A stretch of DNA of 64,000 nucleotides from positions 20,594 to 84,593 of the forward strand of contig MHZX01000110.1 of assembly GCA_001828935.1 (NCBI GenBank), read 5' to 3'. A model generated the notes under the pieces. That model was not told where the DNA came from. It searched no databases and saw only the letters and a list, made by a program, of their open reading frames with translations. This stretch comes from Rhodocyclales bacterium RIFCSPLOWO2_02_FULL_63_24. Lineage in GTDB: Bacteria > Pseudomonadota > Gammaproteobacteria > Burkholderiales > Rhodocyclaceae. The position numbers were made by a program, and so were the translations under genes. Below, in pieces: positions 1 to 64,000 of the stretch. Position 1 is the first letter of the stretch. Each line of letters begins with the position of its first letter.

Positions 1-1
1 G

Positions 2-544
2 CGCTTCGCCAACCTGCGCCTGCTGCTGGCCTACCAGATGACGGCGTCGGGCAAGAAGCTGCAGTTCATGGGCGCGGAGTTGGGGCAGTCCTGGGAATGG
101 CGAGCCGGCGAAGAACTGCCCTGGCATCTGCTGCAATATCCCATGCACGCCGGCGTACAGCGGCTGGTGGGCGACCTCAACCGGTTTTATTTGAAAGAAC
201 CGGCGTTGCACGAACTGGATTTTTCCGTTGAGGGTTTTCAATGGATCGACTGCCATGATGCCGACCAGTCGGTGGTGAGCTGGCTGCGTCGCTCGCGCGA
301 TGGCCGCCATGCCGTGGTGGTGCTGAATTTCACGCCCGTGCCGCGCCACGACTACCGCCTCGGCGTACCCCGGCTGCAGGACTACGTCGAGCGGATCAAC
401 ACCGATTCGGCGCACTACGGCGGCAGCGATCTGGGCAACAGCGGCCGCGTACAGGCCGAGCCCAAGCCGTGGATGGGCTTCCCCGCTTCGCTCGCGCTGA
501 CCTTGCCGCCGCTGGCGGCGCTGGTATTGCTGCCGGCTGACTGA
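2..544 (+). CDS. glgB: 1,4-alpha-glucan branching enzyme GlgB, C-terminal part (truncated by window start)
   Basis: Frame open from base 2: [33 protein letters not shown]...; GlgB-like C-terminal segment, stop at 544. Confidence 0.9.
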
Positions 545-559
545 GCCCGGCGCGGCTCT

Positions 560-913
560 TTACCCGCCCAAGAGCCCTTGCGTCAGCAGCCGGTCGATTT
601 CTGCCTCGGCTTGCACCCAGTCTTCCAGCGGATTGCCGGGCGCAAAGCCGCGTCGCTCGGCAATGTAATAGGCGGCCATTTCGATGTAATGCTTGCGCTG
701 CTCGGGAGGCACGCCGGCCGGCTTCTTGGCGGCGCGCGCTCGCACCGGTTTAGCCGCTGCCGCCGGCTTTGGCGCCGCCTTGGCTCTTGCTGCGGGCTCC
801 GGTTTCGGCGCCGGCTTCGCCTTGGCGGCCGTTTTTGCCTTTGTCGCGCTGGTTGCCGCGGCAGGCGCCGGACGCTTGGTGGGCGGACTCTTCGCACTAG
901 TCTTGGTTGCCAT
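560..913 (-). CDS. DUF2934-type protein with Ala/Lys/Pro-rich (histone H1-like) N-terminal tail
   Basis: C-terminal HYIEMAAYYIAERRGFAPGNPLEDWVQAEAEIDRLL resembles DUF2934; low-complexity KPAAAAK tail. Confidence 0.7.
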   Translation of the reverse strand: MATKTSAKSPPTKRPAPAAATSATKAKTAAKAKPAPKPEPAARAKAAPKPAAAAKPVRARAAKKPAGVPPEQRKHYIEMAAYYIAERRGFAPGNPLEDWVQAEAEIDRLLTQGLLGG

Positions 914-1030
914 GTGATCTCCTCCGGATTTCAAAAAACACTTCCATTGTCATCCTGCTCCCGCTACATGACAAGATATTGACGAACGTCAAGTTGCAGC
1001 ATGTTTGCGCGGTCGCGAACCGCGACGGGA

Positions 1031-1993
1031 TCAGGAGCGGAGGGCGGCCAGCTGCAGTGCGCCGTGCAGGCCCAGCGCCGGATCGGTGGCGACATGGACC
1101 GGCATGCGTGCGGCGATGGCGGCGTGTTCGGCCTTGGCCTTGAAGGCGGCGAGGAAGCCGCTGTGTTGCAGTATCGGCAGCAGTTTGGCGGCGATGCCGC
1201 CGGCCAGGAATACGCCGCCGCGCGCCAGGCAAGCCAGGGCCATGTCGCCGGCGAAAGCGCCATAGGCGGCGAGGAACAGGTCCAGCGAGCGCCGTTCGGC
1301 GCTGTCCGGCGCGTCCGGGTCGTTCAATGCGGCGCGCGCGGCGATTTCCTCGGGCGGCAATTCGACTCCGGCAAGGAATTCGTGGATCGCCGTCAGCCCA
1401 GGCCCGGACACCACTCGTTCCCAGGTGACGCGGCCATGCCTGGCGTGCAGGAAACGCCACAACGCCATCTGCTGCTCGTCGGCGGGGGCGAAAGCGACAT
1501 GGCCGCCCTCGCCGGCAACGATCCGCCATTGCCCGTCCTGCGGCAGGACGATAGCCATGCCCAGTCCGGTGCCGGCCCCTACCACCAGACAAGGCGCTGT
1601 GCCTAGCGGTTCTCCAGCCTGCAGGGTCAGTGTTTGCGCGCGGGAGGCGGTGACCGCACCCATGGCGGCGGCAGCGAAATCGTTCGCCAGGCGCAATACG
1701 GGAAGGCCGAATCCGCTCGCCAGGGATTCGCTGGCGATGCGCCAGGGCAGGTTGGTCAACTCTGCCGTGCGGCCGTCATCGGCGATCGGGCCGGCGACAG
1801 CGAGACAGCCGTCGTCGATGGTGGATGGGTTCGTCTGCGTGTCGGCGAAGAAGGTCGCGAGCAGACTGGCGAAATCGTGAAAGTCGGCGTTGGCGTAACG
1901 GCGTTCAACAACAAAATTGCCGTTGTGCGCCAAGCCCAGCAGCGTCTTGGTGCCGCCGATGTCGCCGCAAAGGATATAAGGCCTTTCCCCCAA
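1031..1993 (-). CDS. glk: Glucokinase (start uncertain: TTG ~1993 or GTG ~2005; the ORF runs open further upstream)
   Basis: YILCGDIGGTKTLLGLAHNG... GAGTGLGMA ... VAGEGGHVAFAP motifs of bacterial glucokinase. Confidence 0.9.
   Translation of the reverse strand: MGERPYILCGDIGGTKTLLGLAHNGNFVVERRYANADFHDFASLLATFFADTQTNPSTIDDGCLAVAGPIADDGRTAELTNLPWRIASESLASGFGLPVLRLANDFAAAAMGAVTASRAQTLTLQAGEPLGTAPCLVVGAGTGLGMAIVLPQDGQWRIVAGEGGHVAFAPADEQQMALWRFLHARHGRVTWERVVSGPGLTAIHEFLAGVELPPEEIAARAALNDPDAPDSAERRSLDLFLAAYGAFAGDMALACLARGGVFLAGGIAAKLLPILQHSGFLAAFKAKAEHAAIAARMPVHVATDPALGLHGALQLAALRS
1877..1903 (+). repeat. Family-A 27-bp repeat copy (within glk)
   Basis: GTGAAAGTCGGCGTTGGCGTAACGGCG vs consensus GCAARAGTCGGCGYTGGCGNNACGGCG. 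Confidence 0.6.
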
Positions 1994-2004
1994 CCCCCGT
2001 CCCA

Positions 2005-2057
2005 CGGCCGGCTTTGCACAGCCGGCCGGCTCCGGCGGCGCGGAGCCGTGCTCCGCG
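2005..2057. repeat. Two adjacent strong hairpins between thyA and glk
   Basis: 2005-2028 cGGCCGGCT-TTGCAC-AGCCGGCCg (9-bp stem) and 2039-2057 CGCGGAGC-CGT-GCTCCGCG (8-bp perfect stem). Confidence 0.75.
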
Positions 2058-2160
2058 AATTCCCGCCTTTGCCCCTGGGAAGGGGGTGACGGCGGTTCGT
2101 CGGCTACGCCTCCTTCGGCGATGGATGGTCCCGTCTTGGGGCGGCCCTGCGGCGGGACGT

Positions 2161-2967
2161 TCACACGGCCACCGGCGCCGCAATGTGCGGATATGGGTCG
2201 TAGGCTTCGAGCGCGAAGTCCTCGTAACGAAAGCCGAAAATGTCCTTTACCTCCGGGTTCAAGAGCATGGTGGGGCGTTGACGCGGTTCGCGGGAAAGTT
2301 GCTCGCGGGTCTGTACCAAGTGGTTGGAATAGAGGTGGCAGTCGCCGCCGGTCCACACGAATTCGCCCGGCGTCAGATCGCAGACCTGCGCCACCATCAG
2401 CGTGAACAGCGCATAGGAGGCGATGTTGAAGGGCACGCCGAGGAAGATGTCGGCGCTGCGTTGGTAGAGCTGGCAGGACAGCCGTCCGTCGGCGACGTAG
2501 AACTGGAACAGGGCGTGGCAGGGCGGCAACTTCATTTGCGGGATGTCGGCCGGGTTCCAGGCCGAGACGATGTGCCGGCGCGAATCCGGATTCTGCTTCA
2601 GGCCTTCGATCAGTTGCGCGATCTGGTCGATTTCCTTGCCGGGGTTGTCGGATGTGCCGGCCGGCCAGTGCCGCCACTGATGGCCATAGACCGGACCCAG
2701 GTCGCCGTTGGCGTCGGCCCAGTCGTCCCAGATCGAGACGCCGTGGTCCTTGAGGTAACGGATGTTGGTGTCGCCCTGGAGGAACCACAGCAGTTCGTGG
2801 ATGATCGAGCGCAGGTGCAGCTTCTTGGTGGTCAGCAGCGGAAAGCCCTCGGCCAGGTCGAAGCGCATCTGCCAGCCGAACACCGAGCGGGTGCCTGTGC
2901 CGGTACGGTCGGATTTCTCGTGTCCGTGGTCGAGGACGTGGCGCATCAGGTCAAGGTAGGGGCGCAT
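2161..2967 (-). CDS. thyA: Thymidylate synthase
   Basis: 268 aa, [38 protein letters not shown]... [26 protein letters not shown]. Confidence 0.98.
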
Positions 2968-3186
2968 GGATGGCGGCGGCGGGACATATAATCAAGCGTC
3001 CATTTTACTGGAATCGTCCATGACGCTCCCTCGCCCCATCGTGCAGCCGGCACGTCGCCACTCGCGGCCCGCGCCCTCTCTCGTATCCTGGGGCTCGGTT
3101 CGTCCGGCGCCGCGGTTGCCGCTGAAATGACAATGATGTTTCGACCGTCTATGCTGACAAGTCAATAGCCTGACGACCAATCGCCC

Positions 3187-4677
3187 ATGCTCGGATTCTT
3201 TTCCAACAAATCAACACATCCGCTGGCCGATGCGCGCGAGGTCAAGCGTATTCTTGCCGAGATCGTCGCCGGCGAGCCGCAGAGTGCCGTGGAAGAGGCC
3301 ACCGCCTGGCTGGAATCGCTCACCGCGAATGAGAGCTTCAAGCTGGCGCAGCGCCTCGAACTGATATTCAAGCTCGACGAAGCGGCCGTGGCGCAGGCGC
3401 GACGCCTTGGCCGCGACTATCCCGCCCTGGGCAGTACCAGCCGCGCCGCGGAAACGCGGCAGTGGGAACTCAGCCACGGCTATTGGCAACAGCTTGCCGC
3501 GGCCTATTTCGACTGCCTCGCCGGCTACCGCGCCGCGGAAAAGGAGCACGACGCGCTGCGGCCGCAGCTGCCCATGCTCTACGGCCGCCTGGTCAATGCC
3601 TTGGCGGCCCGGCTCAAGTGGATGCAGTTTCGCTACGGTCCGGTCGATCCGGAATTCTGGATGAGGGTGGGCGGCGTCTATCTCGCCGCCGTCGATGCGA
3701 AAGTCGCGCAGAAGCCGCTGCAACTCTATCCCGGCAGTGTCGAAAGCAGCATCGAGGCGGAATACCTCAAGGTGCTGCTGTTCCACGCGACCTCGATGGA
3801 CAACCTGCAGCCGCTCGAGATCGAGATCGCCGAACGCTTCATTACCCATTTCCTGCCTCACTTTTCGTTGATACGGGAACTCCTGAGGGAGAACGTGTAC
3901 TGGGTGGATGCCGCCAAGCCGTTGCCGCCGACGCGGCTTGCCAAGCACCCCGAGATCACGCCGACCTTGCGCTTCTTCAACGGGGCGCGGGCGGTAGAGG
4001 CCGTGGCGACCACCATCGAGCAGATCCGCAGCGAGGGCCGCGTGCCGCCGGGCATCAATCTCGGCGCACAGTACGAAGCCGCCAAGGTGATTCCGGTGCT
4101 GGAACACCTGGCGATGTGCTGGGCGCCCAAGCCGCCGATGCGCGGCAACGTGCGGCATCGGATCAATTCGCCGTTGAAGGTGGTGAATGGCCTGGCCGCC
4201 GTGCATCAGCGGCTTTCCGGACGCAGCGCCGGCACGCAAGGCTTCGAAACCTGGACCGTTGACGATGTCAGCCTGGGCGGTCTCGGCGCCCAGGCCGGGA
4301 TTTCCCGCAACGACTGGATCCGCATCGGCGGCCTGGTCGGCTTGCAGCCGGAGGGCGGCGACAACTGGCTGGTCGGCATCATCCGCCGCTATGTGCGGAC
4401 CACGCCGAATCAGGCTTCGGTGGGGATCGAAACCATATCGAAAACCCCGCGTGCCGTGTTTGCCGATGCTGGCGGTCTGCAGACCGAAGCCTTGCTGCTC
4501 GATGTCCCCGAAGTCGGCGAATACGCGCGCATGGCCTTGCCCGCCAATGCGCTGGAGGACAAGGTGACGCTGGTGTTTGCGCTGGACGACAAGAATGCCC
4601 GTCTGCATCCGCGGGAGACCTTGTCGACGGGCGCCGACTTCGTCATCGCGAATTTTTTCGTGCAGTCGTTCAGCTGA
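3187..4677 (+). CDS. Conserved hypothetical protein, 496 aa
   Basis: Long intact ORF; no family confidently recognised. Confidence 0.7.
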   Translation: MLGFFSNKSTHPLADAREVKRILAEIVAGEPQSAVEEATAWLESLTANESFKLAQRLELIFKLDEAAVAQARRLGRDYPALGSTSRAAETRQWELSHGYWQQLAAAYFDCLAGYRAAEKEHDALRPQLPMLYGRLVNALAARLKWMQFRYGPVDPEFWMRVGGVYLAAVDAKVAQKPLQLYPGSVESSIEAEYLKVLLFHATSMDNLQPLEIEIAERFITHFLPHFSLIRELLRENVYWVDAAKPLPPTRLAKHPEITPTLRFFNGARAVEAVATTIEQIRSEGRVPPGINLGAQYEAAKVIPVLEHLAMCWAPKPPMRGNVRHRINSPLKVVNGLAAVHQRLSGRSAGTQGFETWTVDDVSLGGLGAQAGISRNDWIRIGGLVGLQPEGGDNWLVGIIRRYVRTTPNQASVGIETISKTPRAVFADAGGLQTEALLLDVPEVGEYARMALPANALEDKVTLVFALDDKNARLHPRETLSTGADFVIANFFVQSFS

Positions 4678-5257
4678 CCGGGCGCACCGCCGACTTCGGC
4701 CGGAAGGCCTTGACCACGGTTTCGTGGGTTTCCACGTAGGGCCCGCCGATCAGGTCGAGGCAATAGGGCACCGCGGCGAAAATGCCGGGTACGCGCTGGC
4801 TGCCGTCGGCATTCCTGACGCCTTCCAGGGTTTCACGGATCGACTTCGGTTGCCCCGGCAGGTTGAGGATCAGGGACTTGCCGCGGATCACGCCGACTTG
4901 CCGCGACAGGATGGCCGTCGGCACGAAGGCCAGCGAGATCTGCCGCATCTGCTCGCCGAAGCCGGGCATGAGCTTGTGCGCCACGGCCAGCGTGGCTTCC
5001 GGCGTCACGTCGCGCGGCGCGGGACCGGTGCCGCCGGTGGTCAGCACCAGGTGGCAGCCGGCGACATCGCAGAGTTCGATCAGGGTCTGTTCGATCACGG
5101 CTTGTTCGTCCGGAATCAGGCGCGTCTCCAGGCGCCAGGGCGAGGCCAGTGCGCCGGCAAACCATTCGCGCAGCGCGGGGATACCCTTGTCCTCGTAGAC
5201 GCCGCTGGAAGCGCGGTCGGAAATCGATACCAGGCCGATCAGGAGTTCTTCGTTCAT
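4670..5257 (-). CDS. mog: Molybdopterin adenylyltransferase (MogA)
   Basis: MNEELLIGLVSISDRASSGVYEDKGIP... LVLTTGGTGPAPRDVTPEAT. Confidence 0.93.
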   Translation of the reverse strand: MNEELLIGLVSISDRASSGVYEDKGIPALREWFAGALASPWRLETRLIPDEQAVIEQTLIELCDVAGCHLVLTTGGTGPAPRDVTPEATLAVAHKLMPGFGEQMRQISLAFVPTAILSRQVGVIRGKSLILNLPGQPKSIRETLEGVRNADGSQRVPGIFAAVPYCLDLIGGPYVETHETVVKAFRPKSAVRPVS

Positions 5258-5259
5258 GA

Positions 5260-6009
5260 CTAGTCCTTGAGGCGGTTGTAGAGTTGGCCGAGATACTCGT
5301 TCAATGCTTGGCGGCTGCGGTTCAAGTCGCGGGGAAGCAGATCTTCCATCCGCGAAGATGATGCGGTGGTGAATGCTGTCGGTGCCGGAATCACCTCCAA
5401 CCCCTGCTTCTGGAACAGCGGAATCGCCCGCGGCAAGTGCCAGCCGTGGCTGACCAGCGCAATGCGGGCGATGCCCGCGGCCTTCAGCATGGAGGCCGAC
5501 AGGCTGGCATTTTCGGCGGTGTCACGTGAGGCGGCCTCGATCCAGCGCACCTTGACGCCGAAGTCGTGTTCCAGTGCGTCGCGCATCAATTCGGCCTCGG
5601 GCCGGCCGCCGAAGGGCGCGCCTCCCGTCACCAACAGCGGCAGGCGGGATTCGCGCGCCAGCCGGGCGCCGTAGCGCAGCCGTTCCAGCGTGGCGCGGCC
5701 GACCGTGTCGCCGCCGTATTCGGGCGCCCCGTAATAGGTGCCGCCACCGAGTACCACGATGGCTTGAGCCTTGGCGAGATCGCTGCGGGCGATCGGCGGG
5801 GCGGGTTCCAGGCTGGCCAGCAGACCGTTGCCGACGATGGGCAGGGACAGCACGAATAGGCCCAGCAGGGAAAAGGCGGCGAGCAGGCGGCCGCCGTGCT
5901 GCCAGCGCCGACTCCTGGCGCGCGTCAGCCACAGTCCCAAGAATGCCAGCAGCAGCGGCCCGGTGGGCGGCAGAATCAGGGCGGCGAGGAGCTTCTTCAG
6001 CAGAAACAT
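5260..6009 (-). CDS. YdcF/SanA family (DUF218) membrane protein
   Basis: N-terminal TM segments, AIVVLGGG...RYGARLA...LLVTGG...SRDTAENA signature. Confidence 0.88.
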   Translation of the reverse strand: MFLLKKLLAALILPPTGPLLLAFLGLWLTRARSRRWQHGGRLLAAFSLLGLFVLSLPIVGNGLLASLEPAPPIARSDLAKAQAIVVLGGGTYYGAPEYGGDTVGRATLERLRYGARLARESRLPLLVTGGAPFGGRPEAELMRDALEHDFGVKVRWIEAASRDTAENASLSASMLKAAGIARIALVSHGWHLPRAIPLFQKQGLEVIPAPTAFTTASSSRMEDLLPRDLNRSRQALNEYLGQLYNRLKD

Positions 6010-6109
6010 GGGTTAAAGAGGAGGTTGATCGCGTTTTATGAGGACTTACCGGGCCGCTATTATCAATGTAATTTACCCTGACCACGATTACTGCCAACGT
6101 AGGCTCTAA

Positions 6110-7405
6110 ATGACGGATCGCCATTACGGCATTGAAACGCTTTGCCTGCATGCCGGCGCCCAGCCGGACGCGGCGACCGGCGCACGTGCCTTGCCGATCC
6201 ACCAGACCACTTCCTTCGTCTTCGATTCGGCGGAGCACGCGGCCAGCCTGTTCAACCTGCAAACCTTCGGCAACGTCTATTCGCGCATCGGCAACCCGAC
6301 GGTCGCCGCCTTCGAGGAACGCATGGCGGCGCTGGAGGGGGGGCGCGCCGCGGTGGCCGCTGCCACCGGGCTGGCGGCGCAGATGGTGGCGCTACTGACC
6401 CTGTGCGAGGCGGGCGACCGCATCGTCGCGGCGCGGTCCTTGTATGGCGGCAGCTTTTCGCAGCTCGACGTCAGCCTGCGCAAGCTGGGCATCGAGACCG
6501 TCTTCGTCGATTCCGACGATCCGGGGAACTTCCGTGCCGCACTGTCGGACAACACCCGTTGCCTGTTCGCCGAGACGGTGGCGAATCCGCGCCTCAATGT
6601 GCTCGACATCGCCGCGGTGGCGGAAGTCGCCCACGCTCACCGCGTGCCGCTGATCATCGACAACACCGTGCCTTCGCCCTATTTGTGCCGGCCCTTCGAG
6701 CATGGGGCCGACATCGTGGTGCATTCGGCGACCAAATTTCTCGGCGGCCACGGCACCACGTTGGGCGGCGTGGTCATCGAGTCCGGCCATTTCGACTGGG
6801 GCAACGGCAAGTTTCCCGGCATGACCGAGCCTTCGGCCGGCTACCACGGCGTCAAGTTCTTTGAAACCTTCGGCGACTTCGGCTTCACCATGAAGGCGCG
6901 CATGGAAACCCTGCGCACCTTCGGTCCCGCCTTGTCGCCGTTTTCCGCCTGGCAGCTGATGCAGGGCATCGAGACGCTGCCCTTGCGCATGCAGCGGCAT
7001 TGCGAAAATGCACTGGCCGTGGCGCGACACCTGGCAAGCCATCCGCGTGTGGCCTGGGTTAACTATCCGGGCCTGCCGAGCAGCCCGGCGTACGCATTGG
7101 CACAGCGTTACCTCGGTTCGTCGCGCCATCCCGGTGCTGGCGCGCTGCTGGCGTTCGGCGTCAAGGGGGGGCAGCAGGCAGGCGAGCGCTTCATTGATGC
7201 GCTGCAGTTCTGCTCCCACCTGGCCAATATCGGCGATGCCAAGACGCTGGTGATCCATCCGGCCTCGACCACCCACCGGCAGTTGAGCGAGGCCGACCAG
7301 CGCGCCTCCGGGGTGATCCCGGACATGGTGCGCCTGTCGGTCGGACTGGAGACGCTGGACGACATCCTGTGGGACATCGACCAGGCCCTGGAGCGCTGCG
7401 CCTGA
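6110..7405 (+). CDS. metY: O-acetylhomoserine sulfhydrylase (aminocarboxypropyltransferase)
   Basis: Cys/Met-metabolism PLP enzyme: [18 protein letters not shown]...[23 protein letters not shown]. Confidence 0.93.
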
Positions 7406-7989
7406 TGGACTTCGACTTCATCGGCGGCATCGGCTGGCGCGATCTGGTGCTGGTTCTGGCGGCGATCATCGGTGTCTATCTGGTGTTGTCCGTGATGCGC
7501 CTGTTTCAGGTCGGCGGTCGGCACCGGCATGGCGCCAAACACGACACCAAACGCACGTTTTCCGGATGGGAACCCTATTCCCCGCGTCAGGACCCCGAGC
7601 CGCAGCCCGAATCGCTGCCGTTGCCGCGGTCCGAGCCGGCTGCGCCCGAGCGGGGATTTGCCCAGGCGCTGGCGCGTTCCAGTGTCGAGGCCGAGCTTCA
7701 GGGCTTGCGGCGCGAAAGCGCCGAACTGCGCGAGGAACTGGTGCGCCTGGCCGAGGAAGTCTCGCGGCTCAAGGCAAGTCGCAACGTGTCGCCGCTTTAC
7801 AACGAGGCGATGACGCTGGCACAGCAAGGCATGCCCGCCGATGGAATCGCCGGCCGCTGCGGCATTTCCATCGGCGAGGCGGAATTGGTCGCGGCGCTGG
7901 CCCGCGGCGGAGCTGAATTTGAGCGTCATGGACAAAGCGAGGATCGCGATGAACGAAACACCGACTCCGGAAACCGACCCCGCGGCTGA
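7405..7989 (+). CDS. DUF2802-type protein with N-terminal TM helix
   Basis: [35 protein letters not shown]...; C-terminal LAQQGMPADGIAGRCGISIGEAELVAALA; start overlaps metY stop. Confidence 0.75.
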   Translation: MDFDFIGGIGWRDLVLVLAAIIGVYLVLSVMRLFQVGGRHRHGAKHDTKRTFSGWEPYSPRQDPEPQPESLPLPRSEPAAPERGFAQALARSSVEAELQGLRRESAELREELVRLAEEVSRLKASRNVSPLYNEAMTLAQQGMPADGIAGRCGISIGEAELVAALARGGAEFERHGQSEDRDERNTDSGNRPRG

Positions 7990-8725
7990 AGACGCCCTCA
8001 AGCGGCGTCTCCTCAATCGCATCGCCGTGGCCGCCGTGGTGGTGGTGGGTCTGCTCGGCAGCCTGGCGATGTTCGATGCGATTTACACGTCGAAGCCTCC
8101 GCTGACGACCAAGGTGGCCGCCCTGCCGCCCAAAACCGAGGCCCCTCCGGTCGCGGAGCCGGTCAAGGAAGAGCCGGCCGCCGCCCCGACGGAAGCCAAG
8201 CCGGCCGAACCGGCAGCCGCGCCGGCAGCCGAGGGCAAGCCGGAGCCCGCCGTCGCGGCCAAGGCGGAGGAAAAGGCGGTGCCGGAGCGCACCGCCTCGC
8301 CGGGCGCGCCGCCGCTGCGGCCCTTGCCGCCGGAGAAACCGTTGACCCGTCCGGCCGTCAGCCGACCCGCGTCGGTGCGTCCTTCCGAACCGGTGCCGGC
8401 CGCGACTTCCCCGGCAGCGCGCCCGGAGCCGGCGCGCGAACTGGCGCGCGGGCCGGCCGCGCCGCGCCGGGCGCCTGCTTCGCGACCGATCACGCAGGCC
8501 GGCGAACGCCAGTACGCCTTGCAAGTGGGGGTTTTCGGCAACGTCGCCAATGCTGAAGACCTGCGCGCGAAACTGGAATTGCACGGGATTCCCTCCAGCA
8601 TCGAGGCGCGGGTCCATGTCGGTCCGTTCCGGACGCGCGAGGAGGCCGATGCCGCCCGTGCCAGGCTCAAGGAACTCGGGCTCGACGGCGGCCTGCTGGT
8701 TACCATGAAGGCGAAATCCCAGTGA
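7949..8725 (+). CDS. SPOR-domain protein with TM helix and Ala/Pro/Glu-rich linker
   Basis: MNETPTPETD...; C-terminal ALQVGVFGNVANAEDLRAKLELHGIPSSIEARVHVGPFRTREEADAARARLKELG is a SPOR repeat. Confidence 0.87.
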   Translation: MNETPTPETDPAAEDALKRRLLNRIAVAAVVVVGLLGSLAMFDAIYTSKPPLTTKVAALPPKTEAPPVAEPVKEEPAAAPTEAKPAEPAAAPAAEGKPEPAVAAKAEEKAVPERTASPGAPPLRPLPPEKPLTRPAVSRPASVRPSEPVPAATSPAARPEPARELARGPAAPRRAPASRPITQAGERQYALQVGVFGNVANAEDLRAKLELHGIPSSIEARVHVGPFRTREEADAARARLKELGLDGGLLVTMKAKSQ

Positions 8726-8774
8726 AGGCTAACGCAAGTATCATAGGCGTTGGGAAGAGAGGGCATAACCAAAA
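8722..8774 (+). repeat. Family-D repeat copy 1 (between SPOR gene and fliW)
   Basis: GTGAAGGCTAACG-N13-CGTTGGG-N12-AACCAAAA; identical spacing to the recG copy. Confidence 0.75.
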
Positions 8775-8792
8775 AGTGAACAGGACAAAGCC

Positions 8793-9245
8793 ATGAAAAT
8801 TGAAAGCCCGCGTTTTGGCACACTCGAAGTAGAGCCCTCGCGCATCATCGAATTTCCGCGCGGACTGGTCGGGCTGGAGCAGTGCAAGCGCTTTTCCCTG
8901 TTTCATCCCGAAGGCGAACAGCCCAGTTACTTCATCCTGCAATCGCTGGACGATCCCGAACTCGCGTTTCATATCGCCGATCCGTCCCACTTCGGCTTCG
9001 GCCACGAGATCATCCTGTCCGACGAAGAGGCCGCCGATCTTGCGCTGTCCGCGGCCGATTGCGAGGCAGCCAAATCGGTCGCCAATTCCATCTCGAAACT
9101 GGTCGTGGTGGTGATGCTGACCAAGGAAGGCCCCGGCCGGCCGGTGCGCGCCAATCTGAACGCGCCGCTGATCATCAACATGGAAACCCGGCGCGGCCTG
9201 CAGCACGTGTTTTCCCGTCTCGACTACAACGTATCCCCAAAGTAA
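8793..9245 (+). CDS. fliW: Flagellar assembly factor FliW
   Basis: [39 protein letters not shown]... typical FliW. Confidence 0.93.
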
Positions 9246-9258
9246 TCCGGAGCCTGTC

Positions 9259-9639
9259 ATGACCCGCAAAATCGTTTCCACGGTCGCCGCCCCGGCCGCC
9301 ATCGGCACCTATTCCCAGGCGGTGCAGGCCGGCAACACGATCTACCTGTCGGGCCAGATCGGCCTCGACCCCGCCAGCATGCAGATGGTGGACGGCATCG
9401 ACGCGCAGATCGTGCGCGTCTTCGAAAACCTCAAGGCCGTTGCCGCCGCTGCCGGAGCGACGCTGAACGATGCCGTGAAGTTCAACATCTACCTCACGGA
9501 TCTGGCCAACTTCGCCAAGGTCAACGAAACCATGGCGAAGTATGTCAGCGAGCCCTATCCGGCACGCGCCGCGGTGGGCGTCAAGGAATTGCCGCGCGGT
9601 GCACTGGTCGAGGCGGACGCCGTGCTCGTCCTTGGCTGA
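9259..9639 (+). CDS. RidA family reactive intermediate/imine deaminase
   Basis: [23 protein letters not shown]...[23 protein letters not shown]. Confidence 0.95.
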
Positions 9640-11722
9640 AAAGCCGGCTGCCGGCGCCAACACCCTCGCGGCCCGCCTGGCCCGGCTCGGTCTGCGCACC
9701 GATGCCGATTTCATCCTGCACCTGCCGCTGCGCTACGAAGACGAGACCCGCATTACCGCGCTGCGCGACGCGCGACCCGGCATCGCGGCGCAGTTCGAAG
9801 TCGAGGTGGTCGACAGCGAAATTGCCTACCGGCCGCGGCGCCAGTTGCTGGCGCGGGTCAGGGATAGCAGCGGCGCACTGCTGCTGCGCTTCCTGAACTT
9901 CTATCCGAGTCAGCAAAAGGTCTTGCATCCGGGCGCGCGCCTGCGCATCTTCGGCGAAACCCACGAGGGCTATCTCGGCGCCGAAATCATTCATCCGCGC
10001 TTCCGCGCCGTCGCCGCCGACGAGCCCTTGCCGGAGCGCCTGACGCCGGTCTATCCGACCACCGCAGGCCTCGGCCAGGCCACTTTGCGCCGCCTGATCG
10101 GGCGCGCGCTGGAGCGCGCCGACCTGGGCGACACGCTGCCGCCGGCGCTGCGTCGGCGCCTGCGCCTGCCTGAATTCGCCGCCGCCATCCAGCGCCTGCA
10201 CACGCCGCCGCCGGAAATGAGCCAGGCGGTGCTGGAGTCGCGCGAGCACCCGGCCTGGCGCCGCGTCCAGTTCGACGAACTGCTGGCGCAGCAACTCAGC
10301 CTGCGCCGCGCCTACAGTGCCCGCCGCGCGCGCGGCGCGCCGCCGCTGGTGCCGACGACGACCCTCACCGCGGCCTTGCTCGAATCCCTGCCGTTTCGTC
10401 TCACCGCCGCGCAAGCCAGCGCCTGGCAGGAGATCGCTGCCGACCTCAAGCAGCCGCATCCGATGCAGCGCCTGCTGCAGGGCGACGTCGGCAGCGGCAA
10501 AACCGTGGTCGCCGCGCTGGCCATGCTGCAGGCGGTCGAAGCCGGCTATCAGGCGGCCCTGATGGCGCCGACCGAGATCCTCGCCGAGCAGCATTACCGC
10601 AAGCTGGCGGCCTGGCTGGAACCGCTCGGTCTGGAAGTCGCCTGGCTTACCGGCAGCCTGAAAAAGCGCGACAAGGATGCGGCGATCGCAAGAGTCGGCG
10701 CTGGCGAGACGCCGATCGTGATCGGCACCCACGCCCTGATCGAAGATAAGGTTGGGTTCGCCCGGCTCGGCCTGGCGATTGTCGACGAGCAGCACCGCTT
10801 CGGCGTGCGGCAGCGTCTGGCGCTGAAGGAGAAGGGCCTCTTCGCGCATCAACTGGCGATGTCGGCGACGCCGATTCCGCGCACTCTGGCCATGAGCTAT
10901 TACGCCGACCTCGATGTCTCGGTACTCGACGAACTGCCGCCCGGGCGCAGCCCGGTGACCACCAAGCTGGTCTCGGAGGCCCGTCGCGAGCAGGTCGTGG
11001 CGCGCGTGCATGAGGCCTGCCGCGGCGGGCGCCAGGCCTATTGGGTCTGTCCGCTGATCGAAGAAAACGAAGTTTCGGTGGAGGCTAACGAGAGCGAAGC
11101 GAACGTTAAGCGCAGCGGCCGGAACCAAAACGCCGTTTTGCAGCTCAAGACCGCCGAGGAAACCTATGCGCGTCTGCTCGCCGAGCTGCCGGACCTGCGC
11201 GTCGGCCTGGTGCACGGCCGGCTCAAGACAGCGGAGAAGGCCGCGGTGATGGCCGCCTTCGTGCGCAACGAAATCCAGGTGCTGGTGGCAACCACGGTGA
11301 TCGAGGTCGGCGTCGATGTGCCGAACGCGAGCCTGATGGTGATCGAGCACGCCGAGCGCTTCGGCCTGGCGCAGCTTCATCAGCTGCGCGGCCGCGTCGG
11401 GCGCGGCGTCGACGCTTCGACCTGCATCCTGCTCTACGCCCAGCCGCTGGGCGAATTGGCGCGAGCACGGTTGAAAGTCATTTTCGAAAGCACCGACGGC
11501 TTCGCGATTGCGCGCGAGGACCTGCGCCTGCGCGGTCCCGGCGAATTCATCGGTGCGCGGCAAAGCGGCCTGCCGCTGTTGCGCTATGCCGACCTGGAAG
11601 ATGCGGCGCTGGTCGAGCAGGCGCGCGCCGCGGCGGAAGACATGCTGCGCGACCAGCCGCAGCTCGCGGCCGCCCATCTCCAGCGCTGGCTCGGCGGGCG
11701 CGAGGAACTGCTCAAGGCATGA
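9632..11722 (+). CDS. recG: ATP-dependent DNA helicase RecG (TTG start likely)
   Basis: [79 protein letters not shown]. Confidence 0.95.
10689..10715 (+). repeat. Family-A repeat copy (within recG)
   Basis: GCAAGAGTCGGCGCTGGCGAGACGCCG; first 18 nt identical to copies at 26680 and 49759. Confidence 0.8.
11072..11134 (+). repeat. Family-D repeat copy 2: 63-nt in-frame insertion within recG
   Basis: GTTTCGGTGGAGGCTAACG-N13-CGTTAAG-N12-AACCAAAACGCC encodes [21 protein letters not shown]. Confidence 0.8.
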
Positions 11723-12264
11723 GGCCGAGGAATCGCAAGAGCCGTGGTCGCGACGCCGGCGGCTGGCCGGCGTTGTGTACCGAGCGCGGTGCGCTGCGCG
11801 CCTGGTTGCGCGAAACCGGTTCGCTCACCGCGCGCCTGCGCCTGAGCGGGCTGGTCGGCGTGCACCTGCTGCGCCAAGGGCTGCGCCGGCCGCAGCACGA
11901 CGAGCGGCGCGCGCTGCACCTGGCGGCCGGCCGTCTTGCGCCGGTGCGCGAGGTGGTGTTGCAGGTGGCTGGCCGTGTCGCCGTGTTTGCCCACACCGCC
12001 GCCAACCTCGCGGCCTTGAAACTGCTGCGCCGCGCCGGCCGGCGCCCGCTGGCCAGTGTGTTGTTTGCCGACCCGCGGGTCAAGGCTGGGCCGCTCTACT
12101 ACCGCCAGCTCGATGCCCGTCATCCCTTGCATCGCGCCGCGGTCTTCTGGTGCGAAGGCCCGGAGCCGCGCCGCCTGCCGGCCCGGCGCGCCTTGTTTGT
12201 CCGCGGCGCGGCGCGCCTGCTGGTCACCGAAGTCTTTCTGCCGTGGTCCCGCGGTCAATCTTGA
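11719..12264 (+). CDS. ubiC: Chorismate--pyruvate lyase (UbiC-like)
   Basis: Position directly before ubiA; 181 aa with LTARLRL... REVVLQVAGRVAVFAHT pattern. Confidence 0.75.
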   Translation: MRPRNRKSRGRDAGGWPALCTERGALRAWLRETGSLTARLRLSGLVGVHLLRQGLRRPQHDERRALHLAAGRLAPVREVVLQVAGRVAVFAHTAANLAALKLLRRAGRRPLASVLFADPRVKAGPLYYRQLDARHPLHRAAVFWCEGPEPRRLPARRALFVRGAARLLVTEVFLPWSRGQS

Positions 12265-12324
12265 ATCGTTTGCCCGCCGTCGCCGGCTGCGGCCATTGCG
12301 CGCGACTGCCGTTAAAATCGGCGC

Positions 12325-13212
12325 ATGACTTTCGCTGACCTCAGGCAACGCCTCGATCTCTACGAGAAGCTGATGCGGCTGGACAAGCCGATCGGCACGC
12401 TGCTGCTGCTATGGCCCACGTTCTGGGCGCTCTGGATCGCCAGCGAGGGCCAGCCGCAGGCGCTGCTGGCCTGGATCTTCGCACTCGGCACGCTGCTGAT
12501 GCGCTCCGCCGGCTGCGTCATCAACGACTATGCCGACCGCGATTTCGATCCGCACGTCGAGCGCACCCGGGAAAGACCGCTGGCGGCGCGCCGGGTGTCC
12601 ACCCGCGAGGCGCTGACGCTCGCCGCCGTTCTCATCGTGTGCGCCTTCCTGCTGATACTGCCGATTCTGCGCGATGTCTGGTGGCTGGCGCTGATCGCGG
12701 TCTTCCTCGCCGCGAGCTATCCCTTCACCAAACGCTTCTTCGCCCTGCCGCAGGCCTATCTCGGCGTTGCCTTCGGTTTCGGCATTCCCATGGCGTTTGC
12801 CGCCGCGACCGGCGAAGTCGGCCTGCTGGGATGGACGCTGCTGGTCGCCAACATCTTCTGGGCGCTGGCCTACGACACGGAATACGCCATGGTCGACCGC
12901 GAGGACGACCTCAAGATCGGCATTCGCACCGCAGCCATTACCTTCGGCCGCTTCGACGTCGTCGCGGTGATGCTCTGCTATGCCGCGACGCTCGCCATCC
13001 TCGCCGTGGTCGGCTGGCAACTGGGCTACGGCGCCGGGTATTTCATCGGGTTGGCCGCCGCCGCCGCGGTGGCCGGCTACCACTACACCCTGATCCGCGA
13101 TCGCGGACGGGAGGGCTGTTTCGCCGCGTTCAGGCACAACAAGTGGTTTGGCGCGGCGATCTTCGCCGGCATCGTCGCGGAGCTCAATCTCCAGCCCTGG
13201 CTGGTGCAGTGA
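12325..13212 (+). CDS. ubiA: 4-hydroxybenzoate octaprenyltransferase
   Basis: [23 protein letters not shown]...[25 protein letters not shown]. Confidence 0.97.
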
Positions 13213-15001
13213 CCGCTGCCTGCCCGCTGCGGCGGTCCTCATCCCGGTTCAGCGCGATCACTTCGCTGAGTGCGGCGCGCAAGCGGGCCGGCTTGATCGG
13301 CTTGTGCAGCATGACGAGATTGGCCTCCCTGGCCGCCCGCAATGCGGCCTGGCTGGTGTCGCCGCTGACCAGCAGCGCCGGCAAGTGGGCGCCGTAACGT
13401 TTGCGCAGGGCCTCGATGGCATCGATACCGTTGCCCGGGCCCGACAAACCCATGTCCGAGATGACCGCGTCGATCGTCGCCTGGCCGCGCTCGATCCGGG
13501 CCAGGGCCTCGGCGACGGACCCGGCGGTCGTTACCTCGCAGCCCCAGCCCTGCAGCAGGGCGTGCATTCCGGTGCGGATCGCCTCTTCATCGTCGATCAT
13601 GAGTATCCGGCGCCCCTTGAGGTTGCCCGCGGCCGGCGCGGGTTCCGGTTTGGACAGGGGCGTCGCCGCCGGATCCGGCGCGGTGGTCAGGGGCGCCGAC
13701 ACGGCGAAGCAGGAGCCCCGCCCCGGTTCCGAACGCAAGGACAAGGGATGGTCGAGCAGACGCGCGACGCGCTCGACGATGGACAGGCCGAGGCCGATCC
13801 CCTGCTGCCGGTCCCTGGCCTTGTTGCCGGCCTGGTAGAACTCGCTGAAGATCGCTGCTTGCTCCTCGTGGGCAATGCCGATGCCGGTGTCGAACACGCC
13901 GATCAGCAGTCGGTCCTGGCGCCGCCGGCAGCCGAGCAGGACGCGGCCTGCGGGCGTGTAGCGGATGGCGTTTGACAACAGGTTGCGCAAGACCTGGCCG
14001 AGCAGCGCCGGATCGCTGACGATCTGCGCCGAGCAGGGCATGACGCGCAACCGGATACCCTGGTGTTCGGCGATCGGCATGAATTCGCGCGCCATCTCGG
14101 CAAGTACGGTTTGTACCGGAAACGGGCGGCAGTCCGCCTTGATCACATTGGCGTCGAGCTTGGAGACGTCGAGCAGGGCGTCGAGCAACGCGTTCATGGC
14201 CTCGGCCGACTGCCGGGCGTGGGTCAGCAACTCGGCGCCGCGTGGCGTTTGCGCTTCGTGGCGCAGCAGTTCGTGAAAGATCGACAAGGCCTGCATGGGC
14301 TGGCGCAGGTCGTGGCTGGCGGCGGCAAGAAAGCGCGCCTTGGCGTGATAGGCCTGTTCCGCCACGTCGCGCTGCGTGGTCAGTTCCTTGGCCATGGCTT
14401 CGTTGCGGAAACGCAGCTGCTGGGCCTCGATGAAAATCCGGTTGCGCTTCCGCGCCTGCCAGATCGTCATCGGCAGGAATACCAGCAGCATGAGGGCGAG
14501 GATGGTATGCAGGCGGTCGCCGACCGTCAGCAGCCAGACCGTGGGCGGGCCGATCGAGGCGACGATATAGGCGCGCGACGGCGGCATGTAGGAAAAGCCT
14601 TCCGAGGCGTTGCTCGAGGCCGCCACCGTGATCACCGTCAGAATCACCAGTTGGGACTCGGTCGGCAGATGCGCGAGCATGGCGGTGTTGGCGAGGCCCC
14701 AGCAGACCCCTGCCAGGCCGCCGCCGATGGCCTGGCTGCGCCCCCACTCCCGGGTACTGCGGCTGCCCGGTGCACGGCGATAGCGCCATACCTGCCAGGC
14801 GCGTACCAGCGTGACGACATAGAGGGCAAGCAAGGCCGGCTGCCAGGTCCAGTCCGGGATGCCGTCGTGCACCACATAAACCAGCAGGCTCAGTACCAGC
14901 GCACCGGCCAGGTTCTGGTCGTTGGTTTCGCTGAAAAAGGCCCTGATCTGCTCGGCTTTGACGACAGCGCGCTCTTCCTCCGACAGGAATTCGATGGACA
15001 T
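13184..15001 (-). CDS. Hybrid sensor histidine kinase / response regulator
   Basis: [15 protein letters not shown]...; TM segments, [22 protein letters not shown] (HisKA), HATPase_c motifs, C-terminal receiver [16 protein letters not shown]...[11 protein letters not shown]. Confidence 0.92.
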
Positions 15002-15142
15002 CGTGCGTAACGGATTGCTTGGACGGGAAACAGGTCGACACTGTAGCCGACAACCCGGCAATCGGCGCGCGGCGGCGTTGCGCTTGCGTAATCCGTGCCC
15101 GGCGATGAAGCACGCTTGGACGCGGGCGGTTAAACTCGCGCC

Positions 15143-16633
15143 ATGAACTACTCCGATCTGCGCGATTTCATTGCTCAACTGGAAGCGCTTGGCGAGCTCA
15201 AGCGGATAGCGGTCGAAGTCGATCCCTGCCTGGAAATGACCGAAATTGCCGACCGCGTACTGCGCGCGGGCGGGCCGGCGCTGCTGTTCGAGAAACCGAA
15301 GGGGCACTCGATGCCGGTGCTGACCAACCTGTTCGGCACGCCGCGCCGGGTGGCGCTCGGCATAGCCGCCGCGGAGGGCGATGACGGCGCTGCGGCCGAC
15401 TGGACGCGCCGCCTGCGCGAGGTCGGCAGCCTGCTGGCCTTTCTCAAGGAACCCGAGCCGCCGAAGGGGCTGAAGGACGCCTGGGACAAGCTGCCGGTGT
15501 TGAAGCAGGTGCTCAACATGGCGCCCAAGCTCGTGAGCTCGGCGCCGTGCCAGGAAGTCGTTTGGGAGGGCAGGGAGGTCGGCCTGGCGCGCCTGCCGCT
15601 GCAGACCTGCTGGCCGGGCGACGCCGCGCCGCTGATTACCTGGGGCCTGGTCGTCACGCGCGGGCCGGCCAAGACGCGGCAGAATCTCGGCATCTACCGC
15701 CAGCAACTGCTCGGCCCGAACAAGCTGATCATGCGCTGGCTGGCGCATCGCGGCGGCGCGCTGGATTATCGCGAGCATTGCGCGGCCCACCCCGGCGAGC
15801 CTTTCCCGGTCGCGGTGGCGATCGGTGCCGATCCGGCGACCATCCTGGCGGCCGTCACGCCCGTACCCGATACGTTGTCCGAATACCAGTTCGCCGGTTT
15901 GCTGCGCGGCGCCAAGACCGAGGTGGTGAAATGTCTCGGGTCCGACCTGCAGGTGCCGGCTTCCGCGGAGATCGTGCTGGAGGGCGTCATCCACCCCGGT
16001 GAAGTCGCGCAGGAAGGCCCTTTCGGCGACCACACCGGCTATTACAACGAGACGGCCGAGTTTCCCGTGTTCACCGTCGAACGCATCTGCATGCGTCGCG
16101 ATCCCATCTACCATTCCACCTACACCGGCAAGCCGCCCGACGAACCGGCGATGCTCGGCCTGGCGCTGAACGAGGTCTTCGTTCCGCTGTTGCAGAAGCA
16201 GTTTCCCGAGATCGTCGATTTCTACCTGCCGCCGGAGGGCTGTTCCTACCGGATGGCTGTGGTCAGCATCAAAAAACAGTATCCGGGGCATGCCAAGCGC
16301 GTGATGTTCGGCATCTGGAGCTTCCTGCGCCAGTTCATGTACACCAAGTTCATCATCGTCACCGACGCCGACGTCGATGTGCGCTCCTGGCCGGAAGTGA
16401 TCTGGGCGCTCACCACGCGCGTTGACGCCGCGCGCGACACCCTGATTGCCGAGAACACGCCCATTGATTACCTCGATTTCGCCTCACCGGTGGCGAGCCT
16501 CGGTAGCAAAATGGGCATCGACGCGACCAACAAATGGCCGGGAGAAACAGCGCGCGAGTGGGGCCGCCCGATCGCCATGGAGCAAGCCGTCAAGCAGCGC
16601 ATAGACGCGCTCTGGCAGCAATTGGGATTGTAG
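15143..16633 (+). CDS. ubiD: 4-hydroxy-3-polyprenylbenzoate decarboxylase
   Basis: [22 protein letters not shown]...[19 protein letters not shown]...[12 protein letters not shown]. Confidence 0.97.
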
Positions 16634-16641
16634 GAGGAACA

Positions 16642-17067
16642 ATGACCGAATCCGAGGTGATTCCCGCGGACGATGGAGCGGACGGCGAGCTGGATGGGCC
16701 GCGCGCCTGGTGCCATGTGATGTACGGGCTGCATGCGCTGTCGGCGGCTTCCGGGATACTCAGTTCAGCCACCATCATCGGCGCCTTTGTCTTCGGCTGG
16801 CCGTCGATCATTGCCGTGATCATCAACTATGTCACGCGCGACAGGGTGCGCGGCACCTGGCTGGCCACCCACTGGCGCTGGCAGTTGCGCAGCTTCTGGT
16901 TTGCCGCGCTATGGCTGCTGGTGGCGGGCCTGCTGACGATTACCCTGATCGGCATTCCGGCGGCGTTCATGGTGGTTGTCGGTACCGGCCTGTGGGTGCT
17001 CTACCGCGTGATCCGAGGCTGGATGGCGCTGCTTGATCGCCGCGGCATGCCGGTTCCGGCGGCCTGA
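16642..17067 (+). CDS. Small DUF4870-like membrane protein
   Basis: MTESEVIPADDGAD...HVMYGLHALSAASGILSSATIIGAFVFGWPSIIAVIINYVTRDRVRGTWLATHWRWQLRSF. Confidence 0.75.
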   Translation: MTESEVIPADDGADGELDGPRAWCHVMYGLHALSAASGILSSATIIGAFVFGWPSIIAVIINYVTRDRVRGTWLATHWRWQLRSFWFAALWLLVAGLLTITLIGIPAAFMVVVGTGLWVLYRVIRGWMALLDRRGMPVPAA

Positions 17068-17122
17068 GCTTGCTTACCCCGGATTCCGCTGCGCGGTGGG
17101 CAACGCCGGCCCGCGTCCGAGC

Positions 17123-17145
17123 GGATACCGTCCCTCCGGGACATA
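17123..17145 (-). repeat. Family-C repeat copy 1 (TATGTCCC..GGGACGGTATCC)
   Basis: Reverse complement TATGTCCCGGAGGGACGGTATCC; compare 57176-57210 and 59147-59175. Confidence 0.5.
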
Positions 17146-17220
17146 GAGCGGAGCTCACCGGCGCGCCAAGCGTGTTCAAATGCCACTTCCTGCCCCCATC
17201 GTTCACATTCAAGTCTTGCC

Positions 17221-18675
17221 ATGGAAAATCAGCAGCAATCGGCCATTGCGACGCTCCTGCAGCGTATGGACAGCAGCCCCGGATTCGCCGGGCTGGGCGC
17301 TTCGGTACAGACCATCAGCCGTTTGAGCGACGATGTCGACGGCGGCACGCGCGATATCGCAGAAAGCATTTTGCGCGATGCGGCGCTGACCGCCCGGTTG
17401 CTGCGCATGGCCAATTCGAGCCGCAATGCGCGGGGCGGGCGCAACATCTCGACCATCGACCAGGCGCTGGTGATCCTGGGTTTGAATACCGTCAAGTCGG
17501 TCGCGCTGTCCCTGGCGCTGCTCGATTCCCTGTCGCGCAAGCCGCAATCCAGGCTGTTGCAGGCCGAGATTGTCGCTGCCTACTTCTGCGGCACCCTGGC
17601 CGGCGAAATCACCCGCGTCAATGCGCCGCGCTTCAGTGCCCAGGAAGCCCAGGTGTGCGGACTGATGCAGAACCTCGGCCGGATGATGGCGACCTATTAT
17701 CTGTACGAGGATATCGAGCAAAGTCGCATCCTCCAGGCGGAAAAGAACCTGACGGAAGACGATGCGGTCGAAATGACGCTGGGCATGAGTTTTGAAGCCA
17801 TCGGCGCCGCCATCGCGCGCCACTGGTGCCTGCCCGATGTGCTGCAGAACAGCCTGGCCCCGGAAATCGGCAAGGCGCCGCCGCGCGCCGCGGCCAACGC
17901 CCTGAGCTGGCATCAGTTGTGTTCCTCGTTTTGCCGCCGTGTCACGGAGGCCCTGTTTCGCCTGCCGGAGAACCGGGAGCGGGTCGAGATCAACCGCGAA
18001 CTGGAGTTCTTCCGCAGCGCGCTGCGCCTGAAGGACGACGAGGTTCGCGAGTGGATCGAGAACTGCCTGCATGAAACCGACGTGCTGCTGGCCGAAATGG
18101 CCTTTCCGTGCAACGTCGAACAGGCCCGAACGCTGCTGCGCAAGGCCTCCGAGCGGGTGCTGGACGTGCTTTCGTCGGGCGACAGCCTGACCAAGAACAA
18201 ATACAGCGTCGACGGCCGCACCCCGGTCGAGGTGATCCAGTACGTCCTGCGACTGATCCACGACCGGTATAGCTTCGACCACACCCTGCTGTGTCTGCCG
18301 GACGGTTCGTCCGGACTGGCGGCGATTGCCGGGGTGGGCAAGAATGCAAGCCAGGTCACCTCCCGCTTCCGTTGCAGCGGGCCGAAGCCGGACCTGTTCC
18401 GCGCGATCATGGCGCGCAAGCTGGACACCTTTGTCGCCGACGCCAACGCCCCGGCCTATGCCAAACTGCTGCCGGCCTGGTACCAGGAACTGGTCGGCGC
18501 TCGTTCATTCGTGATCCTGCCCCTGATCGCAGGCGGCAAGTTGCTGGGACTGATCTACGGCGACTTTTCCGAGCCGCGCGCCAGCCCGCCGTCGGGGCTG
18601 GCGGAAGGCCTCATGCAGGATTGGCGCGCGCAGCTGATCCACGCCCTGCAATCGGGCGCGACGAAGCAGTTGTAG
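17221..18675 (+). CDS. HDOD-domain protein with C-terminal GAF-like region
   Basis: MENQQQSAIATLLQRMDSSPGFAGLGASVQTISRLSDDVDGGTRDIAESILRDAALTARLLRMANS: HDOD signature. Confidence 0.87.
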   Translation: MENQQQSAIATLLQRMDSSPGFAGLGASVQTISRLSDDVDGGTRDIAESILRDAALTARLLRMANSSRNARGGRNISTIDQALVILGLNTVKSVALSLALLDSLSRKPQSRLLQAEIVAAYFCGTLAGEITRVNAPRFSAQEAQVCGLMQNLGRMMATYYLYEDIEQSRILQAEKNLTEDDAVEMTLGMSFEAIGAAIARHWCLPDVLQNSLAPEIGKAPPRAAANALSWHQLCSSFCRRVTEALFRLPENRERVEINRELEFFRSALRLKDDEVREWIENCLHETDVLLAEMAFPCNVEQARTLLRKASERVLDVLSSGDSLTKNKYSVDGRTPVEVIQYVLRLIHDRYSFDHTLLCLPDGSSGLAAIAGVGKNASQVTSRFRCSGPKPDLFRAIMARKLDTFVADANAPAYAKLLPAWYQELVGARSFVILPLIAGGKLLGLIYGDFSEPRASPPSGLAEGLMQDWRAQLIHALQSGATKQL

Positions 18676-18736
18676 CGGACGACGCCCACGGTCGTCCGTC
18701 GGCGGCCATGCGAACGTGGCATTTCGGAGGACTGCG

Positions 18737-19040
18737 ATGCGTTACCCGATGCCCGTGCTGTTGCTGATGTGCGCGACTGCCGCGTGCCATGCGCAGGTGG
18801 ACATCCCTCCGGCCGGGGCAGGCTGCGGCGAGGTGGTCAGGGTCGACACCCACGAACGCAGCACCACCCGTTACGCGCTGGCCCATCCGCGGATCGCGCC
18901 GGCGCACCAAGGCGTCCGTATGGCTCGCCGGCACCAGTCGCGGTACCATTTCGGCGCTGAATGCGGCGACAAGACTTAGCGGCCCCGCGGCACCCGACGG
19001 CCTGGTGCTGACGTCGGCGTTACGTTTCGCCGGACATTGT
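18737..19040 (+). pseudogene. Degraded alpha/beta-hydrolase remnant with signal peptide (two frames)
   Basis: Frame of 18737: MRYPMPVLLLMCATAACHAQ...VDTHERSTTRYALAHP; then a different frame: SVWLAGTSRGTISALNAATRLSGPAAPDGLVLTS (nucleophile-elbow-like GTSRG). Confidence 0.55.
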
Positions 19041-19079
19041 TATCGATTATGATGCGGCGCGACATCCGGCGTTGACGAC

Positions 19080-20237
19080 ATGACGAAAGATTTCTTCTCC
19101 AAACTCTGGTACCAGGCCTGGTCGCTGATCCTCGTCGAAATGAGTGGACAGGAACTGGCCTGGCTGTTCCGCCCGGGCGGGCATCTCTCGCTGCTGGCGG
19201 CGCGGCGCACCACCATCGTGGTGACGCGGGTGAGGCTGGTCGCCGGCCTCTTCGCGGTGCTGACGCCGCTGTGGGTCGTGATCGACATTGCGGCCTTCCC
19301 GGCCGAGGTCTGGCATGGCCTGGTCGCCGCACGCCTGGCGGCCACCGGGGCCTTCGCCGCCATCCTGGTTGCCCTGCGCCGTATGGACAGCATGTCGGAT
19401 GCGTATCGCGCGCTGGGCATGCTGCTCGCCGTCCCCACCTCGTTCTTCCTGTTTTCCTATCAGCACATGGCGCAGTTCGAGCTGCACGGCGTCCAGGCGG
19501 CGTTTGCGGCGGGCTATGCTTTCCTGCCCTTCGTCATGCTCGCGGGCCTGTCGATCTTTCCCCTGACGCTGATCGAAAGCCTGTCCTTCGCGACGCCGAT
19601 GCTGATGATGCAGGTGGTTGCCGCCGCCCTGCGCTGGCCGATCTTCGACTGGCCGACGGTGGCCGCCTCGTTCTGGCTGCTGCTGCTGATCACGGCGGTG
19701 TCGGCGCTGGCGGGCTTGTCCCAGCTCGGCTTCATGATCGTGCTGGTGCGCGAGTCGATCCGCGACCGGATGACAGGCTGCTTTTCGCGTCACAGCGGCG
19801 AAGAACTGATCGAACTCCAGTTCGTCCTCGCCGAGCGCAGCCAGACGCCGCTGGCGGTGGCCTTTCTCGATCTCGACCATTTCAAGCAGGTGAATGATCG
19901 CCATGGCCACGACGCGGGCGATCAGGCGCTGATCGGCGCCGCCAGCCAGATGCGCCTGCAGCTGCGCACCGGCGACATGCTGACGCGCTGGGGTGGCGAG
20001 GAATTCCTCGTCATCATGCCCAATACCAATGCCATGCAGGCCGGCCATGCGCTGCAGCGGGTGCGCCAGGCTGGGCTCGGACGGCGTCCGGACGGCACGC
20101 CGATGACCGCCAGCATCGGCATCGCCGAGCGCTTGGCCGACGCCGCCGCCGACTGGCGGCAACTGGTGGAGAAGGCCGACGCCAGAATGTATGAGGCCAA
20201 GCAAGGCGGGCGCGACCGCATCGTGGGGCCTGTCTAG
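19080..20237 (+). CDS. Membrane-bound diguanylate cyclase (GGDEF)
   Basis: N-terminal TM region; DRMTGCFSRHSGEELI...FLDLDHFKQVNDRHGHDAGDQAL...RWGGEEFLVIMP. Confidence 0.9.
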   Translation: MTKDFFSKLWYQAWSLILVEMSGQELAWLFRPGGHLSLLAARRTTIVVTRVRLVAGLFAVLTPLWVVIDIAAFPAEVWHGLVAARLAATGAFAAILVALRRMDSMSDAYRALGMLLAVPTSFFLFSYQHMAQFELHGVQAAFAAGYAFLPFVMLAGLSIFPLTLIESLSFATPMLMMQVVAAALRWPIFDWPTVAASFWLLLLITAVSALAGLSQLGFMIVLVRESIRDRMTGCFSRHSGEELIELQFVLAERSQTPLAVAFLDLDHFKQVNDRHGHDAGDQALIGAASQMRLQLRTGDMLTRWGGEEFLVIMPNTNAMQAGHALQRVRQAGLGRRPDGTPMTASIGIAERLADAAADWRQLVEKADARMYEAKQGGRDRIVGPV

Positions 20238-20261
20238 AAAGTCGGCGCCGGCGCTACGGCA
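20235..20261 (+). repeat. Family-A repeat copy (overlapping the stop of the GGDEF gene)
   Basis: TAGAAAGTCGGCGCCGGCGCTACGGCA. Confidence 0.6.
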
Positions 20262-20362
20262 GTCGTGGCAGCGCATCGGGCAGCGCGCGACTCGCGGATC
20301 GCCCGGCCGGCTCGATGAAGCGCATACTTCCCGCTGCTCCGCCACCCACCAGGGGAATCCCC

Positions 20363-20524
20363 ATGACTGTTTGCCCGATTGCCATCGTCGCCGGTTGCCG
20401 GAAATGCCCGGCCTTCAAGATATGCCCGCTGAAGGGCGTGCTCGGCGACGCGCCGCCTGCGCCTGAAGCGCAGACCGGCGACAAGGCCGCCGCAAAACCC
20501 AGCGCCGGCGCGAAGAAGAAGTAG
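20363..20524 (+). CDS. 53-aa Cys-rich small protein upstream of urtA
   Basis: MTVCPIAIVAGCRKCPAFKICPLKGVLGD...KKK; CX7CX2CX5CP pattern. Confidence 0.6.
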   Translation: MTVCPIAIVAGCRKCPAFKICPLKGVLGDAPPAPEAQTGDKAAAKPSAGAKKK

Positions 20525-20531
20525 CGGGCGA

Positions 20532-20548
20532 CGCACCAATAGGGAGCA
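20532..20548 (+). promoter_or_regulatory. Candidate NtrC-binding site
   Basis: CGCACC-AATAG-GGAGCA versus the TGCACC-N5-GGTGCA consensus (10/12 half-site bases). Confidence 0.5.
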
Positions 20549-20681
20549 GCGAAAAATTGCTGTTTCTTCATTCTGGTGCGCGCCGTTTTCCCTCTCCGGC
20601 AGTTTGTCCGCGACCGGATATTGAGGCTTAAACCAGCCGCCGCAGTCGACTGCGGCTTTTCGGCCGAGCTTGTCGATGGCA

Positions 20682-20697
20682 TGGCACGCCCTTCGCT
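20682..20697 (+). promoter_or_regulatory. Candidate sigma54 (-24/-12) promoter of urtA
   Basis: TGGCACGCCCTTCGCT: GG-N10-GC spacing exact, ~67 bp before urtA ATG. Confidence 0.65.
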
Positions 20698-20763
20698 ATG
20701 GAAGGCCTGCACCGTTTCAAACCAAACGGTCGGTCCGCTCACATCCATCGAAAGGGGTATTCC

Positions 20764-22032
20764 ATGCAACGACGCAATTTCATCAAGGCCACCGCCGTCT
20801 CGCTCGCTCTGGCTACCGCAGGCCTCATTACCCAGCCGGCGATTGCCGCCGACACCATCAAGGTCGGCATCCTGCATTCCCTCTCCGGCACCATGGCCAT
20901 TTCGGAGACTGCGCTGAAGGAAACGGCGCTGATGACCATCGCCGAGATCAACGCCAAGGGCGGCGTCATGGGCAAACAGCTCGAAGCCGTGGTGGTCGAC
21001 CCGGCCTCCAACTGGCCGCTGTTCGCCGAGAAGGCGCGCCAGTTGCTGACCCAGGACAAGGTCGCGGTGGTGTTCGGCTGCTGGACCTCGGTCTCGCGCA
21101 AGTCGGTGAACCCGGTGTTCAAGGAACTCAACGGCCTGTTGTTCTATCCCGTGCAGTACGAGGGTGAGGAACTCGAAAAGAACGTCTTCTACACCGGCGC
21201 CGCGCCCAACCAGCAGGCGATCCCGGCCGTCGAATACCTGATGAGCAAGGACGGCGGCTTGGCCAAGCGCTGGGTGCTGCTCGGCACCGACTACGTCTAT
21301 CCGCGCACCACCAACAAGATCCTGCGCGCCTTCCTCAAGAGCAAGGGCGTCGCCGAGGCCGACATCATGGAGGAATACACCCCCTTCGGCCATTCCGACT
21401 ACCAGACCATCATCGCCAAGATCAAGAAGTTCGCCGGCGAGGGCAAGAAGACGGCCGTGGTGTCGACCATCAACGGCGATTCCAACGTGCCCTTCTACAA
21501 GGAACTCGGCAACGCCGGCCTCAAGGCCACCGACGTGCCGGTGGTGGCCTTCTCGGTCGGCGAGGAAGAACTGCGCGGCGTCGATACCAAGCCGCTGGTC
21601 GGCCACCTGGCGGCCTGGAACTACTTCCAGTCGGTGAAGAATCCGGCCAATGACGCATTCATCAAGATGTACAAGGACTGGGCCAAGAAGCAGAAGCTGC
21701 CGAAGGCCGACACCGTCGTCACCAACGACCCGATGGAAGCCACCTACGTCGGCATCCACATGTGGGCGCAGGCGGTTGAGAAGGCCAAGAGCACCGACGT
21801 CAATAAGGTGATCGCCGCAGTGGGCGGGCAGAAGTTCAAGGCTCCTTCCGGCTTCGAGATCCAGATGGACCCGAAAAACCACCACCTGCACAAGCCGGTG
21901 CTGATCGGCGAAGTGAAGGCCGACGGCCAGTTCAACGTGGTGTGGAAGACCAAGGGACCGGTCAAGGCCGCACCGTGGTCGCCCTTCATTGCCGGCAACG
22001 ACAAGAAGAAGGGCGAGCCCGAAGGCAAGTAA
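20764..22032 (+). CDS. urtA: Urea ABC transporter substrate-binding protein
   Basis: MQRRNFIKATAVSLALATAGLITQPAIAADTIKVGILHSLSGTMAISETALKETALMTIAEINAKGGVMGKQLE. Confidence 0.96.
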   Translation: MQRRNFIKATAVSLALATAGLITQPAIAADTIKVGILHSLSGTMAISETALKETALMTIAEINAKGGVMGKQLEAVVVDPASNWPLFAEKARQLLTQDKVAVVFGCWTSVSRKSVNPVFKELNGLLFYPVQYEGEELEKNVFYTGAAPNQQAIPAVEYLMSKDGGLAKRWVLLGTDYVYPRTTNKILRAFLKSKGVAEADIMEEYTPFGHSDYQTIIAKIKKFAGEGKKTAVVSTINGDSNVPFYKELGNAGLKATDVPVVAFSVGEEELRGVDTKPLVGHLAAWNYFQSVKNPANDAFIKMYKDWAKKQKLPKADTVVTNDPMEATYVGIHMWAQAVEKAKSTDVNKVIAAVGGQKFKAPSGFEIQMDPKNHHLHKPVLIGEVKADGQFNVVWKTKGPVKAAPWSPFIAGNDKKKGEPEGK

Positions 22033-22112
22033 TTGATTTGCATAGCTAGAGAGAGAAGCAGCACCTTGCGCGGCCGGTGAAGGCCGGCCGCGCCGTTTTC
22101 CAGACACTCGCC

Positions 22113-23618
22113 ATGATCCCGAGATTTTTCCTCCTGCTGATGCTCCTGCTGGGCTTTGCCGCGCACGCGGCACCGGACCCGGCCGTGGTACGCCAGCTCG
22201 CGGCGGAGGAGTCGGACGACAAGATCGCCGCGATCCACAAGCTCGCTCTGACTGCCGAGCCCGAGGCCTTGGCCGTGCTGCAGCAGCTCGCCGACGGCAC
22301 GCTGAAGGACGCCAAGGGCGAAGACATCACCATCAACAACCGGGTGCGGCGCGAGCTCGAAGGCGCGCTGGCCGTGCTCAAGCTGATCGATCCCGACGCC
22401 ACGGTACGCTTCAAGGCGGTCAAGGAAATCGCCAGCAATGTCGATGCCGCCATGGCGCCGATGCTGGCCAGGGCACGCGATCGCGAAACCGATGCGAACA
22501 TCCGCGCCCTGCTGGTCGAGGCCCACGCGCTGGCCACGCTCAAGGATGCCGATCCGCAGATCCGCATTGCCGCCGCGAAGTCGCTGGCGACCAGCGCCGA
22601 TCCCAACACCAAGGCGGTGCTGAAAGCCCAGTCGGAACCCGCCAACGAAGCCGAGACCGAGGTGCGCCGCGCCGCCTTCCAGTCCTATCTCGCAGTCGAG
22701 GACCGCCTGACTTTGGCCGAGACCATCGGCCGCATCTTCTCCGGCTTGAGCCTCGGCAGCATCTTGCTGCTGGCCGCGCTGGGGCTGGCCATCACCTACG
22801 GCGTGATGGGCGTGATCAACATGGCCCACGGCGAACTGCTGATGATCGGCGCCTACGCCACCTACGCCATGCAGGGCCTGTTCCGCAGCCAGTTTCCGGC
22901 GCACGAGGACTGGTATTTGCTGGCAGCGGTCCCCGTGGCCTTCTTCGCCGCGGCCGTGGTCGGCATTCTGCTCGAACGCACGGTGATCCGCTGGCTCTAC
23001 GGCCGCGCGCTGGAAACCCTGCTCGCCACCTGGGGCCTGTCCTTGATGCTGATCCAGGCCGCACGCGTGATCTTCGGCGCGCAGAACGTCGAGGTCGCGA
23101 ATCCCTCCTGGATGTCGGGCGGCCTGGAGATTCTTCCTTCCATCGTGCTGCCGCTCAATCGCATTGTCATCGTCGGCTTCGCGCTCTTCGTGCTGGCCCT
23201 GGTCTGGGTGCTGATGAACCGGACGCGACTGGGCATGTTCGTCCGCGCCGTGACGCAGAACCGTGCCATGGCCGGCTGCGTCGGCGTGCCGACCGGGCGC
23301 ATCGACACCGTCGCCTTCGCCCTCGGCGCCGGCATCGCCGGCCTGGGCGGCGTCGCCCTGTCGCAGATCGCCAACGTCGGCCCCGATATGGGCCAGGGCT
23401 ACATCGTCGACTCCTTCATGGTGGTGGTGCTGGGCGGTGTTGGCCAGCTCGCCGGCGCGGTGTGGGCGGCGCTGGGCCTCGGCATCGTTACCAAGTTCAT
23501 CGAAAGCTGGGCCGGCGCCGTGATTGCCAAGATCGTCGTGCTGGTGTTCATCATCATGTTCATCCAGAAGCGTCCGCAGGGACTGTTCGCGCTCAAGGGC
23601 CGCTTCGTGGAAAGTTGA
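22113..23618 (+). CDS. urtB: Urea ABC transporter permease UrtB with N-terminal HEAT-like region
   Basis: Signal peptide + helical repeats, then LGLAITYGVMGVINMAHGELLMIGAYATY... Confidence 0.95.
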   Translation: MIPRFFLLLMLLLGFAAHAAPDPAVVRQLAAEESDDKIAAIHKLALTAEPEALAVLQQLADGTLKDAKGEDITINNRVRRELEGALAVLKLIDPDATVRFKAVKEIASNVDAAMAPMLARARDRETDANIRALLVEAHALATLKDADPQIRIAAAKSLATSADPNTKAVLKAQSEPANEAETEVRRAAFQSYLAVEDRLTLAETIGRIFSGLSLGSILLLAALGLAITYGVMGVINMAHGELLMIGAYATYAMQGLFRSQFPAHEDWYLLAAVPVAFFAAAVVGILLERTVIRWLYGRALETLLATWGLSLMLIQAARVIFGAQNVEVANPSWMSGGLEILPSIVLPLNRIVIVGFALFVLALVWVLMNRTRLGMFVRAVTQNRAMAGCVGVPTGRIDTVAFALGAGIAGLGGVALSQIANVGPDMGQGYIVDSFMVVVLGGVGQLAGAVWAALGLGIVTKFIESWAGAVIAKIVVLVFIIMFIQKRPQGLFALKGRFVES

Positions 23619-23632
23619 TGATGGGAAAAATC

Positions 23633-23738
23633 TCACCACCAAGGCACCAAGGACACCAAGGTGCACCAAGAAGTGCAATGCAAACGTCACGCAGGGTTTC
23701 CTTGGTGCCTCTTGGTGTCCTTGGTGCCTTGGTGGTGA
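23633..23738. repeat. 38-bp-arm inverted repeat with 30-bp loop between urtB and urtC
   Basis: Left arm 23633-23670 TCACCACCAAGGCACCAAGGACACCAAGGTGCACCAAG; right arm 23701-23738 is its reverse complement at 36/38 positions. Confidence 0.95.
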
Positions 23739-23762
23739 AGGAACTTGATTTTGTCCACTACC

Positions 23763-24887
23763 ATGCCTAAGCCCTTCATCGTCCGCTTCATCGGCGCCAC
23801 GCCGACACAGGGCTGGCTCGCGATCGCCGCCGTCGCCGCGATCACGCTGGTGCTGCTGCCGGCGCTGCACCTGCTGCTGCCGGCGGACAGTTCCTTCCAT
23901 GTTTCGGCCTATGTCATCACCCTGGTCGGCAAGATCATGTGCTACGCCATCGTCGCCGTGGCGATGGACCTGATCTGGGGCTACACCGGCATCCTTTCGC
24001 TCGGCCACGGCCTCTTCTTCGCGCTCGGCGGCTACGCCTTCGGCATGTATTTGATGCGCCAGATCGGCCGCGACGGCTCCAACCAGTCGGACCTGCCCGA
24101 CTTCATGGTCTTCCTCGACTGGAAGCAATTGCCCTGGTACTGGACCGGCTCGGATTCCTTCCTCTGGGTAATTTTCCTGGTGCTCGTCGTGCCGGCGCTG
24201 GCGGCCCTGGTGTTCGGTTTCTTCGCCTTCCGCTCGCGCATCAAGGGCGTGTACTTTTCCATCATCACCCAGGCGCTGACCTTCGCCGCGATGCTGTTTT
24301 TCTTCCGCAACGAAACCGGCTTCGGCGGCAACAACGGCTTCACCGACTTCAAGCGCATCCTCGGCTACAGCATCACATCGCCCGAGATGCGCGTCAGCCT
24401 CTTTGCGCTGACCGCGCTGATGCTGTTGGCGACGCTGGTGCTCGGCCGCTATCTGGTGACGTCGAAACTCGGCCGGGTGCTCGCCGCGATCCGCGACGCC
24501 GAGTCGCGCGTCATGTTCATCGGCTACAACCCGCTCTACTACAAGCTGTTCATCTGGACCCTGTCGGCGCTGCTGTGCGGCATTGCCGGTGCGCTCTACG
24601 TGCCGCAGGTCGGCATCATCAATCCGGGCGAGATGTCCCCGGCGAACTCGATCGAGATTGCGATCTGGGTCGCGGTCGGCGGCCGCGCCACGCTGATCGG
24701 CCCGGTGCTCGGCGCCTTCATCGTGAACCTGGCGAAGAGCTTCTTCACCGTGGCCTTCCCCGAGTACTGGCTGTTCTTCCTCGGCGCGCTGTTCGTCGGC
24801 GTCACGCTGTGGCTGCCGGACGGCGTGGTCGGCCTGTGGCGCAAGTTGCGCGAGCGGCACCAGGCTGCCGCAAAGGATGCGCCATGA
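23763..24887 (+). CDS. urtC: Urea ABC transporter permease
   Basis: MPKPFIVRFIGATPTQGW...MDLIWGYTGILSLGHGLFFALGGYAFGMYLMRQIG. Confidence 0.95.
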   Translation: MPKPFIVRFIGATPTQGWLAIAAVAAITLVLLPALHLLLPADSSFHVSAYVITLVGKIMCYAIVAVAMDLIWGYTGILSLGHGLFFALGGYAFGMYLMRQIGRDGSNQSDLPDFMVFLDWKQLPWYWTGSDSFLWVIFLVLVVPALAALVFGFFAFRSRIKGVYFSIITQALTFAAMLFFFRNETGFGGNNGFTDFKRILGYSITSPEMRVSLFALTALMLLATLVLGRYLVTSKLGRVLAAIRDAESRVMFIGYNPLYYKLFIWTLSALLCGIAGALYVPQVGIINPGEMSPANSIEIAIWVAVGGRATLIGPVLGAFIVNLAKSFFTVAFPEYWLFFLGALFVGVTLWLPDGVVGLWRKLRERHQAAAKDAP

Positions 24888-25627
24888 GTGCCGCCAGCAT
24901 TCTGTATCTGCACGAGGTGACGGTCAGCTTCGACGGTTTCCGCGCGCTGAACGAGCTCTCGCTCGACATCGAGGTCGGCGAGCTGCGCTGCATCATCGGA
25001 CCCAATGGCGCCGGCAAGACCACCATGATGGACGTCATTACCGGCAAGACGCGCGCCGACCGCGGCAAGGTGCTGTTCGACCAGGACATCGACGTGCGCC
25101 GCATGTCGGAAGCCGACATCGCGCATCTGGGCATCGGCCGCAAGTTCCAGAAGCCGACGGTGTTCGAGAACCTGACCGTGTTCGAGAACCTCGAACTGTC
25201 GATGAAGATGGACAAGCGCGTCCGCACCAGCCTCTTCGCCTGGCTGGACGGCGGCGCCCGCGACAAGATTGCCGACACCCTGCGCCTGATCCGCCTCGAC
25301 GACGACGCAGAGCGTCAGGCCGGCCTGCTTTCCCACGGGCAGAAGCAATGGTTGGAAATCGGCATGCTGCTGATGCAGGACCCCAAGCTCCTGCTGCTCG
25401 ACGAGCCTGTGGCCGGCATGACCGACGACGAGACCGCGCGCACCGGCGAGCTGTTCAAGTCGCTGGCCGGCAGGCATTCCCTGGTGGTGGTCGAGCACGA
25501 CATGGCCTTCATCGCCCAGCTCGGCGGCAAGGTCACCGTGTTGCACGAAGGCTCGGTGCTGGCCGAAGGCGATCTGGCCACGGTGCAGAACGACCAAAGA
25601 GTGGTTGAGGTGTACCTTGGACGCTAA
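24884..25627 (+). CDS. urtD: Urea ABC transporter ATP-binding protein
   Basis: GPNGAGKTTMMDVITGKTRAD...LLSHGQKQWLEIGMLLMQDPKLLLLDEPVAGMTDDE. Confidence 0.95.
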   Translation: MSAASILYLHEVTVSFDGFRALNELSLDIEVGELRCIIGPNGAGKTTMMDVITGKTRADRGKVLFDQDIDVRRMSEADIAHLGIGRKFQKPTVFENLTVFENLELSMKMDKRVRTSLFAWLDGGARDKIADTLRLIRLDDDAERQAGLLSHGQKQWLEIGMLLMQDPKLLLLDEPVAGMTDDETARTGELFKSLAGRHSLVVVEHDMAFIAQLGGKVTVLHEGSVLAEGDLATVQNDQRVVEVYLGR

Positions 25628-25645
25628 AGGCTTTGAAAGATTCTG

Positions 25646-26338
25646 ATGCTGAAAGTCGACAAGCTCAACCAGTACTACAGCGGCAGCCACATCCTGCGCG
25701 ATGTATCGTTCCAGGCACCGATCGGCAAGGTGACCACCGTGCTCGGTCGCAACGGCGTCGGCAAGACCACGCTGCTGAAATGCCTGATGGGCCTCGTCCC
25801 TTCGCGTAGCGGCAGCATCGGCTTCGACGGCCGCGACCTTACGCGCGCGCCTTCGCACGAACGGGTCAGGGCTGGCATCGGCTATGTGCCACAGGGGCGC
25901 GAGATTTTCCCGCGCCTGACGGTGCTGGAAAACCTGCAGATGGGCCTCGCCACGCGCCCCGGCGGCACGCCGATACCGGAGCGGATTTTCGAAATGTTTC
26001 CGGTGCTCAAGCAGATGCTCAAGCGTCGCGGCGGCGACCTCTCCGGCGGCCAGCAACAGCAGCTCGCGATCGGCCGCGCGCTGGCCGCGGGACCCCGCCT
26101 GCTGATCCTCGACGAGCCGACCGAGGGCATCCAGCCCTCGATCATCAAGGACATCGAACGCGCCATCCGCAGCCTGGCCGCGGATGGCAACATGGCCATC
26201 CTGCTGGTCGAGCAGTACTACGACTTCGCCGCCAGCCTCGCCGACCAGTACCTGGTCATGGAACGCGGCGAAATCATCGCTCGCGGCGCCGGCGCGAATA
26301 TGGATGCCGATGGCGTGCAGGACATGCTCGCGGTGTAA
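25646..26338 (+). CDS. urtE: Urea ABC transporter ATP-binding protein
   Basis: MLKVDKLNQYYSGSHILRDVSFQAPIGKVTTVLGRNGVGKTTLLKCLMGL... Confidence 0.95.
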   Translation: MLKVDKLNQYYSGSHILRDVSFQAPIGKVTTVLGRNGVGKTTLLKCLMGLVPSRSGSIGFDGRDLTRAPSHERVRAGIGYVPQGREIFPRLTVLENLQMGLATRPGGTPIPERIFEMFPVLKQMLKRRGGDLSGGQQQQLAIGRALAAGPRLLILDEPTEGIQPSIIKDIERAIRSLAADGNMAILLVEQYYDFAASLADQYLVMERGEIIARGAGANMDADGVQDMLAV

Positions 26339-26358
26339 CGTGGCGCTATGATCCGCCG

Positions 26359-27216
26359 ATGCCGCCTTTCCCGTCCTGCGCCGATCCGATCACATCCTGC
26401 TGGCAGGCTTCGCTCGAACTGGGCTTCGAGCGGCGCGGCGAATCGACGATCCTGGCCCGGCGCGAGCATCGCGGCCCGCTGCGCGTGCAGAAGGCGCTCT
26501 ATCCGGAAGGGCCGCGTGTATGCCATGCCATCGTGCTGCATCCGCCGGCCGGGATTGCGGGCGGCGACCAGCTCGACATCCGCGTCGACGCCGCTGCGGC
26601 GTCCCAGGCCTTGCTGACGACGCCGGGGGCGGGGAAATGGTATCGCTCGGGTGGGGCGCAGGCTGCGCAGCGGGTGCATGCAAGAGTCGGCGCTGGCGCC
26701 ACGGTGGAATGGCTGCCGCAGGAGAGCATCGTGTTCTCGGGCGCCCGCGCCGGCATGCACACCACGGTCGAGCTGGAACCGGGCGGCTGCTATGTCGGCG
26801 TCGAGACGATTTGTTTTGGCCGCCGCGCCAGCGGCGAGACCTTCGAGCGCGGCAGTTTGCGGCTGGCGACCGACATTCGCATCGACGGCCGGCTGGTCTG
26901 GCGCGAACGCGGCGCGATCGACGGCGGTTCGCCGCTGCTGGCCTCGCCGATCGGCCTCGCCGGCTTCAGCGTCTGCAGCACGGTGCTGGCAGCCGGTGCC
27001 GAGGTGGATGCGGAAACGCTCGCCGCCTGTCGCCGGACGGCGTCGAAGGAGATGGGTGCCCGCTGCGGCGTCAGCGCCCTGCCGCAACTTTTCGTCGGCC
27101 GCTATCTCGGCCATTCCGCCGAGGCGGCGCGCGAATGGTTTGTCGCACTCTGGCAATGTTTGCGGCCGACAATCATAGGCCGCGAAGCTGCCGCGCCGCG
27201 CATCTGGAACACATGA
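26359..27216 (+). CDS. ureD: Urease accessory protein UreD
   Basis: SLELGFERRGESTILARREHRGPLRVQKALYPEG...GGDQLDI...EWLPQESIVFSGA. Confidence 0.95.
   Translation: MPPFPSCADPITSCWQASLELGFERRGESTILARREHRGPLRVQKALYPEGPRVCHAIVLHPPAGIAGGDQLDIRVDAAAASQALLTTPGAGKWYRSGGAQAAQRVHARVGAGATVEWLPQESIVFSGARAGMHTTVELEPGGCYVGVETICFGRRASGETFERGSLRLATDIRIDGRLVWRERGAIDGGSPLLASPIGLAGFSVCSTVLAAGAEVDAETLAACRRTASKEMGARCGVSALPQLFVGRYLGHSAEAAREWFVALWQCLRPTIIGREAAAPRIWNT
26680..26706 (+). repeat. Family-A repeat copy (within ureD)
   Basis: GCAAGAGTCGGCGCTGGCGCCACGGTG. Confidence 0.8.
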
Positions 27217-27233
27217 AATTGGAAAGCGCGCCC

Positions 27234-27260
27234 GCAAAAGTCGGCGTTGGCGGAACGGCG
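27234..27260 (+). repeat. Family-A repeat copy (just after ureD)
   Basis: GCAAAAGTCGGCGTTGGCGGAACGGCG; intergenic. Confidence 0.8.
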
Positions 27261-27329
27261 CCGGAAACGCCGAGCCGCGCTCAAAGTCCCGCCGCAGCGG
27301 TGCCTTGGTGCGCGTTGCGGATTGTTGCT

Positions 27330-27343
27330 TTGTATATATACAA
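27330..27343. promoter_or_regulatory. Perfect 14-bp palindrome in AT-rich leader of the ATPase gene
   Basis: TTGTATATATACAA equals its own reverse complement; ~70 bp before the ATG at 27411. Confidence 0.4.
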
Positions 27344-27410
27344 CAAAAGCTTGCGATATTTATTGATTTAATGTAAAAACTTTTATATTAACTTCACCTG
27401 CCCAATTGAC

Positions 27411-28874
27411 ATGGCAAATGACGTTCCTTGGTCATTCTACGGCCGTCGTTCCGAGCTGCAGCAGATGCAGCGGATTCTGGAGCGACGGCGCTGGTTCTTC
27501 TTGCAGATTTCCGGCCGGCGGCGGATTGGCAAAACGGCGCTGATCCAGGAGGCTCTGCGGGGTGCCGGCATCGCCAAAACGCTCTACGTGCAGATACCCG
27601 ATTCGGACCCGGCAGGCGTGGTCGCGGCCTGCAACGGCTACCTGGAAACCTTCGGCATCGATGCGCGAGTGACGAGCCTCGGCGAACTGGCCCAACTCAT
27701 CGGCCGGCTGGCGGAGGAGGGCTATGTCGTGGCCCTCGACGAGTTCCAGTATTTCCACCGCAAGCAGCTTGCCGACTTTTGTTCTCTGTTGCAGGCGGAA
27801 GTGGACCGGCTCGCGGCGCGTGCGGCGAGCGTGCCGGGCGGCCTGATCGTGCTGGGTTCGCTGCACGCCGAAATGACGGCATTGCTGGAGGACAGGGATG
27901 CACCTTTGTTCAACCGCGCGACGGATACGCTGGAACTGGGCCATCTCGACATCGGCTCGGTGCTGGAAATTCTGCGCGTCCATGCCGACGACGACCTGGC
28001 GCGGCTGCTGTTTCTCTGGAATCTTTTCGAGGGCGTGCCGAAGTTCTACCGCGATGCCTACGAACAGGGCGTGCTCGGTGCCGAGCGCAAGCATTTGTTG
28101 CGCAGCCTGTTCTTCTCCAGTTCCTCGCCGCTGCGCAACGAGGCCGACAACTGGTTCCTGCGCGAACTTCGAGGCCGTTACGACATGGTGCTGCAATTCC
28201 TGGCCAAGCACCCAGGCTGCACCAATGCCGATATCGAAGCGGCGATGGCCGACCTGTCCGGCCCCGGCGAAGTGCGCCAGGTCGGCGGTTACCTGAAAAT
28301 CCTGTCCGAGCGCTACCGCATGATCGAACGGCGCTTGCCGATCTTTTCGCCGCCGCGGGCGCGCAGCGGCCGCTATTACATTCGCGACAACTTCCTGCGT
28401 GCCTGGCTGTCCGCGTTGCAGCGGCCCGTGTCGGCGGTGGCCTTCCGGCCGGTGGATGCGCTGATCGACCAGGCGAACGAGCGGCTGGCCGATGTCGAAG
28501 GGCATGCATTGGAAGACCTCGCCGGCCAGCTTTATGAAGAGCGCAGCCGTCTCGGCCTGGGGGATTTCCCCCTGAGCGAGCGTATTCGCGGCTATTGGGA
28601 ACGGGCCGACGTGGAAATCGACTTGGTGGCGGTCAATGAGGACGAGCGCAGACTACGCTTCGGCACCTGCAAGCGCAACCCCGAACGTCTGCCCGGCGCG
28701 GTGGATGCGCTCAAGCGCAGTGCCGGCCGCTTCCTGGATTCGCACGCCCGGTTTGCGGACTGGCGAACGGAATTTGTCGCCATAGCGCCCGACATCGGTG
28801 AAGCGGTGAAGGCCGAGTTGCAGACCCTTGACGTCGCGCCCCAAAGCCTGCGCGATCTCACCGCCGGGTTGTAG
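27411..28874 (+). CDS. AAA-type ATPase with DUF234-like C-terminus (archaeal-type ATPase family)
   Basis: [16 protein letters not shown]...[17 protein letters not shown] (P-loop), VALDEFQYF (Walker B), C-terminal [23 protein letters not shown] (D..E.D..K-like nuclease-fold motif). Confidence 0.83.
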
Positions 28875-28914
28875 ACGCGAGCGCCGCGCAACTGGAATAC
28901 CTGAAGGAGAACGT

Positions 28915-29217
28915 ATGGAACTCACGCCAAAAGAGAAAGACAAGCTGCTGATCTTCACTGCCGCTTTGCTCGCCGAACGCCGCAAGGGGCGCGGACTCAA
29001 GCTCAACTACCCGGAGGCGGTGGCCTTCATCAGCGCCGGCATCCTCGAAGGCGCGCGCGACGGCCGCAGCGTGGCCGAGCTGATGAGCTACGGTGCGACG
29101 CTGCTGAAGCGCGACGAGGTCATGGAAGGCGTGCCGGAGATGATTCCCGAGATCCAGGTCGAGGCGACCTTCCCCGACGGCACCAAGCTCGTCACCGTGC
29201 ACCACCCCATCGTCTGA
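28915..29217 (+). CDS. ureA: Urease subunit gamma
   Basis: [50 protein letters not shown]. Confidence 0.98.
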
Positions 29218-29222
29218 CCGCC

Positions 29223-30176
29223 ATGGCGATGACGCAGCAGAGCTTCCTCAGCCTCGGCCCGGACGGCTTCCACCGCATCGCCTATACCGACTGGGGCGAT
29301 CCGCGCGATCCGCGCGTGGTGCTCTGCGTCCATGGCCTGTCGCGCAACAGCCGCGACTTCGACCGTCTCGCCGCCGCGCTGGAAGGCGGTCACCGCGTGG
29401 TCTGCATGGACGTGGTGGGGCGCGGCGACAGCGACTGGCTCGACGACAAGTCCGGCTACAGCTTCGGCACTTACCTGGGCGACGCCGCGGCGCTGATCGC
29501 GCGCGTCACCACGCCGGCGCCCGGCGGCCTGCTGGAAAGCCTGCAGGCGCGCCTGCGCGGGCAACGGCCGGCGGCCACGCTGGACTGGGTCGGCACCTCG
29601 ATGGGCGGCCTGATCGGCATGCTGCTGGCTGCCAAGCCGGGCTCGCCGATCCGCCGCCTGGTGCTCAACGACGTCGGCCCCTTCGTGCCCTGGAACGCGC
29701 TGATCCGCCTCAAAGGCCATGTCGGCAGCGAGACTCGCTTCGCCGACTTCGCCGGCGTCGAGGCCTGGGTGCGCCAGGCCTGCGGCAGCTTCGGGCCGCT
29801 CGACGAGGAGTTCTGGCGCCACCTGGCCGCGCATGCCGCGGTGCGCGAGGCCGACGGCGGCTACCGCCTGCGGTATGACCCGGACATCAGCCGCGGGCTG
29901 CCCGTGCATCGCGACCCGGAACTGCCGATCGGGCCCGAATTCCTGCGCGGCATCGATCTCTGGTCGGCCTGGGATGCCGTGCGCTGCCCGGTGCTGGTGC
30001 TGCGCGGCGCCGAGTCCGAGGTGTTGCCGCGGGCGACGGTGGACGAGATGCAGCGGCGCAAGCCGAACCTGCAGGTGGTCGAATTCGCCGGTGTCGGCCA
30101 CGTTCCGGCGCTGGCGTCGGCCGACCAGATTGCCGTGGTGCGCGACTTCCTCGCCGCCGCCGAACAACAGCCATGA
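29223..30176 (+). CDS. Alpha/beta-fold hydrolase located between ureA and ureB
   Basis: [22 protein letters not shown]...[17 protein letters not shown]...[13 protein letters not shown]...GVGHVPAL. Confidence 0.92.
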
Positions 30177-30195
30177 AGACGGAAGGAGGCAGCAC

Positions 30196-30500
30196 ATGAT
30201 TCCAGGCGAAATGCAGATCGAGGCGGGCGAGATCGAACTCAACGCCGGCCGCCGCACGCTGACCATGGAAGTCGCCAACACCGGCGACCGGCCGATCCAG
30301 GTCGGCTCGCATTACCACTTCTTCGAGACCAACGCGGCCTTGTCGTTCGATCGTGCGCAAGCGCGCGGCATGCGGCTCAATATCGCCGCCGGCACGGCAG
30401 TGCGTTTCGAGCCGGGGCAGGTGCGCACGGTCGAGCTGGTCGACTACGCCGGCGAGCGAAAAGTGTACGGCTTTCAGGCCAAGGTGCAAGGAGCGCTGAA

Positions 30501-30504
<4 letters not shown>
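30196..30504 (+). CDS. ureB: Urease subunit beta
   Basis: [46 protein letters not shown]. Confidence 0.97.
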
Positions 30505-32201
<1,697 letters not shown>

Positions 32202-32202
32202 C

Positions 32203-32697
32203 ATGCTGCTCATCGAACAGCGCGCCGCAGTCGATGCGGCGGCGACCGAACAACTGCGGCTGCCCTTCGAGAGCCGCTGCAAGAGCCGCCTGCGCACGCG
32301 ACTGGCCTCCGGCGAGGAATGCGGCCTGTTCCTCGAACGCGGCGGCGTGCTGCGCGGCGGCGACAAGCTGCTGGGCCAGGACGGTCGCGTGGTCGCGGTA
32401 GTCGCCGCGTCTGAGCTGTTGCTGGAAGCGGTGAGCAATGACCCGCTGCAACTGGCGCGCGCGGCCTACCATCTGGGCAATCGCCATGTCGCCGTGCAAT
32501 TGTTGCCAGGCCGCCTGCGCTTCGCTCAAGACCACGTGCTGGGTGAGATGGTGCGCGGCCTCGGCTTGCCGGTGGACTCGATCGAGACGCCGTTCGAACC
32601 CGAGAGCGGCGCTTACGGCGCGCACGGCGGGCATGGCCACAGCACCGACGGCGAAGGCCGCGGCGCACGCATTCACGATCACTTCGCTGCCGGATGA
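32203..32697 (+). CDS. ureE: Urease accessory protein UreE
   Basis: [37 protein letters not shown]...[25 protein letters not shown]; His-rich tail [10 protein letters not shown]. Confidence 0.95.
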
Positions 32698-33403
32698 GCC
32701 TCGCGCTGACTCGCCTGCTGCAACTCGCCAGCCCCGCGCTGCCGGTGGGCGCCTACACCTATTCGCAGGGATTGGAGTGGGCGGTCGAGGCCGGCACGAT
32801 ACAGGACGAGGCCAGCGCACTGGGCTGGATAGTCGGCCAACTCGAATGGAATCTCGGCCGCTACGAGGCGCCCTTGCTGATTCGCATGATGGAAGCGTGG
32901 AGAGTCGGCGCTTGCCCGCCCGCGAAGCGGAATCCCGGGCAGACAGAGTCCGACGCGGCGCTTGAACTGGACGTCGAGTATCTGGCGACGCGCGAGACGG
33001 CCGAGTTGCGCGCCGAGACCCTGCAGATGGGCTATTCGATGCAACGCCTGCTGCACGAGCTGGGCGACTTTCCGCAGCCTTTGCTGGATGCAGTCGCCGT
33101 GTCGCCGGCGCCGACTCTCCCCTATGTCTGGAGTTGTGCCGCCGCGGCCTGGCAGATCCCGCCGCCGGATGCGCTGACGGCCTGGCTCTGGAGCTGGGCC
33201 GAGAATCAGACCATGGCCGCGCTGAAGGCCGTGCCGCTGGGCCAGGCTGCCGGCCAGCGCATCCTGCAGGAGATCGGCCGCCGCCTGCCTGCCTTCGTCG
33301 AGCGCGCGCTGGCGCTCGACGAGGCCGACTATTCCAACTTCGCGCCGGGCTTCGCCATCGCCTGCTGCAATCACGAAACCCAATACACGAGACTCTTCAG
33401 ATC

Positions 33404-33407
<4 letters not shown>
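32694..33407 (+). CDS. ureF: Urease accessory protein UreF (with internal repeat-derived insertion)
   Basis: [30 protein letters not shown]...[14 protein letters not shown]. Confidence 0.95.
32900..32957 (+). repeat. Family-B intragenic palindromic repeat, copy in ureF
   Basis: gagagtcGGCGCTTGCCCGCCCGCGAAGCGGAATCCCGGGCAGACAGAGTCCGacgcgg; 43/46 identical to the copy at ~38818-38868 (-). Confidence 0.85.
33095..33121 (-). repeat. Family-A repeat copy (reverse orientation, within ureF)
   Basis: Reverse complement GGGAGAGTCGGCGCCGGCGACACGGCG. Confidence 0.7.
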
Positions 33408-34012
<605 letters not shown>

Positions 34013-34136
34013 AGTTCTCCGCTCCAATCGAGGGCCTGGTACCGACCGCCATGCCCGCTGAGTCTGGCGGCGTCGGTTACAAATGCGATGGCATGAATTA
34101 GACTGGCGCCACCGAAATCGCCAAGAGGAGGGCGGG

Positions 34137-36092
34137 ATGATCCCGCAGCAGCCGGCATTTTCCCAGGAGCGCGGCCACGCGCTGCGCATCGCGCTGATCT
34201 ATGCGGTGATCGGCGTCCTCTGGATGCTGCTCACCAGCGGCATTCCCGCGCTGTTGTTCAGCCGCCAGGTGTCCCTGCGCGACCTGCCCTGGAGCCAGAC
34301 CGTGAGCGGCATGCTGGTGGTGCTCTCGTCCTCCCTGCTGCTCTTCCTGCTGGTGCGGAAGAAGCTGGAGGACGCGCACCGCGCGGCGCAGGCCCTGAAC
34401 CTGCGGGATCGCGCGATCGAGTCGAGCATCAACGCCATCATCATCGCCGACCATTCCGCGCCCGACGATCCGGTCGAATACGTCAATCCGGCGTTCACCC
34501 ATATCACCGGCTATGCCGCCGCCGATGTGCTGGGCCGCAACTGCCGTTTCCTGCTCGGCGACGATACCGATCAGCCGGCGCTGGAGAACATCCGCGCCGC
34601 CTTGCGCGAGAACAAGAAGGGGCGGGCCCTGCTGCGCAACTATCGCAAGGATGGCAGCCTGTTCTGGAACGACCTGCACCTGGCTCCGGTGCAGGGCGAT
34701 GGCGGTGTCGTGACGCATTTCATCGGCATCCTGAACGACGTTACCGACTCGATGCGCTACCAGGATGAACTCGAACATCAGGCCACCCACGACACCCTGA
34801 CCGGCCTGCCCAACCGCAACCTGCTGAAGGACCGCATCGCCCAGGCCATCGGCTATGCGCAGCGCTACCAGCGAGGGCTGGCGGTAGCCTTCATCGACCT
34901 CGACAACTTCAAGCTGATCAACGACAGCCTCGGCCACCAGTCCGGCGACCAGTTGCTGAAGACCGTTGCCGCCCGCATCCTGTCGTGCATCCGCGTCAGC
35001 GATACCGTGGCGCGGCTCGGCGGCGACGAATTCGTGGTGCTGCTGTGCGACCACCAGGCCGAAGAAAGCGCCGACTGCACCTCGGCCAACCTCACGCTGC
35101 AACGCATCCTCGATGAAATCGCGCAGCCCTACCAGATCGGCCCGCACGAGTTCTTCCTGTCCTGCAGCATCGGCTACAGCCTGTTGCCCGATGACGGCGA
35201 TACCGCCGAACTGCTGCTGAAAAATGCCGACATGGCGATGTATCACGCCAAGGAACTCGGCCGCAACAACATCCAGGCCTACGCGGCCGAACTCAACGAG
35301 AAAGTGGCGCGGCGGCTGTCGCTGGAAGGCGACCTGCGCCGCGCGCTGGAGAACGGCGAATTCTTCCTTTGCTACCAGCCGCAGATCGATCTCGCCACGC
35401 GCCGCCTGGTCGGCATGGAGACGCTGATCCGCTGGCAGCATCCGCAACGCGGCCTGATTTCGCCGGTGCAGTTCATTCCGTTGGCCGAAGAGACCGGGCT
35501 CATCGTCCAGATCGGCGCCTGGGTCCTGCGCACCGCATGCAAGCAGGCCAAGGCCTGGCAGGACGAGGGCTTGCCGCCGGTCCGGATGTCGGTCAATCTT
35601 TCGGCGCGGCAGTTCATCCAGCGCGACCTGGTCGCCTCGATCAAGCAGGCGCTGGAAGAGACCGGGCTGTCTGCCGAATACCTGGAGCTCGAGTTGACCG
35701 AAAGCCTCATCATGCACAATGCCGAGTTGTTCATCTCGACCTTGCGCGAGTTGCGGGAGATCGGCATCGAGCTGGCGGTGGACGACTTCGGCACGGGGTA
35801 TTCCAGCCTCAGCTATCTCCAGCGCTTCCCGATCAACCGGCTCAAGATCGACCAGTCCTTTGTCCGCGATATTGCCGGCAATGCCGACAGCGGCGCCATC
35901 TCGGCGGCCATCATCAAGCTCGGCCACAGCCTCGGCCTGAAGGTCATCGCCGAGGGTGTGGAAACCGTCGAGCAGCTCGAAGTCCTGAACTCCAACGACT
36001 GCAACGAAATCCAGGGCTTCTACTTCAGCAAGCCCTTGCCGGCTGCCGAAATGCGCCAGTTCATGGAGCAGAGCCGGGGCGCGTCGCTCTGA
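34137..36092 (+). CDS. PAS-GGDEF-EAL membrane protein
   Basis: PAS region [43 protein letters not shown]-domain [21 protein letters not shown]. Confidence 0.93.
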
Positions 36093-36099
36093 TCAGGCA

Positions 36100-36882
36100 T
36101 CAGGCGCCGTCCGCCTCGATGACGAAGGCATCGAGCGCCAACGCCCCCAGTTGACTGTCGCGGTAGGCCGTGCGCACGTTCGCCTGCTCGCCGCCGGCGC
36201 CCAGCGCGACATACAGCGGCAGCAGATGTTCCGCCGACGGATGCGCCCGCGCGGCATGCGGCGCCTGACGCTGCCAGTCGAACAGCGCCGGCAGGTCGCG
36301 CCGCTGCAAGGCAGCGCCAAACCACTCGCGGAATTCGCTGACGTAGGGCAGGATCGCGCCGTCCGCCGCATCGGCGACGATGTCGCGCAAATTGTGGGTC
36401 AGCCCGCCCGAGGCGAGGACCAGCACGCCGCTGCGGGCCAGAGGCTGCAACCGCTGCCCCAGCCGGAAATGGCTTTCGGCATCGGACTGCGGCATCACGG
36501 CGAGCTGGATCACGGGAATCTCGGCGGCCGGATACATCGCGCGCAAGGGCGACCACGCGCCGTGGTCGAGCCCGCGCTGGCGGTCGAGCTGGATCTCGGG
36601 GATGAGCTCGGCCACTTCTGCGGCGAGCGCGGGTGCGCCGGGGGCGGGGTAGTCGAGTTGGTAGAGCGGCTGGGGAAAGCCGTAGAAATCGTGCATCGTT
36701 GCCGGTCGCAGGGTGGCGCTGACCGCAGGTGCGCGCGTCGTCCAATGCGCGGAGACGGCGAGAATCGCGCGCGGCCGCGGCAGTTGCAGCGCCAGCGCCT
36801 GCCACGCTGGACCGCTGCGGCCCGGCTCCAGCATCAGCATCGGCGAGCCATGGGAAACGAATACCGGTGGAATGGGGTTCAT
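36100..36882 (-). CDS. 4,5-DOPA-extradiol-dioxygenase-like (LigB family, YgiD)
   Basis: MNPIPPVFVSHGSPMLMLEP...AILAVSAHWTTRAP...ATMHDFYGFPQPLYQLDYPAPG. Confidence 0.9.
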   Translation of the reverse strand: MNPIPPVFVSHGSPMLMLEPGRSGPAWQALALQLPRPRAILAVSAHWTTRAPAVSATLRPATMHDFYGFPQPLYQLDYPAPGAPALAAEVAELIPEIQLDRQRGLDHGAWSPLRAMYPAAEIPVIQLAVMPQSDAESHFRLGQRLQPLARSGVLVLASGGLTHNLRDIVADAADGAILPYVSEFREWFGAALQRRDLPALFDWQRQAPHAARAHPSAEHLLPLYVALGAGGEQANVRTAYRDSQLGALALDAFVIEADGA

Positions 36883-37046
36883 GGCCGCAGTCTAGCCCGG
36901 CGCAAGCGTGCGGTCAGCGGGCGGCGCGGAACACATTGTTGTGCGCCGAGCAACAGGGTGCGGGCCGCCAATATCTGCGCGACGCCATCGCGGCCGCCGC
37001 GCATTTCACTATACTCGTCGCGCATCGGACACCGGGAGCCACCTTC

Positions 37047-37448
37047 ATGACCACCGTTTTTTCACGCATCATCGCCGGCGAACTGCCCTGTGCCAAAGTT
37101 TTCGAGGACGACTTGGTGTTCGCCTTCATGGACGCCGGCCAGGTCAATCCGGGCCATGTCATCGTCGCCAGCAAGGCCCCGTTCGAAACCCTGATGGATG
37201 CCGACGAAGCCACGGCGCGGGCCATGATGGCCGCCGCCTGGCGCATCGCACGCGCCGTGCAGGAGGCCTTCGCCCCGGCCGGCATGACCATCCTCCAGGC
37301 CAATAAGGCCGCCGGCTGGCAGACCGTGCCGCACCTCCATCTGCATGTTCTGCCGCGCCACGCCGACGACGGCGTCGACCTGACCTGGCCACGCCAGGAG
37401 CCGGGGCTGGAACGACTGCGGGAACTGGCGGCGAAAATCCGCCTGTGA
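37047..37448 (+). CDS. HIT family protein
   Basis: MTTVFSRIIAGELPCAKVFEDDLVFAFMD...TVPHLHLHVLPR (HxHxHxx). Confidence 0.95.
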   Translation: MTTVFSRIIAGELPCAKVFEDDLVFAFMDAGQVNPGHVIVASKAPFETLMDADEATARAMMAAAWRIARAVQEAFAPAGMTILQANKAAGWQTVPHLHLHVLPRHADDGVDLTWPRQEPGLERLRELAAKIRL

Positions 37449-37455
37449 GGCCGGA

Positions 37456-37851
37456 TCAGGCCGGCTGGCGCTTCTTCTGGATCAGCTCGATCTTGTAGCC
37501 GTCGGGGTCCTCGACGAAGGCGATCACGCTTGTGCCGCCTTTCATCGGTCCCGCTTCGCGCGTGACCTTGCCGCCACGCCGGCGGATTTCATCGCAGGCC
37601 GCGTAGGCATCGTCCACCGCCAGCGCGATGTGGCCGAAGCCGGTGCCGATCTCGTAACGCTCGACGCCCCAGTTATAGGTCAGTTCGATCACGGCGCCGT
37701 CCTGCTCGTCCTCGAAGCCGACGAAGGCCAGGGTGAATTTTCCTTCCGGGTAGTCGTTGCGCCGCAGCAGGCGCATGCCCAGCACCTCGGTATAGAAGGC
37801 CAGCGACTTGTCCAGGTCGCCGACGCGCAGCATGGTGTGCAGGATTCGCAT
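37456..37851 (-). CDS. gloA: Lactoylglutathione lyase (glyoxalase I)
   Basis: [46 protein letters not shown]. Confidence 0.97.
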
Positions 37852-37861
37852 CTTGATTCCT

Positions 37862-38605
37862 TCAGAGAATCGGCAGCGAGGCGGCGCGCTGCTTGAGTTC
37901 GCCGCGGGCGGCTTTCCACTCCGGATAGAGCGAGCCGACCACGCGCCAGAAGCGTTCGCTGTGGTTCATTTCCAGCAGGTGCGCGACCTCGTGGGCCACC
38001 ACGTAGTCGCCCAGGTGCGTCGGCAGGTGGATCAGGCGCCAGTTCACCCGGATGCCGCCATGCCGGCTGCAACTGCCCCAGCGCGTATGGGCCGAGGACA
38101 GGCTGAGTTTGGGCACCGCCAGGTCGAGCCGGCCGGTGTAGTGGGCCAGGCGCTCGCCGAAATGGGTGAGTGCCCGCTTCTGCAGCGCGCGCACGGCCAA
38201 AGGCCCAAGGTCGGCCTCGGGGCGCGCTTCGAGCACCAGCAGATTGGCGACCCAGCGCACCCGGTTGGCGCCGGGCAGCACACGCACTTCGGCTTCGGTG
38301 TCGAGCAGCGGCAGGCGCGCGCCGTCCTTGACCGTGAGGTGGCGCGGCTGGGTGGCATGGGCGAGTTCGCCGAGCTTCTTGAGAACCCAGTCGCTGTGGC
38401 TTTGGACGAAGCTCTCGATCTCGTTCAGGGTGATGCGATGCGGCGCGCCGATGCGCAGCCCGCGCTCGTCGATGGTCATGGTGAGGCGCTTGGCGCCGCC
38501 CTTGAGCCGGTAGTCGATGATGCGGCCGCCGATCAGCAGGTGGCGCGTCTTGGCCTCGGGCGGCGGCGACGGCAGGCGGAATAGCTTGAGCTGTTCGAGA
38601 AACAT
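37862..38605 (-). CDS. YgjP-like (DUF45/M48-type) metallopeptidase, HExxH intact
   Basis: [52 protein letters not shown]. Confidence 0.92.
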
Positions 38606-38614
38606 CGGACCGTA

Positions 38615-39148
38615 TCAATGAGTGACGAGCGGCGCACCGAACAGGTCGCAGCCGCCGTCTTCCGGCGGCAGGGCGGCGATGGCGCGGGCGATGGTCTGCT
38701 CGATCACGGCCATGGGTTGTTCGATCAGGTGCCAGTTGCAGCGCAGCGTGTCGCTGTCCTGCACCTCGGCCCAGTGGCCGCGCGCCGAGAACGACAGCGC
38801 CAGGCGCGGAGCGCGGCGTCCCGGACTCTGTCTGCCGGGGCTTCCGCTTCGCGGGCCGGCAAGCGCCCATTGTTGCTCGATGACCTGCTGCAGGCAGCGC
38901 TTGGCCTCGCCGCGCAGCCATGCTTCGGCCCGGTCCTGGATCTGGCGTGGCGTGGCTTGCGGCGGCAGCGGCAGATCCAGCGTATCGCCTTCGCGCAGCG
39001 CATCCTTGTGCCGGGTGTCGAGCACCAGGCGCAGGCTGCCGCCGAGGAAGGGCAACGCGGCGCCGTCATGCCAGCGACTGGCCGGGTCGGGCGCGGTGCC
39101 GTCGAGCTTGAGATTGAGTTGGGGGTTGCGGTGGCTGGCGATGTTCAT
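38615..39148 (-). CDS. Degenerate YgjP-like paralogue lacking HExxH
   Basis: N-terminal LPFLGGSLRLVLDTRHKDALREGDTLDLPLPPQATPRQIQDRAEAWLRGEA; C-terminal LSFSARGHWAEVQDSDTLRCNWHLIEQPMAVIEQTIARAIAAL aligns to the neighbour's ...[23 protein letters not shown]. Confidence 0.7.
   Translation of the reverse strand: MNIASHRNPQLNLKLDGTAPDPASRWHDGAALPFLGGSLRLVLDTRHKDALREGDTLDLPLPPQATPRQIQDRAEAWLRGEAKRCLQQVIEQQWALAGPRSGSPGRQSPGRRAPRLALSFSARGHWAEVQDSDTLRCNWHLIEQPMAVIEQTIARAIAALPPEDGGCDLFGAPLVTH
38818..38868 (-). repeat. Family-B intragenic palindromic repeat, copy in degenerate YgjP-like gene
   Basis: Reverse complement GGCGCTTGCCGGCCCGCGAAGCGGAAGCCCCGGCAGACAGAGTCCGGGACG. Confidence 0.85.
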
Positions 39149-39873
39149 TGCGGACCTCCATAGAGGTGTGGGCTGATGCGGCTCATTTCGGTTTCGATCC
39201 AGGCTTCGGCACGATCCAGTACCTCGCTGGCCGTCAGGCCGGCGGGATCGATGGTCGGGCCGATGCTGACGGTGACGGTGCCGCAACGCTTGAACAGCGC
39301 ATTGCGGCCCCAGAATTCGCCCGAATTCAGCGCCACCGGAACCACCGGCGCGCCGGTTTCCACGGCGAGCAGCGCGCCGCCGCCCTTGTAGCGGTTTTTC
39401 GAGCCGGGTTGCGAGCGCGTGCCTTCCGGGAAGATGATTACAGTGTAGCCGTTGGCCAGCCGATCCCGGCCCTGCTCGACAAGGCGTTTCAGGCTCGATT
39501 TGGTGGCGCTGCGATCGGTCTCGATCATCGGAATCGAGGCCAGCGCCCAGCCGAAGAACGGCAGGTACTTGATCTCCTTGCGCCAGACGAAGACGGTGTC
39601 CTTGAACACTTCCTGCAGCATGAAGGTCTCCCAGGCCGACTGGTGCTTGGCCAGCACGATGGCGGCGCGGTCGGGGATGTTCTCGGCACCCAGCAGCCGG
39701 TAGGGAATGCCCAGCACATGCTTGACCAGCCAGATCGTGAAATTCACCCAGGGCACCACGGTCTGGCGCCGCATGTGGTGCGGCAGCGGCCGGCAGAGGA
39801 TCACCCCCAGCGTGTAGGGCGGCGTCACCAGCAGCAGGATCAGCAGGAACAGCAGGGAGCGGAAGACGGCCAT
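39145..39873 (-). CDS. plsC: 1-acyl-sn-glycerol-3-phosphate acyltransferase
   Basis: AIVLAKHQSAWETFML (HX4D-like), IIFPEGTRSQPG. Confidence 0.93.
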   Translation of the reverse strand: MAVFRSLLFLLILLLVTPPYTLGVILCRPLPHHMRRQTVVPWVNFTIWLVKHVLGIPYRLLGAENIPDRAAIVLAKHQSAWETFMLQEVFKDTVFVWRKEIKYLPFFGWALASIPMIETDRSATKSSLKRLVEQGRDRLANGYTVIIFPEGTRSQPGSKNRYKGGGALLAVETGAPVVPVALNSGEFWGRNALFKRCGTVTVSIGPTIDPAGLTASEVLDRAEAWIETEMSRISPHLYGGPQ

Positions 39874-40406
39874 CAGCGGGCGATATGGGCGGCGGCAGCC
39901 GCAAGGTCGGGAAACACCAGCGTGTCCGGCGGCAGCGCGGGATCATCCACCGTCTTGCGGCCCTTTCCGGTCAGCACCAGCATCGGCTGCGCGCCAACCG
40001 CGGCGGCGGCTTGCAGGTCGCGCAGCGAATCGCCTACCGCCGGCACGCCGGCCAGGTCGGCGTTGAAGCGGGCGGCGATCTCGCGCAGCATGCCGGGCTT
40101 GGGCTTGCGGCAGTCGCAGTTGTCGGCGTTGGTGTGCGGGCAGAAGAACACCGCGTCGATGCGGCCGCCGACCTGCGCCAGCGCCTTCAGCATCTTGTCG
40201 TGAATGGCGACCAGCGTGTCGGTCTCGAACAGTCCGCGGCCGACGCCCGACTGGTTGGTCGCCACCACCACGCGGTAGCCGGCCTGGTTGAGGCGGGCGA
40301 TGGCGGCGAGGCTGCCGGGGATCGGCTTCCATTCGTCCGGCGACTTGATGTACTGGTCGGAGTCGTGGTTGATCACGCCGTCGCGATCGAGGATGACAAG
40401 TTTCAT
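39873..40406 (-). CDS. gmhB: D-glycero-beta-D-manno-heptose 1,7-bisphosphate 7-phosphatase
   Basis: MKLVILDRDGVINHDSDQYIKSPDEWKPIPGSLAAIARLNQAGYRVVVATNQSGVGRG...CDCRKPKPGM. Confidence 0.95.
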   Translation of the reverse strand: MKLVILDRDGVINHDSDQYIKSPDEWKPIPGSLAAIARLNQAGYRVVVATNQSGVGRGLFETDTLVAIHDKMLKALAQVGGRIDAVFFCPHTNADNCDCRKPKPGMLREIAARFNADLAGVPAVGDSLRDLQAAAAVGAQPMLVLTGKGRKTVDDPALPPDTLVFPDLAAAAAHIAR

Positions 40407-40501
40407 GATTTCATTTTCTCCATGCAGCGCACGGCGGCAGGGTTGAACACGGATGCAAAAGAGGCTTTGTTTGGCACGCCGTGTCGCCCTGTGCGCCTTG
40501 A

Positions 40502-42607
40502 CTAGCTGGAAAGTCGGGAAATGTCGGCGACCCGGTTCATCAAGCCGGCGAGGCGCGACAGCAGGGCCAGGCGATTGGCGCGAATCGCCGCATCCTCGGC
40601 CATCACCATGACGCCGTCGAAGAAGGCATCGACCGCGCCACGCAAGCCGGCCAGGGCTTTCAGCGCACCTGCATAGTCCTCGGCGGCAAGCTGGGCTTCG
40701 ATGCGGGGGGCGGCGGCGGTGACGGCGGCGAACAGCGCCTGCTCCGCATCTTCCTGCAACAGCGTGGCATCGACCGTCGCGTCGGCGTCGCTGCCTGATT
40801 TCTTGAGGATGTTCACGATGCGCTTGTTGGCTGCCGCCAGCGCTTCGGCTTCGGGCAACGCGGCGAAGGCCTTGACTGCGGCGAGCCGCGCCGGGACCTG
40901 GTCGATGCGCGCCGGATCGAGCGCCAGCACCGCATCGACCGCCTTGTGGTCGTGCCCGGCGTCGCGCAGCATGTGGCGCAGGCGCTCCTTGAAGAAGTTA
41001 TGCAAAGCGGTATCCCCTTGCGGGACGGCGCTGGCGACACGCCAGTTGCCGCTGAACAGTTCAGGCGCGAAGCCGGCGGCGGCCTCGTCGATCAGATCCG
41101 GCAGCGCCAGCGGCAGCGGTGTTTCCATCAGGATGCGCAGTACACCCAGCGCGGCGCGGCGCAGGCCGAAGGGGTCCTTGTCGCCGGTCGGTATCTGGCC
41201 GATGCCGAAGAAACCGATCAGCGCATCGAGCTTGTCGGCCAGCGCCACGGCGCAGGCGACCGGGCCTTGCGGCAGCGCATCGCCATTGAAGCGCGGCTGG
41301 TAGTGGCTCTGGATCGCGTCGGCCACCACGGCCGGCTCGCCGTCGGCCAGCGCGTAGTAGCGGCCCATGATGCCCTGCAGTTCGGGGAACTCGCCGACCA
41401 TGTCGCTGACCAGATCAGCCTTCGCCAGCAGGGCCGCGCGTTCCGCCTGCATGGCGTCGGCGCCGAGGCGCTGCGCAATGGCGGCGGCCAGCTTGACCAG
41501 GCGGTCGACGCGCTCGCCCTGGCTGCCCAGCTTGTTGTGATAGACCACCCGCGACAGCTTGCCGATGCGTGCCGAGAGCGGCGTTTTCTTGTCGGTCTCG
41601 AAGAAGAACTTGGCGTCGGCCAGGCGCGGGCGCACCACGCGCGCGTTGCCGGTGACGATATGCACCGGATCGGCGACCTTCATGTTGGAGACGACGAGGA
41701 AGCGATGGGTCAGCTTTGCATCCTGGCCCGCGCCATCCATCAGCGGGAAGTACTTCTGGTTCGCCTTCATGGTCAGGATCAGGCATTCCTGCGGCACGGC
41801 AAGAAACTCCGGCTCGAAGTTCGCTTCATACACGGCGGGGAATTCGACCAGGGCCGTGACTTCGTCCACCAGCGCTTCGTCCTTCAGCCAGGTCAGCGTG
41901 CCGGCGGCGCGGTCGAGTTGCTCGACGATCATGGCGCGGCGCCGGCCGAAGCTGGCGATGACGTGGCCCTGCTTTTCCAGCACCGCTTCGTAGTCGGCAG
42001 CGCTCGGAATCTCGATCACGCCGATGCTCATGAAGCGGTGGCCGCGCGTCACATTGCGGCTGGGCAGGCCGAGCACCGTGCCGCCGACGATGCGCGGGCC
42101 GTGCAGCATGATGAGCCCATGCACCGGACGCACGAACTGCGCCTCGCCGGCGCCCCAGCGCATCAGTTTGGCCACCGGCAGTTTCTTCAGCGCGGCTTCG
42201 ACCATGGCGGACAAATATTCGTCGAGGCGGCCGCCGCTCTTCTTGAGGCGGGCGACGAAATACTCCGCCTTGCCATCGTTGAGTTTTTCCAGTTGCCCGA
42301 ACTCGACCCCTGCGGAACGCATGAAGCCCTCCAGCGCCTTGGTCGGCGTGCCGTCGGCGCCGACTCCTGAAGCCACCGCCGGGCCCTTCTTCTCGATCAC
42401 GCGATCCGGCTGGCTTTCCAGGCAGTCGTCGAATTGCAGCGCCAGCCGGCGCGGCGTGGCGAACCAGCGGCCCACATTGGCGGCGTCGATGAAGCCGGCT
42501 TCGGCCAGCGCCTTCTGCATCTGCTCGCGGAAGGACAGGCCGAGCCTGGCCAGCGATTTCGGCGGCAGTTCCTCGGTCAGGAGTTCGATCAGCAATGTTG
42601 CCTTCAT
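40502..42607 (-). CDS. glyS: Glycyl-tRNA synthetase beta subunit
   Basis: [23 protein letters not shown]...; paired with glyQ. Confidence 0.97.
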
Positions 42608-43494
42608 GCCGCCGCTCCTTTGCACATGGGGAAGCCCAGCCGCTCGCGCGAATCGTAGTAGGCCTGCGCCACTTCGCGCGCCAGGGCGCGGACGCGGCCG
42701 ATGTAGGCGGCGCGCTCGGTGACCGAAATCGCGCCGCGCGCGTCGAGCAGGTTGAAGCTGTGCGAGGCCTTCATCACCATCTCGAAGCCGGGCAGCGGCA
42801 GGTTGAGTCCCATCAGGCGCTTGGCCTCCGATTCGAACTTGGAGAACTGCGCAAACAGCCAGTCCACATCGGAATGCTCGAAGTTGTAGGTCGACTGCTC
42901 GACTTCGTTCTGGTGATACACGTCGCCGTAGGTGACGCCGGGCGCCCAGACCAGGTCGAAAACGTTTTCCACGCTTTGCAGGTACATCGCCAGGCGCTCG
43001 ATGCCGTAGGTGATCTCGCCCAGCACCGGGCGGCAGGCCAGCGAGCCGACTTCCTGGAAGTAGGTGAACTGGGTGACTTCCATGCCGTCCAGCCAGACCT
43101 CCCAGCCCAGGCCCCAGGCGCCCAGGGTCGGCGATTCCCAGTCGTCCTCGACGAAGCGGATGTCATGTTCGGAGGTGTTGATGCCGAGCGCGCGCAGGCT
43201 GTCCAGATAGAGTTCCTGGATGTTGGGCGGGCTGGGCTTGAGCACCACCTGGTACTGATAGTAGTGCTGCAGGCGGTTCGGGTTCTCGCCATAGCGGCCG
43301 TCCTTGGGGCGCCGCGAGGGCTGCACGTACGCGGCCTTCCACGGCTCGGGGCCGATCGAGCGCAGGAAAGTGGCGGTATGGAAGGTGCCGGCGCCGACTT
43401 CGATATCGTAGGGCTGCAGCAGCACGCAGCCCTGTTTGTTCCAGAAGTCCTGCAGGCGCAGGATGACTTCCTGGAACGTAGGTTTTTGGTTCAT
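42604..43494 (-). CDS. glyQ: Glycyl-tRNA synthetase alpha subunit
   Basis: [75 protein letters not shown]. Confidence 0.99.
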
Positions 43495-43823
43495 CGGGAA
43501 ACCCCGTCAATTCGCGAGAGGAGCGATTTTACCGGGTTTGCGGCGGTGGGCAGGAGTTCGCGAACGTCTGCAGGTGCTTTCGCGGAGCGCGCCACGGACT
43601 GCTATTCCACTGTGGGTGGCGGAGACGGAGGATGTGGCGCGTATCGCGCAATCGTGCAGATGGTCGCGACAAGCGATCTGCCAGCCTTCGATCCATTCCG
43701 GGCTTATGACGTTCGGAATTTGCCGGTCCTGTTCGTGCCCATGGCGGACCTAGACGGGTAGAGAAAGCGGAAGATCAACATCCGAATTGTGCGGCGCCGA
43801 TGGGCGTCGGCACCAATGAGTAC

Positions 43824-44531
43824 CTATAAGTAATCTCTGTGTAGCCAATTGATGTAATGCGCTGTTCCCTCTGGGCCTGGATACGCGGACTCTTGATTTA
43901 CCCCAAGCTTATCTAGCGTTCTCAGTATGTCTAGTTTCTTAACGTGGGGAATTTCTTTCATAAGAAACCTTCCGTCAATTGAAGTATTACTGGCCACATC
44001 AACAAACTGCTCAGCTTCTTCAGAATATTTGTGTACGGTGAACCATCCGCTCTGAGCTTTAATTCTGCTGTTGTTAATGTTTGGCTTTACGACGTAGGTT
44101 TTTGTAATTTCGAATGGATCTTTTTCGATTGACGTGTCCAGTAGTTCGTTGTCCTTTGCGGAAAGCATATAAATAAAGCCGTCGGAAGGAGACTTGTAAT
44201 CTGAACACGCGAACCACAAAGCAAATAATGGGTTTGTGGTCCAGTCAAGTAGCCTAGTGGTCAAACCGTGATGCTGGGCATAGACCAAAATATCCCAAGC
44301 ATCCATTGCTGCAATATCTCTCTCGCGAGCTAGTCTCCTCCTGAACTCTTCAATGAGTTGTCGTTCGATTTTGACCGTGTTCTCCTTGGGATTTCTGCGC
44401 GCCACTTTAGGTAATAGCGGCTCGTTCACTGGCTGGCCACGAAATAGGAGATAGCCACTGGTGTCTTTGACTAATGACTCTGTCGAGGCGACAAGATCCT
44501 CGACAGAGGTTATGTATCGATCCGTTCTCAT
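43824..44531 (-). CDS. FRG-domain-containing protein in AT-richer islet
   Basis: YLLFRGQPVNEPLLPKVARR...YAQHHGLTTRLLDWTTNPLFALWFAC: FRG-domain signature. Confidence 0.85.
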   Translation of the reverse strand: MRTDRYITSVEDLVASTESLVKDTSGYLLFRGQPVNEPLLPKVARRNPKENTVKIERQLIEEFRRRLARERDIAAMDAWDILVYAQHHGLTTRLLDWTTNPLFALWFACSDYKSPSDGFIYMLSAKDNELLDTSIEKDPFEITKTYVVKPNINNSRIKAQSGWFTVHKYSEEAEQFVDVASNTSIDGRFLMKEIPHVKKLDILRTLDKLGVNQESAYPGPEGTAHYINWLHRDYL

Positions 44532-44786
44532 GGCGACTTAGAATAATTATTCACGCGCAGAAACGTCTGGGTCATTGTCAAAAATATGGACACTGTAGAA
44601 ATGCCTTTAAGGTATTGAATGACGTGGAGATTATCCGAACCCGGTCTCTTTATCAATCACCAATCATACGGACAGGGCTCGAACATCGGCTTTGCGGGTG
44701 ATTCTCGAGTGACGGCTCCTGGCCGACCGCGATCATCGCCGCAGCGCGCAAGCCCGCCGCAACATCGCAGCCGGCATTTTTGTAGC

Positions 44787-45827
44787 TCAGCAGACCTTGC
44801 CTGCCGCGCAGGTCGCCTTCGCCACATGGCTGGAGTGCAGTTCGCCGATCATGCGTTCGAGTTCGTCGATCTTGCGCTGCATCGAGGCGAGGCGTCCGTT
44901 CATGGCGCCGACGTTGAAGAAGGTTTCGCGCTCGGCCGGGGCATCGAGGCGGGCGGCATAGCCGAGCCAGGACGAGTCATAGACCTTGACCTTGTTGAAG
45001 CCGAGCGTCTCCAGTACCGCCGCGGTTTCCGCCGCGCGCACGCCGCTCTGGCAATAGACGACGGTTTCCTTGTTCGGGTCGAGCTTGGCGTAGAGGCTGC
45101 GCAGGGCGTCGGTCGGCGCGAGGCCGGCGCCCTTGTTGTCGGCGACCTGGCGGCGCGACATCTTGGCGTTGGTTTCGGGGTCCTTCCAGTTCCGTTCGTA
45201 GGGAATGTTGAGCGCGCCCGGGATGTGGCCGCCGCGGATGGCGCGGACGTCGTTGCCGAGGTATTCGCCGGCGCAGCGGGCGTCGATGATCTGCGCGGCA
45301 CCGGTCTTGGCGCGGCTCACCACGTCTTCGGTGCTGGCGATCAGTTCCGGGTGCGGGCTGGGCTTGAGCGTGCGCGCCGGGCGTTGCGCATCGGCGGTTT
45401 CGAGCGCAAAGCCGGCATCCTGCCAGCCTTCGACGCCGTCATGGAAGACGCTGACCTTCTGTGCGCCGAAGTATTGCAGGGCAAGGCGCCCGAAATAGGC
45501 ATAGGGGTTGCCGCGTTCGGCATAGACGATGATTTTCTGGGCCGGATCGATGCCGGCGTTGCCAAGGATCTTCTCGATCTGCGCGGTTTCGATGAAATCT
45601 TCCGTCACGGCGTTGCGCAGGACGTTGCCGGCATCGCCGATGCTGACCGCGCCGGGTATGTGGCCCTTGCGGTAAAGCGGCGTGGCGCGCACGTCCCAGA
45701 CGATGGCGCCTCGTGCCTGCGCGGCTTTTACGGCCGCCGCATCGACAATCGGGGCGGCGAGCGCCGGTGCGGAAATGAGAGCAGTGAGCAGCAGCAGGGC
45801 GGAATACAGGCGAGCAAGCGTTTTCAT
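44787..45827 (-). CDS. Periplasmic multi-rhodanese sulfurtransferase
   Basis: Signal peptide; rhodanese segments AIVWDVRATPLYRKGHIPGAVSIGD, AQIIDARCAGEYLGNDVRAIRGGHIPGALNIPYE; TVVYCQSGVRAAETAAVL. Confidence 0.9.
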   Translation of the reverse strand: MKTLARLYSALLLLTALISAPALAAPIVDAAAVKAAQARGAIVWDVRATPLYRKGHIPGAVSIGDAGNVLRNAVTEDFIETAQIEKILGNAGIDPAQKIIVYAERGNPYAYFGRLALQYFGAQKVSVFHDGVEGWQDAGFALETADAQRPARTLKPSPHPELIASTEDVVSRAKTGAAQIIDARCAGEYLGNDVRAIRGGHIPGALNIPYERNWKDPETNAKMSRRQVADNKGAGLAPTDALRSLYAKLDPNKETVVYCQSGVRAAETAAVLETLGFNKVKVYDSSWLGYAARLDAPAERETFFNVGAMNGRLASMQRKIDELERMIGELHSSHVAKATCAAGKVC

Positions 45828-45912
45828 GTTTTGGCTCCGTGGTGGTGTTGGGTGCGGCTCATTGTGCGAGCGCGCGGGGGCGGGTCAAGCTGCTGTGCAT
45901 CAAGGCCGGCGG

Positions 45913-47940
45913 CTAGTCGACGCGGATATTGCCGGCCCTGATCCAGCGCGCCATGTGCGCCGCGTCCTCGCGCACGAAAGCGGCGAATTCCTCGCTGCCG
46001 TCGCCGGATGCCGTCTGGATCGACAGGTGCGCGAGGCGGTCGACCAGGTCATGCTGCTGCAGGGCACGCCGCACTTCGGCGTTGAGGTAGCGGACGATGG
46101 CTGGCGGCGTTGCCGCGGGGACAAAGATGTCGTTCCAGGGATTGATGTCCATGCCCGCCACGCCGAGTTCGGCGAAGGTGGGGATGTCGGGGAATTGCGC
46201 CTGCCGCCGTTCGCCGGTGACGGCCAATGTGCGCAATTTGCCGGCCTTGACCTGGGGCGCCGCCGCGGCGGGGTCGACGAAGGCGAGATTTACCCGGTCG
46301 CCGAGTAGGTCGGCGATGGCCGGCCCCGAGCCGCGGTAGGGAACATGGATCAACTGGACGCCAGCCTGGTTTTCGAACGCCACTGCGGCGAGATGATGGC
46401 TGCTGCCTTGGCCGGGGCTGGCATAGGTCAGATGTCCCGGATTGCGCCGTGCCTCGTCGACCAGTTGGCGCAGGTTGCCGTGGGCGCTGCCGGCATTCAC
46501 CGCCAGCAGCAGCGGCACCTGGGTCAATGCGGCGACCGGCTGCAGGTCGGTGCGCACATCCACCGGCGTGCTGCGATAGAGCTGCGAGGCAATGGAAATG
46601 TTGGACGAGCTGCCGACGAGCAGGGTGTAACCATCGGGAGCCGAGTTGGCAACCGCTTCCAGCCCGATCATGCCCCCGGCACCCGCGCGGTTTTCGACGA
46701 TGACCGGTTGCCCCAGGCGTTGGGTCAGCACCTGCGCCAGTACGCGGGCAACTAGGTCGGTGGAGCCTCCTGCTGCGAAGGGCACGATCAGTCGCAGCGG
46801 CTTGTTGGGATAGCCGCTGACGCTCGCCACGGGAATCTCCGCCGGACGGGCGCCGGCGGTGACAGTCGGCGCCAGCGCCACGGTGACCGGCGCCGCGGGC
46901 CGAAGCGGCGCCGGCGTGGCGACGGGCGCCGGCCGGGTCTCGATCTCGATCTGCTTGAGGCGGGAGCGCGCCACGGCGGCGAAGCGTCCGCTCGGATGTT
47001 GGTCGAGGTAGGCATTCAACTCCGCCGCCTGCCTGCTGTCCTTGACGCTGTCCCACAGCGCCAGTTCGAGCATGGCCGGATCGGCGGCGGTACTGCTCGC
47101 CGGCGCAGCAAGGGCCTGGCCGGGGCGGAAGTAAAACTCGCCCAGGGCCTGGTCGTAGAGCGCCGGCACCTGTTCGTGGCCGACGCTTTTCGCCAGGCGC
47201 ACCACTTCTTCGCGCACGTTGCGCAACACCTTGTCGACCGGGATGCCGGGCTTGGTCATTTCCTTGAGGAAGACGCGGGTGAACAGGCCGTTTACGTTGG
47301 TGTCATGGTCGCCCAGCCGATCCAGCGCCTGCTGTCCGGCGCCCGCCGAGTAGAGCACCATCTGTCCGGTGGCGGCGCTGGTGGGCGCCAGGCCGCGCCC
47401 GCCGATGGCACGCCCGGCGCCGCGGAAGGGGTTGTTGCGACAGGCGTCCACAATGGCCAGCGAGAAGCGCGCCTTCTGGTCCTGCAGATCGTCGAGCACC
47501 CTTTGCAGGGGCATCGCATCGTCCTTGATCTGGTCTTCGCTCTCGCCGACGATGTCGGTCGGCAACAGGTAGTTGGCGGCGCCGAGTTGCACGCCATGGC
47601 CGGAAAAGAAGAACACGGCTTCGTCGCCGCCGCTGATCTGGCCCTTGAACAGGCGCATCGATTCCTTCATCTGCTTCTCGCCGGCGTCGAGCCGCAGCAT
47701 GACCCTGAAGCCGGCCTCCTCCAGCGCCCGTGCCATGGCGCGGGCGTCGGCGCGGGCATTCTTGAGTTTGTCGACGCGCTGGTAACCGTCGCTGCCGATC
47801 ACCAGCGCGATGCGCTTGCCGTCGCCCTTCGCGCCCTGCACGGCCAGCGTGCGTCCGCCGCTTTGCGGCAAGGCGGGGAAGGCCAGCAGGAGCCCGAGCG
47901 CAAGTGCGAAGCAGTAAGCCAGTGAACTCCGGGAGAACAT
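45913..47940 (-). CDS. Secreted caspase-like (C14) peptidase fused to Bug/TctC-type substrate-binding domain
   Basis: Signal peptide; RIALVIGSDGYQRVDKLKNARADARAMARALEEAGF, VFFFSGHGVQ, LAIVDACRNNPF (His/Cys dyad); then NKPLRLIVPFAAGGSTDLVARVLAQVLTQRLGQPVIVENRAGAGGMIGLEAVANSAPDGYTLLVGSSSN. Confidence 0.93.
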   Translation of the reverse strand: MFSRSSLAYCFALALGLLLAFPALPQSGGRTLAVQGAKGDGKRIALVIGSDGYQRVDKLKNARADARAMARALEEAGFRVMLRLDAGEKQMKESMRLFKGQISGGDEAVFFFSGHGVQLGAANYLLPTDIVGESEDQIKDDAMPLQRVLDDLQDQKARFSLAIVDACRNNPFRGAGRAIGGRGLAPTSAATGQMVLYSAGAGQQALDRLGDHDTNVNGLFTRVFLKEMTKPGIPVDKVLRNVREEVVRLAKSVGHEQVPALYDQALGEFYFRPGQALAAPASSTAADPAMLELALWDSVKDSRQAAELNAYLDQHPSGRFAAVARSRLKQIEIETRPAPVATPAPLRPAAPVTVALAPTVTAGARPAEIPVASVSGYPNKPLRLIVPFAAGGSTDLVARVLAQVLTQRLGQPVIVENRAGAGGMIGLEAVANSAPDGYTLLVGSSSNISIASQLYRSTPVDVRTDLQPVAALTQVPLLLAVNAGSAHGNLRQLVDEARRNPGHLTYASPGQGSSHHLAAVAFENQAGVQLIHVPYRGSGPAIADLLGDRVNLAFVDPAAAAPQVKAGKLRTLAVTGERRQAQFPDIPTFAELGVAGMDINPWNDIFVPAATPPAIVRYLNAEVRRALQQHDLVDRLAHLSIQTASGDGSEEFAAFVREDAAHMARWIRAGNIRVD

Positions 47941-48089
47941 GGAAACTCCGGTGTGGCCGCGGAAGCGGCGATTATGAACTTGAGCGACGCATCGTCAAGC
48001 GGGCATGAATTGCATGCCTATCCGGGATCGCCGCAGCGGCTTCCGGTATCATCGGCGCCAATGCAACGACAGGCTAAAGGAGCGGCATC

Positions 48090-48404
48090 GTGGATCATGA
48101 AGTCAGCGTAGTGTTGAAGAACGGCGAGCGTTACGACATTCCCTTGGGCGCGGACGATCTTGCCGCTTTCGATGCCGCCGGCGCGCGGCACTGGATCGCC
48201 GAGGCTTTCCAGGCGGCAGGGCTGGAAACTCCGAATCCGATGGGAAAACTGCTGCTGGTCGACCAGATCCTGCTGCTCGCCCAGAATTTCAAGCCTGCGG
48301 ACTACAAACCGCTGAGTCCCGAGGTGCACCGCTTCCTGTGCGCGGCCCTGCTGGCCATGGGACGGCCCAGCCTGACCATCGACCTGGTGACCAACAAGCT
48401 CTAG
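48090..48404 (+). CDS. Conserved hypothetical protein, 104 aa
   Basis: Intact ORF MDHEVSVVLKNGERYDIPLGADDLAAFDAAGARHWIAEAF...; convergent with lnt. Confidence 0.65.
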   Translation: MDHEVSVVLKNGERYDIPLGADDLAAFDAAGARHWIAEAFQAAGLETPNPMGKLLLVDQILLLAQNFKPADYKPLSPEVHRFLCAALLAMGRPSLTIDLVTNKL

Positions 48405-49915
48405 GCTTCGCGGCGGCGTAGCGCCGCCAGGCAGGCGCCGGCCGCGATCAGCAGCGCCAGCAGGTTGCCCCAGCGCGCATAGGGCGTCAGGCCGCTGCGG
48501 CCCTGGGCCTGCACCACCAGCGCAGCGGTGACGAAAGGCGGCAGCGCGGCGGCGATTTCACCGTTCGGGGCGACCATGGCGGTCATTCCGGTGTTGGTGG
48601 CGCGCAGCATCACGCGGCCGGTTTCGATGGCGCGCAGCCGGGCAATCTGCAAGTGTTGCGGCTGCGCCAGCGAATCGCCGAACCACGCCGTGTTGGAAAG
48701 ATTCACCAGCAGGGTCGCCGCCGGCAAGGCGCCGAGCAGCTCCTCGCCGAACAGATCCTCATAGCAGATATTCGGCGCGATGCGCTGTCCGGCCACGTTG
48801 AGCGCTTCCTGGCGCGCCGATCCCGCGGTGAAATCCGACATTGGAATATGCGCGAAGCGGAAGAACCAGCCAAAGCCGGGCGGGGCGTACTCGCCGAAGG
48901 GTACCAGGTGGCGTTTGGCATAGGCCTGGGCGGCGAGTTGCGGCGTCAGGGTCACCGCGCCGTTGGTATAGCCGCCGTCGGTGGTGCCGACGGCGACGCC
49001 GATCAGCGCGTCGCCGTGACGCGTCAGGCCGTGCAACACTTCGCGCGGAACTTCGTTGAAATACAGTGGCAGGGCGGTCTCCGGCAGCACGGTGAGCGCG
49101 GCCGGATGATTTTGCGCCAGGCGCAGGTAGGTATCCACCGACAGCGGCAGCCGTTTCGGGTCCCACTTCAGGCTTTGCGGCACGTTGCCCTGCAACAGAC
49201 TGACGGTGACCGGGCTGCCGGCCGGTTGGGTCCAGTCCATGCGTCGCAGCAGGCCGCCGAGGCCGAGCAGCAGCATGATCGCGATCCACGCCCCCGGCTT
49301 GCGCCAGCCGCCGCCGCGCATTGCGCCCAGCAGCCCGCCGATCAGGGCGACGCCGAAGCCGACGCCATAGACGCCGAGCACCGATGCCCAGCCCGCCAAG
49401 GGACTGGGCGGGCTTTGCGAATAGCCGACGGCGAGCCAGGGAAAGCCGGTGAACAGCGTGCCGCGCAGCCATTCGGCGAGGGTCCACAGGCCGGCGAAGA
49501 GCAGCGCGTCGCGTCGCGTGCTGCTGCGCCAGCGCACGAACAGGCCGCCCGCCAGTGCGGGAAACAGGGCCAGGTAGAGGCAGAACAGCAGCGTCGCGCC
49601 GGCCGCCGCGGGCGGCGCCAGGCCGGCGAACTGCGAGAGGCTGACATAGATCCACGACACGCCGAACAGGAAACAGCCGGCGCCCCAGGCCAGGCCGAGC
49701 AGCATCGCTGCGCGCGTGGTGGTCGCCTTGCGCCAGAGCAGGAACAGCCCGCCCAGGGCAAGAGTCGGCGCTGGCCAGACGGGGAAATATGCGGCGAAAT
49801 AGGCGTCGAAGGGTGCGAAGCCGAGGACGCAGAGCGCCCCCAGCGCCGCTGCCGCGGCAAGCGAGGAAACTGCCGGACGCCGCGGCGTCGGCAGTGGCGT
49901 CCGCGCCTGCGTCAT
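48401..49915 (-). CDS. lnt: Apolipoprotein N-acyltransferase
   Basis: GVSWIYVSLSQFAG, TVLPETALPLY, HLVPFGEYAP, ICYEDLFGEELL, LVNLSNTAWFGDS. Confidence 0.96.
   Translation of the reverse strand: MTQARTPLPTPRRPAVSSLAAAAALGALCVLGFAPFDAYFAAYFPVWPAPTLALGGLFLLWRKATTTRAAMLLGLAWGAGCFLFGVSWIYVSLSQFAGLAPPAAAGATLLFCLYLALFPALAGGLFVRWRSSTRRDALLFAGLWTLAEWLRGTLFTGFPWLAVGYSQSPPSPLAGWASVLGVYGVGFGVALIGGLLGAMRGGGWRKPGAWIAIMLLLGLGGLLRRMDWTQPAGSPVTVSLLQGNVPQSLKWDPKRLPLSVDTYLRLAQNHPAALTVLPETALPLYFNEVPREVLHGLTRHGDALIGVAVGTTDGGYTNGAVTLTPQLAAQAYAKRHLVPFGEYAPPGFGWFFRFAHIPMSDFTAGSARQEALNVAGQRIAPNICYEDLFGEELLGALPAATLLVNLSNTAWFGDSLAQPQHLQIARLRAIETGRVMLRATNTGMTAMVAPNGEIAAALPPFVTAALVVQAQGRSGLTPYARWGNLLALLIAAGACLAALRRREA
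49759..49785 (+). repeat. Family-A repeat copy (within lnt, antisense to the gene)
   Basis: GCAAGAGTCGGCGCTGGCCAGACGGGG. Confidence 0.75.
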
Positions 49916-50766
49916 TGGGCAGCGGGGGGCAACGCTGACAGCGGCAGGTCTTTCTGCGGATCGACCAACAGGGTGTGCACGCGACGGCTGTCGGCGCGCA
50001 ATACCTGCATGCGCATGCCGTCGATGCTGACCACTTCGTTGCGCTTGGGCAGGCGACCGAGGTGATGAATGACGAGGCCGCCCACCGTGTCGAAATGCTC
50101 GTCGGGAAACTGGGTGGCGAACGCGGCGTTGAAGTCGGCGATTTCGGTCACGGCCTTGACGCGATAGCGGCCGGTGTTGTCCTTGACGATGTTGTCGGCG
50201 GTTTCGTCGAAGTCGTATTCGTCTTCGATGTCGCCGACGATCTGTTCCAGCACGTCCTCGATGGTGACCAGTCCGGCAACGCCGCCGTATTCGTCAACCA
50301 CGATCGCCATGTGGTTGCGCGAGGCCCGGAATTCGCGCAGCAGGACGTTCAGCCGTTTCGATTCGGGGATGAAGATGGCCGGGCGCAAGGTGTCGCGCAG
50401 GTCGAATTCCTTGCCGGCGAAGTAGCGCAGCAGATCCTTGGCCAGCAGGATGCCGAGCACGTCGTCCTTGCTTTCGCCGATCGCGGGAAAGCGCGAGTGC
50501 GCGGTTTCCAGCACCACCTCGACGATTTGTTCGGGGGATTCGTTGATATCCACGACGTCCATTTGCGCGCGCGGCACCATGATGTCGCGCACCGCCATGT
50601 CGGCCACCGCAAGTGCGCCTTCGATGATCGACAAGGCGTCGGCGTCCATCAGGTGGCGCTCGAAGGCGCCGTGCAGCAAATCAAGGAGTTGTTCGCGGTC
50701 TTCGGGTTCGCGCAACAGCAGCGCGGAAAGACGTTCGATCAGGCCGGGGCGACTGGAAGGGTCCAT
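49912..50766 (-). CDS. CorC/HlyC family CBS-domain protein
   Basis: VRDIMVPRAQMDVVDINESPEQIVEVVLETAHSRFPAIGESKDDVLGILLAKDLL...VDEYGGVAGLVTIEDVLEQIVGDIEDE. Confidence 0.95.
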   Translation of the reverse strand: MDPSSRPGLIERLSALLLREPEDREQLLDLLHGAFERHLMDADALSIIEGALAVADMAVRDIMVPRAQMDVVDINESPEQIVEVVLETAHSRFPAIGESKDDVLGILLAKDLLRYFAGKEFDLRDTLRPAIFIPESKRLNVLLREFRASRNHMAIVVDEYGGVAGLVTIEDVLEQIVGDIEDEYDFDETADNIVKDNTGRYRVKAVTEIADFNAAFATQFPDEHFDTVGGLVIHHLGRLPKRNEVVSIDGMRMQVLRADSRRVHTLLVDPQKDLPLSALPPAAQ

Positions 50767-50769
50767 TAT

Positions 50770-51219
50770 TTACGCGTAAGGATCAGGATAGCCCAGGGTA
50801 GCGAGAATCTTCTGCTCGATCGCCTCCATGCGTTCGGCATCATCGGCGCCGCTCTCGTGGTCGTAGCCCTGCAAATGCAGCATACCATGCACCACCATGT
50901 GGGCGAAGTGGGCTTCCAGGGACTTGCCCTGTTCCAGCGCTTCGCGTTCGACCACGGGCAGGCACAGCACCAGGTCGCCGCTGATCCGCGCGCCGCATTC
51001 GTAGGGAAAGGACAGCACGTTGGTGGCGTAGTCCTTGCCGCGGTAGTCGCGGTTGAGGCATTGGCCCTCTTCCTGGCCGACGAAGCGCACCGTCACCTCG
51101 GCGGGCTTGAGGCAGGCCGCGTGCACCCAGCGGCGCACCTGCGGACGCGACGGTGCCCGGTCCTTGCCGCCCGGATACTGAATCGACAGACGCAACTCGG
51201 GCAGGCGGGGCGGCGCCAT
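50770..51219 (-). CDS. ybeY: Endoribonuclease / rRNA maturation factor YbeY
   Basis: LNRDYRGKDYATNVLSFPYE...HMVVHGMLHLQGYDHES (H3XH5XH). Confidence 0.97.
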   Translation of the reverse strand: MAPPRLPELRLSIQYPGGKDRAPSRPQVRRWVHAACLKPAEVTVRFVGQEEGQCLNRDYRGKDYATNVLSFPYECGARISGDLVLCLPVVEREALEQGKSLEAHFAHMVVHGMLHLQGYDHESGADDAERMEAIEQKILATLGYPDPYA

Positions 51220-51224
51220 TCTGT

Positions 51225-52235
51225 TTAGTGGCCGCCGCCGCGCTTGGAGTCGGCAGAACCGGCGTGGGCCTCCGCCGACACTGCCTTTTCATAGGCGTCG
51301 ACAATCCGCGCCACCAGCGGGTGGCGCACCACGTCCGAGGCGTCGAAGTCGGTGAAGGCAAGGCCGCGAACATTGGCCAGGATGCGCCGCGCCTCGACCA
51401 GGCCGGACTTCTGGCCGCGCGGCAGGTCGATCTGCGTCACATCGCCGGTGACCACCGCCTTGGCGCCGATGCCGATGCGGGTGAGGAACATTTTCATCTG
51501 CTCCGGGGTGGTGTTCTGCGCCTCGTCGAGAATGATGAAGGCATGATTCAGGGTGCGTCCGCGCATGTAGGCCAGCGGCGCGATCTCGATGTTCTGTTTC
51601 TCGAACAGCTTGGACACCTTCTCGAAACCCATCAAGTCGTACAGCGCATCGTAGAGCGGGCGCAGATAGGGGTCGATCTTCTGCGCCAGATCGCCGGGCA
51701 GGAAGCCGAGCCGTTCGCCGGCCTCGACCGCCGGCCGGGTGAGGACGATGCGGCTGACCTGGTCGCGCTCGAAGGCGTCAATCGCCGAGGCGACGGCGAG
51801 GTAGGTCTTGCCGGTGCCGGCCGGACCGATGCCGAAGGTGATGTCGTGTTCCTGGATGTTGCGCAGGTACTTGCCCTGGTTCGGCGTGCGTCCGTGCAGG
51901 TCGGTCTTCTTCGTCAATAGGCCGGGATTCGGCTGGGCCGGCGCCAGCGGTGATCGCGCGTTGCGATTGCGCGTGATCTCGATCAGGCCGAGCTGGAGCT
52001 CGTCGATCGACAGCGGCTCGCTCGCCTGTTCGTAGAAATGCTGCAAGGCCGTCGCCGCCAGCCGCGACTGCGCCTGCTCGCCGCTGATCCGGCAGTGCTG
52101 GCCACGGCGGCTGATCGTGACATCGAAGGCGGCTTCGATCTGGCGCAGGTTCTCGTCGAGCGCGCCGCACAGATTCTGCAGCCGCGCGTTGTCGAGCGGC
52201 TGCAATGCAAGACTCAAGGGTCGGGGCAAGGCCAT
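51225..52235 (-). CDS. ybeZ: PhoH-like ATPase (YbeZ)
   Basis: [52 protein letters not shown]. Confidence 0.95.
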
Positions 52236-52240
52236 CCGAT

Positions 52241-52708
52241 CTAGTTGAGCTTGGGTGACGGCAAGGCCGCTTCCTGCTTGACGTCGGATAGTTTGCAGTT
52301 CTTGCTGACAAACAGCCCTGTCAGATGTTCCTTGCGCGCCTTCGCTTCGCCCAGACGCTCCGCGGCTTCTTTTTCCTTGGCATCGGCGACGCCTTTGGTG
52401 GCCGAGCCGAAGAGGCCGAGCAGGGGGGCCGCTTGTGCCAAGCCGACCGCCGCGCCAAGCGATCCGGACATCGCCGCCGCTTGAACCGCAACGCCGGTGG
52501 CCTGTTGCGTCAGTCCGGCGGTGGTCGCAGTCGTCGCGCTGGCATCGCGGTCGCTCTTGGCGATGCCCATGATCTTGTTCATTTCGTCGATCTCGGCGTA
52601 GATCTGGGAACAGGTCAGTTCCGCGTCCGTCAGTTTCACGCGCTCAATGGTCTGGGCAATGCTTGTCAGGGACAGGGCGGAAAGGATAACAATGACGACT
52701 GTTCGCAC
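52241..52708 (-). CDS. Hypothetical secreted protein, 155 aa
   Basis: N-terminal signal-like [20 protein letters not shown]; intact ORF. Confidence 0.6.
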
Positions 52709-52719
52709 GTCGATCTCCT

Positions 52720-54075
52720 TCAGTTCTCGTGGTTGAGTTCTTCAGCGGTGATGCAGATTTCGCCGCGCAAACTGTGAGGCAGCGCGGCGGTGATGGCGAC
52801 ATCGACAAAGCGGCCGATCAGGCGTTGGTGGCCGGCGAAATTGACCACGCGATTGTTGTCCGTGCGCCCAGCCAACTCGCTGGCATCCTTCCTCGCGTGG
52901 CCTTCAACGAGGACGCGCTGCGTGGTACCTACCATCGCTTCGCTGATCCTCAAAGCCTGCGCTTCAATGGTTTTCTGCAGGCGCATCAGGCGCCGAATCT
53001 TCACCTCGGACGGCGTGTCGTCGGCCATGTCGGCGGCGGGCGTGCCGGGGCGCGGACTGTAGACGAAGGAAAAGCTGTTGTCGAAGTTCAGTTCCTCGAC
53101 CAGGCGCATGGTTTTTTCGAAATCTTCCTCGGATTCGCCGGGGAAACCGATGATGAAGTCGGACGAGAGCGACAGGTCGGGCCGTGCCGCCCTGAGCTTT
53201 CTCACCAGCGACTTGAATTCGAGCACCGAATAGCCGCGTTTCATCGCCGCCAGAATTCGATCCGAGCCGGACTGCACCGGCAGATGCAGATGCGAAACCA
53301 GCTTCGGCACGCTGCGGTAGGCGTCGATCAGCCGCTGCGTCATCTCGCGCGGATGCGATGTGGTGTAGCGGATGCGCTCGATGCCGGGCATGCCGGCGAT
53401 CGTCTCGATCAACAGCGCGAGATCGGCCGGTTCGTCGTCCTCATCCATGGCGCCGCGGTAGGCATTGACGTTTTGTCCGAGCAGGGTGACTTCGCGCACA
53501 CCGATTCTTACGAGGCCCTCGATCTCGGCGACGACATCGGCAAACGGGCGCGAGACTTCCTCGCCGCGCGTGTAGGGCACGACGCAGAAACTGCAGTATT
53601 TCGAGCAGCCTTCCATGATCGAGACGAAAGCCGAGGTACCGCTCACGCTGGCGGGCGGCAGGGCGTCGAATTTCTCGATTTCCGGGAAGGAGATGTCGAC
53701 CTGCGCGCGCCCGCTGCGGCGGCGCGCGGCGATCATCTGCGGCAGCCGATGCAGGGTCTGCGGGCCGAAGACCAGATCGACATACGGGGCGCGGGCGACG
53801 ATGGCTTCGCCCTCCTGGCTGGCGACGCAGCCGCCGACGCCGATCACCAGGTTCGGGTTGAGTTGCTTGAGATGCTTGATACGACCGAGGTCGTGGAACA
53901 CCTTCTCCTGCGCTTTTTCGCGCACCGAGCAGGTGTTGAACAGGATGATGTCGGCTTCCTCGGGGTTTTCCGTCTTGACCGCGCCGTCGCTGCCGGCCAG
54001 TACATCGGCCATCTTGTCGGAGTCGTACTCGTTCATCTGGCAGCCGAAGGTGCGGATGAACACTTTCTTTGCCAT
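52720..54075 (-). CDS. miaB: tRNA-2-methylthio-N6-dimethylallyladenosine synthase MiaB
   Basis: [26 protein letters not shown]...[25 protein letters not shown]-domain end. Confidence 0.97.
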
Positions 54076-54153
54076 CGTCGATTGCGGAAGGAGATAAGGA
54101 ACAGTGCCAATTATAGAGCAGCGCATCAAGCGGCTGTTTGCTACCATCGCCAG

Positions 54154-54909
54154 ATGAAAACGAAGTTTCAAAAGAGGCTGGCTGCGGATATCACGCCTGC
54201 CTCGTCGGCATTGAGCGGAGCAACTGTAACCAAATCGGCAGTCGTTCTGCTCTCCGGCGGCCTCGATTCCGCCACGGTTCTGGCCTTGGCGCGCGAACAG
54301 GGTTTTGCCTGCCACTGCCTGTCGCTCGACTACGGCCAGCGCCATGGCGCCGAACTGCTGGCGGCGGCACGGGTCGCCACGGCCTTGGGGGCGGCCGCGC
54401 ACCGCGTGCTGAAACTGGACCTTGGCCAGTTGGGCGGTTCCGCGCTGACCGACAGTTCGATCGCCGTGCCGACCGGTGGGGTGCAGCCCGGCATACCGGT
54501 TACCTATGTGCCGGCGCGCAACACCATCATGCTGGCCCTGGCCCTGGCCTGGGCCGAGGTGCTCGGGGCGCAGGACATTTTCGTCGGGGTCAATGCCGTG
54601 GATTATTCAGGTTATCCGGATTGCCGGCCGGAATTCATTCGCGCTTTCGAGGCGCTTGCCAATCTGGCAACCAAGGCGGCGGTAGAGGGAAGGCCGCTGC
54701 AAGTGCATGCGCCGCTGATCGAGATGAGCAAGGCGCAAATCATTGCCCAAGGCAGCCGGCTGGGTGTCGACTATGGGCTTACCGTGTCGTGCTACCAGGC
54801 CGACGAGACGGGACGGGCCTGCGGTCTGTGCGATTCCTGCCGCCTGCGCAGCCAAGGCTTTGCCGCCGCTGGCCTGGCGGACCCCACCGGCTACGCGCAC
54901 GGCAATTGA
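54154..54909 (+). CDS. queC: 7-cyano-7-deazaguanine synthase
   Basis: [40 protein letters not shown]...[20 protein letters not shown]. Confidence 0.97.
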
Positions 54910-55015
54910 TTGCCATTATTTAGGGTCAAAGAAGACTGATTCCCCGCTCCAGGCGGTATTTTAGAATGGCCGGCTGTACAAGGGTCCATCGACGGTCCTG
55001 GCTTGGGGGAGATTC

Positions 55016-56116
55016 ATGGAATTCACTATTCATCTTCAGATTCTGGGCATTGTTTTCGTCACCGGCATCATCATGGGCGCGGTGGCCAACAAGACCAACT
55101 TTTGCACCATGGGCGCCGTTTCGGACTGGGTGAACATGGGCGACACGGGGCGCCTGCGGGCCTGGTTGCTGGCCATTGCAGTGGCCACGCTGGGCGTGGC
55201 GGTGCTCGAGGCCGCGGGCAAGGTCGCTATCGGAACCAGCACTTTCCCGCCCTATCGCACGCCCAATCTGGCTTGGCTGCGTTATGTGCTGGGTGGCCTG
55301 ATGTTCGGCATCGGCATGACGCTGGCCTCGGGTTGCGGCAACAAGACGCTGGTGCGCATCGGCGGCGGCAACTTGAAATCCCTGGTGGTTCTGGCGATCG
55401 CCTCGGCCTGCGCCTATGCAATGCTGTGGACCAATTTCTACGATACGGCATTCGGCAGCTGGATGTCGGCGACCACCGTCAATCTGGCGAGTGCCGGCAA
55501 AGCCAGTCAGGCGTTGGGGGATCTGGTCGGCCTCGGCAATACGGCGTTCGGCGTGGCGCTGGCTGTGGCGCTGCTTGGGTTCGCCTTCTCCTCGCGCGAT
55601 TTCAGGGGCAGCTTCGACAACATCCTGGGCGGCGCGGTGATCGGCATCGCCGTCATCGTCGGCTGGTATGTCACCGGCAGTTCGATGGGCGTGGCCTGGA
55701 AGGAATTCGCCGACTTTGCCGACGTCAAGCCATTGCGGGTTGAAACCCAATCCTTCACCTTCATGAGTCCGATGGGCGACCTGGCGCGCTATGTGATGAG
55801 CCCGGCGGACACTTCGTTGATCAACTTCGGCATCATGGCGCTGGCCGGCGTGATCGTCGGCTCCTTGCTTTATGCATTGATAACCAGAAGTTTTCGCATC
55901 GAGTGGTTCGTCAGTCTCGGCGATTTCGCCAATCATGCAGTGGGCGCGGTGCTGATGGGCATTGGCGGCGTGTTGTCGATGGGGTGCACCATAGGGCAGG
56001 GGATTACCGGCGTTTCGACGCTGGCCTTGGGGTCGGTGCTGACGCTGATGGCGATCGTGGCGGGCGCCGCCGGCACGATGAAGTATCAGTACTGGCGGAT
56101 GATGCAGGAAGCCTGA
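55016..56116 (+). CDS. YeeE/YedE family (sulfur compound) membrane transporter
   Basis: VTGIIMGAVANKTNFCTMGAVSDWV...GMTLASGCGNKTLVRIGGGNLKSLVVL...LSMGCTIGQGITGVSTLALGS. Confidence 0.93.
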   Translation: MEFTIHLQILGIVFVTGIIMGAVANKTNFCTMGAVSDWVNMGDTGRLRAWLLAIAVATLGVAVLEAAGKVAIGTSTFPPYRTPNLAWLRYVLGGLMFGIGMTLASGCGNKTLVRIGGGNLKSLVVLAIASACAYAMLWTNFYDTAFGSWMSATTVNLASAGKASQALGDLVGLGNTAFGVALAVALLGFAFSSRDFRGSFDNILGGAVIGIAVIVGWYVTGSSMGVAWKEFADFADVKPLRVETQSFTFMSPMGDLARYVMSPADTSLINFGIMALAGVIVGSLLYALITRSFRIEWFVSLGDFANHAVGAVLMGIGGVLSMGCTIGQGITGVSTLALGSVLTLMAIVAGAAGTMKYQYWRMMQEA

Positions 56117-56176
56117 CCGGCAACAAGTGCACCGGACGGCAAGATGGCCGGCCGGAAAAGACGCGATAAATCCTAT

Positions 56177-56206
56177 TTGACAGGGGCTTTCGCGATTGGT
56201 TAGAAT
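56177..56206 (+). promoter_or_regulatory. Sigma70-type promoter upstream of rplM-rpsI
   Basis: TTGACA (56177-56182) - 18 bp - TAGAAT (56201-56206). Confidence 0.7.
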
Positions 56207-56289
56207 GCTCGGCTTTCCGAGAAGCGCATGGGCGGATTTCATCCCTTGCTGCGCGGGCCGGGTTATCGAAGCAAGCAAGGAATACGAGA

Positions 56290-56718
56290 ATGAAAACATT
56301 TTCCGCCAAGCCGCATGAGGTCCAGCACGACTGGTTTGTCGTCGATGCCACGGACAAGGTGCTCGGCCGCCTGGCTACAGAGATTGCCCGCCGCCTGCGG
56401 GGCAAGCACAAGCCGATCTTCACGCCGCACGTTGACACCGGCGACTACATCGTCGTGGTGAATGTCGAAAAGCTGCGCGTTACCGGCAACAAGGCCCAGG
56501 ACAAGAAATACTATAGCCACACCGGCTATCCGGGCGGCATCAATGAAACCAACTTCACCAAGCTGCAGCAGCGTTTCCCCGGTCGCATCCTGGAGAAGGC
56601 CGTCAAGGGCATGCTGCCAAAGGGCCCGCTGGGCTATGCGATGCTGAAGAAGATGAAGTGCTACGCCGGCACCGCCCACCCGCATACCGCTCAGCAGCCG
56701 AAGACGCTGGAAATCTAA
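56290..56718 (+). CDS. rplM: 50S ribosomal protein L13
   Basis: [41 protein letters not shown]. Confidence 0.99.
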
Positions 56719-56727
56719 GGAGTTCTC

Positions 56728-57120
56728 ATGGCAGTCACCCAATATTATGGTACCGGTCGGCGCAAGACCGCCATTGCCCGCGTGTTCCTGCGCAGCGGCA
56801 GTGGCAAGTTCGTGGTCAACGACAAGCCGGTCGACGAGTTTTTTTCGCGCGAAACCGGCCGCATGGTCGTGCGCCAGCCGCTTGAACTGACCCAGCACAC
56901 CAATACCTTTGACATTCTTGTGAATGTCGAAGGTGGCGGCGAGTCTGGCCAGGCAGGTGCTGTGCGTCATGGAATTACCCGCGCCCTGATCGAATACGAT
57001 GCGACGCTGAAACCCGCCCTGTCCGGTGCCGGTTTCGTTACGCGCGATGCGCGCGAGGTCGAGCGCAAGAAGGTCGGCTTCCGCAAGGCACGTCGCCGCA
57101 AGCAGTTCTCGAAGCGGTAA
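56728..57120 (+). CDS. rpsI: 30S ribosomal protein S9
   Basis: [26 protein letters not shown]...[18 protein letters not shown]. Confidence 0.99.
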
Positions 57121-57146
57121 TCTTCAGCGCTTGTACCGCTGTTGTG

Positions 57147-57173
57147 AAAAAGCCGCCCTCGGGCGGCTTTTTA
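57147..57173 (+). terminator. Rho-independent terminator after rpsI
   Basis: aaaaAGCCGCC-CTC-GGGCGGCTttttA; GC stem and T-tract. Confidence 0.9.
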
Positions 57174-57175
57174 GT

Positions 57176-57210
57176 TATGTCCCCGTCCCAAAGGGCGGGG
57201 ACGGTATCCC
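57176..57210 (+). repeat. Family-C repeat copy 2
   Basis: TATGTCCCCGTCCCAAAGGGCGGGGACGGTATCCC, hairpin-forming; a further TATGTCCCC follows at ~57215. Confidence 0.5.
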
Positions 57211-57325
57211 AGCGATATGTCCCCGCTAAGCTTTCTCGAAATGCCGCCGGAAGCCTCTGTCGGTACTCCATTTCGTTCCATTTGATTACGGGTTACCATC
57301 AACCCTTCGCAGCAAGGAGCTAGGT

Positions 57326-58363
57326 ATGATCAGGGCAGGAATCGTCGGCGGGACTGGCTACACCGGGGTGGAACTGCTGCGCTTGTTGGCAAGGCATCCC
57401 AAGGTTGAACTGGCGGCCATCACTTCCCGCGGCGAGGCCGGGACGGCGGTCGCCGATATGTTTCCCAGCCTTCGCGGTTCGGTAGGACTCAAGTTCAGCG
57501 ATCCGAAGGAGGCGCCGCTGAACGGGTGCGATGTGGTCTTCTTCGCCACTCCCAATGGCATCGCCATGCAGCAGGCGCCAGCCCTGCTGGACGCAGGCGT
57601 GAAAGTAATCGATCTGGCGGCCGATTTCCGCATCCAGAACGTAGCGCTCTGGGAGCAATGGTATGGCATGAGCCACGCCAGCCCGGCGCTGGTCGCCGAG
57701 GCGGTATATGGCTTGCCTGAGGTCAATCGCGAACAGATCTGCGGCGCCCGCCTGGTGGCCAACCCGGGTTGCTACCCGACGGCGACGCAACTTGGTTTCC
57801 TGCCGCTGGTGGAAGCCGGCTGTGTCGATTTGGAGCACTTGATCGCGGATGCCAAGTCGGGTGTATCTGGCGCCGGCCGCAAGGCGGAGACCCATATCCT
57901 GTTTTCCGAAGCGTCGGACAATTTCAAGGCCTACGGGGTTCCGGGTCATCGGCACCTGCCTGAAATTCGTCAAGGGCTGGCGCGCGCGGCTGGTCGCGAG
58001 GCAAGGCAGGTCGGCCTGACCTTCGTGCCGCACCTGACGCCAATGATTCGCGGCATCCATGCGACGCTCTATGCTCGCGTTACTCGTGAAGAGGATTTTC
58101 AGGCCTTGTTCGAGCAGCGCTACGCTAACGAACCATTTGTTGATGTGCTGCCGCCAAAATCGCATCCCGAAACACGGTCGGTGCGCGCTGCCAATATGTG
58201 CCGGATAGCGCTGCATCGGCCGCAAGGCGGCGATACGCTGGTGGTTCTCTCGGTGATCGACAACTTGGTCAAGGGAGCTGCTGGGCAGGCAGTGCAGAAC
58301 ATGAACATTATGTTTGGTCTGGATGAATGTTCGGGTCTTTCGCAAGTTCCCGTCTTGCCTTGA
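57326..58363 (+). CDS. argC: N-acetyl-gamma-glutamyl-phosphate reductase
   Basis: [35 protein letters not shown]...[14 protein letters not shown]. Confidence 0.98.
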
Positions 58364-59094
58364 CGCTGCGGCGGCTGCGTAGCCGCTTCGGTATCTCGGC
58401 CCCTCGCGTCGCGATACGAACGCATGTGCCTTGGTACTGGCGGGCGCTGTCTGTCGTACTTCTCTCTGGCGCGTCACTGGCATTGGCGGGCTGGATCTAT
58501 GACGCCGGGCAGCGTTTTGCCGGGTTTCATCAGGGCGCGAGCGAGCATGAAATCGCCGAAATGCGCGAGCGCATTATCCAGTTGGAAGCTGACTTGGAAA
58601 GTACCCGCAAGGTGGCGAACGCCAGCGAGAGTCGCCTGCGCATCGAAAGTACCTCGCAAGAGCAGCTTTCGCTGCAGATCCGGACGCTGGAAGAGGAAAA
58701 CACCCGACTCAAGTCGGATCTGGCGACATTCGAAAGCTTGGCAGGGGGGCAGGTTGGGAATTCCGGCCTCGCGATCAGTCGCCTGCAGATTCTTCCCGGT
58801 GGTGGCGGGCAATATCGCTATCGCCTCCTGCTGGCGCAGACGGGCGACAAGAAAGATAAGGAATTCAATGGGATGATTCAGTTGATCGCCACTGTGCAGC
58901 GAGGCAAGGAGACTGCTATGATTCAGTTTCCCGCTACCGGGGATCCTGCGACCAGTCAGTATCAGGTCAATTTTCGTTACTTCCGGCGCCTGGAAGGCAT
59001 GTTCAAGGTGGCTGCCGAGGCGCGAGTCCAGCGTGTCGAGGCGCGCCTGATTCAGGATGGCGTGGTCAAGGCCAGTCAGAGCGTGGCGCTTTGA
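58327..59094 (+). CDS. DUF6776-like membrane-anchored coiled-coil protein
   Basis: TM helix then coiled coil [34 protein letters not shown]; overlaps argC 3' end. Confidence 0.75.
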
Positions 59095-59146
59095 GCGGGA
59101 AGGCGTCGTGCCGGGAGTGCAGTTTGAGTGAGCGGCTAAGCGAGTT

Positions 59147-59175
59147 TATGTCCCTGCCTGAGCCCGGACGGTATG
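59147..59175 (+). repeat. Family-C repeat copy 3
   Basis: TATGTCCCTGCCTGAGCCCGGACGGTATG. Confidence 0.4.
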
Positions 59176-59235
59176 TGTGGCTGAGTTTGGTACCGCGTGC
59201 TGTAGCCGAAACTTATCGATGAGGAGATTCCAGTA

Positions 59236-59637
59236 ATGTTTGGCAAGAAAACCAACAAGCCGCAAGGGCGCATCGACAGTTTGATTGGCGCCGGTACTTC
59301 GCTGGCCGGCGATGTGACTTTTACGGGTGGCCTGCGCGTCGACGGTGAAATCAAGGGCAATGTCCGTGGCGTTGACGGACAACCGGCGACGCTGGTGATT
59401 AGCGAACATGCGCGGATTGAGGGAGAGATCTCTGTTTCTCATCTGGTGATCAACGGCACCGTGATCGGGCCGGTGCATTCCAGTGATTTCCTGGAACTTC
59501 AGACGCGCGCCCGGGTCACCGGAGATGTGGAATACAGCACAATCGAGATGCATCTTGGGGCTGTCGTGCAAGGCCGCTTGGTGCATCAGGGGTTGCCAGC
59601 GAAGGCAGTTGAGTTGAAACTTGCCGCCAGCAATTGA
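59236..59637 (+). CDS. Bactofilin (polymer-forming cytoskeletal protein)
   Basis: SLIGAGTSLAGDVTFTGGLRVDGEIKGNVRG...LVISEHARIEGEISVSHLVINGTVIGPVHSSDFLELQTRARVTGDVEYSTIEMHLGAVVQGRL. Confidence 0.95.
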   Translation: MFGKKTNKPQGRIDSLIGAGTSLAGDVTFTGGLRVDGEIKGNVRGVDGQPATLVISEHARIEGEISVSHLVINGTVIGPVHSSDFLELQTRARVTGDVEYSTIEMHLGAVVQGRLVHQGLPAKAVELKLAASN

Positions 59638-59712
59638 CCTTCTGCACTATTGAAACCATAATTTTTGGACATATCTAAATCTTTGTTGCGGAACACCCCA
59701 CAGGAGAACAAC

Positions 59713-60063
59713 ATGAATGCACCCACCGAAATGCCGGCACCACTCAATTTCACCGACAATGCGGCGACCAAGGTAAAGGAACTCATCGCCGAAGAAGGCA
59801 ACCCCGAGTTGAAACTCAGGGTATTTGTGACTGGCGGCGGTTGCTCGGGCTTCCAGTATGGCTTCACTTTCGATGAAGTGACCAACGAAGACGACACGGT
59901 GATGGAAAAGAACGGCGTGTCGTTGTTGATCGACCCGATGAGCTATCAATATCTGGTTGGCGCCGAGATCGATTACTCCGAGGGCTTGGAGGGTTCGCAG
60001 TTCGTAATCAAGAATCCGAACGCGACGAGTACTTGCGGTTGCGGATCGTCGTTTTCGGCCTGA
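59713..60063 (+). CDS. erpA: Iron-sulfur cluster insertion protein ErpA
   Basis: [23 protein letters not shown]...[14 protein letters not shown]. Confidence 0.97.
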
Positions 60064-60120
60064 TTCGATTGCGGTAAAGATTATCAAGAAGGCGCGGGTT
60101 CCTGGCCCGCGCCTTCTTGT

Positions 60121-61224
60121 TTAGCGCGGGTAGATTGCGCCGAGAATTCGCGGGCCGCCGGCTCCCGTCACTTCGGCAAGATTTCCTGTTTCGCCGCGCA
60201 GGGTGCGCCAAGCCAGCCAGGCAAAGGCTACCGCTTCGACCCAGTCCGCCGGTTGCCCCAGAGAGTCGGTGCTGGCGACACGGCAATCCGGCAGAAGCTG
60301 TTGCAGGCGAGCCATGAGCGCTTGATTGTGCGCCCCGCCGCCGCAGACGAAAAGCTCCTGTGATTGTTCACACCAGCGCCGGAGCGCGTCGGTTGCCGAC
60401 ACGGCACTGAGTTCGAGCAGGGTTGCCTGCACATCCTCCGGCCGCTCCCTGCCTGCCAAGCGATGTTCCAGCCACGCAATGCTGAATTCATCGCGGCCGC
60501 AGCTCTTGGGCGGATTGGTATTGAAGAAAGCATCGGCGAGCAGCTTGTCCAGTAGTTCCGGGAGAATTTGGCCCTCGCGGGCCCAGCGTCCGGCTTCGTC
60601 GTAGCGCAGCCCTTTGTGGCGCTCGATCCAGGCGTCCATCAACAGGTTGCCGGGACCGCAATCGAATCCCCGTACCGCGTGTCCGGGATTGAGGTCCGTC
60701 AGGTTGGCGATACCGCCTATGTTCAGTATCACCCTATGCCGCTCGGGATCACCAAAGACTGCCGCATGAAAAGCCGGCACCAGAGGCGCGCCCTGACCGC
60801 CGGCGGCGATGTCGCGGCTGCGAAAGTCCGCCACGACCGCGATTCCGGCAAGTTCCGCCAGCAGAGCCGGATTGTTGAGCTGCACGCTATAGCCGGCTGC
60901 AGGCTGGTGGCGGATGGTTTGCCCGTGACAGCCGATGGCCGCGATTTGCGTCGCCTCCAGGCCCGCCTTGGCGATCACCTGGCGCACGGCTTCTGCATAG
61001 CAGCGCGCCAACTCGTTGGCGAACAACGCCGCGGAGCGAATTTCGTCGTATTGCGGGGTCTGCAGTTGCAGGGCTTGCTGCCGAATCGCGTCCGAATACG
61101 GCTGCCAGAATGTTGCGAGCATGCGCGGATGTCGGTCGGCAAAGTCGACCAGAACAGCATCGACGCCATCAAGACTGGTCCCGGACATGAGCCCCACAAC
61201 CAGTGGTGGCACTGCCGACGACAT
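60121..61224 (-). CDS. anmK: Anhydro-N-acetylmuramic acid kinase
   Basis: VGLMSGTSLDGVDAVLVDFAD...GCHGQTIRHQP...ILNIGGIANLT. Confidence 0.97.
   Translation of the reverse strand: MSSAVPPLVVGLMSGTSLDGVDAVLVDFADRHPRMLATFWQPYSDAIRQQALQLQTPQYDEIRSAALFANELARCYAEAVRQVIAKAGLEATQIAAIGCHGQTIRHQPAAGYSVQLNNPALLAELAGIAVVADFRSRDIAAGGQGAPLVPAFHAAVFGDPERHRVILNIGGIANLTDLNPGHAVRGFDCGPGNLLMDAWIERHKGLRYDEAGRWAREGQILPELLDKLLADAFFNTNPPKSCGRDEFSIAWLEHRLAGRERPEDVQATLLELSAVSATDALRRWCEQSQELFVCGGGAHNQALMARLQQLLPDCRVASTDSLGQPADWVEAVAFAWLAWRTLRGETGNLAEVTGAGGPRILGAIYPR
60259..60285 (+). repeat. Family-A repeat copy (within anmK, antisense to the gene)
   Basis: CAGAGAGTCGGTGCTGGCGACACGGCA. Confidence 0.5.
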
Positions 61225-61225
61225 G

Positions 61226-62566
61226 TCAATCGCCTTGGGCGAGGTTGAATCCGCGAATCAGATCAAGGCGAGCGAGATGAGGCTCGGTGCGAGCCCGGAA
61301 CAGGCCAAGCTGTTGGGGCAGCAATGGCGGCGCGCTCGGCAAGGCCATCGCCAGGGGATTCTGGTGCACGTCGCTGACGCGGAACTCATAGTGCAAGTGT
61401 GGGCCGCTGGCCAGTCCCGTGGCGCCGACAAAGCCGATCACATCGCCTTGAGTGACGCGATTACCTTTGCGCAGGCCAGGGGCAAAGCCCGACAGATGGC
61501 CGTAGAGGGTGGTGTAGCGACTTTGGTGGCGAAGGACGACCACTTTGCCATAGCCGCCTTTCACACCGACATATTCGACCACTCCGTTGCCCGTAGCCTT
61601 GACACGGGTGCCCACCGGGGCGCCGTAGTCGATGCCCTTGTGTGCCCTCCATTTCTGCAAGACGGGATGAAAGCGCGCAGACGTGAAACCGGAGGTGATG
61701 CGTGAAAATTCCAATGGCGAACGCAGAAAGGCCTTGCGAATATTTTTGCCGTCGGTCGTGTAATAGCCGCTGCTGTTTTCGCCCCCGGCAGGATCGGCGA
61801 ACCATGCCGCGCGGTAGGTCTTGCCACTGTTGGCGAACTCGGCAGCGAGTATGCGGCCGCTACGTACGGCACGACCCAGATAATTGACGGATTCGTAGAT
61901 GACTGCAAACCGATCGCCTTTGCGCAAGTCGCGATGGAAATCGATGTCGCCGCTGAAAATGTCCGCCAGTTGTGTCGCGATCGAGTCCGGAATTCCTGCC
62001 GCATCGGAAGCGCCGAACAAGGAATAACGGATCTCTGCGGATTTCATGACCACTTGGGTTTCCAGTGGCAGGGGTTGCTCCGAGGCCGAAAATCCGTCGC
62101 CCCGGCGTTCAACCAGCAATGCCTGGTCCTTGTTGCCATTGAGCGGGAAGACCAGAGTCTGCAGTTCGCCCTGGGGCCCTGTCCGTGCCGTCAGGTTCTT
62201 GCCCGGGCTGAGTTGGCGGAACAGGCTTTGAGTCGTAGTGTTCGCCTTCAGAAAGCCAACGGCCGCAGGATCGTCTACGCCGAGTCGTTGCAGCAACTCC
62301 ATTACGGTGTCGCCACGCTGCACGCGCTCCTCGCGCAGGAAACTTTGACCGTCGTCATCCACGGCTTTCAGCGCGGGCAGCGCAAGCTGTTCGACCACCT
62401 GTCGCTGGGGGATGTCTGCTAAACGGGTTTCGGCCGCGGTGCCAAAGGCCGCGACCATGCTGAAAAGCGAAACGCCAACCACGCCCGCACCGGCCCAGAA
62501 AGGCCCCGGTCGTTCGGATCGGTAGTTACGGAGTTGCGCTAAAATCCCGCTCTTGTTTTTTTGCAA
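61226..62566 (-). CDS. M23 family peptidoglycan metalloendopeptidase
   Basis: SGFTSARFHPVLQKWRAHKGIDYGAPVGTRVKATGNGVVEYVG...YGHLSGF...ASGPHLHYEFRV. Confidence 0.96.
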   Translation of the reverse strand: MQKNKSGILAQLRNYRSERPGPFWAGAGVVGVSLFSMVAAFGTAAETRLADIPQRQVVEQLALPALKAVDDDGQSFLREERVQRGDTVMELLQRLGVDDPAAVGFLKANTTTQSLFRQLSPGKNLTARTGPQGELQTLVFPLNGNKDQALLVERRGDGFSASEQPLPLETQVVMKSAEIRYSLFGASDAAGIPDSIATQLADIFSGDIDFHRDLRKGDRFAVIYESVNYLGRAVRSGRILAAEFANSGKTYRAAWFADPAGGENSSGYYTTDGKNIRKAFLRSPLEFSRITSGFTSARFHPVLQKWRAHKGIDYGAPVGTRVKATGNGVVEYVGVKGGYGKVVVLRHQSRYTTLYGHLSGFAPGLRKGNRVTQGDVIGFVGATGLASGPHLHYEFRVSDVHQNPLAMALPSAPPLLPQQLGLFRARTEPHLARLDLIRGFNLAQGD

Positions 62567-62642
62567 TTGAATGGGCGGACCGGCTTAATTAGTCTGGCGA
62601 GTGTAGCAAAAATCCCCTTTGCGTCAAACCGGGTTAATCATC

Positions 62643-63830
62643 ATGGTCGATATCGACTCCCAACTGGCATTGATCAAACGCGGCGCCGACGAGCTGCTGA
62701 TCGAGTCCGAACTCTTGGAAAAACTGAAGTCCGGCCGTCCCTTGCGCATCAAGGCGGGCTTCGATCCGACGGCTCCGGACCTCCATCTCGGGCATACGGT
62801 GCTGATCAACAAGTTACGGCACTTTCAGGATCTCGGTCATCATGTGATGTTCCTGATCGGCGACTTCACCGGCATGATCGGCGATCCGAGCGGCAAGAAT
62901 GCGACTCGCCCGCCGCTGTCCCGCGAGCAGATACTGGAAAATGCCGATACCTACCGCGAGCAGGTGTTCAAGATCCTTGATCCACAGAAGACCGAAGTCT
63001 GTTTCAACTCGACCTGGTTCGAGCCATTGGGTGCGGCAGGCATGATCAAGCTTGCTGCCCGGCACACAGTGGCGCGCATGTTGGAACGAGACGATTTCTC
63101 TAAGCGTTATACCGGCGGCCAGCCCATAGCCATCCACGAATTTCTCTACCCGCTGTGCCAGGGATACGATTCGGTGGCGATGAAGGCGGATGTCGAACTG
63201 GGCGGCACCGACCAGAAGTTCAATCTGCTGGTCGGACGCGAACTACAGAAGCACTACGGTCAGGCACCGCAGTGTGTGCTGATGATGCCGCTGTTGGAGG
63301 GGCTGGACGGCGTCAACAAGATGTCGAAATCCCTCGGCAACTACATTGGCATTGCTGAGTCGCCTACCGAAATCTTCGGCAAGCTGATGTCGATATCGGA
63401 TGAGTTGATGTGGCGCTACTACGAACTGCTGTCATTTCGAGGCAATGACGAGATTGCCTGCTTCAAGCGCGAAGTTACCGAAGGGCGCAATCCGCGCGAC
63501 GTAAAGGTGTTGCTGGGACAGGAGATCGTTGCCCGTTTTCATTCGCCAAAAGATGCTGAGGCTGCGCTGGCGGAGTTCGAGGCCCGTTTTCAGCGTGGCG
63601 TACTTCCCGAGGATATGCCTGAGATCAAAGTCGCAGCAGGCTCGCTGGCCCAGGTGCTGAAGGCCGCGGGGCTGACCGCGAGCACATCTGACGCCTTGCG
63701 CATGATTGACGGTGGCGGCGTGCGAATCAACGGCGAGAAAGTCGGCGATCGCAGTGCGGCGCTGGGTGTCGGCGAGTGTGTCGTGCTGCAGGTAGGCAAA
63801 CGGAAATTTGCGCGCGTGACCCTCCTGTAG
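62643..63830 (+). CDS. tyrS: Tyrosyl-tRNA synthetase
   Basis: [50 protein letters not shown]...[13 protein letters not shown]4-like C-terminus. Confidence 0.98.
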
Positions 63831-63859
63831 GGTGGATTGAAATTTTTTCGTTGAAGTTG

Positions 63860-63887
63860 TTGACCAACGAAAATCGATCCGTATAAT
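63860..63887 (+). promoter_or_regulatory. Strong sigma70 promoter, probably of an rRNA operon starting beyond the window
   Basis: TTGACC-N16-TATAAT, then boxA-like GTTCTTTAAAAA (63926-63937) and a leader AACAACCGATAGGTGTAGGTGCTTG resembling betaproteobacterial 16S leaders. Confidence 0.75.
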
Positions 63888-64000
63888 GCGCCCCTCTTCG
63901 CTGCCGACTGTAACAAAGCAGCAACGTTCTTTAAAAACCAAACAACCGATAGGTGTAGGTGCTTGCTGTGCTGGCGGTGGTGGTGGGTGGACGTTCCGAG

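Follow-up and report, generated by a model that had tools for sequence, protein, structure and literature searches.

The locus described here raises the question of why a caspase-like peptidase is joined to a domain of transporter solute receptors in one probably exported protein, and what that domain does for the protease. What bacterial caspases sense and cut is, to our knowledge, largely unknown, and because known small carboxylates are bound by relatives of the domain fused here, this protein gives direct access to the question of sensing. The window analysed is a stretch of 64,000 nucleotides from a draft genome (G000; 147 contigs, 91% complete) that GTDB places in the genus Sulfuritalea. 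The account rated here as fairly probable is that of a periplasmic, Arg/Lys-specific orthocaspase whose Bug domain would sense or capture a small ligand of the carboxylate type.

Architecture and locus of the fusion gene

The fusion gene was located at positions 45913-47940 of the minus strand, with the ATG at 47940 and the stop codon at 45915-45913, and it encodes 675 aa. A probable Sec signal peptide was read from the sequence at residues ~1-26 (LALGLLLAFPALPQ; 47863-47940), followed by the caspase (Peptidase_C14) domain at residues 42-266 (47143-47817), a helical linker with one repeat copy at residues 288-335 (46936-47079) and the TctC/Bug solute-binding domain at residues 376-675 (45916-46815), all on the minus strand. 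The ligand motif of the Bug domain, PFAAGGSTD, lies at residues 387-395 (46756-46782, minus strand). The Pfam search assigned Peptidase_C14 to residues 42-266 with an E value of 1.2e-27 (97.6 bits against a curated cut-off of 21.4) and TctC to residues 397-669 with an E value of 8.1e-73, covering model positions 1-271 of 274. The caspase scored 55.2 bits against the EACC1-associated type NF047832, which is below the curated cut-off of 140 bits for that type.

The AlphaFold model of the fusion revealed two well folded domains with a mean pLDDT of 85.6, most of both being above 90, and a linker of three helices (288-299, 305-314 and 321-335). The low-confidence stretches were 1-37, 278-286 and 341-364. 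Because the pTM was only 0.59, the model does not predict how the two domains are placed relative to each other. Foldseek matched the Bug part to Bug27 (2qpq, TMt 0.96), to open TphC (0.95) and to closed TphC (0.87), and the N-terminal part to the caspase domain of MALT1 (3v4o, TMt 0.78). By sequence, too, Bug27 was the nearest solved structure to the C-terminal part (E 1.5e-68), and MALT1 was the nearest to the N-terminal part. These results are in accordance with the earlier note, which had described a single uninterrupted minus-strand reading frame of this length, a C14 caspase domain and a Bug/TctC domain, a helical linker between them and two intact catalytic motifs; the latter were found as H115 in SGHG and C167 in DACRNN.

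The fusion could in principle be an artefact of assembly or annotation that joined two genes, a reading for which the fragmented state of the draft would speak. This Bug domain type was found in five of the 31 Sulfuritalea genomes (G000, G024, G009, G012 and G004), and the four genomes besides the source were assembled independently and show the same architecture, which also answers the supposition that the two halves are always separate genes in homologues. The G024 fusion has 78-79% identity to that of G000, and its contig ends ~14 residues before the C-terminus. The proteins of G009 (795 aa as read) and G012 (834 aa) consist of a signal peptide, a caspase, three or more linker repeats and a Bug domain, so the linker varies across the fusions from one to ~four helical repeats. 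The junction between caspase and Bug lies inside a single contig in G000, G024, G009 and G012, and the G004 gene spans the contigs C205 and C209, whose ends overlap exactly over 141 bases and in frame. An artefact is therefore practically excluded. In the G009 fusion (L003, contig C60) an ATA stands at the position of the orthologues' ATG start, which may be a sequencing error, a rare start or a damaged start.

Wherever the flanks were available, the fusion sits between lnt (48401-49915, minus strand), together with a divergent 104-aa open reading frame, and glyQ (42604-43494, minus strand). The same flanks occur in other species as empty sites. A promoter-like element, TTGACG-16-CATAAT, was located at 47971-47998 (minus strand), ~30 bases upstream of the window fusion; in the form TTGACS-N16-CATAAT it is aligned at all five fusion loci and was absent from the empty lnt-glyQ sites. 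The divergent frame (48090-48404, plus strand) gave no match in Pfam and has ~65-86% identity across the genus at this site. Between the fusion and glyQ the window carries an exported double rhodanese gene (44787-45827, minus strand) and, after it, a gene for an FRG-domain protein (43824-44531, minus strand) that matches PDC-S15, a candidate phage-defence family, with an E value of 2e-77. Both neighbours were considered as partners and rejected, neither being found between the fusion and glyQ in G009, G004 and G012. The rhodanese is probably outside the fusion system, since it is present at the site without the fusion in other genomes. A possible phage-defence role was also considered, from the match of the caspase to the PADLOC model PDLC02987; the match was partial (model positions 5-163 of 453, E 2e-16) and had no supporting context, and a candidate defence gene (FRG) lies two genes away in G000. 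In the adjoining glyQ-glyS pair (40502-43494; L228-L254) the identity to the window falls across the genus into groups of ~85-90% and ~46-51% for GlyS and of 94-98% and 75-78% for GlyQ; this split suggests that the pair was replaced by transfer.

Caspase exchange in a modular family

The distribution of the fusion was analysed with a profile search, in which the best two candidates of each genome were scored. No further full-length match was obtained in 398 genomes of the order and 398 of the family; since two candidates were scored per genome, the result speaks clearly against close relatives of the fusion and weakly against fusions that arose independently. A further contig scan returned the G024 contig as the sole fusion, the other 79 loci matching the Bug part only. 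Long reading frames over Bug domains (L327-L341) were examined as possible fusions and rejected: nearly all are long by chance, the Bug domain being directly preceded by a signal peptide and a normal start, no caspase was found in any, and the G015 frame (L327) carried no second Pfam domain. The patchy spread, five of 31 genomes, indicates that the gene is dispensable. Loss or transfer of the fusion within the genus is likely, because the lnt tree scatters its carriers.

The caspases of the genus form a large family, with 22 C14 matches in G000 and 21 in G002 (one contig). The sibling proteins carry FGE-sulfatase, WD40, TolB_N/PD40, Sel1, thioredoxin, PDZ, S41 peptidase, DUF3108, DUF4384 and cyclophilin domains. 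The linker repeat, with the pattern W..KxS...xYLxxxPxGRFxxxA, is common to many Sulfuritalea caspases. It was found in 32 of 69 C14 proteins, and the 3745 other frames read, for the most part not genes, contained no copy. In this modular family of ~20 members, accessory domains of many kinds are exchanged, and the Bug domain is one of them. Two further arrangements were seen in G000. The protein of L258 (positions 856-2646, minus strand, contig C18) combines linker repeats and a cyclophilin-type prolyl isomerase with a caspase of the type that G009, G012 and G004 have in their Bug fusions, and that of L260 (953-3664, plus strand, contig C101) has an S41 peptidase and a PDZ domain ahead of the caspase and thus two proteases in one protein. 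The G024 contig C166 encodes a 700-aa caspase with a signal peptide and a full DctP domain (L290, 1048-3147, minus strand; E 5.2e-96). DctP proteins are the receptors of TRAP transporters. This contig is short and comes from a single MAG; it has two N-runs, neither at the caspase-DctP junction, and no such fusion was found in the other genomes among the 31 examined. As read from the genomes, two solute-binding families are joined to caspases in the genus, TctC in five genomes and DctP in one MAG.

The phylogeny of the two parts gave different pictures. In a tree of 193 Bug sequences those of the five fusions came out as a single clade (SH-aLRT 100), and the fusion caspases fall into two clades that are 35% identical. 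The caspases of G000 and G024 group with those of other genera and of G002, and the caspases of G009, G012 and G004 have as their neighbours a paralogue from G004 and the cyclophilin-carrying caspase of G000. Along the protein, the identity between G000 and G009 is ~0.65 over residues 1-57, 0.2-0.4 from residue 58 to ~330 and ~0.7 thereafter, with clear breakpoints near residues 45-57 and 335-345. The alignments and trees thus show that the caspase cassette was exchanged beneath a conserved Bug domain and a signal peptide that all five fusions share in spite of their different caspases. The replacement probably happened in the G000/G024 line, because fusions of the G009 type branch at the base of the Bug clade, within which G000 and G024 form a nested pair (support 99/96 for G009 with G000 and G024, and 90/89 for the pair). 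With the Bug domains monophyletic and the caspases in two clades, the association between this Bug domain and an exported caspase has therefore outlived the replacement of the caspase. A part of the G012 Bug domain (G000 residues 481-510) resembles a recombinant segment.

Selection on both parts was estimated as dN/dS by the Nei-Gojobori method, which is rough here since dS was often high. The values were 0.06-0.09 for the caspases within each type and 0.13-0.35 for the fused Bug domains, the latter being about two to three times the values of those TctC orthologues in the genus that are linked to transporters (0.06-0.12 within subgroups and ~0.2 between them). Both parts are under purifying selection, and the faster evolution of the Bug part could reflect relaxed constraint. 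These data bear on the explanation that the fusion arose by domain shuffling and is neutral or under weak selection, a process in which secreted caspases share linker repeats and recombine with exported genes and the Bug domain has no current role. The number of C14 genes (up to 22 per genome) with their many different modules, the clear breakpoints and the rate of the Bug part would all fit such shuffling. Purifying selection on the Bug domain nevertheless holds over dS values of ~0.45 to 1.1, the frame has stayed open in five species with the motif intact, as is the fold in the window protein, and the same Bug clade was retained through the caspase swap. A neutral origin of this kind is regarded as improbable.

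Transporter absence, key residues and proposed function

In G000, G009, G012 and G004 the fusion is the only PF03401 gene, and no match to PF01970 (TctA) was found in these genomes, an absence limited by the incompleteness of the drafts (91%, 99%, 97% and 85% complete, respectively). The earlier note had seen neither TctA nor TctB genes nearby; its statement was upheld for TctA and, for that permease, extends to the whole source assembly. G024 has a second TctC gene and a TctA fragment, and in many other Sulfuritalea with ordinary TctC genes TctA lies within a few kilobases. It is very unlikely that the fused domain feeds an ordinary TTT permease, because four of the five genomes lack TctA and have no Bug gene besides the fusion. 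Since five species share the fusion and most have no matching transporter, the binding domain is suggested to serve the protease now.

The residues expected at both functional sites were analysed. The H115/C167 dyad is conserved in both caspase types, and D65, D165 and D207 align with the acidic S1 residues D365, D462 and E500 of MALT1. Because these three acidic positions are kept, the caspase is predicted to take Arg or Lys at P1. The loop motif of the Bug family, as given in PMC5812351, is P-F-x-A-G-G-x-x-D. Its PFxxGGxxD core is intact in all five fusions, although in one of them the T before the final D is replaced by S; the four fusions other than that of G000 have P in place of the A of the family motif, like most of the free-standing Bugs aligned. 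The conserved H516, Y535 and G537 are also kept. The numbering of TphC was transferred by motif from PMC8556258 and by sequence alignment to solved structures, and N197 of TphC, near the distal carboxylate, corresponds to D or E in all five fusions and mostly to N or T in 56 free-standing Bugs. This acidic residue suggests that the ligand may have a cationic or hydrogen-donating distal group.

In the proposed mechanism, the fusion would be exported to the periplasm and work there as an orthocaspase, most likely as an active protease that cleaves after Arg or Lys. The Bug domain would derive from a solute receptor of the TTT type that was taken up from the pool of Bug proteins in the Burkholderiales; it would no longer serve a transporter and would provide the protease with an input or recognition module. 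A small carboxylate-type ligand would close the clamshell of this domain and thereby regulate the caspase or direct its site of action. Ligand gating of proteolysis, taken by itself, is a plausible step that falls somewhat short of probable, the remaining weight of this account falling on recruitment or targeting; gating is compatible with everything found, and the pTM and the linker, variable in length and in part of low confidence, give the coupling between the domains no computational support.

The Bug domain could instead be a tether or substrate-recognition module that docks the caspase on a sensor kinase, a membrane protein or a target, with control exerted otherwise, for example by Ca2+ or self-processing. 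The sibling modules are largely protein-binding or protein-modifying (WD40, PDZ, Sel1, FGE, cyclophilin), and a linker of one to ~four repeats fits a tether better than a rigid allosteric switch; the preserved ligand-binding motif and clamshell fold would be needless for pure docking, and the tether is held to be fairly unlikely. The sensing or capturing role is retained as the preferred reading, and some pairings of modules with caspases may be incidental, given the wide shuffling in the genus. The exchange of caspases under a single conserved Bug domain, together with the DctP fusion as a parallel case, suggests a way in which receptors of transporters can be taken over to provide the input for periplasmic proteolysis. 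A wider generalization, that exported caspase fusions with TctC and, separately, with DctP are one-component ligand-gated periplasmic proteases in a genus whose ~20 caspases bear exchangeable sensor and effector modules, is put forward tentatively and is rather doubtful.

Comparison with known systems

The fusion resembles the prokaryotic orthocaspases, or bacterial metacaspases, surveyed by Asplund-Samuelsson et al. 2012 (PMC3501461) in the C14 domain, the intact His-Cys dyad and the presence of accessory domains. Passages of that survey describe 112 architectures of caspase homologues, with WD40, TPR, Sel1 and FGE as the commonest partners, and a smaller share of proteins that start with a helix or an export signal, a feature which the fusion shares in its probable export signal. 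The passages of the survey that were consulted name no TctC or DctP accessory domain, and a single case may be buried elsewhere in it. The literature searched held no report of a fusion of a caspase with TctC or with any solute-binding protein.

The Bug/TctC proteins Bug27, BugD, TphC and MatC share the fold and the loop motif with the C-terminal part, which is 41% identical to Bug27 in the structural alignment (TMt 0.96). The fusion differs from them in that its Bug domain is not stand-alone, no TctA accompanies it in the genome and the N197 equivalent is acidic. Among solved caspases the MALT1 paracaspase is the nearest by sequence and fold and has the same three acidic S1 positions. In contrast to the putatively exported fusion, MALT1 is a cytoplasmic signalling protein of eukaryotes with Ig and death domains.

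The BctC-BctE system of Bordetella, in which citrate-loaded BctC activates the BctE kinase, and other solute-binding proteins that drive signalling receptors (PMC5812351, PMC9602780) share with the proposed role of the fusion the use of such a protein, in BctC one of the TctC type, as a signal input. BctC is a separate solute-binding protein acting on a sensor kinase, whereas here a covalent link connects the Bug domain to a protease. Many accessory domains of caspases and solute-binding proteins as signalling inputs were already known, and what appears to be new, in the literature searched, is a solute-binding domain on a caspase.
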